Origin: Bacteroidales bacterium
GTDB taxonomy: Bacteria; Bacteroidota; Bacteroidia; Bacteroidales; VadinHA17
Direction: 5' to 3'
DNA length: 43,696 nt
NCBI GenBank assembly: GCA_030596125.1
Contig: JAUVKT010000014.1
Coordinates: forward strand, 1 to 43,696
The notes under the pieces are model-generated. The model did no database searches and was not told the DNA's origin. It saw only the letters and a program-made list of their open reading frames with translations. Below, in pieces: positions 1-43,696 of this stretch. Position 1 is the first letter of the stretch. Every line of letters begins with the position of its first letter. A program made the translations under genes and the position numbers.

Positions 1-824
1 GCTTGGTATTTAGGCGGAACGCTAGAATCATCATCGACTGTAATCGTTATCGCTCCATCCCCACCAGCTTCACCCATAGCAAGAACATATCTTACCCCGG
101 TTGCATTGTCTCCCCCATTTCCAAATATATTATTGGAGAAGGTATTATTTGATCTCATCCATGCCGAAACCGTCCAATCATTTGTACTATGATTTAAAGT
201 ATTATCATTACCAACATCAATATAGCTTGCACCATTAAAGGATTGTCCGTCTGCAACCAATCCTGCTGTAGTTGTTGAACCTGTGTTTGATCCATCATTA
301 CCTGTACCACTTGCATCAAGGTAATTATCATGCAAATGCCAGACGCCTACATAACTGGCAGTCCAGGTTGTTGGAGCAGATGGATCAGATGAAACAGAGG
401 TATTCCCGAAATATAAATAAACCTCTGTATCTAATGTTGGAGACAGAGAGGGTATACGTACCCAGGCAATAAGCTCCCCTGTTGTAGAAACATATTTTTC
501 AATATCATGGTCGAGAGTTGTTACACCATCTGAAGCTGTAAACTTTGTATCCCAGCCGTTTGAATCAGAAATATATCCTGAATTTGCTATGGTTCTGAGA
601 TCATTATCCGTGATATCAATCAGGGCCGGAAAATCTAAAAGATTTGATCCGCCAGCTACCTGGGAGGATTGAATTGTAATTTTAATCCTGTTAGTATATC
701 CTGATAACCACTGAGAGTGAAGGCTGACAGGAAATAATAAAAAGACGAATAATAACAGAATGAACCTGCTATAAGCACGTGCGGGTCTATTCCGATATTT
801 CGCTATGTTTTTATTTCTTACCAC
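1..824 (-). CDS. Secreted DUF2341 / LamG-like protein, 3' end beyond the window
   Basis: Reading the minus strand from 824 gives an uninterrupted frame to the window edge (about 274 codons). The product begins with a basic N-terminus, then a hydrophobic signal segment (FILLLFVFLLFPVSLHSQ). A DUF2341-type domain follows (SGYTNRIKITI, FPALIDI, GWDTKF, LIAWVRIPSLS, VYLYFGN). After it comes the start of a concanavalin A/LamG-like domain (GVWHLHDNYLDASGTGNDG, FNGASYIDVGN, WTVSAWMRSNN). DUF2341 proteins are secreted or surface proteins with a beta-sandwich; in Bacteroidota they often carry further repeats and a sorting domain, which would lie outside the window. There is no ATG in frame: GTG at 824 is the best start and TTG at 836 the alternative, because a stop lies just upstream. 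Function unknown; surface binding or adhesion is inference. Confidence 0.8.
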   Translation of the reverse strand, partial: MVRNKNIAKYRNRPARAYSRFILLLFVFLLFPVSLHSQWLSGYTNRIKITIQSSQVAGGSNLLDFPALIDITDNDLRTIANSGYISDSNGWDTKFTASDGVTTLDHDIEKYVSTTGELIAWVRIPSLSPTLDTEVYLYFGNTSVSSDPSAPTTWTASYVGVWHLHDNYLDASGTGNDGSNTGSTTTAGLVADGQSFNGASYIDVGNDNTLNHSTNDWTVSAWMRSNNTFSNNIFGNGGDNATGVRYVLAMGEAGGDGAITITVDDDSSVPPKYQ

Positions 825-1052
825 TAAAACAAACAATTACCATTTCGACTAGTACTCTTTTTTTTTAGTCAAACCAGTTTAATTATATGTTATTTGCCAT
901 TGGATAAAAATCCATACTGGCAATATTATTCTATAAAACCTAGACTACGTTTTCACTCCCATGGTTGCATCGAATCAATGCCACACAGAGGAATTTAAAG
1001 ATAATACATTTTTTTGGTGAAACTAACCTTGTTTGATGAATGGCAAATATCA

Positions 1053-1066
1053 GTCTGTTAACAGAC
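1053..1066. promoter_or_regulatory. Perfect 14-bp palindrome, possible operator
   Basis: GTCTGTTAACAGAC is perfectly self-complementary and lies in the gene-free stretch upstream of the minus-strand DUF2341 gene. It could be a binding site for a dimeric regulator, but no regulator gene is adjacent, so this is only a structural observation. Confidence 0.3.
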
Positions 1067-1080
1067 AATTCATGTAAACT

Positions 1081-1119
1081 AAAAAAAAAAGACCGTCACA
1101 CAATTTTCCTGTGACAGTC
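1081..1119 (-). terminator. Rho-independent terminator, minus strand
   Basis: On the minus strand a 10-bp stem (GACTGTCACA / TGTGACGGTC, one G-U pair) with a 9-nt loop is followed by ten T residues. This is the best terminator in the window. It lies about 230 bp after the queA stop, so it probably ends the udk-to-queA transcript and insulates the DUF2341 gene downstream. Confidence 0.85.
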
Positions 1120-1350
1120 TCAGTTTTCATTTCAAAAATATGTTAACCTGAATAATTCACAAATTGATTTATTGCGAAGCCAAATTACTGTGATTAAAGG
1201 CAATGCTCAATTTTTGATTCTCAATATAGCTACGGCTATATCTGTGAGTCTCAAATCTGCGCTTACCTTTACTCTTTGTACTTTGACTTCTCATGACAAA
1301 AAACTTATGAACCGGAACGGAGTGGAGCTCACCGAAGGTAATTATTCAGG

Positions 1351-2400
1351 CTAAATAATAAGCATTGCATCTCCATAAGTACCAAAACGATACTTCTCTT
1401 TTATAGCTTTCTCATAAGCTTCAAAAACAAGGTGATAACCACCAAAAGCTGCCACCATCATTAATAAAGTGGAATATGGCAGATGGAAATTACTAATCAT
1501 CATATCAGGTATCTTGAATACATACGGAGGAAAAAGAAACTTATTGGTCCAGCCGTCAAATGGCTTCAGAAGCCCCTCTGTTGATACAGAACTCTCGAGA
1601 GTGCGAACCACAGTTGTTCCAACTGCACAGATTTTACTTTTCCTCTCTTTAGCCCTGTTTATCCCGGCAGCCGCTTCAGGTGTAATCATTATTTGCTCCG
1701 AATCCATCTTATGCTTTGACAGGTCCTCTACATCAACACTTCTGAAATTGCCAAGACCAACATGGAGCGTTATCTCTTCCTTTTCTACTCCAAAAATCTC
1801 AAACCTCTTTAATAGTTCCCTGCTAAAATGCAGTCCGGCCGTCGGAGCGGCAACTGCCCCTTCATGCTTTGCAAAAATAGTCTGATAACGCTCACTATCT
1901 TCCGGCTCAACCGGCCGGTTTATAAACTTTGGAAGAGGTGTCTGACCTAATTTATACAGTGTCTTTTTAAAATTTTCATAAGGTCCATCATACAGAAATC
2001 TGAGTGTTCTCCCACGTGAGGTAGTATTATCAATTACCTCCGCAACGAGCACCTCTTCATCACCAAAATAGAGTTTGTTTCCTATCCTGATCTTTCTGGC
2101 CGGATCAACAAGTACATCCCAAAGACGCTGCTCCCGGTTTAGTTCCCTTAGTAAAAAAACTTCTATCTCAGCTCCGGTTTTTTCCTTGTTCCCAAATAAC
2201 CTGGCAGGAAAAACCTTGGTATTATTGAAAACCAGAAGATCATGCTCTGAAAAATATTCAATAATATCCTTAAACACCTTATGCTTTATCTTCCCATCTT
2301 TCCTGTTAACAACCATCAACCTCGACTCATCCCTGTTATAAGCAGGGTGTGATGCAACTAATTCCTGTGGTAATTTGTAATTGAACTGAGATAACTTCAT
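1351..2400 (-). CDS. queA: S-adenosylmethionine:tRNA ribosyltransferase-isomerase
   Basis: QueA transfers and isomerises the ribosyl part of S-adenosylmethionine onto preQ1 at wobble position 34 of GUN-anticodon tRNAs, giving epoxyqueuosine; it is cytoplasmic. The 349 residues match the family's normal length. Visible signatures are [11 protein letters not shown] at the N-terminus, [13 protein letters not shown] (58-70), [10 protein letters not shown] (151-160), [14 protein letters not shown] (179-192) and [14 protein letters not shown] start at 2400. It is the last gene of the minus-strand run, 46 bp after truB, so tRNA pseudouridylation and queuosine synthesis genes are co-transcribed. Confidence 0.97.
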
Positions 2401-2446
2401 ATTTTATATATATATTTTATTATATCCCCCCTTATACGTAAGAAAA

Positions 2447-3157
2447 TCAAATTTGTTTCAATGAAACTATTTTTTCTTCGAATTCAGATAATTTAAAAGC
2501 GTCGGTTAGATTAAAATCGCCTATTTTGGTGCGCTTCAGCTCTGCAAGACAGGCACCGCTATTTAAATAAATTCCAAGATCACGGGCAAATGATCTTATA
2601 TAAGTTCCTTTACCCGACTTTATCCTGATTGTTGCCATTGGCATTTCAAAATTTATTAACTCCAGTTCATAAATCCGGATCCTAACAGGTTTAAGCTCTC
2701 TCTCTACTCCTTTTCTGGCAAATTCATAAGCCCTCTTTCCATCAATTTTTTTTGCTGAGAAAAGGGGTGGAACCTGATCCTGTTCCCCGATAAAATGGTT
2801 AAGTGCATCCAATATACTTTCCCGGCTAATATGACTGGTCGGAAAAGTTGCATTTACCTCTGTTTCAAGGTCAAAGGATGGTGTTGTCTCACCGAACCGG
2901 AGTGTTGTAACATATTCTTTTTCAAAGGCGTGAAGATCAGACATCTTTTTTGTATCCTTACCTGTACAGATTATCATCAGCCCGGTCGCAAGCGGATCGA
3001 GTGTGCCGGCATGACCAACTTTTATCTTCTTGTATCCATAATGTTTTCTGATAATATTCTTAACCTTTTTTACCAGGTCAAAAGAGGTCCAGTAAAGTGG
3101 CTTATCAAACAATAAGGTTTGACCTTCAAGAAAATCCGTTTCGGAATTAATATCCAT
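2447..3157 (-). CDS. truB: tRNA pseudouridine(55) synthase
   Basis: TruB isomerises U55 in the T-loop of tRNA. The motif GHAGTLDPLATGLM carries the catalytic aspartate (D54 from the ATG at 3157). ASYxYF-type changes are absent and the KxGKGTYIRSFARDLG motif in the second half is intact. At about 236 residues it lacks the C-terminal PUA domain of the E. coli enzyme, which is common for the phylum. An in-frame TTG at 3166 would add MVN, but ATG at 3157 lies one base after the uppP stop and is preferred. The tight spacing implies translational coupling with uppP. Confidence 0.96.
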   Translation of the reverse strand: MDINSETDFLEGQTLLFDKPLYWTSFDLVKKVKNIIRKHYGYKKIKVGHAGTLDPLATGLMIICTGKDTKKMSDLHAFEKEYVTTLRFGETTPSFDLETEVNATFPTSHISRESILDALNHFIGEQDQVPPLFSAKKIDGKRAYEFARKGVERELKPVRIRIYELELINFEMPMATIRIKSGKGTYIRSFARDLGIYLNSGACLAELKRTKIGDFNLTDAFKLSEFEEKIVSLKQI

Positions 3158-3158
3158 A

Positions 3159-3941
3159 TTAACCAATTAAAATAGCAACGAGTCCGATAACAATACAATA
3201 GATCCCAAACCAGTATAATTTGCCTTTGCGGACAAGAGCAATCATCCATGTGCAGGCAAGATATCCTGTAATAAAAGCAGAAATAAATCCAGCAACCAGT
3301 ATCCCCGGGGATATTGATCCGGCAGCCGAAAACTCTCCTTTGGCCAGTTCTGCAAGATTGGCACCTATAACCGGAATAAGAACCATAAGGAATGAAAATT
3401 CTGCCAGATTTTCCTTTTTATTCCCAAGTATCAGCCCTGTTGAAATTGTGGCGCCCGAACGGGAAACTCCCGGCAGCACGGCAAATGCCTGCGCAATACC
3501 AATGATAAAAGCATCCAGATAGGAGATATCCCGGCTTCCTCCTTTTATTAATGAACTCACTATCAATAATAGTGCAGTTACCAATAGCATCAGTCCCACA
3601 AAAATAATATTACCATTAAACAGAGACTCAACTTGTTCGTTTAAAAAAAAGCCGACAATAAATATCGGAATAAGTGAAGTTCCTATCTTTAGAGCAAAAT
3701 CAGTTTCACTGTTCATTTTAAACTTCACTACCCCGCGAAATATCCTGATTATTTCCTTCCGGAATACAACAATTGTACTCAATACTGTCGCGCCGTGAAC
3801 AATAACCGAAAAACTAAAACTGGTTTCGGCATCAACCCCGAACAGATATTTTCCAATCTCAAGATGTCCGCTGCTGCTGACAGGTAAAAATTCTGTTAGC
3901 CCCTGTATAATACCAAGAATAATAGCTTCTAATAGATCCAT
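3159..3941 (-). CDS. uppP: Undecaprenyl-diphosphatase (BacA/UppP family)
   Basis: This integral membrane enzyme dephosphorylates undecaprenyl pyrophosphate to recycle the lipid carrier for peptidoglycan and surface polysaccharide, and raises bacitracin resistance. The 260 residues hold the two family signatures: GLTEFLPVSSSGHLEIG (about 14-30) and LPGVSRSGATISTGL (about 158-172), plus roughly eight hydrophobic segments. ATG start. It is followed immediately by truB and preceded 24 bp upstream by the DUF3098 gene. Placement after ftsX links it to cell-envelope growth. Confidence 0.96.
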   Translation of the reverse strand: MDLLEAIILGIIQGLTEFLPVSSSGHLEIGKYLFGVDAETSFSFSVIVHGATVLSTIVVFRKEIIRIFRGVVKFKMNSETDFALKIGTSLIPIFIVGFFLNEQVESLFNGNIIFVGLMLLVTALLLIVSSLIKGGSRDISYLDAFIIGIAQAFAVLPGVSRSGATISTGLILGNKKENLAEFSFLMVLIPVIGANLAELAKGEFSAAGSISPGILVAGFISAFITGYLACTWMIALVRKGKLYWFGIYCIVIGLVAILIG

Positions 3942-3965
3942 ATAAATTAAAAAGAGAACGAGAAC

Positions 3966-4220
3966 TCACTCAGGTTTAGCAGGCTTTTTCATTATAGCCC
4001 AAATCTCAAAAATAAACCCTGCCAATACAATAACCGGTGCAAGGGTAATTCTTCTGAAACTAAAAATCTTGTCACTGAACTCCGAGGGATCATCTGACTT
4101 TCCACCGAGCATAAGTAAAAATCCAATTACAATTATTACGAATCCTATTGCCAGCAGCCGGTAATTCTCCTTGCCAAGCGCAAACCCTGGTTCCTGTTTT
4201 TCATCGTTTTTTGATGCCAT
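3966..4220 (-). CDS. DUF3098 family small membrane protein
   Basis: This 84-residue protein has a charged N-terminus (residues 1-20) and two transmembrane segments: LLAIGFVIIVIGFLLMLGG (about 23-41) and LAPVIVLAGFIFEIWAIM (about 60-77). A short soluble loop of about 18 residues lies between them. The size, the two-helix layout and the position directly after ftsX match DUF3098, a Bacteroidota family of unknown function. The gene begins 2 bp after the ftsX stop and is surely co-translated with it. A role as an accessory to FtsX or envelope synthesis is inference from position only. Confidence 0.85.
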   Translation of the reverse strand: MASKNDEKQEPGFALGKENYRLLAIGFVIIVIGFLLMLGGKSDDPSEFSDKIFSFRRITLAPVIVLAGFIFEIWAIMKKPAKPE

Positions 4221-4222
4221 AC

Positions 4223-5101
4223 CTAATAATATAGTTTGTCTTCCGATATGCTTAAATACTTATTAACCGAAATAAAAGTAGAAATATAATTGATAACAAC
4301 CCCTAAAGTAATAATTCCTCCAAACAGATAAAGCAACAATTCAACGTCCTGAAGAGTAAAAAGAAGATAAAACTCCTGCTCAACGAAATATAGTATCACC
4401 ATTATCAGAATAATAGAGATAAGGCCTGCAATTATCCCATGTACAACACTTCTTGACAAAAAGGGCTTACGGATAAACGTTCTTGTGGCCCCAACCAGTT
4501 GCATTGTATTAATCAGGAATCTTTTGGAATAAACTGATAATCTGATTGTATTGTTAATAACTGTCAGCGAAATAAACAGAAGCAGTCCACTGAAAATCAT
4601 GAGGAAAAAACTTACTTTCCTGACATTCTCATTTAAAAGGTGGAGAAATGATTCCTGAAAATACACCTCCTCAACAAGCGGGTATTCAAGAATATATTTT
4701 TCAATACTCAAAACACTGTCGGGGTGAGTATAATCAGCAAAAAGAAAAATATCAATTGAAGGCAGCAGAGGATTATAACCCATAAACGATAAAAAATCCT
4801 CCCCCAGATCTTCTTTCAGGTTTACAGCTGCCTGCTCTTTTGAGATATATTCTGTATTCTTCACATAATGTTTCGCAGCAAGATCCTTTTGCAGCATTAT
4901 TATATCAGCCTCCTTTGAATTTTCCTTCAGCATTACAGACAGACTAAGACTCTCCTTAAAATAATCAGATAACTCCCTGGCATTTATTATAACAAGGCCC
5001 AGCAGTCCCAATAAGAAAAGCACCAGAGATATGCTTACTATCTGGGTGATGTAAGAACTTCTTAATCTTCCTTTGGGGATCCTCTTTGAATAGCGTGCCA
5101 A
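4223..5101 (-). CDS. ftsX: Cell-division ABC transporter permease-like protein FtsX
   Basis: FtsX is the membrane partner of the FtsE ATPase and transmits division or wall-hydrolase signals to the periplasm. The 292 residues have the family layout: basic cytoplasmic N-terminus with RLRSSYITQIVSISLVLFLLGLLGLV (TM1, about 13-38, read in two parts), a periplasmic domain to about 160, and three C-terminal helices. TTG at 5101 is the only possible start, since a TGA codon stands two codons upstream and the family N-terminus begins exactly here. ftsE is not adjacent in this window. Confidence 0.93.
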   Translation of the reverse strand: MARYSKRIPKGRLRSSYITQIVSISLVLFLLGLLGLVIINARELSDYFKESLSLSVMLKENSKEADIIMLQKDLAAKHYVKNTEYISKEQAAVNLKEDLGEDFLSFMGYNPLLPSIDIFLFADYTHPDSVLSIEKYILEYPLVEEVYFQESFLHLLNENVRKVSFFLMIFSGLLLFISLTVINNTIRLSVYSKRFLINTMQLVGATRTFIRKPFLSRSVVHGIIAGLISIILIMVILYFVEQEFYLLFTLQDVELLLYLFGGIITLGVVINYISTFISVNKYLSISEDKLYY

Positions 5102-5157
5102 ATCTCAAAATTTGACATCAAAAATACATAACAATTGTCAAATAACCATACTTCCTT

Positions 5158-6177
5158 CTAATCCAGAATAGTTACCCAGCCAAATGTATCCGGCTCATCT
5201 CCTGTTTGAATACCAACGAGTATATTGTATAGTTTCATTTGCACAGTACCAGGTTCACCTTCCTTACCAAATTTATATATTTTATTTGTGTCAGGGTCTA
5301 TGATCTTACCTATCGGACTTATTACAGCAGCCGTGCCACAGGCTCCGGCTTCATCAAATTCATTTAACTCCTCAAGTGGAACCGGTCGCCTTTCGGTCTT
5401 CATCCCCAGGGATCCGGCAATTTCAATAAGACTCTTATTTGTTATTGATGGCAGGATTGAATCTGATTCAGGTGTTATATAGGTATTCCCTTTTATTCCA
5501 AAGAAATTTGCAGGGCCGCATTCATCAATATATTTTTTCTCCTTAGCATCCAGGAAAACGATATTAGCATAACCTTCATCCCTGGCCTCTATTATAGCTT
5601 TTAAACTGGCTGCATAATTACCACCAACCTTATATTTTCCCGTTCCCATAGGAGCTGCCCGGTCATACTTCCTGCTTATTAGCATATTTACAGGTTTAAT
5701 TCCTCCCTTAAAATATGAACCAACAGGTGTTACAAACACAGCAAAAGTAAACTCCCTGGCAGGGTTTACACCTACCATGGCTCCATCGCCAAAAAGAAGT
5801 GGCCGAATATAAAGAGAGGCACCCGAACCATAGGGAGGAACAAATTTCTCATTCAACTTAACTGCTTTGAAAACCGCTTCCTTAAACAGCTCCTCAGGAA
5901 CCTTTGCCATCAGAACTCCTTCAGCAGAATTCATAAGCCTCCGGGCATTTTCTTCCCATCTGAACAGCCTTATTTTACCATCTTTTCCTCTGTAGGCCTT
6001 TAAACCTTCAAAAGCTTCCTGACCGTAATGAAGTCCGGTTGCTGCAATATGTACATTAAGATATTCAGATGACGAAACCTCTATATCTCCCCATTTACCA
6101 TCGGAATAATGACACCTGATATTATAATCGGTTTTTATATAACCAAATGATAAACTGGTCCAATCTATATCATTCAT
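5158..6177 (-). CDS. ilvE: Branched-chain amino acid aminotransferase
   Basis: This PLP enzyme performs the last step of leucine, isoleucine and valine synthesis, and the first of their breakdown, using glutamate/2-oxoglutarate. It is a fold-type IV, class II BCAT: FEGLKAYRGKDG, YIRPLLFG, GTGKYKVGGNYAAS with the PLP lysine just before VGGNY, and DECGPANFFGIK. A TTG at 6198 would add seven residues. The ATG at 6177, giving MNDIDWTSLSFGY, matches the usual N-terminus and is chosen (339 residues). It lies between udk and ftsX in the minus-strand run, without an obvious functional link to either. Confidence 0.95.
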   Translation of the reverse strand: MNDIDWTSLSFGYIKTDYNIRCHYSDGKWGDIEVSSSEYLNVHIAATGLHYGQEAFEGLKAYRGKDGKIRLFRWEENARRLMNSAEGVLMAKVPEELFKEAVFKAVKLNEKFVPPYGSGASLYIRPLLFGDGAMVGVNPAREFTFAVFVTPVGSYFKGGIKPVNMLISRKYDRAAPMGTGKYKVGGNYAASLKAIIEARDEGYANIVFLDAKEKKYIDECGPANFFGIKGNTYITPESDSILPSITNKSLIEIAGSLGMKTERRPVPLEELNEFDEAGACGTAAVISPIGKIIDPDTNKIYKFGKEGEPGTVQMKLYNILVGIQTGDEPDTFGWVTILD

Positions 6178-6245
6178 GTGTTTATAATTTATTTTCAATG
6201 GTCACATTTAATCTATTTTAAAAAACGGATACCGGATCGTGTTAA

Positions 6246-6857
6246 CTAATCTCCAAGATACCTCTCTATAGTTGAAACAAGCATCCCTATTGCAACCTCA
6301 TTTTCTCCTCCTCGCGGGATAATAATGTCGGCATACCTCTTGGTAGGTTCAATAAACTGCATATGAGAAGGTTTTACCGTATCATAATACCTTTCAATAA
6401 CATGTTCAATATCACGATCTCTTTCAGCTATATCCCTCTGTATTACCCTTATCAGCCTGTCATCGGGGTCAGCATCCACATAAGCTTTTATATGCATCAT
6501 ATCCCTAATCGATTTATCGGCCAGGATAAGTATTCCTTCAACAATAACAACCCCGGCTGGTTCAATATGTATCGTCTCTTCGGAACGCAGACATGTTATA
6601 TATGAATATTGCGGCATCTTAACCGACTCCCCCCGTGAGAGGGCCTGAAGATGATCTACAAGCAATTCAAACTCAAGAGAATCGGGGTGATCAAAATTTA
6701 TCCTTTGCCTCTCCTCCAAAGAGAGATGTCTGTTATCCTTATAGTATGCATCCTGTGGAAGAACAATTACATTCCTGCTGTTTAGTGCATCCTTAATTTT
6801 TCTCACTACCGTTGTTTTTCCCGAACCTGTACCGCCTGCAATTCCTACTATCAACAT
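6246..6857 (-). CDS. udk: Uridine kinase
   Basis: Udk phosphorylates uridine and cytidine in pyrimidine salvage. The P-loop GIAGGTGSGKTT is at the N-terminus, followed by PQDAYYKD, FDHPDSLEFELL, VEGILIL and the RDIAERDRD lid region, typical of the family. A GTG at 6878 would extend the protein by seven residues. With the promoter box at 6889-6896 that start would be almost leaderless, while ATG at 6857 gives MLIVGIAGG, the usual beginning, so 6857 is preferred (about 203 residues). It is probably the first gene of the minus-strand operon. Confidence 0.95.
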   Translation of the reverse strand: MLIVGIAGGTGSGKTTVVRKIKDALNSRNVIVLPQDAYYKDNRHLSLEERQRINFDHPDSLEFELLVDHLQALSRGESVKMPQYSYITCLRSEETIHIEPAGVVIVEGILILADKSIRDMMHIKAYVDADPDDRLIRVIQRDIAERDRDIEHVIERYYDTVKPSHMQFIEPTKRYADIIIPRGGENEVAIGMLVSTIERYLGD

Positions 6858-6888
6858 AAATTTTACTAATTTTGTCACATATTATAAT

Positions 6889-6918
6889 CAAAATTAACAT
6901 TTTCTTGCGATGATCAAA
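6889..6918 (-). promoter_or_regulatory. Promoter of udk, Bacteroidota consensus
   Basis: On the minus strand TTTG (6918-6915), 18 bp, then TAATTTTG (6896-6889) matches the TTG-N17-23-TAnnTTTG promoter of the phylum's primary sigma factor. The box ends about 32 bp before the udk ATG. Confidence 0.6.
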
Positions 6919-6968
6919 CATATTATCATTAATGCAATGATTGATTGCGTTTATTAATTTATTAAAAC

Positions 6969-7967
6969 ATGACAGGACTATATCCCTTAAAATTTGCTCC
7001 GCTCTTAAAAGAGAGAGTTTGGGGAGGTAACACTCTTAATAGAAAGTACAATAAAGGAGCCGATACAGAGAAAAAGATTGGTGAAAGCTGGGAATTGTCA
7101 GCTGTTCAGGAAGATATCTCCGTAGCTCTCAATGGGTTCCTTGAAGGAAATACACTGGAAGATCTTATTGAGGTATATATGGGAGATCTGGTAGGAGAAC
7201 AGATTTATGAAAAATTCGGCCATGAATTTCCCTTGCTGATCAAACTGATAGATGCACGTGATGTTTTATCTATACAGGTACATCCGGATGATAAGATTGC
7301 CGGAGAAAGACATAACGCCTATGGTAAAACCGAGATGTGGTACGTTCTTGAAGCGGAGGAGGGAGCGAAACTGTTCAGCGGGTTCAGGAATCCCACAACA
7401 AAAGAAGAATATCTCGATCATCTTGAAAAAGGAACACTTTCATGTCTGCTTAACGAAGAGAAGCCAGTTAAAGGAGATGTTTTCTTTATACCGGCAGGTC
7501 GTGTTCATGCAATCGGAGGAGGATTGGTCCTTGCAGAAATTCAACAAACGTCTGATATTACATACAGAATATACGACTGGGGAAGAACCGGGCTTGATGG
7601 TAAACCCAGGGAATTGCATACTGATCTGGCTGTTGATGTTATCGATTATTCAGCCCCTGGTAATTACAAAACTGTAGTCGCCCCGGAGCAGAACAAACCA
7701 ACCAGCCTGGCTTTATGTAAATATTTTACAACAAATATTATTAATTTTAACAAAGCAATAACCAGAGATTACAATCTGACCGACAGCTTTGTAATTTATA
7801 TATGCACAGAAGGATCTTATGACCTGGAGTGGGATGAGGAGAAGATGCATATTGAAAAAGGAGAAACGATCCTAATCCCTGCAATAATGAATGAAGTAAA
7901 AATCACTTCAGATGGGGCAACCATTCTGGAAGTATATATTAACCCGGAACACAAGGACAATGAATAA
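6969..7967 (+). CDS. manA: Mannose-6-phosphate isomerase, class I
   Basis: A zinc enzyme that interconverts mannose 6-phosphate and fructose 6-phosphate, supplying GDP-mannose/fucose sugars or mannose catabolism. It is a cupin protein of 332 residues, the short bacterial form. Visible zinc ligands are H105 (QVHPDD), E122 (KTEMWYV) and H180 (GRVHAIGGG); the N-terminal LKERVWGG and the YDWGR motif are also typical. ATG start at 6969. Its last bases overlap the start of the lipoprotein gene downstream by 8 bp, so the two are translationally coupled. Confidence 0.95.
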   Translation: MTGLYPLKFAPLLKERVWGGNTLNRKYNKGADTEKKIGESWELSAVQEDISVALNGFLEGNTLEDLIEVYMGDLVGEQIYEKFGHEFPLLIKLIDARDVLSIQVHPDDKIAGERHNAYGKTEMWYVLEAEEGAKLFSGFRNPTTKEEYLDHLEKGTLSCLLNEEKPVKGDVFFIPAGRVHAIGGGLVLAEIQQTSDITYRIYDWGRTGLDGKPRELHTDLAVDVIDYSAPGNYKTVVAPEQNKPTSLALCKYFTTNIINFNKAITRDYNLTDSFVIYICTEGSYDLEWDEEKMHIEKGETILIPAIMNEVKITSDGATILEVYINPEHKDNE

Positions 7968-8727
7968 AATTGGAAAATGTATCCCAGCCGTAGTTATTCT
8001 TTTGCTTTTCGCAATAGCTGCCTGCAAAACACAGGTTAAGGATGCCGATAGCACAACCTCAGGCAAGCAATCACCTGATAACTTCACAGGAATTAAAAAA
8101 TTTTATGAAGGTGAGAAGCTTACAAAAGAGATCACATATAAAAACGGAATAAAAGAGGGACTGTGTAATAATTATTACGATGACGGCCGTCTGAAGCGCA
8201 CTATCTGGTACAGCAATAATATCAGGGAGGACACTGCAAAATGGTTCTACCCGGAAGGAAAAGTTTACAGGGCAACTCCATACAAGAGAGATAAAATTCA
8301 CGGGATACGAATCAAATATTATAAGAATGGAAGAAAACAGGCCGAAATACCATATAAACATGGTCTGAGAATACCCGGACTAAAAGAGTATTATGAAAAT
8401 GGCAGAGAGGTTGGAAATATCCCTTCAATCACACATGAAATTTCAGAACAATATTACAAACGTGATGGTGTGCTGAAAGTGTTTTTAAAATTATCTAACG
8501 AATCAAAAAATGTTAATTATTATCAGGGGGCACTAATTGATGACACCTATGATCCTTCAAAATGCAAAGATGTTACTGCCTCTACCGGGATGGGGTATAT
8601 CGAACTTGAAAGGGATGCTTTAGCAGGTAAGGGTTACGTTGATGTTATAGCAGTCTATACAACAAGATTCAGGAACAAGGAAATTATAACAAAAAGAATT
8701 AAATTACCATATTCTGACCTTAAATAA
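7960..8727 (+). CDS. Lipoprotein with MORN/YwqK-like repeats
   Basis: A 255-residue lipoprotein. The signal sequence MNKIGKCIPAVVILLLFAIA ends in a lipobox with acylated cysteine C22. Residues 45-150 hold five or so short repeats of the form YYxxGxLKxxxxYxxxxxxG (FYEGEKLTKEITYKNGIKEG, YYDDGRLKRTIWY, FYPEGKVYRATPYKRDKIHG, YYKNGRKQAEIPYKHG, YYENGREVG). This is the MORN/YwqK pattern, often annotated antitoxin YwqK-like although no toxin is next to it. The C-terminal third is unrelated. The ATG at 7960 overlaps the manA stop; an upstream ATG at 7912 would bury the signal peptide. Role unknown, probably outer-membrane or periplasmic. Confidence 0.85.
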   Translation: MNKIGKCIPAVVILLLFAIAACKTQVKDADSTTSGKQSPDNFTGIKKFYEGEKLTKEITYKNGIKEGLCNNYYDDGRLKRTIWYSNNIREDTAKWFYPEGKVYRATPYKRDKIHGIRIKYYKNGRKQAEIPYKHGLRIPGLKEYYENGREVGNIPSITHEISEQYYKRDGVLKVFLKLSNESKNVNYYQGALIDDTYDPSKCKDVTASTGMGYIELERDALAGKGYVDVIAVYTTRFRNKEIITKRIKLPYSDLK

Positions 8728-8729
8728 AG

Positions 8730-9116
8730 ATGTTTACAACTATTATTGCCGGAATTAATAAAACCAGCCTGTCAGTTGTAGGTAAAGCAGATACAGCACT
8801 TCATTACGGTTCGGGCCTGTTGGATGTTTATGCCACACCGGCGATGATATCTTTTATGGAAAAAACTGCCATGGAGTCTGTGCAGGAACATCTTCCAGCC
8901 GGATATGGCACAGTTGGCATTTCAATAAATATTAAACATCTGAAAGCATCACCAGTCGGATGCAAGATCAAATGCACCACGAAACTTGCATCGGTTGATG
9001 ATATGCAATTGACATTTGAGGTTAATGTTTATGGTAACGATACCCTGATTGGCACAGGAACCCATATTAGATACATAATTAACGAGGAAAAATTTCTCAA
9101 AAAAATTCTGGAATAA
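8730..9116 (+). CDS. FlK-like hot-dog thioesterase
   Basis: A 128-residue hot-dog fold protein of the fluoroacetyl-CoA thioesterase (FlK) type. The FlK catalytic triad, Thr-Glu-His at spacing 0/+8/+34, is exactly preserved as T36 (in YATPAM), E44 (in FMEKTAM) and H70 (in NIKHLKASP). It therefore most likely hydrolyses a small acyl-CoA. The substrate cannot be told from sequence, and fluoroacetyl-CoA itself is unlikely to be physiological here. The gene starts 2 bp after the lipoprotein gene and ends 1 bp before engB, so it belongs to one transcript with both. Confidence 0.85.
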   Translation: MFTTIIAGINKTSLSVVGKADTALHYGSGLLDVYATPAMISFMEKTAMESVQEHLPAGYGTVGISINIKHLKASPVGCKIKCTTKLASVDDMQLTFEVNVYGNDTLIGTGTHIRYIINEEKFLKKILE

Positions 9117-9117
9117 A

Positions 9118-9723
9118 ATGATTATAAAAAATGCTGAATTTATTAAAAGTAGTACCACTCTATCTCAATGCCCGGCACCTGACAAACCAGAATATGCTTT
9201 CCTCGGCAGGTCCAATGTAGGAAAATCATCCCTTATTAATATGTTAGCCAAACGCTCTAAACTGGCCAAGGTCTCGGGCACCCCGGGAAAAACACAGATC
9301 ATCAATCACTTTTTGATTAATGATGAATGGTATCTTACCGACCTTCCCGGTTATGGATATGCAAAAGTATCTAAAAAGATGCGCCATGAATGGGAAATAA
9401 TGATAGAAAAATATGTTCTGGGCAGGGAAAACCTTATGTGCCTGTTCCTTCTGATTGACAGCCGTCATAACCCTATTGAGTCTGACATTGAATTTATCAA
9501 CTTTCTGGGGATCAATCATGTCCCGCTTGTTCGGGTATTTACTAAAGCTGACAAACAAAAGACAGATGCACTGACTCAGGTAATAAAGGCACACGAAAAC
9601 AGGCTGCACGAGACATGGGAAAGTCTGCCTCCTGCTTTTATTACATCAGCCATTACAGGTGCCGGCAGGGAGGAGTTGCTTAAATATATTGAAAGTACTC
9701 TTTCAGATTTTGAAAATCCTTAA
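9118..9723 (+). CDS. engB: Ribosome biogenesis GTPase YsxC/EngB
   Basis: Essential small GTPase needed for late assembly of the 50S subunit. The 201 residues hold G1 GRSNVGKSS (30-38), the conserved switch segment SGTPGKTQ with the G2 threonine, G3 DLPGYGYAKVSK, G4 TKADK and G5 SAITGAG. ATG start at 9118, one base after the thioesterase stop. Ribosome-related genes follow downstream (rplY, pth, the S4 protein), so this strand carries a translation-oriented cluster. Confidence 0.96.
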   Translation: MIIKNAEFIKSSTTLSQCPAPDKPEYAFLGRSNVGKSSLINMLAKRSKLAKVSGTPGKTQIINHFLINDEWYLTDLPGYGYAKVSKKMRHEWEIMIEKYVLGRENLMCLFLLIDSRHNPIESDIEFINFLGINHVPLVRVFTKADKQKTDALTQVIKAHENRLHETWESLPPAFITSAITGAGREELLKYIESTLSDFENP

Positions 9724-9806
9724 AAAAGATTTGATTTTTATAGTTTTACACAATACTTTTACACTGACCTGAAACTTAACCTGAAACCTAAAACTCAACT
9801 CCAAAA

Positions 9807-10745
9807 ATGAATGGCAAATCACCCTTGAAAATCTTTTCTTGCAGAGCATCCCGTTATATGGCCAAAAATATAGCTAATCATCTGGGTGTTAAGCTCGGCG
9901 AAAGCAGCGTAACTGAGTTCAGTGACGGAGAGTTTCAACCCCGTTTCAATGAATCTGTTCGTGGCTGTACTATTTTTATTGTTCAATCAACATTTCCACC
10001 TGCCGAGAACCTTTTTGAATTGCTGCTGATGATTGATGCTGCAAAAAGAGCTTCGGCCTATAAGGTAATCGCGGTTATCCCCTATTTCGGATTTGCACGT
10101 CAGGACAGAAAAGACAAACCCAGAGTATCCATTGGGGCAAGAATGGTAGCCGATCTGCTTGAATCTGCAGGTGTCGACAGGGTTATGACTCTTGACCTTC
10201 ATGCCGATCAGATACAGGGTTTCTTTAGCATACCTGTTGATCACCTATATGCTTCATCACTTTTCTCAGAGAGAATAAAGGAGTTGAAACTGGAGAACCT
10301 TTCCATCTCAGCTCCCGACATGGGAGGATCAAAAAGAGCCAATGCATATTCAAGACACCTGCAATCTGAATTAGTCTTAAGCTATAAATTGCGTAAGAAA
10401 CCAAATGTTGTAGAAGAAATATCAATTATCGGGGATGTTGAAAACCGCGATATTGTTATTATTGATGATATGGTGGATACTGCCGGCACTCTTACATTTG
10501 CCGCACAAATGATGAAAAACAGAGGGGCCAGAAGCATTTATGCATTTATAACACACCCCGTTATGTCAGGACCGGCATACGAAAGAATAGAAAACTCACC
10601 TGTCGAAAAACTTATTGTCACTGACTCAATACCCACTCTAAAAACCTCTCCAAAAATTGAAGTTATCTCGGTATCTAAACTATTTGCCGATACAATTGAT
10701 TCTGTTTACCATAACGAATCTATTAGTATGGGCTTTGTTTTTTAG
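9807..10745 (+). CDS. prs: Ribose-phosphate pyrophosphokinase
   Basis: Makes PRPP from ribose 5-phosphate and ATP for purine, pyrimidine, histidine and NAD synthesis. Class I PRPP synthase of 312 residues: FSDGEFQPRF near the N-terminus, FARQDRK (ATP loop), VDRVMTLDLHADQIQGFF, and the PRPP loop VIIDDMVDTAGT. ATG start at 9807. The 83-bp gap from engB suggests its own promoter, but no clear TAnnTTTG box is visible there. In many Bacteroidota prs is directly upstream of rplY, as here. Confidence 0.97.
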   Translation: MNGKSPLKIFSCRASRYMAKNIANHLGVKLGESSVTEFSDGEFQPRFNESVRGCTIFIVQSTFPPAENLFELLLMIDAAKRASAYKVIAVIPYFGFARQDRKDKPRVSIGARMVADLLESAGVDRVMTLDLHADQIQGFFSIPVDHLYASSLFSERIKELKLENLSISAPDMGGSKRANAYSRHLQSELVLSYKLRKKPNVVEEISIIGDVENRDIVIIDDMVDTAGTLTFAAQMMKNRGARSIYAFITHPVMSGPAYERIENSPVEKLIVTDSIPTLKTSPKIEVISVSKLFADTIDSVYHNESISMGFVF

Positions 10746-10803
10746 CCGGATAATCGTATATTCGCAGGCCAAAAAATAAACTATTATCAAACGTGTGATG
10801 GGA

Positions 10804-10824
10804 GGTCAAAAAATGGCTTTGACC
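10804..10824 (+). promoter_or_regulatory. Hairpin in the rplY leader
   Basis: GGTCAAA-AAATGGC-TTTGACC, a perfect 7-bp stem with a 7-nt loop, ends 26 bp before the L25 start codon. No T-run follows, so it is not a standard terminator. It might be an mRNA leader structure for prs-rplY processing or L25 autoregulation; both are inference. Confidence 0.4.
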
Positions 10825-10850
10825 TTAAGTAGCACAACAAAAAGAGACAA

Positions 10851-11540
10851 ATGAAAACTATTCAAGTAAAGGCTCATCTCAGGACTGAGACGGGTAAAAA
10901 AGATTCTAAAAAATTAAGAAAAGAGAATAACGTACCCTGTGTAATGTACGGAGGGGAAGAGATAGTGCATTTCTACGCTCACGAAAACACTTTTAAAGAC
11001 ATTATTTATACACCTAATATCTATATTATCGATCTTGATATCGATGGTAAAGTTTATAAGGCAATTCTACAGGAACTTCAATTCCATCCTGTTACTGATA
11101 AAGTTACACATATCGATTTTGTACAGGTTTTTGAAGATAAGCCTGTTGTAATGTCGATTCCAATCAATGTTGTTGGCGATTCAGTTGGAGTTGAGGCCGG
11201 TGGTAAAACAAGACTTAAAAGAAGAACCCTTAAAGTTAAAGGCTCATTTATAGATCTTCCTGACACTCTCGATATCGATATTACCGACCTGGCTATCGGG
11301 ATGTCTATGAAGGTACACCAGCTATCCTACGACAACCTTGAACTTCTTGATCCGCCCAGAGCAATGGTTATAGCAGTTATATCCTCACGCCTGGCTGTTA
11401 TGGATCTTGATGTCGAGGAAGAAGAAGTTGAAGGAGAAGAAGGAGAAGGAGAAGAAGGAGAAGGAGAAGGAGAAGAAGCTGTTGAAGGTGCTGAAAGTAC
11501 TGAGACTCCCACTGAAGGAGATAGAAAAACTAAAAAGTAA
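10851..11540 (+). CDS. rplY: 50S ribosomal protein L25, CTC type
   Basis: Binds 5S rRNA in the large subunit. The 229 residues show the two-domain CTC/TL5 form: the L25 beta-barrel (about 1-95, with ELQFHPVTDKVTHIDFVQV), the TL5/CTC C-terminal domain (about 96-185), and then a strongly acidic tail of Glu and Gly repeats (about 187-215) ending in a short basic tip (DRKTKK). The tail is encoded by repeated gaa-gga-gaa units and is probably length-variable. ATG start at 10851. pth follows 34 bp downstream, a common bacterial pair. Confidence 0.95.
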   Translation: MKTIQVKAHLRTETGKKDSKKLRKENNVPCVMYGGEEIVHFYAHENTFKDIIYTPNIYIIDLDIDGKVYKAILQELQFHPVTDKVTHIDFVQVFEDKPVVMSIPINVVGDSVGVEAGGKTRLKRRTLKVKGSFIDLPDTLDIDITDLAIGMSMKVHQLSYDNLELLDPPRAMVIAVISSRLAVMDLDVEEEEVEGEEGEGEEGEGEGEEAVEGAESTETPTEGDRKTKK

Positions 11541-11574
11541 ATTCTGTAATCCATAATTCCTAAAATCAGTTGGT

Positions 11575-12165
11575 TTGAAGTATCTGATAACAGGACTGGG
11601 TAATATAGGAGACGAATATTTAAATACACGTCATAACGTTGGATTTTCAATATTGGATGTATGGGCTAATGCATCCAATATTGCTTTTACAGACCGCCGG
11701 TATGGTTTTGTAGCCAAAGTAAAAGATCGTGGCAGAACATATATTCTGCTTAAACCATCAACTTATGTAAACAGAAGTGGTAATGCGGTAAATTACTGGC
11801 TTAAAAAAGAAAAAATAGATCAGGTAAACCTGTTGGTGGTAACAGACGATATATCACTACCCCTTGGGAGTATCCGGCTCAGGCAAAAGGGAGGCGATGG
11901 CGGACACAATGGCCTGGCTCATATTAATAGTGTTCTGGGGAGTGGGAACTATGCACGTCTGAGGTTCGGCATAGGAGATAATTTTACAAGAGGTCACCAG
12001 GTCGACCATGTACTTGGAAGATGGACCAATGAAGAATTAAAACTTCTGGCAGCACGAACCAGCCTCGCTATCGAAATGATAAAATCTTTCGGATTTGTCG
12101 GACCCGAACTGACAATGACACGCTTTAATAAGCATGGCCGGATTACTGATAATGAAGATGAGTGA
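11575..12165 (+). CDS. pth: Peptidyl-tRNA hydrolase
   Basis: Cleaves peptidyl-tRNA released from stalled ribosomes. The 196 residues begin MKYLITGLGNIGDEYLNTRH with N10 and catalytic H20; D91/D92 sit in the VTDDISLPLG motif, and RLRQKGGDGGHNGL is intact. The start is TTG at 11575: the frame upstream reaches a stop at 11554-11556 without any ATG or GTG, and the family N-terminus begins exactly at this codon. The end overlaps the S4-domain gene by 8 bp. Confidence 0.96.
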   Translation: MKYLITGLGNIGDEYLNTRHNVGFSILDVWANASNIAFTDRRYGFVAKVKDRGRTYILLKPSTYVNRSGNAVNYWLKKEKIDQVNLLVVTDDISLPLGSIRLRQKGGDGGHNGLAHINSVLGSGNYARLRFGIGDNFTRGHQVDHVLGRWTNEELKLLAARTSLAIEMIKSFGFVGPELTMTRFNKHGRITDNEDE

Positions 12166-12547
12166 AAACAGAGAAGTACGGATAGATAAGTATCTCTGGT
12201 CTGTGCGGCTATTTAAAACAAGAAGTGCAGCTACATATGCCTGTAAAAAAGGAAAGGTTTTCATAAATAATATTGCGGTTAAACCCTCACGACCTGTTGT
12301 AACAGGTGATACTATTATTCTGAAAAAACTTCCGGTGACTTACTCATACAAGGTAATAGCGTTCCCGCCCTCAAGAATTTCAGCAAAACTGGTGCCGGAT
12401 TTTATTGAGGACCTTACACCTGAAGAAGAAAAAATTAAACTTAAGATAAATAGTGGTCCCAACTACAGTTACAGGCCGAGAGGCACAGGAAGGCCTACAA
12501 AAAGGGAACGACGTGACATTGACAGGCTTAAAAAAGACAGTTTCTGA
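12158..12547 (+). CDS. S4-domain RNA-binding protein (Hsp15/HslR-like)
   Basis: A 129-residue protein with an S4 RNA-binding domain at residues 5-65 (RIDKYLWSVRLFKTRSAA, CKKGKVFINN, AVKPSRPVVTGD), followed by a basic tail with PRGTGRPTKRERRDIDRL. Hsp15-type proteins bind 50S subunits carrying stranded nascent chains and help recycle them, which agrees with pth immediately upstream. Three in-frame ATGs exist (12134, 12152, 12158); the last, giving MSENREVRIDKYLW, overlaps the pth stop by only 8 bp and matches usual N-termini best. Confidence 0.88.
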   Translation: MSENREVRIDKYLWSVRLFKTRSAATYACKKGKVFINNIAVKPSRPVVTGDTIILKKLPVTYSYKVIAFPPSRISAKLVPDFIEDLTPEEEKIKLKINSGPNYSYRPRGTGRPTKRERRDIDRLKKDSF

Positions 12548-12640
12548 ACAGTCATTCAGTTCTATAACAGGATTGCCCCGTTATTTTTTCATTATATTGG
12601 GCGATCATAATTTTTTGGTGGAAATTAACACAATTCAGGT

Positions 12641-13969
12641 ATGGGGAAGCACAATATTGAGAAATTCTCTCTGACGTACAGCATTCTAAAAGGAATGGCA
12701 ACATTCTGGCACAACTGGATCTATTACAGGAAAGTTATTGTTATCGGCAGAGATAATATTAACCTGGATGACCATAATATATTTGCTATTAACCACCAGA
12801 ATGCCTTAATGGATGCGATTGCCATGATCTGTACATCAAAAGGACAACCAATATTTTTAACCAGGGCTACTGCATTTAAGAACAAGTTTATCGCCAGAAT
12901 CCTCTACATCATGAAGATGATACCTATATTCAGGATAAGAGACGGATATAGCTCCCTGAAACAAAATGATGAGATCTTTAACAAAACAATTGATATAATT
13001 ATAAACAAGAACGGCCTGGGAATTCTTCCCGAGGGAAATCATGCAGGGTATAGAAGGTTAAGAGACCTTAAAAAAGGTATATGCAGGATTGCTTTTCAGA
13101 CAGAAGAATTTAAGGATTTTAAACTCGGAATAAAGATAATTCCTGTTGGCCTTGAATATTCTCACTACTGGAAATTCCGGCAAGTTTTAACAGTAGTATA
13201 TGGAAAACCCTTCGGATTCACCGAGTTACATGACCTTTACAGAGAGAAACCCCAGGCAGCCCTTAACAGGCTAAGAGATAAGATCTCCGAACAGATCAAA
13301 GATGTGATGATCCATATTGATAGTGAGGAGGATTACGAAGCTATTAACGAACTAAGGGAAATTGTTAACGGCAGGTACTGTGGAGACAGAATCAATCCAA
13401 AGATATGGAGAGACAAGGAACTTGTTTCCAAACTCGAAAAGTGTAAAAAGGATAATACTGAACTCTACAGGGATATTTGCGATAAATCTCTTAAAATAAA
13501 GCATATTGCTGAAAATCTGAATCTTGGCTACTATCACATGAACAGAACAAAGCCAACTCTGCTATGGCATATGATCGCAACCTTTGGATTAATAGTCCTC
13601 TCTCCAATTGCCCTGTTAGGATTTATTATCAATATATTCTTTTACAGAATCCCGAATCTTGCCCTTAAAAGCATAAAAGATGTTCAGTTTTTATCTTCTA
13701 TACGATTTGCTGTGTCCCTTGTTCTGGGGATCATAATTATACCTGTTTATGCCGTCCTTGCATTTATCTTTATCCCTTCCTGGTGGTTAGCACTGCTTGC
13801 ATTATTGCTAATACTTCCTTCAGGATTGCTCGCATGGAATTATTTTCTAATATGGAAAAAACTGAGGGAAGCCGTGCGGGTAAGAAAATACTTTAACAGA
13901 AAAAATCCGGAATTCAGGATTATGCTAAATTTATATAAGGAGCTGTTAAAAAATATAACAAGTCTCTGA
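12641..13969 (+). CDS. 1-acylglycerol-3-phosphate acyltransferase family protein
   Basis: A 442-residue PlsC-superfamily acyltransferase. The catalytic motif is NHQNALMD (H52, D58), the H-x5-D variant seen in one branch of this superfamily, rather than the H-x4-D of classical PlsC. The phosphate-binding motif is ILPEGNHAG (about 128-136). The C-terminal part carries paired hydrophobic segments at about residues 305-330 and 348-395, so it is membrane-anchored. Likely substrates are a lysophospholipid and acyl-CoA or acyl-ACP. It is followed 2 bp later by an SDR gene and then a VOC gene. The ATG at 12641 is used; M19 is a possible later start. Confidence 0.85.
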   Translation: MGKHNIEKFSLTYSILKGMATFWHNWIYYRKVIVIGRDNINLDDHNIFAINHQNALMDAIAMICTSKGQPIFLTRATAFKNKFIARILYIMKMIPIFRIRDGYSSLKQNDEIFNKTIDIIINKNGLGILPEGNHAGYRRLRDLKKGICRIAFQTEEFKDFKLGIKIIPVGLEYSHYWKFRQVLTVVYGKPFGFTELHDLYREKPQAALNRLRDKISEQIKDVMIHIDSEEDYEAINELREIVNGRYCGDRINPKIWRDKELVSKLEKCKKDNTELYRDICDKSLKIKHIAENLNLGYYHMNRTKPTLLWHMIATFGLIVLSPIALLGFIINIFFYRIPNLALKSIKDVQFLSSIRFAVSLVLGIIIIPVYAVLAFIFIPSWWLALLALLLILPSGLLAWNYFLIWKKLREAVRVRKYFNRKNPEFRIMLNLYKELLKNITSL

Positions 13970-13971
13970 CA

Positions 13972-14769
13972 ATGAACCAGTTTGAGAATAAGGTTGTATG
14001 GATCACCGGTGCATCATCAGGTATTGGCGAAGCTCTGCTGTACCAGATCGTCGGGATGGGTGCAACTGTTATTGCATCATCGAACCGTGAAGATGATCTG
14101 AAAAGAGTAATTGATAAATGTGGAGAGAAAAGGGTAAATATTCATCCGGTAATATTTGACCTGGCCAATACATCATCTATTACATCACTGGTCGGGAAGC
14201 AGATTAAGAAACATGGAAGGATCGATTATGTTATTAATCTCGGAGGCATCAGTCAGCGTGCAACTATCGAAGAGACACCAATCTGGCTCGACCGTAAAAT
14301 AATGGAGATTAATTATTTCGGCACAATAGCTCTTAGTAAAGCTGTTCTCCCATTTATGATAAAACAGGGATCAGGACATATCGTTGCAACAAGTAGTATA
14401 TCCGGGAGATTCGGTTTCCCCCTGAGGTCTGCCTATTCTGCCTCCAAGCAGGCAATTCATGGATTTATCGAAACCTTACATCTTGAAAACAATAAATACA
14501 ATGTCAGGGGTTCGGTAATTATACCCGGCAGGGTACAGACAAACATTTCAAAAAGCGCACTACTGGCTGATGGGTCAGAACATGGTAAAATGGACGCCGG
14601 CCAGGAGAAAGGCATTACCCCGAAAACAGCTGCAAAAACTATTATCAGGGGAATAAGGAAAAACAAACGAGAGATACTTGTTGGACGCAGCGAGCTTATT
14701 ATGTTGTATATCAGGAGGTATTTCCCGGGAATTTTCTTTAATATTGCAAGTAAAATTGAGACACATTGA
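13972..14769 (+). CDS. Short-chain dehydrogenase/reductase
   Basis: A classical SDR of 265 residues. The cofactor motif TGASSGIGE is at 12-20, NLGG at 89-92 stands for the usual NNAG, the catalytic Ser is at 141-142 (ATSSISGRFG), and YSASK gives Y155/K159. A C-terminal hydrophobic stretch suggests membrane association, as in DHRS7-like lipid or steroid SDRs. The gene begins 2 bp after the acyltransferase. Reduction or oxidation of an acyl or lipid intermediate is a reasonable inference, but the substrate is unknown. Confidence 0.88.
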   Translation: MNQFENKVVWITGASSGIGEALLYQIVGMGATVIASSNREDDLKRVIDKCGEKRVNIHPVIFDLANTSSITSLVGKQIKKHGRIDYVINLGGISQRATIEETPIWLDRKIMEINYFGTIALSKAVLPFMIKQGSGHIVATSSISGRFGFPLRSAYSASKQAIHGFIETLHLENNKYNVRGSVIIPGRVQTNISKSALLADGSEHGKMDAGQEKGITPKTAAKTIIRGIRKNKREILVGRSELIMLYIRRYFPGIFFNIASKIETH

Positions 14770-14806
14770 TTTGTGGTGCAAATGAAGACATAAATAACAG
14801 AAGGTT

Positions 14807-15898
14807 ATGAGAAGTTATGTAATAAGTGGGATCCAGCAAATGGGTGTTGGCGTAAAGAATCTGCATGAAGCCTGGGAGTGGTACAGAAGATTTTTCGGAA
14901 TGGATGTGCCGATTTTCGAGGAAGAAGCAGTTGCAAAACTTATGCTGCAATATACAGGAGGCAGGCCAAGAACCAGACAGGCAGTCCTGGCAATGAACCT
15001 GCAGAGTGGGGGTGGATTTGAAATATGGCAATATAAAGGAAGAGAACCTAAAGACCCAGGCAAACAAATACTTGCCGGTGACCTTGGTATCTATGCCTGC
15101 AAGATGAAGGTAAAAAATCTGGAGGATGCACTTAACCATTTTAAAAGACTTGATGCACCAATATTAGGCGAATCGGTTGAAGACCCTTTTGGGAAAAAGA
15201 CATTCTTTATAAAAGACCCTTACAATAATATTTTCCAGTTTGTCGAAGCGAATGACTGGTTTCTTAATGAAAAAAAGGTAAATGGCGGTTCATATGGAGC
15301 TATCATTGGAGTAAGTGATATTGATAAGTCTCTTGAAGTTTATTCGGGCATTCTTGGGTACGATAAAATAATTTATGATAAGACAGGTAATTTTGATGAT
15401 CTCAAATTTCTTCCTGGCGGCGACAGAACATTCAGGCGCATCCTTCTAAGCCGGGATAAGCCCTTTATTGGTGCCTTCAGCAGAATGTTAGGCAACAGCA
15501 TAATAGAATTGATTAGCGTTAAGGGACACACGCCCGAAATGATATATAAAGACAGGTTCTGGGGTGACCCTGGGTTTATTCACCTTTGCTACGACATTCA
15601 TGGTATGGACCAGTTAAAAAATCATTGTCACGACAAAGGATTTGCTTTTACCGTAGATAGTAAAGCCAGCCATGATGATAATGGGTTTGACATGGGCGAG
15701 GCCGCAGGTCATTTTGCATATATTGAGGATCCCGACGGAACACTTATTGAATTTGTCGAAACACTTAAGATCCCAATTATTAAGAAGCTGGGGTGGTATC
15801 TTGATTTGAGAAAAAGACATCCTGAAAAGCGTCTGCCTTCATGGATACTTAAAACACTCAGGTTCTCAAGGATAAAAGACAAAAAGAGAAAATTGTAA
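14807..15898 (+). CDS. Two-domain VOC (glyoxalase/dioxygenase superfamily) protein
   Basis: A 363-residue protein with two vicinal-oxygen-chelate modules. The first (about 5-150) runs from MGVGVKNLHEAWEWYRRFFG to DPFGKKTFFIKDPYNNIFQFVE. The second (about 160-325) runs from IIGVSDIDKSLEVYSGILGY to YIEDPDGTLIEFVE. In the second, the H of FIHLCYDI and the E of LIEFVE are plausible metal ligands. A basic tail (about 335-363) ends the protein. It follows the SDR by 37 bp and ends 20 bp from the convergent M19 gene. Reaction unknown: VOC proteins include isomerases, ring-cleavage dioxygenases and resistance enzymes. Confidence 0.82.
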   Translation: MRSYVISGIQQMGVGVKNLHEAWEWYRRFFGMDVPIFEEEAVAKLMLQYTGGRPRTRQAVLAMNLQSGGGFEIWQYKGREPKDPGKQILAGDLGIYACKMKVKNLEDALNHFKRLDAPILGESVEDPFGKKTFFIKDPYNNIFQFVEANDWFLNEKKVNGGSYGAIIGVSDIDKSLEVYSGILGYDKIIYDKTGNFDDLKFLPGGDRTFRRILLSRDKPFIGAFSRMLGNSIIELISVKGHTPEMIYKDRFWGDPGFIHLCYDIHGMDQLKNHCHDKGFAFTVDSKASHDDNGFDMGEAAGHFAYIEDPDGTLIEFVETLKIPIIKKLGWYLDLRKRHPEKRLPSWILKTLRFSRIKDKKRKL

Positions 15899-15918
15899 CA
15901 AAAAGGGTGTGTGCTATA

Positions 15919-17136
15919 TTAAATTGATTCACTGGAGAGTCGTTCAACTTCAGCCAGGACACGCATAACATTTCCTCCCCATATTTTTTCGAGATCAGCT
16001 TTTGTATACCCTCTCCTAAGCATTTCAATAGTCAGGTTTTTCATTTGTGATGCATCCATAACATTTTCTATTCCTCCACCACCATCAAAGTCGGTACCAA
16101 TACCTACGTAGTCAATTCCTGCAAGTTGTATAACATGATCTATATGATCAACTGCATCATTGACTGTAGCATATTTAAAGTACCTTTTCATTACTGTATA
16201 ATAATCCTTCCTGGCCTTTGCCATCTCCTCGTCACTTAATCCTTCAAAATTATTGTACTTTTCACGTATCTCCTGGAGTTTCCGGTCGAGTTCAGGATTT
16301 GGTTCCGGTTGTCTAAGGTAATTACTCAGGATACATACCTGGATTACTCCACCATTCTTTTTCAATGCGAGGATCATATCATCATCAAGGTTTCTCGGGC
16401 TCTCACATATTGCACGACAAGAAGAGTGTGATGCAATAACAGGTACTTTCGTAACCTTAAGAACATCGTAAAAAGCCTCATCAGAAATATGTGAAACATC
16501 AACTATTATTCCCAAACGATTCATCTCCTTAACAACTTCAACGCCAAAATCAGACAGGCCGTTAAATTCAGGACCACCAGGGTCAGTCGAAGAATCACAT
16601 ATATCGTTATTTCTTGAATGTGAAAGAGTTATGTACCTTATTCCAAGATCATAGTATTGTTTTATCCTTGTTAGATCATCCCCTATAGGATAACCATTTT
16701 CCATACCAATAAATGCAACGCTCTTACCTGACTTGCTTATCCTGTACGCATCATCAACCGAATAGGCCAGTTCAGCCTGATCAGAATTCTTTTCAACATT
16801 TTTATGAATTGCATCGATTATCGTTAATGCTGATTCATGGGCCTTGTTATTGGATTCAGAATTACGTGGACCCTGTCCTATAAAGACAGCAAAAAATTCA
16901 GCATCCAACCCTCCCTCCTTCATCCTGGGAAAATCTACGCATCCATTATCATTTCTCACTCCCAGGTCGAAATCAGAGCGGATTAAACGCATCGGGGTAT
17001 CACAATGGGTATCTACTGTAAGTATTGAGTTATGAATACGATCAGCCTTTGCAACTAACTTAGCTTCTTCATCACCACATGAAGTAACCGTAAAAAACAG
17101 TCCGGCAATGAATAGAGTTGAAATAAATCTCTTCAT
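15919..17136 (-). CDS. M19 (renal dipeptidase family) membrane dipeptidase, lipoprotein
   Basis: A zinc dipeptidase of 405 residues that hydrolyses dipeptides, including D-residue-containing ones. The signal peptide ends in lipobox VTSC with C20 as the lipidation site, so it is exported and membrane-tethered. Metal-site motifs are present: DTHCDTP (H44, D46), IIVDVSHISDEAFYD, VIASHSSCRA and YVGIGTDFDGGGG. It has the M19 family's normal length. ATG start. The upstream region contains no clear promoter box. It may serve peptide scavenging or peptidoglycan turnover. Confidence 0.93.
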   Translation of the reverse strand: MKRFISTLFIAGLFFTVTSCGDEEAKLVAKADRIHNSILTVDTHCDTPMRLIRSDFDLGVRNDNGCVDFPRMKEGGLDAEFFAVFIGQGPRNSESNNKAHESALTIIDAIHKNVEKNSDQAELAYSVDDAYRISKSGKSVAFIGMENGYPIGDDLTRIKQYYDLGIRYITLSHSRNNDICDSSTDPGGPEFNGLSDFGVEVVKEMNRLGIIVDVSHISDEAFYDVLKVTKVPVIASHSSCRAICESPRNLDDDMILALKKNGGVIQVCILSNYLRQPEPNPELDRKLQEIREKYNNFEGLSDEEMAKARKDYYTVMKRYFKYATVNDAVDHIDHVIQLAGIDYVGIGTDFDGGGGIENVMDASQMKNLTIEMLRRGYTKADLEKIWGGNVMRVLAEVERLSSESI

Positions 17137-17217
17137 AATGATTTTATTAGACGAAGCTAAATTAATTAAAATGAAAGTCTGTTAATCTGAAATCGATATT
17201 TTATAAAACAGGTTTTG

Positions 17218-17249
17218 AAAAAAAGAAGCCCCGACGTAAAAGTCGGGGC
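17218..17249 (-). terminator. Rho-independent terminator, minus strand
   Basis: An 8-bp GC-rich stem, GCCCCGAC / GTCGGGGC (17228-17235, 17242-17249), is followed on the minus strand by TTC and seven T residues. It ends the transcript of the T9SS-sorted protein gene (stop at 17304) and separates it from the dipeptidase gene. Confidence 0.85.
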
Positions 17250-17303
17250 AGCCATGAAAAGAATGAAAAAATTGCTTTTGGACAGTTAAAGCATCTTTTA
17301 AGC

Positions 17304-17795
17304 CTACAGCTTAATAATTTTATAAACGTTTAGTTTTATACCATTCTGAATTCTAAGAAAATATGTTCCGGCAGGATATGCCTGCATATTGATCTGTTTA
17401 ATAAGCACGCCTGAAGGGACCTCTTCAATAAGAACTATGCTTCCATCAGGAGCAGCCAGTTGCATCAGTGTCTCCCCCTCCAGAGGCAGAACAAATTTAA
17501 TATTAAGAATCTCACTGGTTGGATTCGGGTAGATAGTAACCGCTACTCCCAAATCCGGATTTTCCTCAATTGCAGTAACTTCAAGCTTTGATTGCTGAAA
17601 GCCCTGTGTAAGTATCAGATCTCCACCGCTCGATTCAACCGTGCTTATCACAAGTTCACCAAGTGTCCAGCTTAATGAAATGTCGCCAGATACATCATAC
17701 CCGCCCGCACTGGAAATAACTTGTTGCTTTATTTCCTGACCCGAGACAGAAGCTATAAAGAAGATAGCAAGAACAGATGTTAGTATTAATTTCAT
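17304..17795 (-). CDS. Small secreted protein with T9SS type A sorting domain
   Basis: A 163-residue protein. A signal peptide (MKLILTSVLAIFFIASVSGQ) is followed by a short region with GGYDVSGDISLSWTLGE and LTQGFQQSKL, then a T9SS sorting domain from about residue 82: VTIYPNPTSEILNIKF, then YPAGTYFLRI, and a basic end. Type IX sorting domains direct export across the outer membrane and are removed at the surface. The mature part is only about 60 residues, and proteins of this form occur widely in the phylum with no known function. ATG start; the following terminator makes it monocistronic. Confidence 0.88.
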   Translation of the reverse strand: MKLILTSVLAIFFIASVSGQEIKQQVISSAGGYDVSGDISLSWTLGELVISTVESSGGDLILTQGFQQSKLEVTAIEENPDLGVAVTIYPNPTSEILNIKFVLPLEGETLMQLAAPDGSIVLIEEVPSGVLIKQINMQAYPAGTYFLRIQNGIKLNVYKIIKL

Positions 17796-17937
17796 ATTTT
17801 ATAAATATTATCAGATTCTGATATGTTAAAAGTAAAAAGAAATGAGATGAAAAACAATTATTGTTATCTATTTTTAATGAACATACTAAAATGTTACACT
17901 AACATCCCGATTTCATAGATAAAAATTTATAATCTGC

Positions 17938-17945
17938 TACTTTTG
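17938..17945 (+). promoter_or_regulatory. Promoter -7 box of the DMT transporter gene
   Basis: TACTTTTG matches TAnnTTTG and lies only 8 bp before the ATG at 17954, which predicts a leaderless or nearly leaderless mRNA. No TTG element is visible at the right distance upstream. Confidence 0.4.
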
Positions 17946-17953
17946 TTCCCATT

Positions 17954-18847
17954 ATGGGCAAAAAGGCTAAAATTCTAAACTGGAGCATCCTGCTTTTCCT
18001 GGCTTTGATCTGGGGAACCTCATTTATACTAATCAAGAAAGGCCTCGAATCATTCAGTTCAATTCAGATAGCATCACTAAGAATTTTTATCTCATTTCTC
18101 TTCCTGCTTCCTGTTGCATTAAGAAATATCAGGAAAATATCAAGGGAGAATATAACAAGCCTGATTATTATTGGGGTTATCGGAAGTGCAATCCCCGCAT
18201 TTCTATACCCTATGGCCCAGACCAAAATAGATAGCTCTGTTGCAGGGATGTTAAATTCACTTACGCCTGTTTTTACTTTTTTAATTGGCATTTTGCTTTA
18301 TAGCAGAAAAATAAAATGGAGGCAGATTGTTGGCATTTTAATAGGGTTGGCAGGTACTGTTGGTTTACTCTATAAAGGTTCATTCACATTTAATTCTGCG
18401 GGGCTGCTTGTTGTTCTTGCGACACTTTTCTATGGCATAAGTACAAACCAGATTACAAGAATCAAAGGAATTAATGGAATTGTAATAACTTCCCTTGCTT
18501 TTATAATAATAGGCCCTGTGGCAGGTGTCAACCTGCTTTTGTCAGACTTCTCCCCTGCCCTTGAAACAGAGAACTTCCTCAGGAACCTTGGGTTTATTGC
18601 CATACTTTCAATACTTAGTACAGGTATTGCAGTTGGCTTGTTTAATGTGCTGATACTTAGAACTTCTCCCCTATTTGCAACATCAGTTACATATCTGGTT
18701 CCAATAATAGCAGCAATATGGGGCATAGCTGATGGTGAAATAATTACTCCTTTCATGATAATTTCAGTTATTTTTATACTGGCAGGGGTATACTTTACCA
18801 ATATAAAAATAAATGGAATTATTAAAAAGAGGCTCAAAAGAGAATAG
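17954..18847 (+). CDS. EamA/DMT-family permease
   Basis: A 297-residue inner-membrane protein with about ten hydrophobic segments arranged as two EamA repeats. The N-terminal one carries LIWGTSFILIKKGL and the C-terminal one begins at about residue 150. Members of the drug/metabolite transporter superfamily export amino acids, nucleosides or drugs; the substrate here cannot be named. Its last 35 bp overlap the start of lnt, so the two are translationally coupled. Confidence 0.9.
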   Translation: MGKKAKILNWSILLFLALIWGTSFILIKKGLESFSSIQIASLRIFISFLFLLPVALRNIRKISRENITSLIIIGVIGSAIPAFLYPMAQTKIDSSVAGMLNSLTPVFTFLIGILLYSRKIKWRQIVGILIGLAGTVGLLYKGSFTFNSAGLLVVLATLFYGISTNQITRIKGINGIVITSLAFIIIGPVAGVNLLLSDFSPALETENFLRNLGFIAILSILSTGIAVGLFNVLILRTSPLFATSVTYLVPIIAAIWGIADGEIITPFMIISVIFILAGVYFTNIKINGIIKKRLKRE

Positions 18848-20450
18848 CATTCGTATAGCGCAATCCTTAACAGGAGGAGTACTTCTGTCTCTTGCCTGGT
18901 GGGAATATTCAACAGGAATAATAATGTTTTTTGCCCTGGTCCCGTTTATCGCGATTTTTCATTCTCAAAAACAGAATCGTTCGGGCAAGAGTTCCGTTTT
19001 CATCTATGTACTGCCAGGTTTCCTCCTGTTTAATATATTCACCTTCTCCTGGCTAACAAAAGCCTCCATTGCCGGAGGATCACTTACAATATTAACACAC
19101 TCATTCCTTATGTCGATGGTCTTCTGGCTGGCTCACCAGGTACACAGAAGGAGTAATAATTTCACCGGATACCTGAGCCTTATTGTTTTTTGGCTAACCT
19201 ATGAACATCTGTGTCTTAATCTGAATATTATTTCTCCCTGGTTAAATATCGGAAATGTTTTCGGCAAAGAACCTGCCCTTATTCAGTGGTATGAATATAC
19301 CGGTTCAGGAGGTGGAAGCTTATGGGTTTTACTGGTAAGTATACTTATGTATGCATCATACAGGTATTACCGGTCAGAAAGGAAGATCATTTCAGGTTAT
19401 CTAACGGCTGCTTTTCTGATTTTTATTATACCTGTCACATATTCGGTAATCAGGTATCACACCTACAGGGAAGAAGGTGAAGAGTGCAGTGTAATAATTG
19501 TCCAGCCAAATATTGATCCCTATAATGAAAAATTTGGCAAACAAGGATTTACAAGCCAGCTAACTAAAATGTTCGAACAGGCCAATTCGTTCAGCACCAA
19601 TAATTATAACTGGCTAATATTGCCTGAAACAGTTGTTGATGATCCCTTTTTTGAAGCAAATGCCAGAACTAACAGATATATTGCACTGGCAGACTCCTTT
19701 GTTTCAAAGAATATTAAGACTAATCTTGTTTTGGGAATGACCACCATAGATACATTTTCTAACAAAGAAGAAAAAGAAGAAAATTCAGTAATAGAAATAG
19801 ATGGAACAAGTCTTAAATATGAAATATATAACTCTGCTATTTTCATTGCTGCCGGACAAAAACCACAGTTTTATCACAAATCAAAACTGGTGCCGGGCAT
19901 AGAGAGAAAAGTTAATATACTTCCTGCACCCCTTGAGAAAATTATTATCTCGAACCTGGGTGGAACCGTGTCGGGCTATGGCACACAAACTGATAGAAGT
20001 GTATTTAATCACTCGGAAGGTGGAAGCATTGCCGGGTCAGCAATATGCTATGAATCGGCTTATGGTGAGTTTACAACCGGCTATATAAATAACGGCGCAA
20101 ATATTATATTCATTATTACCAACGATGGCTGGTGGGATAATACCGCCGGATATAAACAGCACCTTTGGTTTGCTTCACTAAGGGCTATAGAAAACCGGAC
20201 TCCTGTAGCAAGAAGTGCAAACACAGGCATATCATGTCTTATCGACCAGAGGGGGCACATTATCAAGAAAAGTACATGGTGGAGAAAAGAAGTAATTACA
20301 GGAAACCTGGTGCTTCGCAACAAACTTACCTTCTATGCAAGATATGGCGATATGATTTATAAGTATTCAGATATCCTGAGTGTTATCACTCTGATTCTGA
20401 TCTTTATCGCCCGACCGCTGAGAAAACTCAGAGTAAATAGCATCTTATAA
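18813..20450 (+). CDS. lnt: Apolipoprotein N-acyltransferase
   Basis: Lnt adds the third acyl chain to the N-terminal cysteine of lipoproteins in the inner membrane. The 545 residues have about seven N-terminal hydrophobic segments (20-215) and a periplasmic nitrilase domain (about 225-500). The catalytic triad is visible: E272 (LILPETVV), K358 (YHKSKLVPG) and C412 (GSAICYESAYG). Family motifs NDGWW and ARSANTGISC are also intact. The ATG at 18813 lies inside the DMT gene. Several lipoproteins in this window (MORN protein, M19, GldD) are presumptive substrates. Confidence 0.95.
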   Translation: MELLKRGSKENSIRIAQSLTGGVLLSLAWWEYSTGIIMFFALVPFIAIFHSQKQNRSGKSSVFIYVLPGFLLFNIFTFSWLTKASIAGGSLTILTHSFLMSMVFWLAHQVHRRSNNFTGYLSLIVFWLTYEHLCLNLNIISPWLNIGNVFGKEPALIQWYEYTGSGGGSLWVLLVSILMYASYRYYRSERKIISGYLTAAFLIFIIPVTYSVIRYHTYREEGEECSVIIVQPNIDPYNEKFGKQGFTSQLTKMFEQANSFSTNNYNWLILPETVVDDPFFEANARTNRYIALADSFVSKNIKTNLVLGMTTIDTFSNKEEKEENSVIEIDGTSLKYEIYNSAIFIAAGQKPQFYHKSKLVPGIERKVNILPAPLEKIIISNLGGTVSGYGTQTDRSVFNHSEGGSIAGSAICYESAYGEFTTGYINNGANIIFIITNDGWWDNTAGYKQHLWFASLRAIENRTPVARSANTGISCLIDQRGHIIKKSTWWRKEVITGNLVLRNKLTFYARYGDMIYKYSDILSVITLILIFIARPLRKLRVNSIL

Positions 20451-20508
20451 TTCATGAATGCAACTTTAGCTAAAAGAGGTTGTCATTATAACTGAGAACA
20501 GATTACCG

Positions 20509-21066
20509 GTGACCAAGAAGAAAAATAGCATCAACAAATCTCTGATTGAGGAGTGTAAAAATGGAGACAGTAAAGCACAATTTACACTTTATAGCATGTA
20601 TTCAAGAGCCATGTTCAACCTTGCTTACAGGATAGTTAACAGCAGGGAGGACGCAGAAGATATGCTACAGGAATCTTTTACAGATGCTTTCAAAAATTTA
20701 GGGTCATTCCGTTTCGATTCCACCTTTGGGGCATGGCTTAAAAAGATTGTTATAAACAAATGTATAAACCAGGTAAAAAAAAGAAAGGGAAAAATTATTA
20801 CAAATATTATTCCGGAGAGAGATCACAATAAAGAAACCAGCAAATTGGATATACATAATGACATCAAAAAAGTAGTAGAGGGAATCGGCAAATTACCGGA
20901 TGGATACAGGTTGGTTTTTACACTATACCTTCTTGAGGGATACGACCACAAAGAAATATCATCAATTCTGGACATAACTGAATCGACTTCGAAGACACAA
21001 TACCTTAGGGCAAAAACAAGGTTAAGACAAATTTTAACAGAGGAGAAAATATCATGGATAAATTAG
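20509..21066 (+). CDS. ECF-type RNA polymerase sigma factor
   Basis: A 185-residue sigma-70 family member with only regions 2 and 4. Region 2 contains YRIVNSREDAEDMLQESFTD and the DNA-binding WLKKIVINKCINQVKKRK. Region 4 contains LPDGYRLVFTLYLLEGYDHK and a helix-turn-helix (EISSILDITESTSKTQYLRA). The start is GTG at 20509; no ATG is available in frame nearby. The downstream gene overlaps by 13 bp and encodes a single-pass protein that is the likely anti-sigma factor. The signal is unknown, and autoregulation is likely but no promoter is recognised. Confidence 0.93.
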   Translation: MTKKKNSINKSLIEECKNGDSKAQFTLYSMYSRAMFNLAYRIVNSREDAEDMLQESFTDAFKNLGSFRFDSTFGAWLKKIVINKCINQVKKRKGKIITNIIPERDHNKETSKLDIHNDIKKVVEGIGKLPDGYRLVFTLYLLEGYDHKEISSILDITESTSKTQYLRAKTRLRQILTEEKISWIN

Positions 21067-21602
21067 AAAAGTTTATCAGAGACAGGAGAGATGAACTCGA
21101 TATTTATGAGCCATCTGCCAATGTGTGGAGCAATGTTAAAAAGATACCCTGTGAAAAGGTTTATCATCTGAAAAATGTAGTTGCAAGAGCGGCCATGATT
21201 ATTATACTTGTATCATCATCCCTTGTTCTGATCATTCTCTCTGCAAGTTACATTTATAACAAAAGTTATAACCCGATATATTCGGAAACAGGTTCAGGGA
21301 CAGGTCTGACCGAAACCGAGCAATATTATAACATCAGAATGGAGATCCTGATGGAAAAAGCAAAACCCCTTCTTACTGCTAATCCTGCGCTTGAAGAAGA
21401 TCTTTTAACAGATATTGCCAATATCGACAGTATCTGCCTGGAAATAAAAACCGATCTTAAGGATAATGTAAGCAACCAGGAGGTTATTGAGGCACTGATG
21501 CTCAACTACAGAATTAAGGTATCTATTCTGGAGGATATGTTAAAAATGCTTGAAGAGAATAATTATAACAGTGAACCAAATCAGAATCATGAAATATTAT
21601 AG
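21054..21602 (+). CDS. Single-pass membrane protein, probable anti-sigma factor
   Basis: A 182-residue protein: a cytoplasmic N-terminus of about 45 residues starting MDKLEKFIRDRRDELDIYEP, one transmembrane segment (AAMIIILVSSSLVLIILSA, about 45-63), and a periplasmic, helical, acidic C-terminal part. This topology and the 13-bp overlap with the ECF sigma gene are the normal arrangement of Bacteroidota anti-sigma factors. No zinc-binding HxxxCxxC motif is present, so it would be a non-ZAS type. Assignment rests on position and topology, not on a recognised domain. Confidence 0.7.
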   Translation: MDKLEKFIRDRRDELDIYEPSANVWSNVKKIPCEKVYHLKNVVARAAMIIILVSSSLVLIILSASYIYNKSYNPIYSETGSGTGLTETEQYYNIRMEILMEKAKPLLTANPALEEDLLTDIANIDSICLEIKTDLKDNVSNQEVIEALMLNYRIKVSILEDMLKMLEENNYNSEPNQNHEIL

Positions 21603-22683
21603 TTGGTTATTATATATTTTGATCCTTCTTCCCGGGACAGTCCCGACAACTGTAGCACAGTCGGTTACAGAATCGCGGACATATCAAAAGAGCTTCTCAG
21701 TAAGGCCGGAGATGAGTCTGGATGTTAAAAATAAGTATGGTATGGTTCATATCGCTAAATCAAATAACGATAGCCTTTATATAAAAATTGAAATCACAGC
21801 CACTGCTTCAAAATCATCCAGATTAAGAAAACTAATGGATGGTATCTCCTTTAACCTGAACTCAACAAACTACCTTATCATTGCTGAAACGAAGTTTAAC
21901 AGAGGCAATATCAATCTTATCGAAGGAGTTAAGAATTTTACTAACAACCTGATATCTTCAGATTCTAAACTTGAGATTGATTATTACATTAACACCCCGT
22001 CATATATCAATATAAACATCGATAACAGGTACGGGGATATCTTTCTCGAATCTATTGATGCTGATCTAAATATCAGGCTGCTGAACGGATCTCTGAAAGG
22101 AGAAGATCTATGGGGCGAGAACAAATTTGACCTCAACTTCTGTAATGCATCATTCATATCATTAAAACGATCACAGATCACGCTTTCATACAGTGAACTG
22201 CAAATTGAGAGGGCTGATAATATCAATATATCAACCCGTTCATCAAAGGTTAATATTAAAGATTGTGAAACCCTGAAATGCAACTCAAGAAGAGACAAAT
22301 TCTTTTTGACAGAGGTATCAAAAATTAATGGAACATCCTATTTCACTGATTTTAATATCGATATGGTAAGAGAGGATCTTAATCTCAACACCCGGTATGG
22401 AACTGTTAATGTAGAATGTATTCCTCCTACTTTTAATTTTATCTCTGTTGAATCAACATATACAGGTGTGTATATGAAATGTGACAGCGCTGCCTCATTT
22501 TATATGGATGCAAAACTAACCAATTGTCAGGTAACAGTACCTGAACATTGGGTGCTGGAAGAGAAGGCTCTGGACGAAGATAATAAGGATTATCTATATT
22601 TTGGCCATATTGGCACGGGTAAACCTGCCAGCCAGATAATATTGAAACTTACGCGAGGAAAATTAATTTTTGATCAAAAATAG
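21589..22683 (+). CDS. DUF4097-like secreted beta-solenoid (adhesin-like) protein
   Basis: A 364-residue protein with a signal peptide (MKYYSWLLYILILLPGTVP and following, cleaved near AQS). The mature part is rich in short beta repeats with the pattern (I/L)-x-(I/L/V)-x-N-x-x-G, such as NKYGMVHIAK, NIDNRYGDIFLES, LNTRYGTVNVE. This is the DUF4097/DUF2807-type head-GIN adhesin fold that frequently sits next to ECF sigma/anti-sigma pairs in this phylum. The ATG at 21589 overlaps the anti-sigma stop; a TTG at 21550 would displace the signal peptide and is rejected. A role as sensor or effector of the sigma system is inferred. Confidence 0.72.
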   Translation: MKYYSWLLYILILLPGTVPTTVAQSVTESRTYQKSFSVRPEMSLDVKNKYGMVHIAKSNNDSLYIKIEITATASKSSRLRKLMDGISFNLNSTNYLIIAETKFNRGNINLIEGVKNFTNNLISSDSKLEIDYYINTPSYININIDNRYGDIFLESIDADLNIRLLNGSLKGEDLWGENKFDLNFCNASFISLKRSQITLSYSELQIERADNINISTRSSKVNIKDCETLKCNSRRDKFFLTEVSKINGTSYFTDFNIDMVREDLNLNTRYGTVNVECIPPTFNFISVESTYTGVYMKCDSAASFYMDAKLTNCQVTVPEHWVLEEKALDEDNKDYLYFGHIGTGKPASQIILKLTRGKLIFDQK

Positions 22684-22700
22684 GTTCCCGATCTGCAACT

Positions 22701-22738
22701 TTTGATTAATCAAAGTGTCATTATAGTAATTAATCAAA
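22701..22738. repeat. Palindrome TTTGATTAATCAAA and partial second copy
   Basis: TTTGATTAATCAAA at 22701-22714 is a perfect 14-bp palindrome. Its right part, ATTAATCAAA, recurs at 22729-22738, 24 bp on. Both lie between the DUF4097-like gene and the first beta-barrel gene, so they may be an operator for that gene; no regulator is known. Confidence 0.35.
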
Positions 22739-22798
22739 CCCGGATCATTGAAAACGAAAATTTTTATACAGACAATATAACTATATCAAACTCTTGAA

Positions 22799-23320
22799 AT
22801 GCCACTGACAAAAAAAATAAGATTATTTCTGGCTGCAATAATAATGCTAATTGGAAACCCTTTATCGGCACAGGTGGGAGAAAACCATATCGGACTCAGG
22901 GGAGGTATCCATAGCGGTGTTTATTATCAGAACCTGATTACTGCCGGTAATGCAGAAAAATCATTTTACGCACTGCTTTCAGCCAATAAAAACAGCGTAA
23001 GAATAACAGTTATGAAAATAACGTATGAAACCAGCCTGAGTGAAATAGCCGACAACCTGTTCTTTACCTGGGGATATGGTGGACATGTTGGTTTTATGGT
23101 AACTGACCATACATATTTTCTGGGCAAAAAATATCAGTTTGAATATGAAACGTTCCGGCCCGTAATTGGAATGGATGGGTGGGGCGGACTCGAATACAGG
23201 TTTATCGGTATTCCAATGGCCATAGGATTAAATATAAAACCATTCTTTGAGATTATGGTACCAGGGTTTTTAAACATTCAACCCGGTGATGTAGGTCTCT
23301 CATTTGCTTACCGGTTTTAG
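22799..23320 (+). CDS. Probable outer-membrane beta-barrel protein
   Basis: A 173-residue protein with a signal peptide (MPLTKKIRLFLAAIIMLIGN, cleaved after LSAQ). The mature part alternates short amphipathic strands rich in Gly and aromatic residues and ends in FAYRF, a C-terminal phenylalanine typical of barrels inserted by the BAM complex. The length suggests eight strands. I do not recognise the family. It is the fourth gene after the ECF sigma factor, with a 115-bp gap before it that contains a palindrome. Confidence 0.65.
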   Translation: MPLTKKIRLFLAAIIMLIGNPLSAQVGENHIGLRGGIHSGVYYQNLITAGNAEKSFYALLSANKNSVRITVMKITYETSLSEIADNLFFTWGYGGHVGFMVTDHTYFLGKKYQFEYETFRPVIGMDGWGGLEYRFIGIPMAIGLNIKPFFEIMVPGFLNIQPGDVGLSFAYRF

Positions 23321-23344
23321 ATATAACAATTTAAATATGATAAA

Positions 23345-24007
23345 ATGAAACAAACCATTCTAATACTAATTATGCTTACATTCTCTTCTATTTTGGCCCT
23401 CGCTCAGGAAGAAGAGTTGACAAAGAAGGAGAAAAAACAGGATAAACAGTACAATACCGAGATGAAAACCCTGTTTGGAAAACACAGATCTAATGGAGGC
23501 TATGGTGCATTCTGGATGGGCTATTCAACAATTGATAATAAACATTCCCTTCAGTTTGGCGGAAGAGGATCATGGATTATTCAGCATTCATTTGCAATAG
23601 GATTCGGAGGATCAGGGTTTATTAATGAATATCATTACGATATTACTCTGGACAAGGATGTTTTTCTAACCGGAGGTTATGGAGGCATCTACCTCGAAGC
23701 AATATTATTTCCAAAACAGCCTGTACACCTTGCATTCCCGATACTTTTCGGAGCGGGAGGAATCTCCTTCGTTTCATATAACGATCCCGACTGGAATACC
23801 AATTTCGTTGAAGATTATGAAGCATTCCTTATTATTGAACCGGGAGTCGAAATTGAGCTGAACTTAACCAGGTTTATGCGGGTTGGTTTTGGAACAACTT
23901 ACCGCTATCCAACCTCTTTTAATGCTGGCCAGGTATCCGGATCCGCTGATACAGAATCTCTCAGAGGATTTACATATAATATTACTTTTAAATTCGGTTG
24001 GTTCTGA
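23345..24007 (+). CDS. Probable outer-membrane beta-barrel protein
   Basis: A 220-residue protein with a signal peptide (MKQTILILIMLTFSSILALA, then QEEEL). A short charged linker (EELTKKEKKQDKQYNTEMK) follows, then strands rich in Gly, Tyr and Phe and a terminal KFGWF. This is consistent with a small barrel of eight or more strands. It begins 24 bp after the preceding barrel gene, so the two are probably co-expressed. The charged linker after the signal peptide is unusual and might face the periplasm. Family not recognised. Confidence 0.68.
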   Translation: MKQTILILIMLTFSSILALAQEEELTKKEKKQDKQYNTEMKTLFGKHRSNGGYGAFWMGYSTIDNKHSLQFGGRGSWIIQHSFAIGFGGSGFINEYHYDITLDKDVFLTGGYGGIYLEAILFPKQPVHLAFPILFGAGGISFVSYNDPDWNTNFVEDYEAFLIIEPGVEIELNLTRFMRVGFGTTYRYPTSFNAGQVSGSADTESLRGFTYNITFKFGWF

Positions 24008-24069
24008 ACAAATCGCATTTAACCTGAATAAATCAGACTAATAAAAAAGGGCGGATCGATTTTTCATAG

Positions 24070-26058
24070 TCAATTAGCTTTATTGAAAAGTGCAACACCT
24101 TCATCCAGCCATTCGATATATTCCCTGATATTAAGGTTTAACTCCATAGGCTCGTTTAGCGCAATACCATCGTAACCGGTAATAACATAAAGGGGTTGTG
24201 AATTCGTACCAAACATTTCAATCTCACGATCGGCATTGATCTTACCTATAGTGTTTTTAACCTTGCCATCAACACTAGAAGTTATCCACTCATCCTCAGG
24301 GAGTTTAGTTCTGTCATCGGTATATAATGCAATTATAATAAAATTCTCATTCAGCCTTCTTAGCACATCAGTATCTGACCATACCTTTGCCTCCATCTCT
24401 TTACAATTGCTACATGCATGTCCTTTAAAATCGAGCAGTACAGGCAGACCTTTCTCCTTTGCACAGGCCATTCCCTGGTCATAATCGAAATAGCCTTTCA
24501 AACCATGGGGAAGATGCAGTTTATCACCATATTTGGGCTCAGCACAAAGGCTGGTGGTTCCTCCACCGGGTTGAAAAGCGGTAAGAGAAGGTGGTAAGAA
24601 AGATGATGATGAATTATTTGGAGATATGTCAAACATTGCACTCTCTTTTGAAGGGATCAACCCCGACAATCCTTTTAGAGGAGCGCCAAAAAGGCCAGGT
24701 ATCAGGTAAACTACAAGTGAAAAGACAGCAATAATAAGAAGTAATCTGAAGACTCCGACAAAAGGCAGATCACTGTCGTGTGCAAATTTAATTTTACCCA
24801 TAAGATATAATCCCAGCAGGAAGAAAATCACAATCCATACAGCCAGGTAAACATCACGGGTAATTATTCCAAGTCCGTACACCGAATCTATAGTCGAAAT
24901 AAATTTCAAACTGAATGCAAGCATGATAAAACCTAACACAACTTTAATTGAGTTGAGCCATCCGCCTGATTTTGGCATCCTCTTCATTACGGATGGGAAG
25001 AGTGCAAAAATTGTAAAAGGTAAGGCAAATGCAAGTCCGAATCCAAACATTCCTATTGTTGGACGAAGTACATCACCACTGGCTGCTTCAACAAGCAGCA
25101 CCCCTACGATCGGACCGGTACATGAGAATGAAACCAGTACTGTTGTCAGTCCGAGAAAAAAAGCAGCGAGAATACCCCCTTTATCAACTTTTGAATCTGC
25201 TTTGCTAATCCACTTATTGGGCAGAACTAACTCAAACGCGCCGAAAAACGAGGCCGCAAAAATTACAAATAGTGAAAAGAAGAGTACATTGGGAATCCAG
25301 TGGGTACTTAACGTATTAGCAAAGTTGGCCCCGGCGCTTGTTAGTGAAACAATAATTCCAAGGGATGAATACAGAAGTATAATCGACAATCCGAACACAA
25401 ATGCTTTTGTAATGGATCTTCCTCTTGATTCATTGCCCTGTGAAAAAAATGCCACGGTCATTGGTATCATTGGAAATACACATGGTGTTAAAACACCTGC
25501 CAGACCGGCCAGTAATGAAAGAATAAAAAACTTAACTATTCCGCTGTCTTTATCAGCCACATCTGTCATATCGGATGTCTCCCGGGCTGTAGCCTCAGGC
25601 TCTCCTCCGGAAATATTGAATTCGAAGTCCACATCCTGTGGAGGTGAGCATCTTTCATCATCGCAGGCCATATAAGTTACAAACCCTGAAACTTTAAATG
25701 ATGGTTCAATTGCCTTAACAGTCTGCCTGAATTCAACACTATTGCTAAAATATTTGATATCCATCTCAAACGCCTTGTCGAAAACCACTTCGCCATCGCC
25801 CGATTCTTTTGTCTCACCAACCATCTCATATCCATCGGTCGATGAAAAGGTAAACTGTGTTGGTATTGGCCCTCCGTCAGGAAGATCCATGGAATAAAGA
25901 TGCGAATGCTCTTCAATAGTCGCTTTAAAGAGAAGATCATATTCACCATCTCCTGTTTTTTCATATGAAAAATTCCAGGATACAGGGTCATATATCTGGC
26001 CATTAGCAGATGTAATGGTTAAAATGAGAATTGTAAATAATATTATGTACTTCTTCAT
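24070..26058 (-). CDS. DsbD-like thiol:disulfide interchange protein
   Basis: Carries reducing power from cytoplasmic thioredoxin to the periplasm. Residue numbers count from ATG 26067. There is a signal peptide (about 1-24) and an N-terminal DsbD-alpha-like domain with redox pair C135/C140 (MACDDERCSPPQ). An eight-helix membrane domain (about 178-470) has cysteines in TPCVFPMIP (C196) and FSCTGPIVG. The C-terminal thioredoxin-like domain has the active site CSNC (552-555). All three redox pairs are present, so it should be functional. ATG 26058 (MKKYIILF) gives the more usual signal peptide and is chosen over 26067. Confidence 0.92.
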   Translation of the reverse strand: MKKYIILFTILILTITSANGQIYDPVSWNFSYEKTGDGEYDLLFKATIEEHSHLYSMDLPDGGPIPTQFTFSSTDGYEMVGETKESGDGEVVFDKAFEMDIKYFSNSVEFRQTVKAIEPSFKVSGFVTYMACDDERCSPPQDVDFEFNISGGEPEATARETSDMTDVADKDSGIVKFFILSLLAGLAGVLTPCVFPMIPMTVAFFSQGNESRGRSITKAFVFGLSIILLYSSLGIIVSLTSAGANFANTLSTHWIPNVLFFSLFVIFAASFFGAFELVLPNKWISKADSKVDKGGILAAFFLGLTTVLVSFSCTGPIVGVLLVEAASGDVLRPTIGMFGFGLAFALPFTIFALFPSVMKRMPKSGGWLNSIKVVLGFIMLAFSLKFISTIDSVYGLGIITRDVYLAVWIVIFFLLGLYLMGKIKFAHDSDLPFVGVFRLLLIIAVFSLVVYLIPGLFGAPLKGLSGLIPSKESAMFDISPNNSSSSFLPPSLTAFQPGGGTTSLCAEPKYGDKLHLPHGLKGYFDYDQGMACAKEKGLPVLLDFKGHACSNCKEMEAKVWSDTDVLRRLNENFIIIALYTDDRTKLPEDEWITSSVDGKVKNTIGKINADREIEMFGTNSQPLYVITGYDGIALNEPMELNLNIREYIEWLDEGVALFNKAN

Positions 26059-26082
26059 ATGAACCATTTATTATGTTTTGTG

Positions 26083-26090
26083 CAAATTTA
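26083..26090 (-). promoter_or_regulatory. Promoter -7 box of the DsbD-like gene
   Basis: TAAATTTG on the minus strand (26090-26083) matches TAnnTTTG, 24 bp before the ATG at 26058. A TTTG at 26118-26115 is 24 bp further upstream, slightly longer than the usual spacing. Confidence 0.45.
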
Positions 26091-26179
26091 TAAAAATATG
26101 ATCTAATGTCATGTCAAACATACTATGTCGCAAACATTAAATTAACTCAACACTATCCTAACATAATTGGTTCAAATCC

Positions 26180-27739
26180 TTAGCGAAGATCTATCTCATC
26201 TCCATCAAAGTTGAAAAACCTGTGTTCGAGAAAATGATATGATGGGATTGACTGAATTTTTAGTGAGCACCCGAATTTTCTTCCCAGTTTCCTGTAAAGT
26301 GGATTAAATCCCTTAGTAAAGTAGGCAGCCATGTATGGATTTACCTTGAGTATTATTTTACGTGTTTTTACTTTGTCGAGGATAAACCGCAGATCATCCT
26401 CTATTGTATCGGTAAACAGTATAGTGGGACCAATAGTTCCAGTACCGTTACAGGTAGGACAATTCTCATCTGTTGATACATGCATTTCGGGCCTCACTCT
26501 CTGGCGGGTAATCTGCATCAGTCCGAATCTGGTTAGTGGCAGAATATTATGCTTTGTACGATCACTGCTCATAACCTCTTTCATCTTTTCAAAGAGAGCC
26601 TGCTTATTTTCATTGGAAGCCAAATCAATGAAATCAATGACAATAATACCTCCCATATCCCTTAACCGAAGCTGCCTGGCTATCTCCCTGGCTGCCTCTA
26701 TATTTACGTCAAAGGCATTACTCTCCTGATCTTTATCGGATTTCGACCTGTTACCACTGTTTACATCTATTACATGCAATGCTTCTGTATGTTCTATAAT
26801 CAGGTAAGATCCGTGTTTAAATGAGATAGTGCGGCCAAATAATGCTTTTACCTGCTTAGTAACCCCGAAATGATCAAATATTGGTATTTTACCATTATAA
26901 ACCTTAACAATTTTTTCCTTTTCGGGAGCAATCTCCCGGATATATTGCTTAATATCATTGCCAACATCCTGGTTGTTAACGGTAATATTTGTAAAACTTA
27001 CATTAAGTATATCCCTGAGAACAGTAGTAGTACGGTTTAATTCACCAATAAGAAGCCTTGGTTTAGTAATTTCTTTCCTGATACCATGAAATGCACTTTC
27101 AAACTTCTTCACCAGTCCCCGGAGTTCTGCATCGAGCGCTGCAACTTTTTTACCTTCTGCAACGGTTCTTACAATAACACCATAATTCTTTGGTTTGATA
27201 CTTCGAAGAAGCATCTTTAGCCTGTGCTTCTCTTCTACACTCTCGATTTTAGAGGATATTGATATCTTATCCGAGAAGGGAAGCAAAACCAGGTTTCTTC
27301 CAGCAAGAGATATCTCTGACCCAAGCCTGGGTCCTTTTGTGGATATAGGCTCTTTTGTTACCTGAACAATAACGGTATGACCCGTGGTCAGAACATCTGT
27401 AATCTTTCCATCCTTGTCGATATCGTTCTCATTCTTAAACTTATAAACCGGAGGAATCCTCCCCTTTTTATTTACAGCAAGATTGTAATATCTGTGAAGT
27501 GTTCTGTACTGGGCGCCCAGATCATGGTAATGCAGAAAAGCATCCCTCTCATAGCCTACATTAACAAAAGCGGCATTCAACCCGGGCATAATTTTCTTAA
27601 CCTTGCCCAGGTAGATGTCTCCAACTGCAAACTGTAGATTCTTTTTTTCTTTTTTCAGTTCAACAAGCTGCTTGTCTTCAAGCAATGCTATCTCAATATT
27701 GTCCTGACCAGAATCAATTATAATATCTTTACTGACCAC
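26180..27739 (-). CDS. rng: Ribonuclease G/E family endoribonuclease
   Basis: Processes rRNA 5' ends and degrades mRNA. The 519 residues contain an S1 domain near the N-terminus (VGDIYLGKVKKIMPGLNAAF, then GYERDAFLHYHDLG), the catalytic region (LHVIDVNSGNR, IIVIDFID) and the zinc-link motif CPTC (427-430). The size fits RNase G rather than E; no long disordered scaffold is present. GTG at 27739 is the only start, with a TAA directly upstream. The tiny basic-protein gene and HU lie upstream on the same strand, a conserved Bacteroidota order. Confidence 0.95.
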   Translation of the reverse strand: MVSKDIIIDSGQDNIEIALLEDKQLVELKKEKKNLQFAVGDIYLGKVKKIMPGLNAAFVNVGYERDAFLHYHDLGAQYRTLHRYYNLAVNKKGRIPPVYKFKNENDIDKDGKITDVLTTGHTVIVQVTKEPISTKGPRLGSEISLAGRNLVLLPFSDKISISSKIESVEEKHRLKMLLRSIKPKNYGVIVRTVAEGKKVAALDAELRGLVKKFESAFHGIRKEITKPRLLIGELNRTTTVLRDILNVSFTNITVNNQDVGNDIKQYIREIAPEKEKIVKVYNGKIPIFDHFGVTKQVKALFGRTISFKHGSYLIIEHTEALHVIDVNSGNRSKSDKDQESNAFDVNIEAAREIARQLRLRDMGGIIVIDFIDLASNENKQALFEKMKEVMSSDRTKHNILPLTRFGLMQITRQRVRPEMHVSTDENCPTCNGTGTIGPTILFTDTIEDDLRFILDKVKTRKIILKVNPYMAAYFTKGFNPLYRKLGRKFGCSLKIQSIPSYHFLEHRFFNFDGDEIDLR

Positions 27740-27783
27740 TTACCAGATTTATCAATAAAACCTCAGTGTTGTATAATGAATTA

Positions 27784-27811
27784 AACCTAAAGATCAGAGA
27801 ATCTTTAGGTT
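27784..27811. terminator. Perfect 11-bp hairpin between rng and the tiny basic-protein gene
   Basis: AACCTAAAGAT-CAGAGA-ATCTTTAGGTT forms a perfect 11-bp stem with a 6-nt loop. No long T-run follows on the minus strand, only an AT-rich segment. It may be a weak terminator or attenuator between the HU/basic-protein transcript and rng, or an RNase processing site. Confidence 0.5.
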
Positions 27812-27848
27812 CATAAATAATTCTTAAAATGGCTGGAAATAATAGCTA

Positions 27849-27941
27849 TTATTTCCTCTTTTTATGCCTATTCTTCCTAAGACGCTTCTTACGCTTATGC
27901 GTAGCCATCTTATGTCTCTTTCTCTTCTTTCCGCTTGGCAT
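27849..27941 (-). CDS. 30-residue highly basic protein, probable ribosomal (AURKAIP1/COX24-like)
   Basis: A short minus-strand frame, ATG at 27941 to TAA, encodes 30 residues: MPSGKKRKRHKMATHKRKKR, then LRKNRHKKRK. About two thirds are Lys, Arg or His. Proteins of this sequence type are found across Bacteroidota and are usually annotated AURKAIP1/COX24 domain (the mS38 mitoribosomal protein family), which points to a ribosome-bound or rRNA-binding role. It lies between HU and rng, nine bp after the HU stop, and shares the HU transcript. The gene is too short for ordinary gene finders, but the composition and position leave little doubt. Confidence 0.82.
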   Translation of the reverse strand: MPSGKKRKRHKMATHKRKKRLRKNRHKKRK

Positions 27942-27950
27942 GAAGTTATA

Positions 27951-28235
27951 TTACTTATTAGAGTCCTTAACCTGATTGATAAAAGTTTTTGAAGGTTTAA
28001 AAGCAGGAATAAAATGCTCGGGAATAATTATAGTTGTATTCTTGGAAATATTCCTTGCTGTTTTCTTTGCTCTCTTCTTAACAATAAAGCTGCCAAAGCC
28101 TCTTAGATATACATTTTTACCTGCTACCATTGATTCTTTGACTGCATCCATAAACTCTTCCACAGTTCTTTGAACTGTCACCTTTTCTATTCCTGTTTTT
28201 TTGGCAATCTCGTTAACGATGTCTGCTTTAGTCAT
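27951..28235 (-). CDS. HU-family DNA-binding protein
   Basis: A nucleoid-associated, DNA-bending protein of 94 residues. It begins MTKADIVNEIAKKTGI and has the HU signature VYLRGFGSFIVKKRAKKTAR around residues 43-62. The beta-arm is NISKNTTIIIPEHFIPAFKPSKTF. In the DNA-binding arm IPEHFIPAFKPS takes the place of the usual IPAxxxPxFKPG. ATG at 28235. It diverges from ssb, with a 306-bp gene-free region between them that has a promoter box for each. Confidence 0.95.
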   Translation of the reverse strand: MTKADIVNEIAKKTGIEKVTVQRTVEEFMDAVKESMVAGKNVYLRGFGSFIVKKRAKKTARNISKNTTIIIPEHFIPAFKPSKTFINQVKDSNK

Positions 28236-28293
28236 TTTTAATGAATTTTAATTCAACAATTTATATAATTCTTAATCTTTTCAAATAACTCTG

Positions 28294-28301
28294 CAAATGT
28301 A
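28294..28301 (-). promoter_or_regulatory. Promoter -7 box of the HU gene
   Basis: TACATTTG on the minus strand matches TAnnTTTG, about 58 bp before the HU ATG. No matching TTG element is seen upstream. Confidence 0.45.
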
Positions 28302-28480
28302 AAATATTATTTCTTATAAACGAAACTCTTAAAACTATTTTTTATTTTTTTTGGTAGCTAAATTTCTGAATGAGAGCTATTCTGCTTCGGCCATACAAGT
28401 AAACCGGTATTATATCTGACCGCAGCTATAACCAATTGTCCTGATCGGGAAAGTCTTTATTATTCACAAGCCGGGTAGTG

Positions 28481-28507
28481 ATGCTAACTTAATTTATGCT
28501 AACTTTG
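28481..28507 (+). promoter_or_regulatory. ssb promoter with overlapping 10-bp direct repeat
   Basis: TAACTTTG (28500-28507) matches TAnnTTTG, 34 bp before the ssb ATG. ATGCTAACTT occurs twice, 15 bp apart (28481-28490, 28496-28505), the second copy running into the box. This arrangement would allow a repressor or activator to control ssb; none is identified. Confidence 0.45.
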
Positions 28508-28541
28508 TCACCACTTATATAGGTAATTAAATAATACTATA

Positions 28542-29000
28542 ATGGCTATAAATAAGGTTATTCTTGTGGGTAATGTTGGAAAAGATCCGGAAGTGCATTA
28601 TATTGAATCAAATGTTGCAGTTGCACGTTTCCCTTTTGCAACAAGTGAAACTTACAGAAGCAAGGATGGTGAGAAAATTACAACTACTGAATGGCATAAC
28701 ATTGTTTTTTGGAGGGGGCTGGCGGAAGTTGTAGATAAGTTTGTTAAAAAAGGTTCTCAGTTATATATTGAGGGTAAAATTCGTACCAGATCATATGACG
28801 ACAGGGAAGGAAATAAAAGATATATTACCGAAATAATTGGTGACAATATGCAACTACTCGGTAAAAAGAGCGACAATGTATCCCAGGGAGAGAGTAGTAC
28901 CTACAGCCCTTCAAAAAGCACGACAAATGAGAAAGCCGGGCAAATCCCTGATGAACCGGTTACTCAGGGCACTGATGAGCCTGACGACCTCCCCTTCTAG
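28542..29000 (+). CDS. ssb: Single-stranded DNA-binding protein
   Basis: Coats single-stranded DNA in replication, repair and recombination. The 152 residues have the OB-fold in the first ~105 (NKVILVGNVGKDPEVHYIES, TEWHNIVFWRGLAEVVDKFV, YIEGKIRTRSYDDREG), then a low-complexity linker. The acidic C-terminal tip DEPDDLPF is the protein-interaction tail that recruits repair and replication partners. ATG at 28542. gldD follows after 20 bp. Confidence 0.96.
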   Translation: MAINKVILVGNVGKDPEVHYIESNVAVARFPFATSETYRSKDGEKITTTEWHNIVFWRGLAEVVDKFVKKGSQLYIEGKIRTRSYDDREGNKRYITEIIGDNMQLLGKKSDNVSQGESSTYSPSKSTTNEKAGQIPDEPVTQGTDEPDDLPF

Positions 29001-29020
29001 TAATAATGAATAGTATATAA

Positions 29021-29647
29021 ATGAAGTTAAAGGAGTTATTAATTCAACTTCAGGCTATCATGTTTTACGGTTCGTGGATCATTCTAACTGTTTTACTGGT
29101 AAATGGTTGCGGTGAAACTGTTGTTCCCAAGCCTAGAGGCCATTTCAGGATTGACTTTCCCGATAAGGAGTATATAAGATTCGACTCAACGTGTCCATTT
29201 ATTTTTGATTATCCTCTCTACGGCAAGATCGAACAAAACGAACCAGATGATCCTTCATGCTGGTTTAATATATGCTACAATGATTATTCAGGAAAACTGC
29301 ACCTGAGTTATTATCAGGTTACAGATAATCTTGAAGCTCTTATTGAAGATGCTCATAAGCTTGCCTATAAACATACTGTTAAAGCTGATGCAATTGAAGA
29401 AAATCAGTGGATAAACAACCAGGAGAAAGTCTATGGACTGGTTTACAATATTAAAGGCAATGCTGCTTCATCTGTTCAGTTTTACCTGACTGACAGTGTT
29501 CGACACTACCTTAGGGGAGCACTATATTTCAACACTCAGCCTGATAAGGACTCACTGATACCTGTAATAGACTTTTTCAGGGAAGATGTAAAATATATGA
29601 TTGAAACCTTCGAGTGGAAATATGAAATTGAAACAATTCACAACTGA
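29021..29647 (+). CDS. gldD: Gliding-motility lipoprotein GldD
   Basis: Needed in gliding Bacteroidota for motility and linked to T9SS function; the exact role is not known. The 208 residues have a hydrophobic segment ending in VNGC (C30, lipidation site), then PKPRGHFRIDFP, which is the GldD hallmark, and the domain CPFIFDYPLYGKIEQ to FFREDVKYMIETFEWKYE. The start at 29021 puts 12 residues before the hydrophobic part; ATG 29060 (MFYGSWII) is a plausible alternative. The stop overlaps the ATG of the next gene by one base. Presence does not prove that the organism glides, since gldD occurs in non-gliders with T9SS. Confidence 0.93.
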   Translation: MKLKELLIQLQAIMFYGSWIILTVLLVNGCGETVVPKPRGHFRIDFPDKEYIRFDSTCPFIFDYPLYGKIEQNEPDDPSCWFNICYNDYSGKLHLSYYQVTDNLEALIEDAHKLAYKHTVKADAIEENQWINNQEKVYGLVYNIKGNAASSVQFYLTDSVRHYLRGALYFNTQPDKDSLIPVIDFFREDVKYMIETFEWKYEIETIHN

Positions 29648-30336
29648 TGGCCTGTATAACTGAACACTATCTTAATGAGAATACGCTTCTTGGTGTCTGG
29701 AAGATTGAAGAAGATCTAAAAACGCTCCTTGAAATGGTTCAGTTTGGTCCGGAAGATAAAAAAAAGTTCAAAACTTTCCGAAGCACATCAAGGAAACTCG
29801 AATTCCTCAGTGTAAGAGCCCTTCTTGCAGAATTAAAAGGTCCGGAATCAAAGATAGTATATAACAAAAATAATAAACCCTTTATTAAGGATGGCTCTCA
29901 CTTTATCAGTATAACCCATTCTAACAAACTTACTGCTATTATGCTTAGTACCCGTGAAAGGATAGGTATTGATCTCGAATATATGAGCTCCAACATATCT
30001 GCATTATCATTTAAATTTATCAACCGGAAGGAGAAGATCACCAAAGACAGAAATAATAAACGCTACCACCTTTATCTGCACTGGTGTGCCAAGGAAGCTC
30101 TTTACAAGATATGCGATAAGGAGGGAATAAGTATCAGGCGAGATATCACAATCTTCCCTTTTAAGTTAGAAGAATCGGGAGACATAAAGGGGAAGGTGCA
30201 TTCTGAGAGAATAAATGAAATTTTTGATCTCCACTATACCAGGTATGATAACTATGCATTAGTCTGGACAAAAAAAGATTATGATGATAAATGCTTCAAA
30301 AAAAAGAAAAAGTATAGCCCTCCTGCTGGATCCTGA
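29647..30336 (+). CDS. 4'-phosphopantetheinyl transferase superfamily protein (Sfp/AcpT type)
   Basis: Attaches 4'-phosphopantetheine to carrier proteins. The 229 residues hold the superfamily motifs: FISITHSNKLTAIM, IGIDLEYM (the magnesium-binding GIDxE) and WCAKEALYK (the WxxKEAxxK motif). The length fits the Sfp/AcpT group, not the short AcpS. No carrier protein or polyketide/nonribosomal gene is in the window, so the target is unknown and it may serve fatty-acid ACP. It overlaps gldD by one base and the next gene by 56 bp. Confidence 0.9.
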   Translation: MACITEHYLNENTLLGVWKIEEDLKTLLEMVQFGPEDKKKFKTFRSTSRKLEFLSVRALLAELKGPESKIVYNKNNKPFIKDGSHFISITHSNKLTAIMLSTRERIGIDLEYMSSNISALSFKFINRKEKITKDRNNKRYHLYLHWCAKEALYKICDKEGISIRRDITIFPFKLEESGDIKGKVHSERINEIFDLHYTRYDNYALVWTKKDYDDKCFKKKKKYSPPAGS

Positions 30337-31000
30337 TAAAACTGATCTCGTAAATATAGATTCACTGCTTATGTCAGCAGCAGCATGTAAAACCGATTAT
30401 ATTTTTATTGGCGGCAGTCTTACATATGTCCAACCCGACATGCTGATAAAAAAGGTAAAGGAGGTCTCAGATATTCCCGTTTTATTATTCCCCGGGAATT
30501 TATTACAGCTTTCACATGGCACCGATGGTATTCTGCTTTTATCACTTATCTCAGGCAGAAACCCCGAATTGCTGATAGGCAACCATGTTATTGCCGCACC
30601 CTACCTGAAGAAAATGCAAGCTGAAATAATCTCTGTAGGATATATACTTATTAATTGTGGCTCAAAAACATCTGTCGAGTATATGTCCCAGACTGAAGCC
30701 ATCCCTTCTTCTAAGCCTGATATTGCAGTTGCGACAGCTATTGCAGGTGAAATGCTGGGTCTGAAATCAATATACCTTGAGGCTGGCAGCGGCGCCGATC
30801 ACCCTGTCCCACCAGGATTGATTCGCAGCGTAAAATCAAATATTACTGTACCTCTTATTGTAGGTGGCGGGATAAAAAGCAAAACCTGTATCAAAACAAG
30901 TTTTGACTCAGGTGCAGATATAATTGTATTGGGTAACGGTACCGAGAATGATCCGTCATTACTTACAGAAGCCTGCAGTATAAGAGACTCATACAGGTAG
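30281..31000 (+). CDS. Geranylgeranylglyceryl/heptaprenylglyceryl phosphate synthase (PcrB/GGGPS family)
   Basis: A TIM-barrel prenyltransferase that couples sn-glycerol 1-phosphate to a polyprenyl diphosphate. The 239 residues include ALLLDPDKTD (PcrB N-terminal motif), FIGGSLTYV, LLFPGNLLQLSHGTDGILLL, SGRNPELLIGNHV, YLEAGSGADHPVP and the phosphate-binding IVGGGIKS. The prenyl chain length cannot be read from sequence by eye. It overlaps the phosphopantetheinyl transferase by 56 bp (ATG 30281 or 30284). Bacteria of this phylum are known to encode archaeal-type GGGPS; whether they make G1P ether lipids depends on other genes outside the window. Confidence 0.9.
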   Translation: MMINASKKRKSIALLLDPDKTDLVNIDSLLMSAAACKTDYIFIGGSLTYVQPDMLIKKVKEVSDIPVLLFPGNLLQLSHGTDGILLLSLISGRNPELLIGNHVIAAPYLKKMQAEIISVGYILINCGSKTSVEYMSQTEAIPSSKPDIAVATAIAGEMLGLKSIYLEAGSGADHPVPPGLIRSVKSNITVPLIVGGGIKSKTCIKTSFDSGADIIVLGNGTENDPSLLTEACSIRDSYR

Positions 31001-31046
31001 CATAGGTAGTTTGTTTACGGACTGCTACCCCTCCATCATCCTGAAA

Positions 31047-32036
31047 TCAATTATTGCACTTTAAAACAGTCTCAATCTGATATTTTGATGCTTCGGCAAA
31101 ATCACCAAACATAGATTTTTTATAACTCGCACAAGCCATTGCACTGTCTCCCAGTATCTGGTATGCACCACCAAGCTCAAAATAAAGTTTTGCCTTTGCT
31201 ACATCATCACTCATGTCAACTTCGAGTGCATTATTAAAAGATGTTACTGCATCTTCCCACTTCTTCTGACCTTTAAGTGCAAGTCCGAGCTGGTAATGAG
31301 TATTTGAATTGTTATTGCCGTACTCAATTGATTTTGAGAGACACTTTTCTGCACCGGCATAATCTTTATTTATCATTTTGGCCTGTGCACTGTTAAAGTA
31401 GGTACCCCTTAACTTTTGCTGAATTTTACTTCCGGATTTTTTATCTCTTGATGATCTGGCAGCCTCAAGACCCATAATTGCTGCTTCCTCCATTTTTACA
31501 AGGTCATTCATCTCTTCGTAAACCAGCACTTTACCAAGATATGCCTTAGCATAACTTGCTTTTCTTCCCAACGCTTTATCGAAATATTCAAGTGCGGCAG
31601 TATGATCTCCCTCACCGAGTGCGTTAGAACCCTGAACGTTCAATATACTTAATGCTGTACCAAAAGCTCTTGAAGCCTGTGATTTATCTCCTGCCTTTTC
31701 AGATGTTTTAATACATGCATCAAGCTTAACTATTGCTTTATCGTAATCTTTCTTCCCGGCGAGTTTTTTAGCCGACTCCCAATACATCTTTGGAATCTGC
31801 TTCATAGCCTGGTCTTTCATATTTGCAGCTTCTTCTCCTTCAACCTGGTCTGCAAGTTTAATTGCTGTTTCAAATGACTTAATAGCCATATCAGGATTTA
31901 CCTTCATCATTTGAACACCCTGATTAAACGCATCTGCAGCCTCTGCCATCTCTGACTGTGCAAACATACTAACCGAAATTCCCAGAATAAAAAGGGCCGT
32001 TAATGTCTTAAGGCCAGTCTTAAGTAATACTCCCAT
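31047..32036 (-). CDS. Exported tetratricopeptide-repeat protein
   Basis: A 329-residue protein with signal peptide MGVLLKTGLKTLTALFILGI (cleaved after MFAQ). At least six TPR-like helix pairs follow, for example AADAFNQGVQMMKVNPDMAI, ALEYFDKALGRKASYAKAYL, SNTHYQLGLALKGQKKWEDA and AKLYFELGGAYQILGDSAMA, which suggests a periplasmic protein-protein adaptor. A TTG-started frame from 32108 would extend past the promoter and spoil the signal peptide, so ATG 32036 is chosen. Partner and role unknown. Confidence 0.85.
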   Translation of the reverse strand: MGVLLKTGLKTLTALFILGISVSMFAQSEMAEAADAFNQGVQMMKVNPDMAIKSFETAIKLADQVEGEEAANMKDQAMKQIPKMYWESAKKLAGKKDYDKAIVKLDACIKTSEKAGDKSQASRAFGTALSILNVQGSNALGEGDHTAALEYFDKALGRKASYAKAYLGKVLVYEEMNDLVKMEEAAIMGLEAARSSRDKKSGSKIQQKLRGTYFNSAQAKMINKDYAGAEKCLSKSIEYGNNNSNTHYQLGLALKGQKKWEDAVTSFNNALEVDMSDDVAKAKLYFELGGAYQILGDSAMACASYKKSMFGDFAEASKYQIETVLKCNN

Positions 32037-32074
32037 AGTAATTAATTTTATATAAATTATATAATAAATTCCTG

Positions 32075-32103
32075 CAAAGATAAACAAATGATCAAGACAC
32101 AAA
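32075..32103 (-). promoter_or_regulatory. Promoter of the TPR gene, Bacteroidota consensus
   Basis: On the minus strand TTTG (32103-32100), 17 bp, then TATCTTTG (32082-32075) matches TTG-N17-23-TAnnTTTG. The box ends 38 bp before the ATG at 32036, and excludes the upstream TTG start at 32108. Confidence 0.6.
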
Positions 32104-32152
32104 AACAAATAAATATTTTAAAACATAAAGTCAGTGTCCAAAAAGCGTACCA

Positions 32153-33817
32153 TTATCTGAAGAGTTCGGTCATTGGCTCCCCTGTACATGCATTAGGAAC
32201 CTGTACCTTACAAAGAGCGGAAAGGGTTGCAGCTACTTCATTCATATTCACCTTCCGGGTAACAGATGACCGGTTAACTGTCCATCCAAACCATATTAGC
32301 GGAACATGAGAATCGTACTCATAAACCGAATTATGGTTAGTCACCCAGATGCCGTTCTCTACCCACCCGGGCTTAAGATTCAAAAATATATCACCCGATC
32401 GCGAAGGATCATAGCTATTCCTGATTTTCCGGTAATGGCCCCTTGTAAAATCATTGTTTTCAATAACTGATGCCGCTATCGCAGAGGAGACTCCTGTAAA
32501 TTGTGTCATAAATCTCGCTGCTCTGTTTTGTATCTCATTCAGATCAATCCTGGCATCCTCAATAAGCATATGATTAAAGTATATCTGCTTTTCATGATAC
32601 CCTTTTACCCAGTTTCCTTGTCCGTAAATTACATTAAGGTAACTTTTTAATAGTGTCAGTGCCTGGTTCTGCTTAAAATATCCGGATGGAATCTTTTTAT
32701 CAGAAAGCACTTCAGGCACTTCAGCCACGCCATGAGCTGATGTGAAATAAATCAAAACATTTTTCTTGCCTACCCTGTCGGTTAAATAATTTATCAGGTG
32801 TTCCAATTCCAGGTCAAGTCTTAAAATTGCATCAGCCATTTCAACCGACGAAGGTCCGAAATTATGTCCAATATAATCTGTTACTGAATAACTTACCGAT
32901 AGAAAATCGGTGATCTCATCAATGCCCATATCTTCTTCTTCAATCAACCTGACAGCAAAATCGGTTGTAAAAGTATTACCCGAAGGCACTTCCCTTAGAA
33001 TTGAATAATCCTTCTCTTTTTTTGAAACACCTGGCAGAGCCGATCTGGTCATCTTCTTAAGATCATATGGGAATACTGACCTGCCCCGGATACCCTTTTC
33101 GTAATTGTTAGTATCGGGAAGACAATCAGCATACTCACTCAGTTGCAATAATGGCTCCCAGCAGCCTGCAAGATATATGTCCGGAAGCATCATTCCGTTA
33201 AATTCTGTCACCCATACCGGCAGTGAATCGAGATAATGGGTGCTGGACATCCAGGAACCGGTCTTGTCGTCAAACCAAAAAGCTGCATTTGCAGAATGGC
33301 CACCCGACAATATTGCCGTATGCTCTTTCATCCCAACAGAAAAAACTTTTGATCTGCCGTTATTTGATAATTTTAGTTCATCGCCAAAAGTGCTCGGCAG
33401 AAGGTTAACAGGTGAGTGCAAACCTCTTTCAAAACTACCTCCTACAGGATCTACATCACTATCTCCGGTACAATAAATGACTTCCTCCCTCAGGGGAAAA
33501 AACCAGTTATCAGAAATAATCCCATGGAACCTGGGATCTGTACCTGTTGCAAGCGTAGCATGAGCCGGTGCCGATTGTGTAAAGAAATAGTCGTATGAGG
33601 CATTCTTGCAAAATGTGCCTTCATATATGAGTCGCCTTAATCCTCCTTCTGAATACTTATCCCAGTATTTATCTATATAATCATACCTGAACTGTTCTAT
33701 TACAATCCCAACAACCAGCCTGGGTTTATCGGGCGGGATATAAGCTCCCTGGGCAATTAACTGTGTTCCTGCCTGTAGTAATATTATCAGAAAAAGTAAA
33801 ATTGACCTGATTTTCAT
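32153..33817 (-). CDS. PafA-like alkaline-phosphatase-superfamily protein with altered active site
   Basis: A 554-residue exported protein. The signal peptide (MKIRSILLFLIILLQAGTQL, IAQ) is followed by the alkaline phosphatase fold of the PafA type. Aligned by eye with PafA, retained positions are S82 (nucleophile place, Thr in PafA; in SAPAH), N104, K164, D314 and H318 (TDYIGHNFGP), H362 and H504 (YDSHVP). Changed positions are D38 to E41 (VIEQFRYDY), R164 to H166 (MKEHTAIL) and D352 to A361 (FTSAHG). Loss of a zinc-ligand Asp and of the phosphate Arg predicts weak or absent phosphatase activity, perhaps a sulfatase/diesterase or binding role. It lies downstream of crcB, separated by an 18-bp palindrome. 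Confidence 0.85.
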   Translation of the reverse strand: MKIRSILLFLIILLQAGTQLIAQGAYIPPDKPRLVVGIVIEQFRYDYIDKYWDKYSEGGLRRLIYEGTFCKNASYDYFFTQSAPAHATLATGTDPRFHGIISDNWFFPLREEVIYCTGDSDVDPVGGSFERGLHSPVNLLPSTFGDELKLSNNGRSKVFSVGMKEHTAILSGGHSANAAFWFDDKTGSWMSSTHYLDSLPVWVTEFNGMMLPDIYLAGCWEPLLQLSEYADCLPDTNNYEKGIRGRSVFPYDLKKMTRSALPGVSKKEKDYSILREVPSGNTFTTDFAVRLIEEEDMGIDEITDFLSVSYSVTDYIGHNFGPSSVEMADAILRLDLELEHLINYLTDRVGKKNVLIYFTSAHGVAEVPEVLSDKKIPSGYFKQNQALTLLKSYLNVIYGQGNWVKGYHEKQIYFNHMLIEDARIDLNEIQNRAARFMTQFTGVSSAIAASVIENNDFTRGHYRKIRNSYDPSRSGDIFLNLKPGWVENGIWVTNHNSVYEYDSHVPLIWFGWTVNRSSVTRKVNMNEVAATLSALCKVQVPNACTGEPMTELFR

Positions 33818-33855
33818 CTGTTATTTTTTTTTAATGCTTTGATACTGTTCACCAC

Positions 33856-33873
33856 ACCCGGCAGCTGCCGGGT
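33856..33873. repeat. Perfect 18-bp GC-rich palindrome
   Basis: ACCCGGCAGCTGCCGGGT, a perfect palindrome, lies between the crcB stop (33896) and the phosphatase-like gene start (33817) on the minus strand. No T-run follows. It could be an operator, an attenuator hairpin or an mRNA processing structure. Confidence 0.5.
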
Positions 33874-33895
33874 TCAGTTCATAAAGGTGTGATAT

Positions 33896-34261
33896 TTATA
33901 TTGATTTGGCCAAAATAAATAATACTCCTACCCCAAGTAAAAGACTTACCGCTATATTCGCCACAGCAAAGAAATAGTTACCTGATTTTAATAGCTCAAA
34001 TGTCTCATAGCTGAATGTTGAAAAAGTGCTGAACCCTCCACAGAACCCGGCTATGAGCAAGGCTTTTGTTACTCCTGTCATTTCACCCTTCGAACCCCAA
34101 AAGAAAAGTATCAGACCGAGAATGATAGTACTTATCAAATTTGCAGCCAGGGTACCAACCGGATTGATATGTGTAAAATTGGTTGTTATCGCCCTGGATA
34201 AAATGTAACGGCTTACACTACCCAAACCACCACCAAAGAATATTGCAAATAAAATTTCCAT
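33896..34261 (-). CDS. crcB: Fluoride channel CrcB/Fluc
   Basis: A dual-topology membrane protein of 121 residues that lets fluoride leave the cell. The family signatures are all visible: GGGLGSVSRYILS near the N-terminus, GTLAANLISTIILG (TM2) and GFCGGFSTFSTFSYE (TM3, with the Phe box), plus four hydrophobic segments. A good consensus promoter stands 17 bp upstream of the ATG. No fluoride riboswitch can be recognised in the short leader. Channels of this kind are homodimers, so a single gene is enough. Confidence 0.95.
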   Translation of the reverse strand: MEILFAIFFGGGLGSVSRYILSRAITTNFTHINPVGTLAANLISTIILGLILFFWGSKGEMTGVTKALLIAGFCGGFSTFSTFSYETFELLKSGNYFFAVANIAVSLLLGVGVLFILAKSI

Positions 34262-34278
34262 ACCTCAGAATTAATTTG

Positions 34279-34308
34279 CAAAAATAGACCTTTTTAGGTT
34301 AGTTGCAA
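34279..34308 (-). promoter_or_regulatory. Promoter of crcB, Bacteroidota consensus
   Basis: TTG (34308-34306), 19 bp, TATTTTTG (34286-34279) on the minus strand is an ideal match to TTG-N19-TAnnTTTG. The box is 17 bp from the crcB ATG. Confidence 0.65.
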
Positions 34309-34347
34309 GGCAGATATGTAACCTTTAACAGAATAAGTGTCCTTTCG

Positions 34348-36036
34348 TTATTCAATTATTACCCTTCCGGTGATAATATTTCCGCTTAATATATCCTTAA
34401 CTGTCAGGATATAAAAACCGCTGGGAAGGTTATCTGTTGACAGGGATAAATGATGCTCCTCTCCCGGATTCATTATACAGATCAGAAGCTGCTTGCCAGA
34501 CAGAGTGATAAACGATACCTCACAATTTCCCCGAAACAGTTCGGGAAGATCAATTTCCAGGTAGTTACGGGCAGGGACCGGCCAGATTCGCATACGGGAA
34601 AGTCTGTTTTCTATTATACCCGATGAGGTTTTTATTAATCTGACCTCCCTGAAGAGCTGGACCCTGGCATCAGATACTTCAAAAGTTATGGTTACAGGAT
34701 TATATCCATCGGCAGAAAATGTAAGGTCCCATGAACCGGTATTGATTAACCTGACAAAACTGCCCGTTCCAGGATCAGAATAGATATGAGAACTGTCGGT
34801 GTCATGACCGGTAATAAAAATTTTCGCCATCACAGGATCACCATTATCATCATCTGTCACCCTGCCATGAATGCCATAAAAAGCATTTTCCAGATAGCGA
34901 AGTAACGACCGGTAATTATATTCCCAGAGCAATGGTAGCTGAGCTCCGGCTGTTTGCTTTATATTATCCTGTTCAATGGTCACCTCCCTGCCCTGCTTCT
35001 CATATGTAACATAATCCTGGCGACCGCCAAAAATAACATACCAGGCAGCTCCGCGTGTAATTCCATTGTTTTGGTCAGTAAAATAACCGGTACCAGAATA
35101 ATGCTGAACCGTATCCGCATAGTCCCGGCTGATCTTTTCAAACCAGGGATCATCGGCATGATATGCAGATACCCACCTGTCCCATGGATAGTTAACGACT
35201 TCAGCCCCGGAATGAAAATTGGCCGAAATAACAAAATTATGACCATTCATAAAGTTGATCATCTCAATAGTCTCCTGTGTCTGAACTATTGCGGGATTCA
35301 TAGGGTCGGGAAAATTACGGTTAAGATCAACGCCAATGGCATTGTACCTTGTGGGAGAACTGATAGTGTCACTACCAAGATAGGTGCCATCGGGGTTTGC
35401 CAGTGGATTTATCCAAATCTGCAGGCTGTCAACCAGTTGCTGAACCAGGCCGCCATCTTCAGAATTGATCAGCAAATATTCAGCAAGCTGGAGCATCAGG
35501 ACATAGCCGGCAAGCTCATCACCATGCATGGTTGATGAATAGAAAACTTCCGGTTCATCTTCATCCAGATCAACATTGTCAGATATTTTAAGAGCCAGGA
35601 TAAGATGTCCGTTGATACTTTCACCGATTGTATCTACCCTGCATATACCGGGATAATCGGCAGCCAGCTTATGCATAATAGTATCATACTGCTGATACGT
35701 GGGGTAGACATCCCACTGCATTGCCTCTTCAACGGAAGCTGCGGAAATAACACTTTTGGTTTCTGTTCCGAAGATTACTTTATAGGGGAGGTTAAGTGAT
35801 GTAAAATAGTCAATATCATTCCCCGATAAATATGCTATAACCTGTCCGTCCACAATATTATCGACAGAAATTTGCTTGCCGATCTCAAGGAGAGTGGTGA
35901 AACCCGGATACTCAAACCTTACTTCAACCTGACCATATTTTTCTATTTCCACAGACAGGAGATTCCGGCCAACCTGAGCATTAGCTGTAAGCGAAGTTAT
36001 TATCAGAAAAAATAGAGACAGATATCTTTTAACCAT
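34348..36036 (-). CDS. M14 zinc carboxypeptidase with T9SS sorting domain
   Basis: A 562-residue exported metallocarboxypeptidase. Signal peptide about 1-20 (ending TANAQ). In the catalytic domain (about 110-385), the zinc ligands are H171 and E174 (STMHGDELAG) and H275 (NFHSGAEVVNYP). Substrate-binding residues lie in GVDLNRNFPDP, and the catalytic glutamate probably in REVTIEQ. A carboxypeptidase-regulatory-like beta domain follows (about 390-465, GIHGRVTDDDNGDPVMAKI). The T9SS type A sorting domain is at the end (MRIWPVPARNYLEIDLPE, LPSGFYILTV). It begins 8 bp after ychF and should be co-transcribed with it. It digests proteins at the cell surface or in the medium. Confidence 0.92.
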   Translation of the reverse strand: MVKRYLSLFFLIITSLTANAQVGRNLLSVEIEKYGQVEVRFEYPGFTTLLEIGKQISVDNIVDGQVIAYLSGNDIDYFTSLNLPYKVIFGTETKSVISAASVEEAMQWDVYPTYQQYDTIMHKLAADYPGICRVDTIGESINGHLILALKISDNVDLDEDEPEVFYSSTMHGDELAGYVLMLQLAEYLLINSEDGGLVQQLVDSLQIWINPLANPDGTYLGSDTISSPTRYNAIGVDLNRNFPDPMNPAIVQTQETIEMINFMNGHNFVISANFHSGAEVVNYPWDRWVSAYHADDPWFEKISRDYADTVQHYSGTGYFTDQNNGITRGAAWYVIFGGRQDYVTYEKQGREVTIEQDNIKQTAGAQLPLLWEYNYRSLLRYLENAFYGIHGRVTDDDNGDPVMAKIFITGHDTDSSHIYSDPGTGSFVRLINTGSWDLTFSADGYNPVTITFEVSDARVQLFREVRLIKTSSGIIENRLSRMRIWPVPARNYLEIDLPELFRGNCEVSFITLSGKQLLICIMNPGEEHHLSLSTDNLPSGFYILTVKDILSGNIITGRVIIE

Positions 36037-36044
36037 TAAGAAAG

Positions 36045-37142
36045 TTATATGTTAAAACGAATATGGAGTATATCACCGTCATTCACAATATAATTTTTGC
36101 CTTCAACGTACAATTTACCGGCCTCCTTGCAATTGAGTTCAGAACCAAAATTAATAAAATCATCATATTTCATGACCTCAGCCCTGATAAAACCCCTTTC
36201 AAGGTCAGAATGAATGACGCCTGCAGCCTGTGGCGCAGTCATTCCCCGTCTGATTGTCCAGGCTCTTATCTCCTTAGGACCAACAGTAAAAAATGTCTGC
36301 AGATCGAGTAACCTGTAAGCAGACCTGACAAGTTTATTCACGCCTGGCTCATCAAGGCCAATATCTGCAAGAAACTCAGCTCTGTCCTGTTCGTCCTCAA
36401 GCTCAGCAATTTCTGCTTCCATTACCCCTGCAATCATCAGTATCTCTGCACCCTGGCCATCCAGAAACTCTTCTATCCGCCAGACATACTCATTGTCTTC
36501 TGTTGCAGATCCCACATCTACATTACAAACATATAAAACCGGTTTCATTGTTAGCAGGAACAGATCATCAAGGTACTTTCTGTCTCCGGGTTTTATATCA
36601 AGTGTACGAACATTATTAAACCCTTCGATATGCTCTTTACAGATTTTCAACACTTCGATGCCTTTTTTAGCATCACTGTCACCTGACCTTGCAGCTTTTT
36701 CATACCGAACGATCTTCTTCTCAATTGATTCAAGATCTTTCACCTGTAATTCGAAGTCGATATTCTCGAGATCTCTGACAGGATCGACGGATCCATCGAT
36801 ATGGGGTAAATTCTCATCATCAAAACATCTCAGGACATGTATCAGAGCATCACTGTTTCTAATATCACCCAGGAACTTATTTCCTACCCCTTCACCCTTA
36901 TTGGAGCCTTTTGCAAGACCTGGAATATCTAAAATCTCAACTGTATTAGGTATAATCTTATCAGTAGGCTGAAATTTTTCAAGCTCATACAATCTGCCAT
37001 CCGGAACTGCAATCACACCAATATTTGATTTCGTTGCACTGAAAGCATAGGCATTTGCCTCCCCTTTTGTATTGGATATAGAGTTGAATATGGTTGTTTT
37101 ACCAACATTTGTAATTCCAATAATTCCACACTGAAGTGCCAT
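36045..37142 (-). CDS. ychF: YchF-family P-loop ATPase/GTPase
   Basis: A ribosome-associated, redox-regulated ATPase (Obg-related). The 365 residues have P-loop GITNVGKTT (8-16), the NKGEGVGNKFLGDIRNSDAL switch region and LDIPGLAKGS (G3). The DUF933/TGS C-terminal domain contains FFTVGPKEIRAWTIRRGMTA and HSDLERGFIRAEV. Two features differ from the common bacterial form: the P-loop is GITNVGKTT in place of GLPNVGKST, and the following FPFCTI is AFSATK. This looks like a divergent YchF lineage, not a defect. ATG at 37142. Confidence 0.95.
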   Translation of the reverse strand: MALQCGIIGITNVGKTTIFNSISNTKGEANAYAFSATKSNIGVIAVPDGRLYELEKFQPTDKIIPNTVEILDIPGLAKGSNKGEGVGNKFLGDIRNSDALIHVLRCFDDENLPHIDGSVDPVRDLENIDFELQVKDLESIEKKIVRYEKAARSGDSDAKKGIEVLKICKEHIEGFNNVRTLDIKPGDRKYLDDLFLLTMKPVLYVCNVDVGSATEDNEYVWRIEEFLDGQGAEILMIAGVMEAEIAELEDEQDRAEFLADIGLDEPGVNKLVRSAYRLLDLQTFFTVGPKEIRAWTIRRGMTAPQAAGVIHSDLERGFIRAEVMKYDDFINFGSELNCKEAGKLYVEGKNYIVNDGDILHIRFNI

Positions 37143-37169
37143 AAATATTAAAGTTTCCGGTTAAAAACA

Positions 37170-37177
37170 CAAAGGTA
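37170..37177 (-). promoter_or_regulatory. Promoter -7 box of ychF
   Basis: TACCTTTG on the minus strand matches TAnnTTTG, 27 bp before the ychF ATG. No TTG element is seen at the right distance. Confidence 0.4.
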
Positions 37178-37313
37178 ACAAAAGGTATTAAACCCGATGC
37201 TAACTATATTAAACGAAAATCAAAAATCGTTAATGGGTGTTCGTAAATAAAACTCTCTTTTTGAGTGAACGTTACCAAAAAGTCAAAGGTTTCACCTTTC
37301 CCGGTTTTTTTTA

Positions 37314-37321
37314 TAAATTTG
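37314..37321 (+). promoter_or_regulatory. Promoter -7 box of the VWA gene
   Basis: TAAATTTG matches TAnnTTTG and lies 22 bp before the TTG start at 37344. A short AAAGGT-TTC-ACCTTT inverted repeat at 37285-37299 lies where a regulator or the -33 element might sit. Confidence 0.45.
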
Positions 37322-37343
37322 ATCAGACCAATAAGCATAAATT

Positions 37344-38720
37344 TTGAAACTAGCTTTTATTACAGGCAGTATCCTGATAATATTTTCATTTGTACCGGTC
37401 AGGGCACAACAGGCTGACAAAACAGAAGAAAAGACAAGGATCCTTTTTATTCTTGATTGTTCACAAAGCATGTCGGGGCGGTGGGGAAAAGAAAAAAAAA
37501 TAAATATCGCCAGAAAATTCCTGGGCAGGACGGTTGACAGTCTGGGTACATTCTCAAATGTAGAGATGGCACTTCGTGCATACGGACATCAGAGTGTTGT
37601 CCCGCCACAGGATTGCAACGATACAAGGCTGGAGGTTCCGTTTGCTCCCGGCAATGGGTACAGAATCAAACGCAAAATGAGAGATCTGTTCCCCAAAGGA
37701 ACAACTCCCATAGCAAATTCCCTGGCTGCCTCAGTTAATGATTTTCCACCATGTGATAATTGCAGGAATGTAATAATACTTATTACCGATGGTATTGAGG
37801 CTTGTGACGGAGACCCATGTGCTGTCTCACTTGAACTACAGCGGAAAGGGATTATCCTTAAGCCATTTATTATCGGCATTGGCCTCGATCCTGAGTTTGA
37901 AAAGTCATTTGAATGTCTTGGGACTGTTTACAATGCCTTCACAGAAGAGAGATTTGAAGAGGTACTCGAGATTGTTATAACTCATGCTTTAACCGAAACC
38001 ACACTTCAGGTAAACCTGCTCGATGCATTTGGAAATCCTTCTGAAACCAATGTGCCTCTTACCTTTTACAACAGAAATTCCCGACAGATAAAGTATAATT
38101 TTGTACACACCATGAACCACAGAGGCAATCCCGACACAATGAGAATTGACCCACTGGTAGATTATACAATAAAAGCTCATACAACTCCCCCGGTAATATT
38201 CGACAGCCTTAAACTGGCTCCCGGAAAACATAACATTGCGGCTATCGATGCCCCACAGGGCTCTCTTACCGTAGTTCAACAGAAAGGATACCAATACAGA
38301 AACCTGAAGTTCATTGTCAGATTGACCGGGGACTATAATACATTATGCCGACAGGAGATGTATACAGATAAAAAATATTTAACAGGCAGGTATGACCTTG
38401 AGATTCCGACTATTCCGGCAACCTATATTAATGGAGTAACAATAAAACAAAGCGAAGTAACTACAGTTACATTACCTCAACCGGGTGTAATAACATTTCT
38501 CGTAAATAACAAAGGTATTTGTGAACTTTTTGAGGAAAGAGAAGAGGATATAAAATGGATATACACCATCGATACGAGTGAAAAATCTCACTCCTTGATC
38601 CTTTTACCGGGTAATTACAAGGTGATTTACAGGCCACTTCATTCAAAACAGTCATATTTTACCATTACAAAAAAGTTTACAATTGAGTCTGGAAAATCAT
38701 CATCATTAAGAATCTTCTAA
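37344..38720 (+). CDS. Exported von Willebrand factor A domain protein
   Basis: A 458-residue protein with signal peptide MKLAFITGSILIIFSFVPVR (cleaved after AQ). The VWA domain (about 30-215) has an intact MIDAS metal site: D38, S40, S42 (DCSQSMSG), T120/T121 (KGTTP) and D149 (LITDG). Four cysteines at 137, 140, 154 and 159 in and around the MIDAS could make disulfides. Beta-rich segments follow to the end. The start is TTG at 37344, because a stop lies two codons upstream and no earlier ATG exists. It is followed 34 bp later by an ECF sigma gene. Function unknown; VWA domains bind protein partners through metal. Confidence 0.85.
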   Translation: MKLAFITGSILIIFSFVPVRAQQADKTEEKTRILFILDCSQSMSGRWGKEKKINIARKFLGRTVDSLGTFSNVEMALRAYGHQSVVPPQDCNDTRLEVPFAPGNGYRIKRKMRDLFPKGTTPIANSLAASVNDFPPCDNCRNVIILITDGIEACDGDPCAVSLELQRKGIILKPFIIGIGLDPEFEKSFECLGTVYNAFTEERFEEVLEIVITHALTETTLQVNLLDAFGNPSETNVPLTFYNRNSRQIKYNFVHTMNHRGNPDTMRIDPLVDYTIKAHTTPPVIFDSLKLAPGKHNIAAIDAPQGSLTVVQQKGYQYRNLKFIVRLTGDYNTLCRQEMYTDKKYLTGRYDLEIPTIPATYINGVTIKQSEVTTVTLPQPGVITFLVNNKGICELFEEREEDIKWIYTIDTSEKSHSLILLPGNYKVIYRPLHSKQSYFTITKKFTIESGKSSSLRIF

Positions 38721-38754
38721 CCGATAGATAGTATTAAGAAATAATTAAGCGCAG

Positions 38755-39300
38755 GTGAACGAGTCAGACAGAGACAAATATATACTTACACTATTCAAAC
38801 AGGATAAAAATGAGGCATTCAGATTACTGATAGTAAACCACCGTGAGAAGCTATATCACCATATCAGAAGAATAGTTATCCTGCATGAAGACAGTGATGA
38901 TGCGCTTCAGAACACATTCATAAAAGTCTGGGAGAATCTGGAAAAATTCAGAAGTGACAGTACCCTGTCTACCTGGCTCTACAGGATAGCCACCAATGAA
39001 GCTCTGGCGATCCTGAGAAAACGAAAAAAGGTAAACAGTCTTGATCCTCTAACTATAGAAAGTTTTTTTTATTCATCGGATGAGGGTGACTCATGGTTTG
39101 ATGGAGATGAGGCAGAAAAAAAACTTCAGAACGCCATTCTTCAACTGCCTGAAAAACAGCGACTTGTTTTTAATATGAGATATTATAATAATATCAGATA
39201 TAAAGATATGAGCAAGATACTTAAGACCTCGGTAGGAGCATTGAAAGCATCATATCACCACGCAGTAAAAAAAATTGAGAATTTTCTCCTTGAAGATTAA
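38755..39300 (+). CDS. ECF-type RNA polymerase sigma factor
   Basis: The second ECF sigma factor of the window, 181 residues. Region 2 contains ILHEDSDDALQNTFIKVWEN and the DNA-binding LSTWLYRIATNEALAILRKR. Region 4 contains ILQLPEKQRLVFNMRYYNN and a helix-turn-helix (KDMSKILKTSVGALKASYHH). The start is GTG at 38755. The next gene encodes a short single-pass protein, the candidate anti-sigma factor, and the one after a Spy-like periplasmic protein, a typical envelope-stress set. This factor is clearly different from the one at 20509. Confidence 0.93.
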   Translation: MNESDRDKYILTLFKQDKNEAFRLLIVNHREKLYHHIRRIVILHEDSDDALQNTFIKVWENLEKFRSDSTLSTWLYRIATNEALAILRKRKKVNSLDPLTIESFFYSSDEGDSWFDGDEAEKKLQNAILQLPEKQRLVFNMRYYNNIRYKDMSKILKTSVGALKASYHHAVKKIENFLLED

Positions 39301-39331
39301 ACCAATGTACAATCGTTTCATCTAAATAGTA

Positions 39332-39745
39332 ATGACAGAAAAAAGCAAAATAGAAAATAATAACCCTTTTAAGATCCCCGGCAATTATTTCGAGGATATG
39401 ACAGATGCTGTTCTTAAAAAGGCCGCGGTTACATCCCAGGTAAAGAAGGTTGGTTTTCTGACTGTAGCAAGACCGTATCTTATGTTAGCTGCAGCCATGA
39501 TTGGATTTGCTTTAATATCGTACCTGGCTATTGAGTTTTTAATCCCGGGTTCGGAAACTGACAGCTTTGAGATAAACTATGCCGAACTAACTGAGTACCT
39601 CTCGTCAGAAATTGATGAAACAGTTATTGTAGAGGAGATATTCAAAGCTGATATGCCGGATGAATCGGATATTCCGGTCCAGGATATTATTGATTATCTT
39701 ATTGACACTGATATTGATTATGCAGAGATATTGGAGAACTTTTAA
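39332..39745 (+). CDS. Single-pass membrane protein, probable anti-sigma factor
   Basis: A 137-residue protein: cytoplasmic N-terminus of about 45 residues with NPFKIPGNYFEDMTDAVLKK (a segment common in proteins following Bacteroidota ECF sigma genes), one transmembrane segment (PYLMLAAAMIGFALISYLAI, about 48-67), and a periplasmic very acidic tail (ESDIPVQDIIDYLIDTDIDY). No zinc-binding motif. The gene begins 31 bp after the sigma stop. Anti-sigma function is inferred from topology and position. Confidence 0.7.
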   Translation: MTEKSKIENNNPFKIPGNYFEDMTDAVLKKAAVTSQVKKVGFLTVARPYLMLAAAMIGFALISYLAIEFLIPGSETDSFEINYAELTEYLSSEIDETVIVEEIFKADMPDESDIPVQDIIDYLIDTDIDYAEILENF

Positions 39746-39758
39746 ATAATTCGAACTT

Positions 39759-40232
39759 ATGAGACAAAAATTAATTATTGCCGTTATCATAATGGTGCTT
39801 GCCACACCGCTATTTTCTCAGAGTATCAACTCTGACAGGATTGAAGCTGAAAAGATTGCCTTCTTTACTAAAAAGCTCGACCTCTCACCAGAAGAAGCCC
39901 GGAAATTCTGGCCTGTCTATAACGACTTTACAAGCCGTAAAGATAAAATCATTCAGGAAAGGAATGGATTAATAAGATACCTGAACCAGAATTTAAATAA
40001 TCTTTCCGACAAAGAGGTGGAAGAATCAGGAGACAAACTGATTTCGTTCATACTTGAGGAAGCCGAACTTACCAGGATATATCATGAAAAATTCAAAGAG
40101 GTATTACCCCCGGCAAAAGTTGTTAAAATCTACAGTACTGAGGTTAAGTTTAAGACCATGCTGCTAAACAAACTCAGGCAGAGAAGAGAACAGGAGGCAT
40201 TCAGAAGAAGGAACCCTGCCACCATGAGATGA
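39759..40232 (+). CDS. Spy/CpxP-like periplasmic protein, possibly truncated at the 3' end
   Basis: A 157-residue protein with a signal peptide (MRQKLIIAVIIMVLATPLFS, Q). An all-helical region follows with LDLSPEEARKFWPVYNDFTS and FILEEAELTRIYHEKFKEVL, the pattern of Spy/CpxP-like or sensor-of-ECF proteins in this phylum. The C-terminus is basic: LRQRREQEAFRRRNPATMR. A 24-bp segment of its 3' end (CTCAGGCAGAGAAGAGAACAGGAG read in parts) recurs with 21/24 identity at 41026-41049, beyond the transposase, in a frame giving FRQRREQQ and stop. The gene may have lost its original C-terminus to the insertion. Confidence 0.78.
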   Translation: MRQKLIIAVIIMVLATPLFSQSINSDRIEAEKIAFFTKKLDLSPEEARKFWPVYNDFTSRKDKIIQERNGLIRYLNQNLNNLSDKEVEESGDKLISFILEEAELTRIYHEKFKEVLPPAKVVKIYSTEVKFKTMLLNKLRQRREQEAFRRRNPATMR

Positions 40233-40345
40233 TCATTTGCTATTCAAAATGCTTATCAGCTCAGAAGATGAAACAACAGATTGTGTCCCGGTATCTTTAT
40301 GGTATATTTGTTTAATACTAGCCCCAAGGAGGCGGTAACCAACAG

Positions 40346-40364
40346 CCCCGAGCGCAGCTCGGGG
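40346..40364. repeat. GC-rich REP-like hairpin, left side of the RAYT element
   Basis: CCCCGAGC-GCA-GCTCGGGG, a perfect 8-bp stem with a 3-nt loop, about 55 bp upstream of the transposase gene. It stands out from the AT-rich surroundings and is the kind of palindrome recognised by REP-associated transposases. It might also end the Spy-like gene's transcript, although the following T-run is short. Confidence 0.6.
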
Positions 40365-40386
40365 TTTGTGTAATACAATATAACAT

Positions 40387-40407
40387 AGCGCCATAGGTGC
40401 GTAATCA
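40387..40407. repeat. Left 21-bp inverted repeat of the RAYT element
   Basis: AGCGCCATAGGTGCGTAATC and one more base (21 bp); its reverse complement matches 40872-40892 at 20 of 21 positions. The GCGCC/GGTGC part can fold on itself. Confidence 0.75.
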
Positions 40408-40418
40408 ATAATTTCAAC

Positions 40419-40871
40419 ATGCCTCAATCATTAGTAAAGAACTACATGCACATTACATTTAGTACAAAGAACAGACACCCATTCTTAGATAAGCATATAA
40501 AGGCAGACCTGTTCCGTTATCTTGGAGGAATATGTAAGAATCTGGAATGTAATCCATTAATTATTGGAGGACATAAAGATCATATTCATATTCTATGTTT
40601 GTTATCGCGAAAGATTGCATTAATGAAACTGATCGAAGAATTAAAAACTCATTCATCAAAATGGATAAAAACAAAGGGACGACAATATCAAAAGTTCTAT
40701 TGGCAAAACGGATATGGAGGATTCTCGATTCACCAAGGACAAGTTGATGTGGTAAAAGATTATATCTCGACACAAGATGAGCATCATAAAAATATATCAT
40801 TTAAAGATGAATATCGTGCCTTTCTAAAAGAGTATGGTATTAGCTTTGATGAAAGATATGTCTGGGATTAG
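40419..40871 (+). mobile_element. REP-associated tyrosine transposase (IS200/Y1 family)
   Basis: A 150-residue Y1 transposase. The HUH metal motif is H55/H57 (GGHKDHIHIL) and the nucleophile is Y115 (VVKDYISTQDEHHK). The WQNGYGGFSIHQ segment is typical of the RAYT/IS200-like group, and all catalytic residues are intact. ATG at 40419. It is flanked by a 20/21-bp inverted-repeat pair (40387-40407, 40872-40892), a further copy at 40940-40961 and two REP-like hairpins (40346-40364, 40911-40941). RAYTs move or maintain such palindromes through single-strand DNA. It sits between the Spy-like gene and hisS and probably arrived there by transposition. Confidence 0.9.
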
Positions 40872-40892
40872 TGATTACGCACCTTTGGCGCT
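40872..40892. repeat. Right 21-bp inverted repeat of the RAYT element
   Basis: TGATTACGCACCTTTGGCGC and one more base; 20/21 identical to the reverse complement of 40387-40407. It begins immediately after the transposase stop codon. Confidence 0.75.
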
Positions 40893-40910
40893 CTATCGGG
40901 TGAGACGTAT

Positions 40911-40941
40911 CATTAACCCTGAGCTACGCACAGGGCTAATG
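40911..40941. repeat. REP-like hairpin, right side of the RAYT element
   Basis: CATTA-CCCTG ... CAGGG-TAATG, 10 paired bases interrupted by one A/C mismatch, with a 9-nt loop. It lies between the two right-hand copies of the 21-bp repeat. Confidence 0.55.
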
Positions 40942-40961
40942 ATTTACGCACCCTTGGTGCT
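40940..40961. repeat. Further copy of the RAYT terminal repeat
   Basis: TGATTTACGCACCCTTGGTG plus two bases is a direct, imperfect copy of 40872-40892 (one extra T, few substitutions). Its core GCACC-CTT-GGTGC is a perfect 5-bp hairpin. Confidence 0.6.
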
Positions 40962-41025
40962 TAAAAACATTAAATTAATAAATGATTTTTTCTTTTTATG
41001 TGTCTTTCCCGGAAAACAGGACCAG

Positions 41026-41049
41026 TTCAGGCAAAGAAGAGAACAGCAG
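41026..41049 (+). repeat. Displaced echo of the Spy-like gene's 3' end
   Basis: 24 bp matching 40173-40196 at 21 positions, in a frame that reads FRQRREQQ and then stops at 41052. It is either the original C-terminus of the 39759-40232 gene separated by the mobile element, or a decayed duplicate. The surrounding open frame 40834-41052 is otherwise made of repeat sequence and is not regarded as a gene. Confidence 0.5.
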
Positions 41050-41082
41050 TAACCTCTGCGGAAAAAGCCCCCTGCAAATTAA

Positions 41083-42462
41083 TTAGTCTTTCATAAGCTT
41101 CCTAACATCTCCAATGATGTTACTTATTCTAACCTTAGACTCATCTCCTGAAACCATTTTTTTAAAAGTAATGACCCCTTTTTTTTCCTCATCTTCACCT
41201 GCAAAAGCAACAAATGATATATTCATGGTATTGGCATAGGCCATTTGCTTCTTGATTTTAATCGGATCGGGATATAGTCCAGCAGATATTCCTTTTGCTT
41301 TCCAAAGTTTTGTTAAAGCTTTAATAGAATAACATTCTTCATTACTTCCAAAATTCACAAACATTATATCCACATTTTCCTCTCCTTTACCAGGGAAAAG
41401 ATCAAGAATCTGCATAACATCATATATCCTCTCAGCACCGAATGAGACTCCCACGCCTGATACACCTTTTAAGCCAAATATACTTGTCAGATCATCGTAT
41501 CTGCCACCACCACAAAGACTTCCAATCTGATGATCTGTAGCCTTAACCTCAATTATTGCTCCGGTATAGTAGTTTAAACCCCTTGCAAGAGTAAGATCAA
41601 GCTCTACAATCGATTTAAGTGAAGCCAAGTTTATATAACTAAAAAGAGTTTCCATCTCTTTGACTCCTTCAATACCGATCACCGAATTCTTGAGAATCTC
41701 TTTTAATTTACCAAGTTTAGTGTTTGTATCTCCTTCAAGGAACAGTATTGGTTGTAATTTATCAATTGCATTTCCTGAAACACCCTTCTGTTCCATCTCC
41801 CTGTTAACACCTTCGATTCCTATTTTTTCAAGTTTATCAATTGCTTTTGTAATGTCAATAAACCTTTTGTCCTCCTTAAGAATTTCTGCGATTCCAAGAA
41901 GTATCTTCCTGTTGTTGACCTTAATGATATTACGGATTCCAAGCTCTGAGAATACACAGTTGATTATTTGAATAAGTTCATACTCATTGAATAATGAGTC
42001 GCTCCCTATCACATCGACATCGCACTGGTAAAACTCCCTATATCTCCCTTTTTGAGGGTTGTCAGCTCTCCACACAGGCTGTATCTGGAACCGTTTGAAG
42101 GGAAAGGTTATTTCGGCCCTGTGTTGAACAACATATCTTGCAAAAGGCACTGTAAGATCATATCTGAGTCCCTTCTTAGTTATCAATTGTGTAAGTGCCC
42201 CGGAAGTAATATTTTCAAGATTATGTTGATTGCTTTTGGAAAGGTAGTCCCCGCTATTAAGAACCTTGAATAGTAATTTATCTCCCTCTTCACCGTATTT
42301 ACCCAACAGTGTAGTAAGATTTTCCATTGCAGGAGTTTCTATTGGCAGATATCCATACTTTCTGAATACAGTTCGGATAATGTCAAAAATATAATTTCTT
42401 CTTATCATCTCAACCGGACCAAAATCCCTCGTTCCTTTAGGTATAGATGTGGAAACTCCCAT
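41083..42462 (-). CDS. hisS: Histidyl-tRNA synthetase
   Basis: Charges tRNA-His with histidine in the cytoplasm. The 459 residues show class II motifs: IPKGTRDFGP at the N-terminus, DLTVPFARYV (motif region 1-2), FQIQPVWRADNPQKGRYREF (motif 2, with the R for ATP), LARGLNYYTG and GSLCGGGRYDDL (HisA/HisB histidine motifs), and GVSFGAERIYDV (motif 3). The C-terminal anticodon-binding domain is at about 365-459. ATG at 42462. It has a consensus promoter 26 bp upstream and is preceded by a terminator, so it is its own transcription unit. Confidence 0.97.
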   Translation of the reverse strand: MGVSTSIPKGTRDFGPVEMIRRNYIFDIIRTVFRKYGYLPIETPAMENLTTLLGKYGEEGDKLLFKVLNSGDYLSKSNQHNLENITSGALTQLITKKGLRYDLTVPFARYVVQHRAEITFPFKRFQIQPVWRADNPQKGRYREFYQCDVDVIGSDSLFNEYELIQIINCVFSELGIRNIIKVNNRKILLGIAEILKEDKRFIDITKAIDKLEKIGIEGVNREMEQKGVSGNAIDKLQPILFLEGDTNTKLGKLKEILKNSVIGIEGVKEMETLFSYINLASLKSIVELDLTLARGLNYYTGAIIEVKATDHQIGSLCGGGRYDDLTSIFGLKGVSGVGVSFGAERIYDVMQILDLFPGKGEENVDIMFVNFGSNEECYSIKALTKLWKAKGISAGLYPDPIKIKKQMAYANTMNISFVAFAGEDEEKKGVITFKKMVSGDESKVRISNIIGDVRKLMKD

Positions 42463-42487
42463 ATAAATTATGTTTTAATATTAGTCG

Positions 42488-42516
42488 CAAAATTAAGAAA
42501 AATTAAGGGTATCCAA
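42488..42516 (-). promoter_or_regulatory. Promoter of hisS, Bacteroidota consensus
   Basis: TTG (42516-42514), 18 bp, TAATTTTG (42495-42488) on the minus strand matches TTG-N17-23-TAnnTTTG. It begins within the T-run of the upstream terminator, so one unit ends where the next starts. Confidence 0.6.
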
Positions 42517-42545
42517 AAAAGAGAAGCAGGTCACCTTCGACCTGC
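42513..42545 (-). terminator. Rho-independent terminator, minus strand
   Basis: GCAGGTC / GACCTGC (7-bp perfect stem, 6-nt loop, 42526-42545) is followed on the minus strand by TTCTCTTTTTT. It ends the DUF4870 transcript (stop at 42597). Confidence 0.8.
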
Positions 42546-42596
42546 CATCAATAAATTTCATTAATAAAACCGGGATATGCTAAACCGGCTTAAACT

Positions 42597-42953
42597 CTAC
42601 TGAACAAATGGAATACATAGAGGATATTTATAATCCTCTCCCCTTGAAGCCTTTATACTCGCAACTATAACAGTCACTAATTCCAGGATCAACAGTCCAC
42701 CGAGCAGCACGAATCCAATAATAATGAACATCAATGGTATACATACCAAAATATACAGAAGTGTTGAAAGCTGAAAATTGAGTGATGCCTTTCCATGCTG
42801 ATCAACAAAAACAGAATCATTTCTTCTTGCAGACCAGCAGATAAGTGGTCCTATTATCCCGCCGAACGGGATTACTACACTGGCAAATGATGATAAGTGG
42901 CAAAACATGGCCCAGTTTCTTTCCGATTCTGATAATACTCTGATCTCGTTCAT
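42597..42953 (-). CDS. DUF4870 domain small membrane protein
   Basis: A 118-residue protein starting with a soluble segment (MNEIRVLSESERNWAMFCHL). Three hydrophobic segments follow: about 22-42 (SFASVVIPFGGIIGPLICW), 65-85 and 82-100. The sequence between them, FVDQHGKASLNFQLS, is the DUF4870 hallmark (DxxGKxxLNFQ). DUF4870 proteins are widespread and uncharacterised. ATG at 42953, 53 bp after the upstream gene on the same strand, so the two may share a transcript. Confidence 0.88.
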   Translation of the reverse strand: MNEIRVLSESERNWAMFCHLSSFASVVIPFGGIIGPLICWSARRNDSVFVDQHGKASLNFQLSTLLYILVCIPLMFIIIGFVLLGGLLILELVTVIVASIKASRGEDYKYPLCIPFVQ

Positions 42954-43006
42954 ATTTATTGTTTATTTAAAAGACGTCATAATTTGCCAGTTGCTGCACT
43001 GTTTAT

Positions 43007-43687
43007 CTAAAACCTTCCGATTCGCCTAAGATCATTTTCGAGGAGGCCTTTTCGTTTTTTTGGTGTAATCTTATGTTCTCCGTAAAAATACATTTTCCCA
43101 TCATCTGCACCTATTAACATTTTGAAACAAAGACCTCCTGATCTTTCCCCGTCAGGTCCGACCATATGTAATACAACTGTATTTTCGCTCTTCTCGTTTA
43201 TTGCTTTCCGGATCGATTCATCATCCACAAGCTTTATATCATGATCATACAGATTCTTAACCACGGCGTCGGACCTTAACTCCTTAACAAGATCGTTTTC
43301 CGACAAAAGGATAGTCTTATTTTTAAGATCAGGTACAAACTGGTTGTAATATTTAAGATATTTTTTCCCTTTCATTAACGGATCTTCAGATATATGTCTG
43401 ACATGAGTCTGCATAAATCTCAGTACAATACCCAGTTTAAATGAATATTCCACATCCGTTTCGCCGGCAAATGAGAGTGGTATTGCACACATCTCAGGCA
43501 AATCTTCAATTCTTCCCACATCCTTACCAAGAAGGAGGTTAATAAAATTATAGACCGAACCGGATTTATCCTTATCGAATTTAGTCTCTATAAGTACAAG
43601 AAATGAGTATGCAGGATCTTCTCTTTTTACATTAAAATCCTTTACACTTATAAACTCAAAAGGAGTAATATCCCAATATTCTGCCAT
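43007..43687 (-). CDS. Uncharacterised protein, possibly 5'-incomplete
   Basis: I do not recognise a family by eye. From ATG 43687 it has 226 residues and no signal peptide or membrane segment. The visible parts are a mixed alpha/beta first half (FISVKDFNVKREDPAYSFLV, NFINLLLGKDVGRIEDLP, LGIVLRFMQTHVRHISEDPL), a central basic segment, and a C-terminal half with ENTVVLHMVGPDGERSGGLC and FKMLIGADDGKMYFYGEHKI. The last residues are basic (TPKKRKGLLENDLRRIGRF). The frame stays open to the window edge, nine bases upstream of this ATG, so an upstream start with a signal peptide cannot be excluded. Confidence 0.7.
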   Translation of the reverse strand: MAEYWDITPFEFISVKDFNVKREDPAYSFLVLIETKFDKDKSGSVYNFINLLLGKDVGRIEDLPEMCAIPLSFAGETDVEYSFKLGIVLRFMQTHVRHISEDPLMKGKKYLKYYNQFVPDLKNKTILLSENDLVKELRSDAVVKNLYDHDIKLVDDESIRKAINEKSENTVVLHMVGPDGERSGGLCFKMLIGADDGKMYFYGEHKITPKKRKGLLENDLRRIGRF

Positions 43688-43696
43688 CGCTTTTTT

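Follow-up and report, generated by a model that had tools for sequence, protein, structure and literature searches.

Degenerate active sites in exported PafA-fold proteins of the Bacteroidales

The window analyzed here is a 43,696-nucleotide stretch of the Bacteroidales contig JAUVKT010000014.1 (assembly GCA_030596125.1). The gene under study lies on its minus strand, which the original prediction had left unstated. Its open reading frame occupies positions 32156-33817, with the stop codon at 32153-32155, and encodes a product of 554 amino acids. A plus-strand reading of 32153-33817 was rejected, having 29 stops in frame. The gene and its neighbors are as follows:

34351..36036, minus strand: M14 carboxypeptidase, upstream (CarboxypepD_reg match and a weak match to a T9SS sorting tail)
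33899..34261, minus strand: crcB, upstream of the PafA-type gene (context)
32153..33817, minus strand: degenerate PafA-family gene, 554 amino acids plus stop (profile, alignment and predicted fold)
33749..33817, minus strand: hydrophobic N-terminus resembling a signal peptide (residues 1-23), with no lipobox cysteine (by inspection)
31050..32108, minus strand: TPR protein, downstream (context)

The presence of a signal peptide had been considered unusual for a plain housekeeping phosphatase. Among the 156 degenerate homologues described below, however, a crude rule detected a hydrophobic N-terminus in 149 and a lipobox-like motif in 2, so that this feature is not unusual here. The product of the window gene is an exported protein with a PafA fold and a damaged active site, and is probably located in the periplasm.

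The protein passed the cut-off of the Pfam Phosphodiest family (PF01663; 135.2 bits, cut-off 23) and matched the NCBIfam PafA model NF042991 with 578 bits (E = 1.7e-173), under the curated cut-off of 650. It did not qualify as a member of PhoY (NF051873; 178.8 bits against a cut-off of 1000). The closest solved structure by sequence was PafA itself (5tj3; phmmer, E = 1.2e-105). Structure prediction and superposition on PafA had been proposed as a check on the original prediction. The AF2 model, built with 39 sequences (pLDDT 93, pTM 0.90), matched 5tj3 with Z = 62.0 and an rmsd of 1.7 over 514 residues at 35% identity (Foldseek TM 0.90 by query length), and thus has the PafA fold over its whole length. 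The fold is also predicted for L073, a homologue that keeps one of the ten catalytic residues (model pLDDT 86; Z = 48.0 and rmsd 3.6 over 493 residues against 5tj3); a PDB sequence search with this protein retrieved no chains beyond PafA and PhoK.

We examined the active site in the register of the phmmer alignment to 5tj3, using PafA numbering. Ten PafA residues were considered, which make up two zinc sites (with D38 as a Zn2 ligand), a Thr nucleophile, and the N100/K162/R164 set. The alignment places the following residues at these sites:

33695..33697, minus strand: E41, at PafA D38 (alignment)
33572..33574, minus strand: S82, at the PafA nucleophile T79 (alignment)
33509..33511, minus strand: D103, at PafA N100 (alignment and the 5too mutant chain)
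33320..33328, minus strand: K164-E165-H166, with K164 at PafA K162 and H166 at R164 (alignment)
32864..32878, minus strand: D314 to H318, at the PafA Zn1 ligands D305 and H309, both kept (alignment)
32732..32737, minus strand: A361-H362, at the PafA Zn2 ligands D352 (lost) and H353 (kept) (alignment)
32333..32335, minus strand: H495, at the PafA Zn1 ligand H486, kept (alignment)

The window protein therefore keeps five of the ten catalytic residues (K164, D314, H318, H362 and H495), falling short of the full PafA set. Its Zn1 triad (D314/H318/H495) is complete, and in the Zn2 site both aspartates are gone, replaced by E and A, with the histidine retained. The protein may thus bind one zinc ion structurally. 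In substance this agrees with the original prediction, which had listed the replacement of D38 by E41, R164 by H166, D352 by A361 and the nucleophile T79 by S82, as well as the retention of K164, D314, H318 and H362 (opposite PafA K162, D305, H309 and H353). The register of that prediction needed correction at two places. N104 had been read as a conserved N100, but this assignment is off by one: the title of the mutant chain 5too names T79, N100, K162 and R164, and since its changed residue (N100A) sits opposite D103, N100 is in fact lost. The zinc histidine is indeed kept but had been placed nine positions away, at H504; counted along the alignment, H486 of PafA, in a GTTH motif, lies opposite H495, and H504 is another conserved histidine, in a YDSH motif.

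A search of 60 relatives gave homologues in 50. When 295 genomes of the window's order were scanned with the PafA profile, 174 had matches, and 16 of the 295 exceeded the PafA cut-off. We assembled a census of 194 distinct homologues, drawn partly from among the profile matches listed. The number of catalytic residues kept was sharply bimodal: 0 in 4 proteins, 1 in 45, 2 in 46, 3 in 19, 4 in 27, 5 in 14, 6 in one, 7 or 8 in none, 9 in one and 10 in 37. Hence 156 homologues keep 0-6 residues and 38 keep 9-10. Every one of the 156 degenerates belongs to a genome of the window's order, in which they are spread over 56 of the 61 family codes. Among the 166 genomes of the order represented by sequence, 152 gave only degenerate copies, 4 gave both types and 10 gave only intact copies, although three of these last (G272, G122 and G296) have further profile matches outside the census. 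The degenerate active site is therefore not local to the window gene; the loss is order-wide.

The census covers frames of at least 400 amino acids, leaving out, for example, L071, G082, G296:C214 and two G042 pieces. Also outside it are the matches in G155, G227, G322, G113, G065, G095, G224 and G243, and the PafA-type matches G289:C52:1227-2852 and G216:C102:7426-8952, each of which carries one internal TGA. Of the 25 loci taken from a set of genome contigs, 24 were intact, with titles naming Chitinophagaceae, Sphingobacteriaceae, Ignavibacteriae and others, some of them unspecified; the exception, L032, is identical in sequence to the window's relative L004.

The degenerates have lost their sites in diverse ways. 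Neither zinc set is complete in 133 of the 156; Zn1 is complete in 17 (15 of them belonging to the window's family), Zn2 in 6, and both in none. The nucleophile site holds S in 60, T in 25 (S or T in 85/156), A in 12, R in 11, Q in 8, E in 7, and others in the rest. The most frequent residues at the D305 site are G (29), D (28), E (23) and N (22), and at the H486 site H (40), S (26), R (12) and Q (11). Two degenerates, L091 (genome G226) and L092 (G125), pass the NCBIfam PafA cut-off with 660.5 and 653.6 bits while keeping 2 and 4 of the ten residues, respectively.

To place these proteins in a phylogeny, a chosen subset of 33 degenerates and 16 intact proteins was used for a 49-row tree with the catalytic columns removed. 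The 40 ingroup rows formed one clade (support 100/100), and in a 110-row quick tree, in which position 504 had been used for PafA H486, 79 rows formed a clade with an SH-aLRT of 100. Seven intact proteins (L081, L082, L083 and L085-L088) are nested inside the ingroup clade. In the 49-row tree the degenerates formed a single group in 0% of 200 bootstrap trees, although a single loss was not rejected by the AU test (p = 0.132; p = 0.229 with 504 for 495). If loss is irreversible, a 194-row FastTree requires 11 losses, 7 through support of at least 80 and 4 through support of at least 95; with 504 for 495 the corresponding numbers are 9, 8 and 2. The node uniting all degenerates in this tree has a support of 8 (77 with 504 for 495). 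These results favor, but do not prove, repeated loss of catalysis over a single loss.

Other intact copies of the order (L070, L078, L079 and L084) fall in outside PafA clades in the 110-row tree. Four genomes have such an outside-type intact copy alongside a degenerate one, and so seem to carry a separate, probably active, PafA. The window's own genome has a match to a PhoA-type alkaline phosphatase.

Gene order ties two of the nested intact proteins to the window's locus. In the window's family, the M14 peptidase lies directly upstream in 17 of the 18 other genomes examined, in 16 of them after ychF, and in most genomes a GGGPS-PPTase-GldD-like-SSB block stands opposite the gene (GldD and GldE being tentative labels). 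The intact L081 is preceded by ychF and the M14 peptidase, and the intact L087 precedes the GGGPS-PPTase-GldD-like block, as at the window's locus; with these common neighbors, L081 and L087 are orthologues of the window gene. The crcB gene between the M14 peptidase and the PafA-type gene is peculiar to the window within its family. Among all labeled loci, crcB adjoins a PafA-type gene only in the window and in L150, L151 and L158, two of which have an intact PafA and one a degenerate protein. A VWA-domain protein (window 37344-38717), divergent from ychF, is a neighbor in several relatives as well.

A different arrangement was seen elsewhere in the order. We screened 96 loci with long enough flanks (some genomes being represented twice) for lnb and secA, and in all 18 loci checked in which both had been found nearby (L132-L137, L140, L141, L143, L144 and L239-L246; 11 families) the order was lnb (lipoprotein N-acyltransferase), PafA-type gene, secA, as immediate neighbors on one strand. 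Lnb and SecA were identified in sample loci by Pfam and NCBIfam models; both Lnb Pfam domains passed, and the Lnb equivalog model gave 387 and 368 bits, under its cut-off of 550. In L141 (G292) secA is read as two frames of 790 and 326 amino acids, possibly owing to a frameshift. In L165 and L238 lnb is present and secA does not appear in the stretch examined. Only one or two catalytic residues survive in each of the 18 linked proteins, which together represent a distant, strongly degenerate branch. The window gene adjoins neither lnb nor secA, and lnb lies on another contig of the same genome. A role as a T9SS accessory was also considered but found no support, as a homologue is present in 13 of the 18 sampled genomes that gave no SprA match, a few of these 18 being incomplete assemblies.

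Across the 156 degenerates, the ten catalytic sites had a median entropy of 2.86, as compared to 0.68 at 63 further positions where intact PafA is near-invariant (Mann-Whitney p = 3e-6). Since the ten sites are far more variable than these 63 positions, the replacement of catalytic residues is not due to chance. About a dozen of the other near-invariant positions also vary strongly (for example H86, E165 and D502), and some of them sit near catalytic residues in sequence. At the same time, NG86 dN/dS values ranged from 0.06 to 0.17 in eight pairs of degenerates with dS below 1 (for example 0.009/0.054 for L017/L018, 0.012/0.087 for L011/L012 and 0.054/0.932 for L025/L098); for 4 of the 18 pairs, among them both that involve the window protein (P0001), the ratio was undefined. 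Because dS is saturated when P0001 is compared with its closest relatives, the evidence for purifying selection comes from those other pairs and not from the branch of P0001 itself. Loss of catalytic residues together with purifying selection, the combination that marks a pseudoenzyme, is thus found in this family, with the selection observed in relatives.

What the degenerates conserve points to one part of the protein:

32498..32686, minus strand: residues 378-440, a segment conserved in the degenerates and in the nested intact orthologues, and not in outside PafA

Of 14 positions that the 156 degenerates conserve but that vary in outside intact PafA, 11 fall within this segment, which holds 12% of the scored positions (binomial p = 1.6e-8; position 495 was counted here among the non-catalytic positions). 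Among the seven nested intact orthologues, 13 of these positions are fixed 7/7 and the remaining one 4/7. The same analysis with 72 degenerates gave 20 positions, all of them fixed 7/7. Because it is already present in intact orthologues, the segment seems to predate the loss of catalysis, although it could reflect core packing rather than a binding surface.

We consider it probable (roughly 0.7) that the product of the window gene is a secreted PafA-fold pseudoenzyme, kept by selection for a non-catalytic function and belonging to a large, well-preserved family. The original prediction had offered a choice between a pseudoenzyme and an enzyme with a different substrate; the first is better supported. 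The PafA fold is predicted to persist, the two-metal phosphatase site is broken (with D38, D352, N100 and R164 replaced), and the catalytic sites of orthologues have changed in many ways across the order as the protein stayed full length and under purifying selection, presumably retained for a function such as binding or scaffolding. Since segment 378-440 is present in intact orthologues, this non-catalytic function may itself predate the loss of catalysis. With less confidence, the position of the gene between lnb and secA in one branch suggests a function in envelope biogenesis, an argument from gene order that applies to a branch distant from the window gene. A more specific proposal, which we consider rather unlikely, is that throughout the order a constitutive phosphatase turned into a PafA-fold scaffold or client-handling factor working with Lnb N-acylation and Sec export; the 378-440 binding surface would have come first, when the protein was still active, and catalysis would then have been lost repeatedly and independently.

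The window's own subclade might instead be a remodeled enzyme, using a zinc at Zn1, E41, the Ser nucleophile and K164 to act on a diester, sulfate or phosphonate. Indeed, in the 14-member window clade E41, D103, H318 and H362 are invariant, position 164 is K or R and position 314 D or E in 14/14, and H495 is present in 13/14; moreover, P0001 itself retains the S82 hydroxyl, K164, the full Zn1 triad and E41 as a possible metal ligand. However, 27% of all positions are invariant in this clade anyway, which makes such invariance weak evidence. In addition, 4 of the 14 proteins have Ala at the nucleophile position, L008 lacks H495, and position 166 is H in 6, M in 4, N in 2 and S in 2. The suggestion that E41, H166 and A361 are conserved as a group therefore holds among the nearest kin for E41 and A361 (the latter in 12/14, with G once and S once) and fails for position 166. 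Order-wide, E41 and A361 are no fixed pair (29 degenerates combine E41 with D361 and 17 combine it with A361), and all ten catalytic sites drift. We regard a remodeled enzyme as unlikely, although the window's own branch, having kept the Zn1 set, might bind zinc or be weakly active.

Decidedly unlikely, in our view, is that the degenerates serve not as scaffolds but as binders or sensors of a phosphate ester or lipid headgroup, through a kept substrate pocket. The overall fold is kept, and in one branch the gene adjoins that of Lnb, a lipoprotein acyltransferase by family name; but the positions that contact phosphate (K162, R164 and N100) are themselves variable, making a phosphate ligand common to the whole family unlikely. 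That these are decaying former phosphatases heading for loss, with no current function, is very improbable: the ten sites do drift freely and G289 and G216 are interrupted by a TGA, but the low dN/dS values of the eight close pairs, the conservation of the other positions and the finding of 156 long frames without interruption across 56 family codes (frames under 400 amino acids left out) all argue against it.

The pseudoenzyme reading has consequences for how PafA is counted. In PMC8812569, PafA ORFs were kept only when they had the key residues (423 isolate ORFs retained; isolate bank n = 468) and key-residue point mutants were removed ahead of phylogeny, so that degenerate PafA-type sequences would have been dropped there. 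PMC8115612 describes PafA as a widespread constitutive phosphatase, present in 78.7% across the phylum. Most PafA-type proteins that we examined in the window's order are without the catalytic residues, and since even the degenerate L091 and L092 pass the NCBIfam PafA cut-off, counts based on homology can overcall activity. Among the titles and abstract openings searched in the open-access literature, we recognized no description of a degenerate PafA family, and a word search for "phosphatase" gave no occurrence in two papers on the Bacteroidota BAM (PMC12578637 and PMC12611786). The family clearly illustrates how an enzyme fold can be retained for another purpose, with intact and degenerate orthologues available for comparison, and the lnb-secA gene order offers a concrete starting place for its non-catalytic role.

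Among known systems, the window protein is closest to PafA (NF042991; 5tj3), with which it shares the whole-length fold and the Zn1 ligands; it differs in the replacement of D38, T79, N100, R164 and D352, and in its sub-threshold profile score (578 bits, below 650). The fold is also common to the PhoK/SPAP alkaline phosphatases (PDB 3q3q and 5xwk; Z = 43.8 for 3q3q), although identity is 25% and the same catalytic residues are missing from the window protein in the alignment. To the NPP/ENPP phosphodiesterases (PF01663) it is related through the Pfam match (135 against 23 bits) and a fold similarity of Z about 27-30, but identity is only about 12-17% (listed ENPP rows) and the two-metal site of the window protein is broken. 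A parallel in kind is offered by the pseudo-orthocaspases (PMC6426788), a bacterial pseudoenzyme family maintained without catalytic residues. They are an unrelated protein family, and the PafA relatives differ in that the loss extends through the majority of the families sampled in one order, where intact orthologues persist at a related locus.
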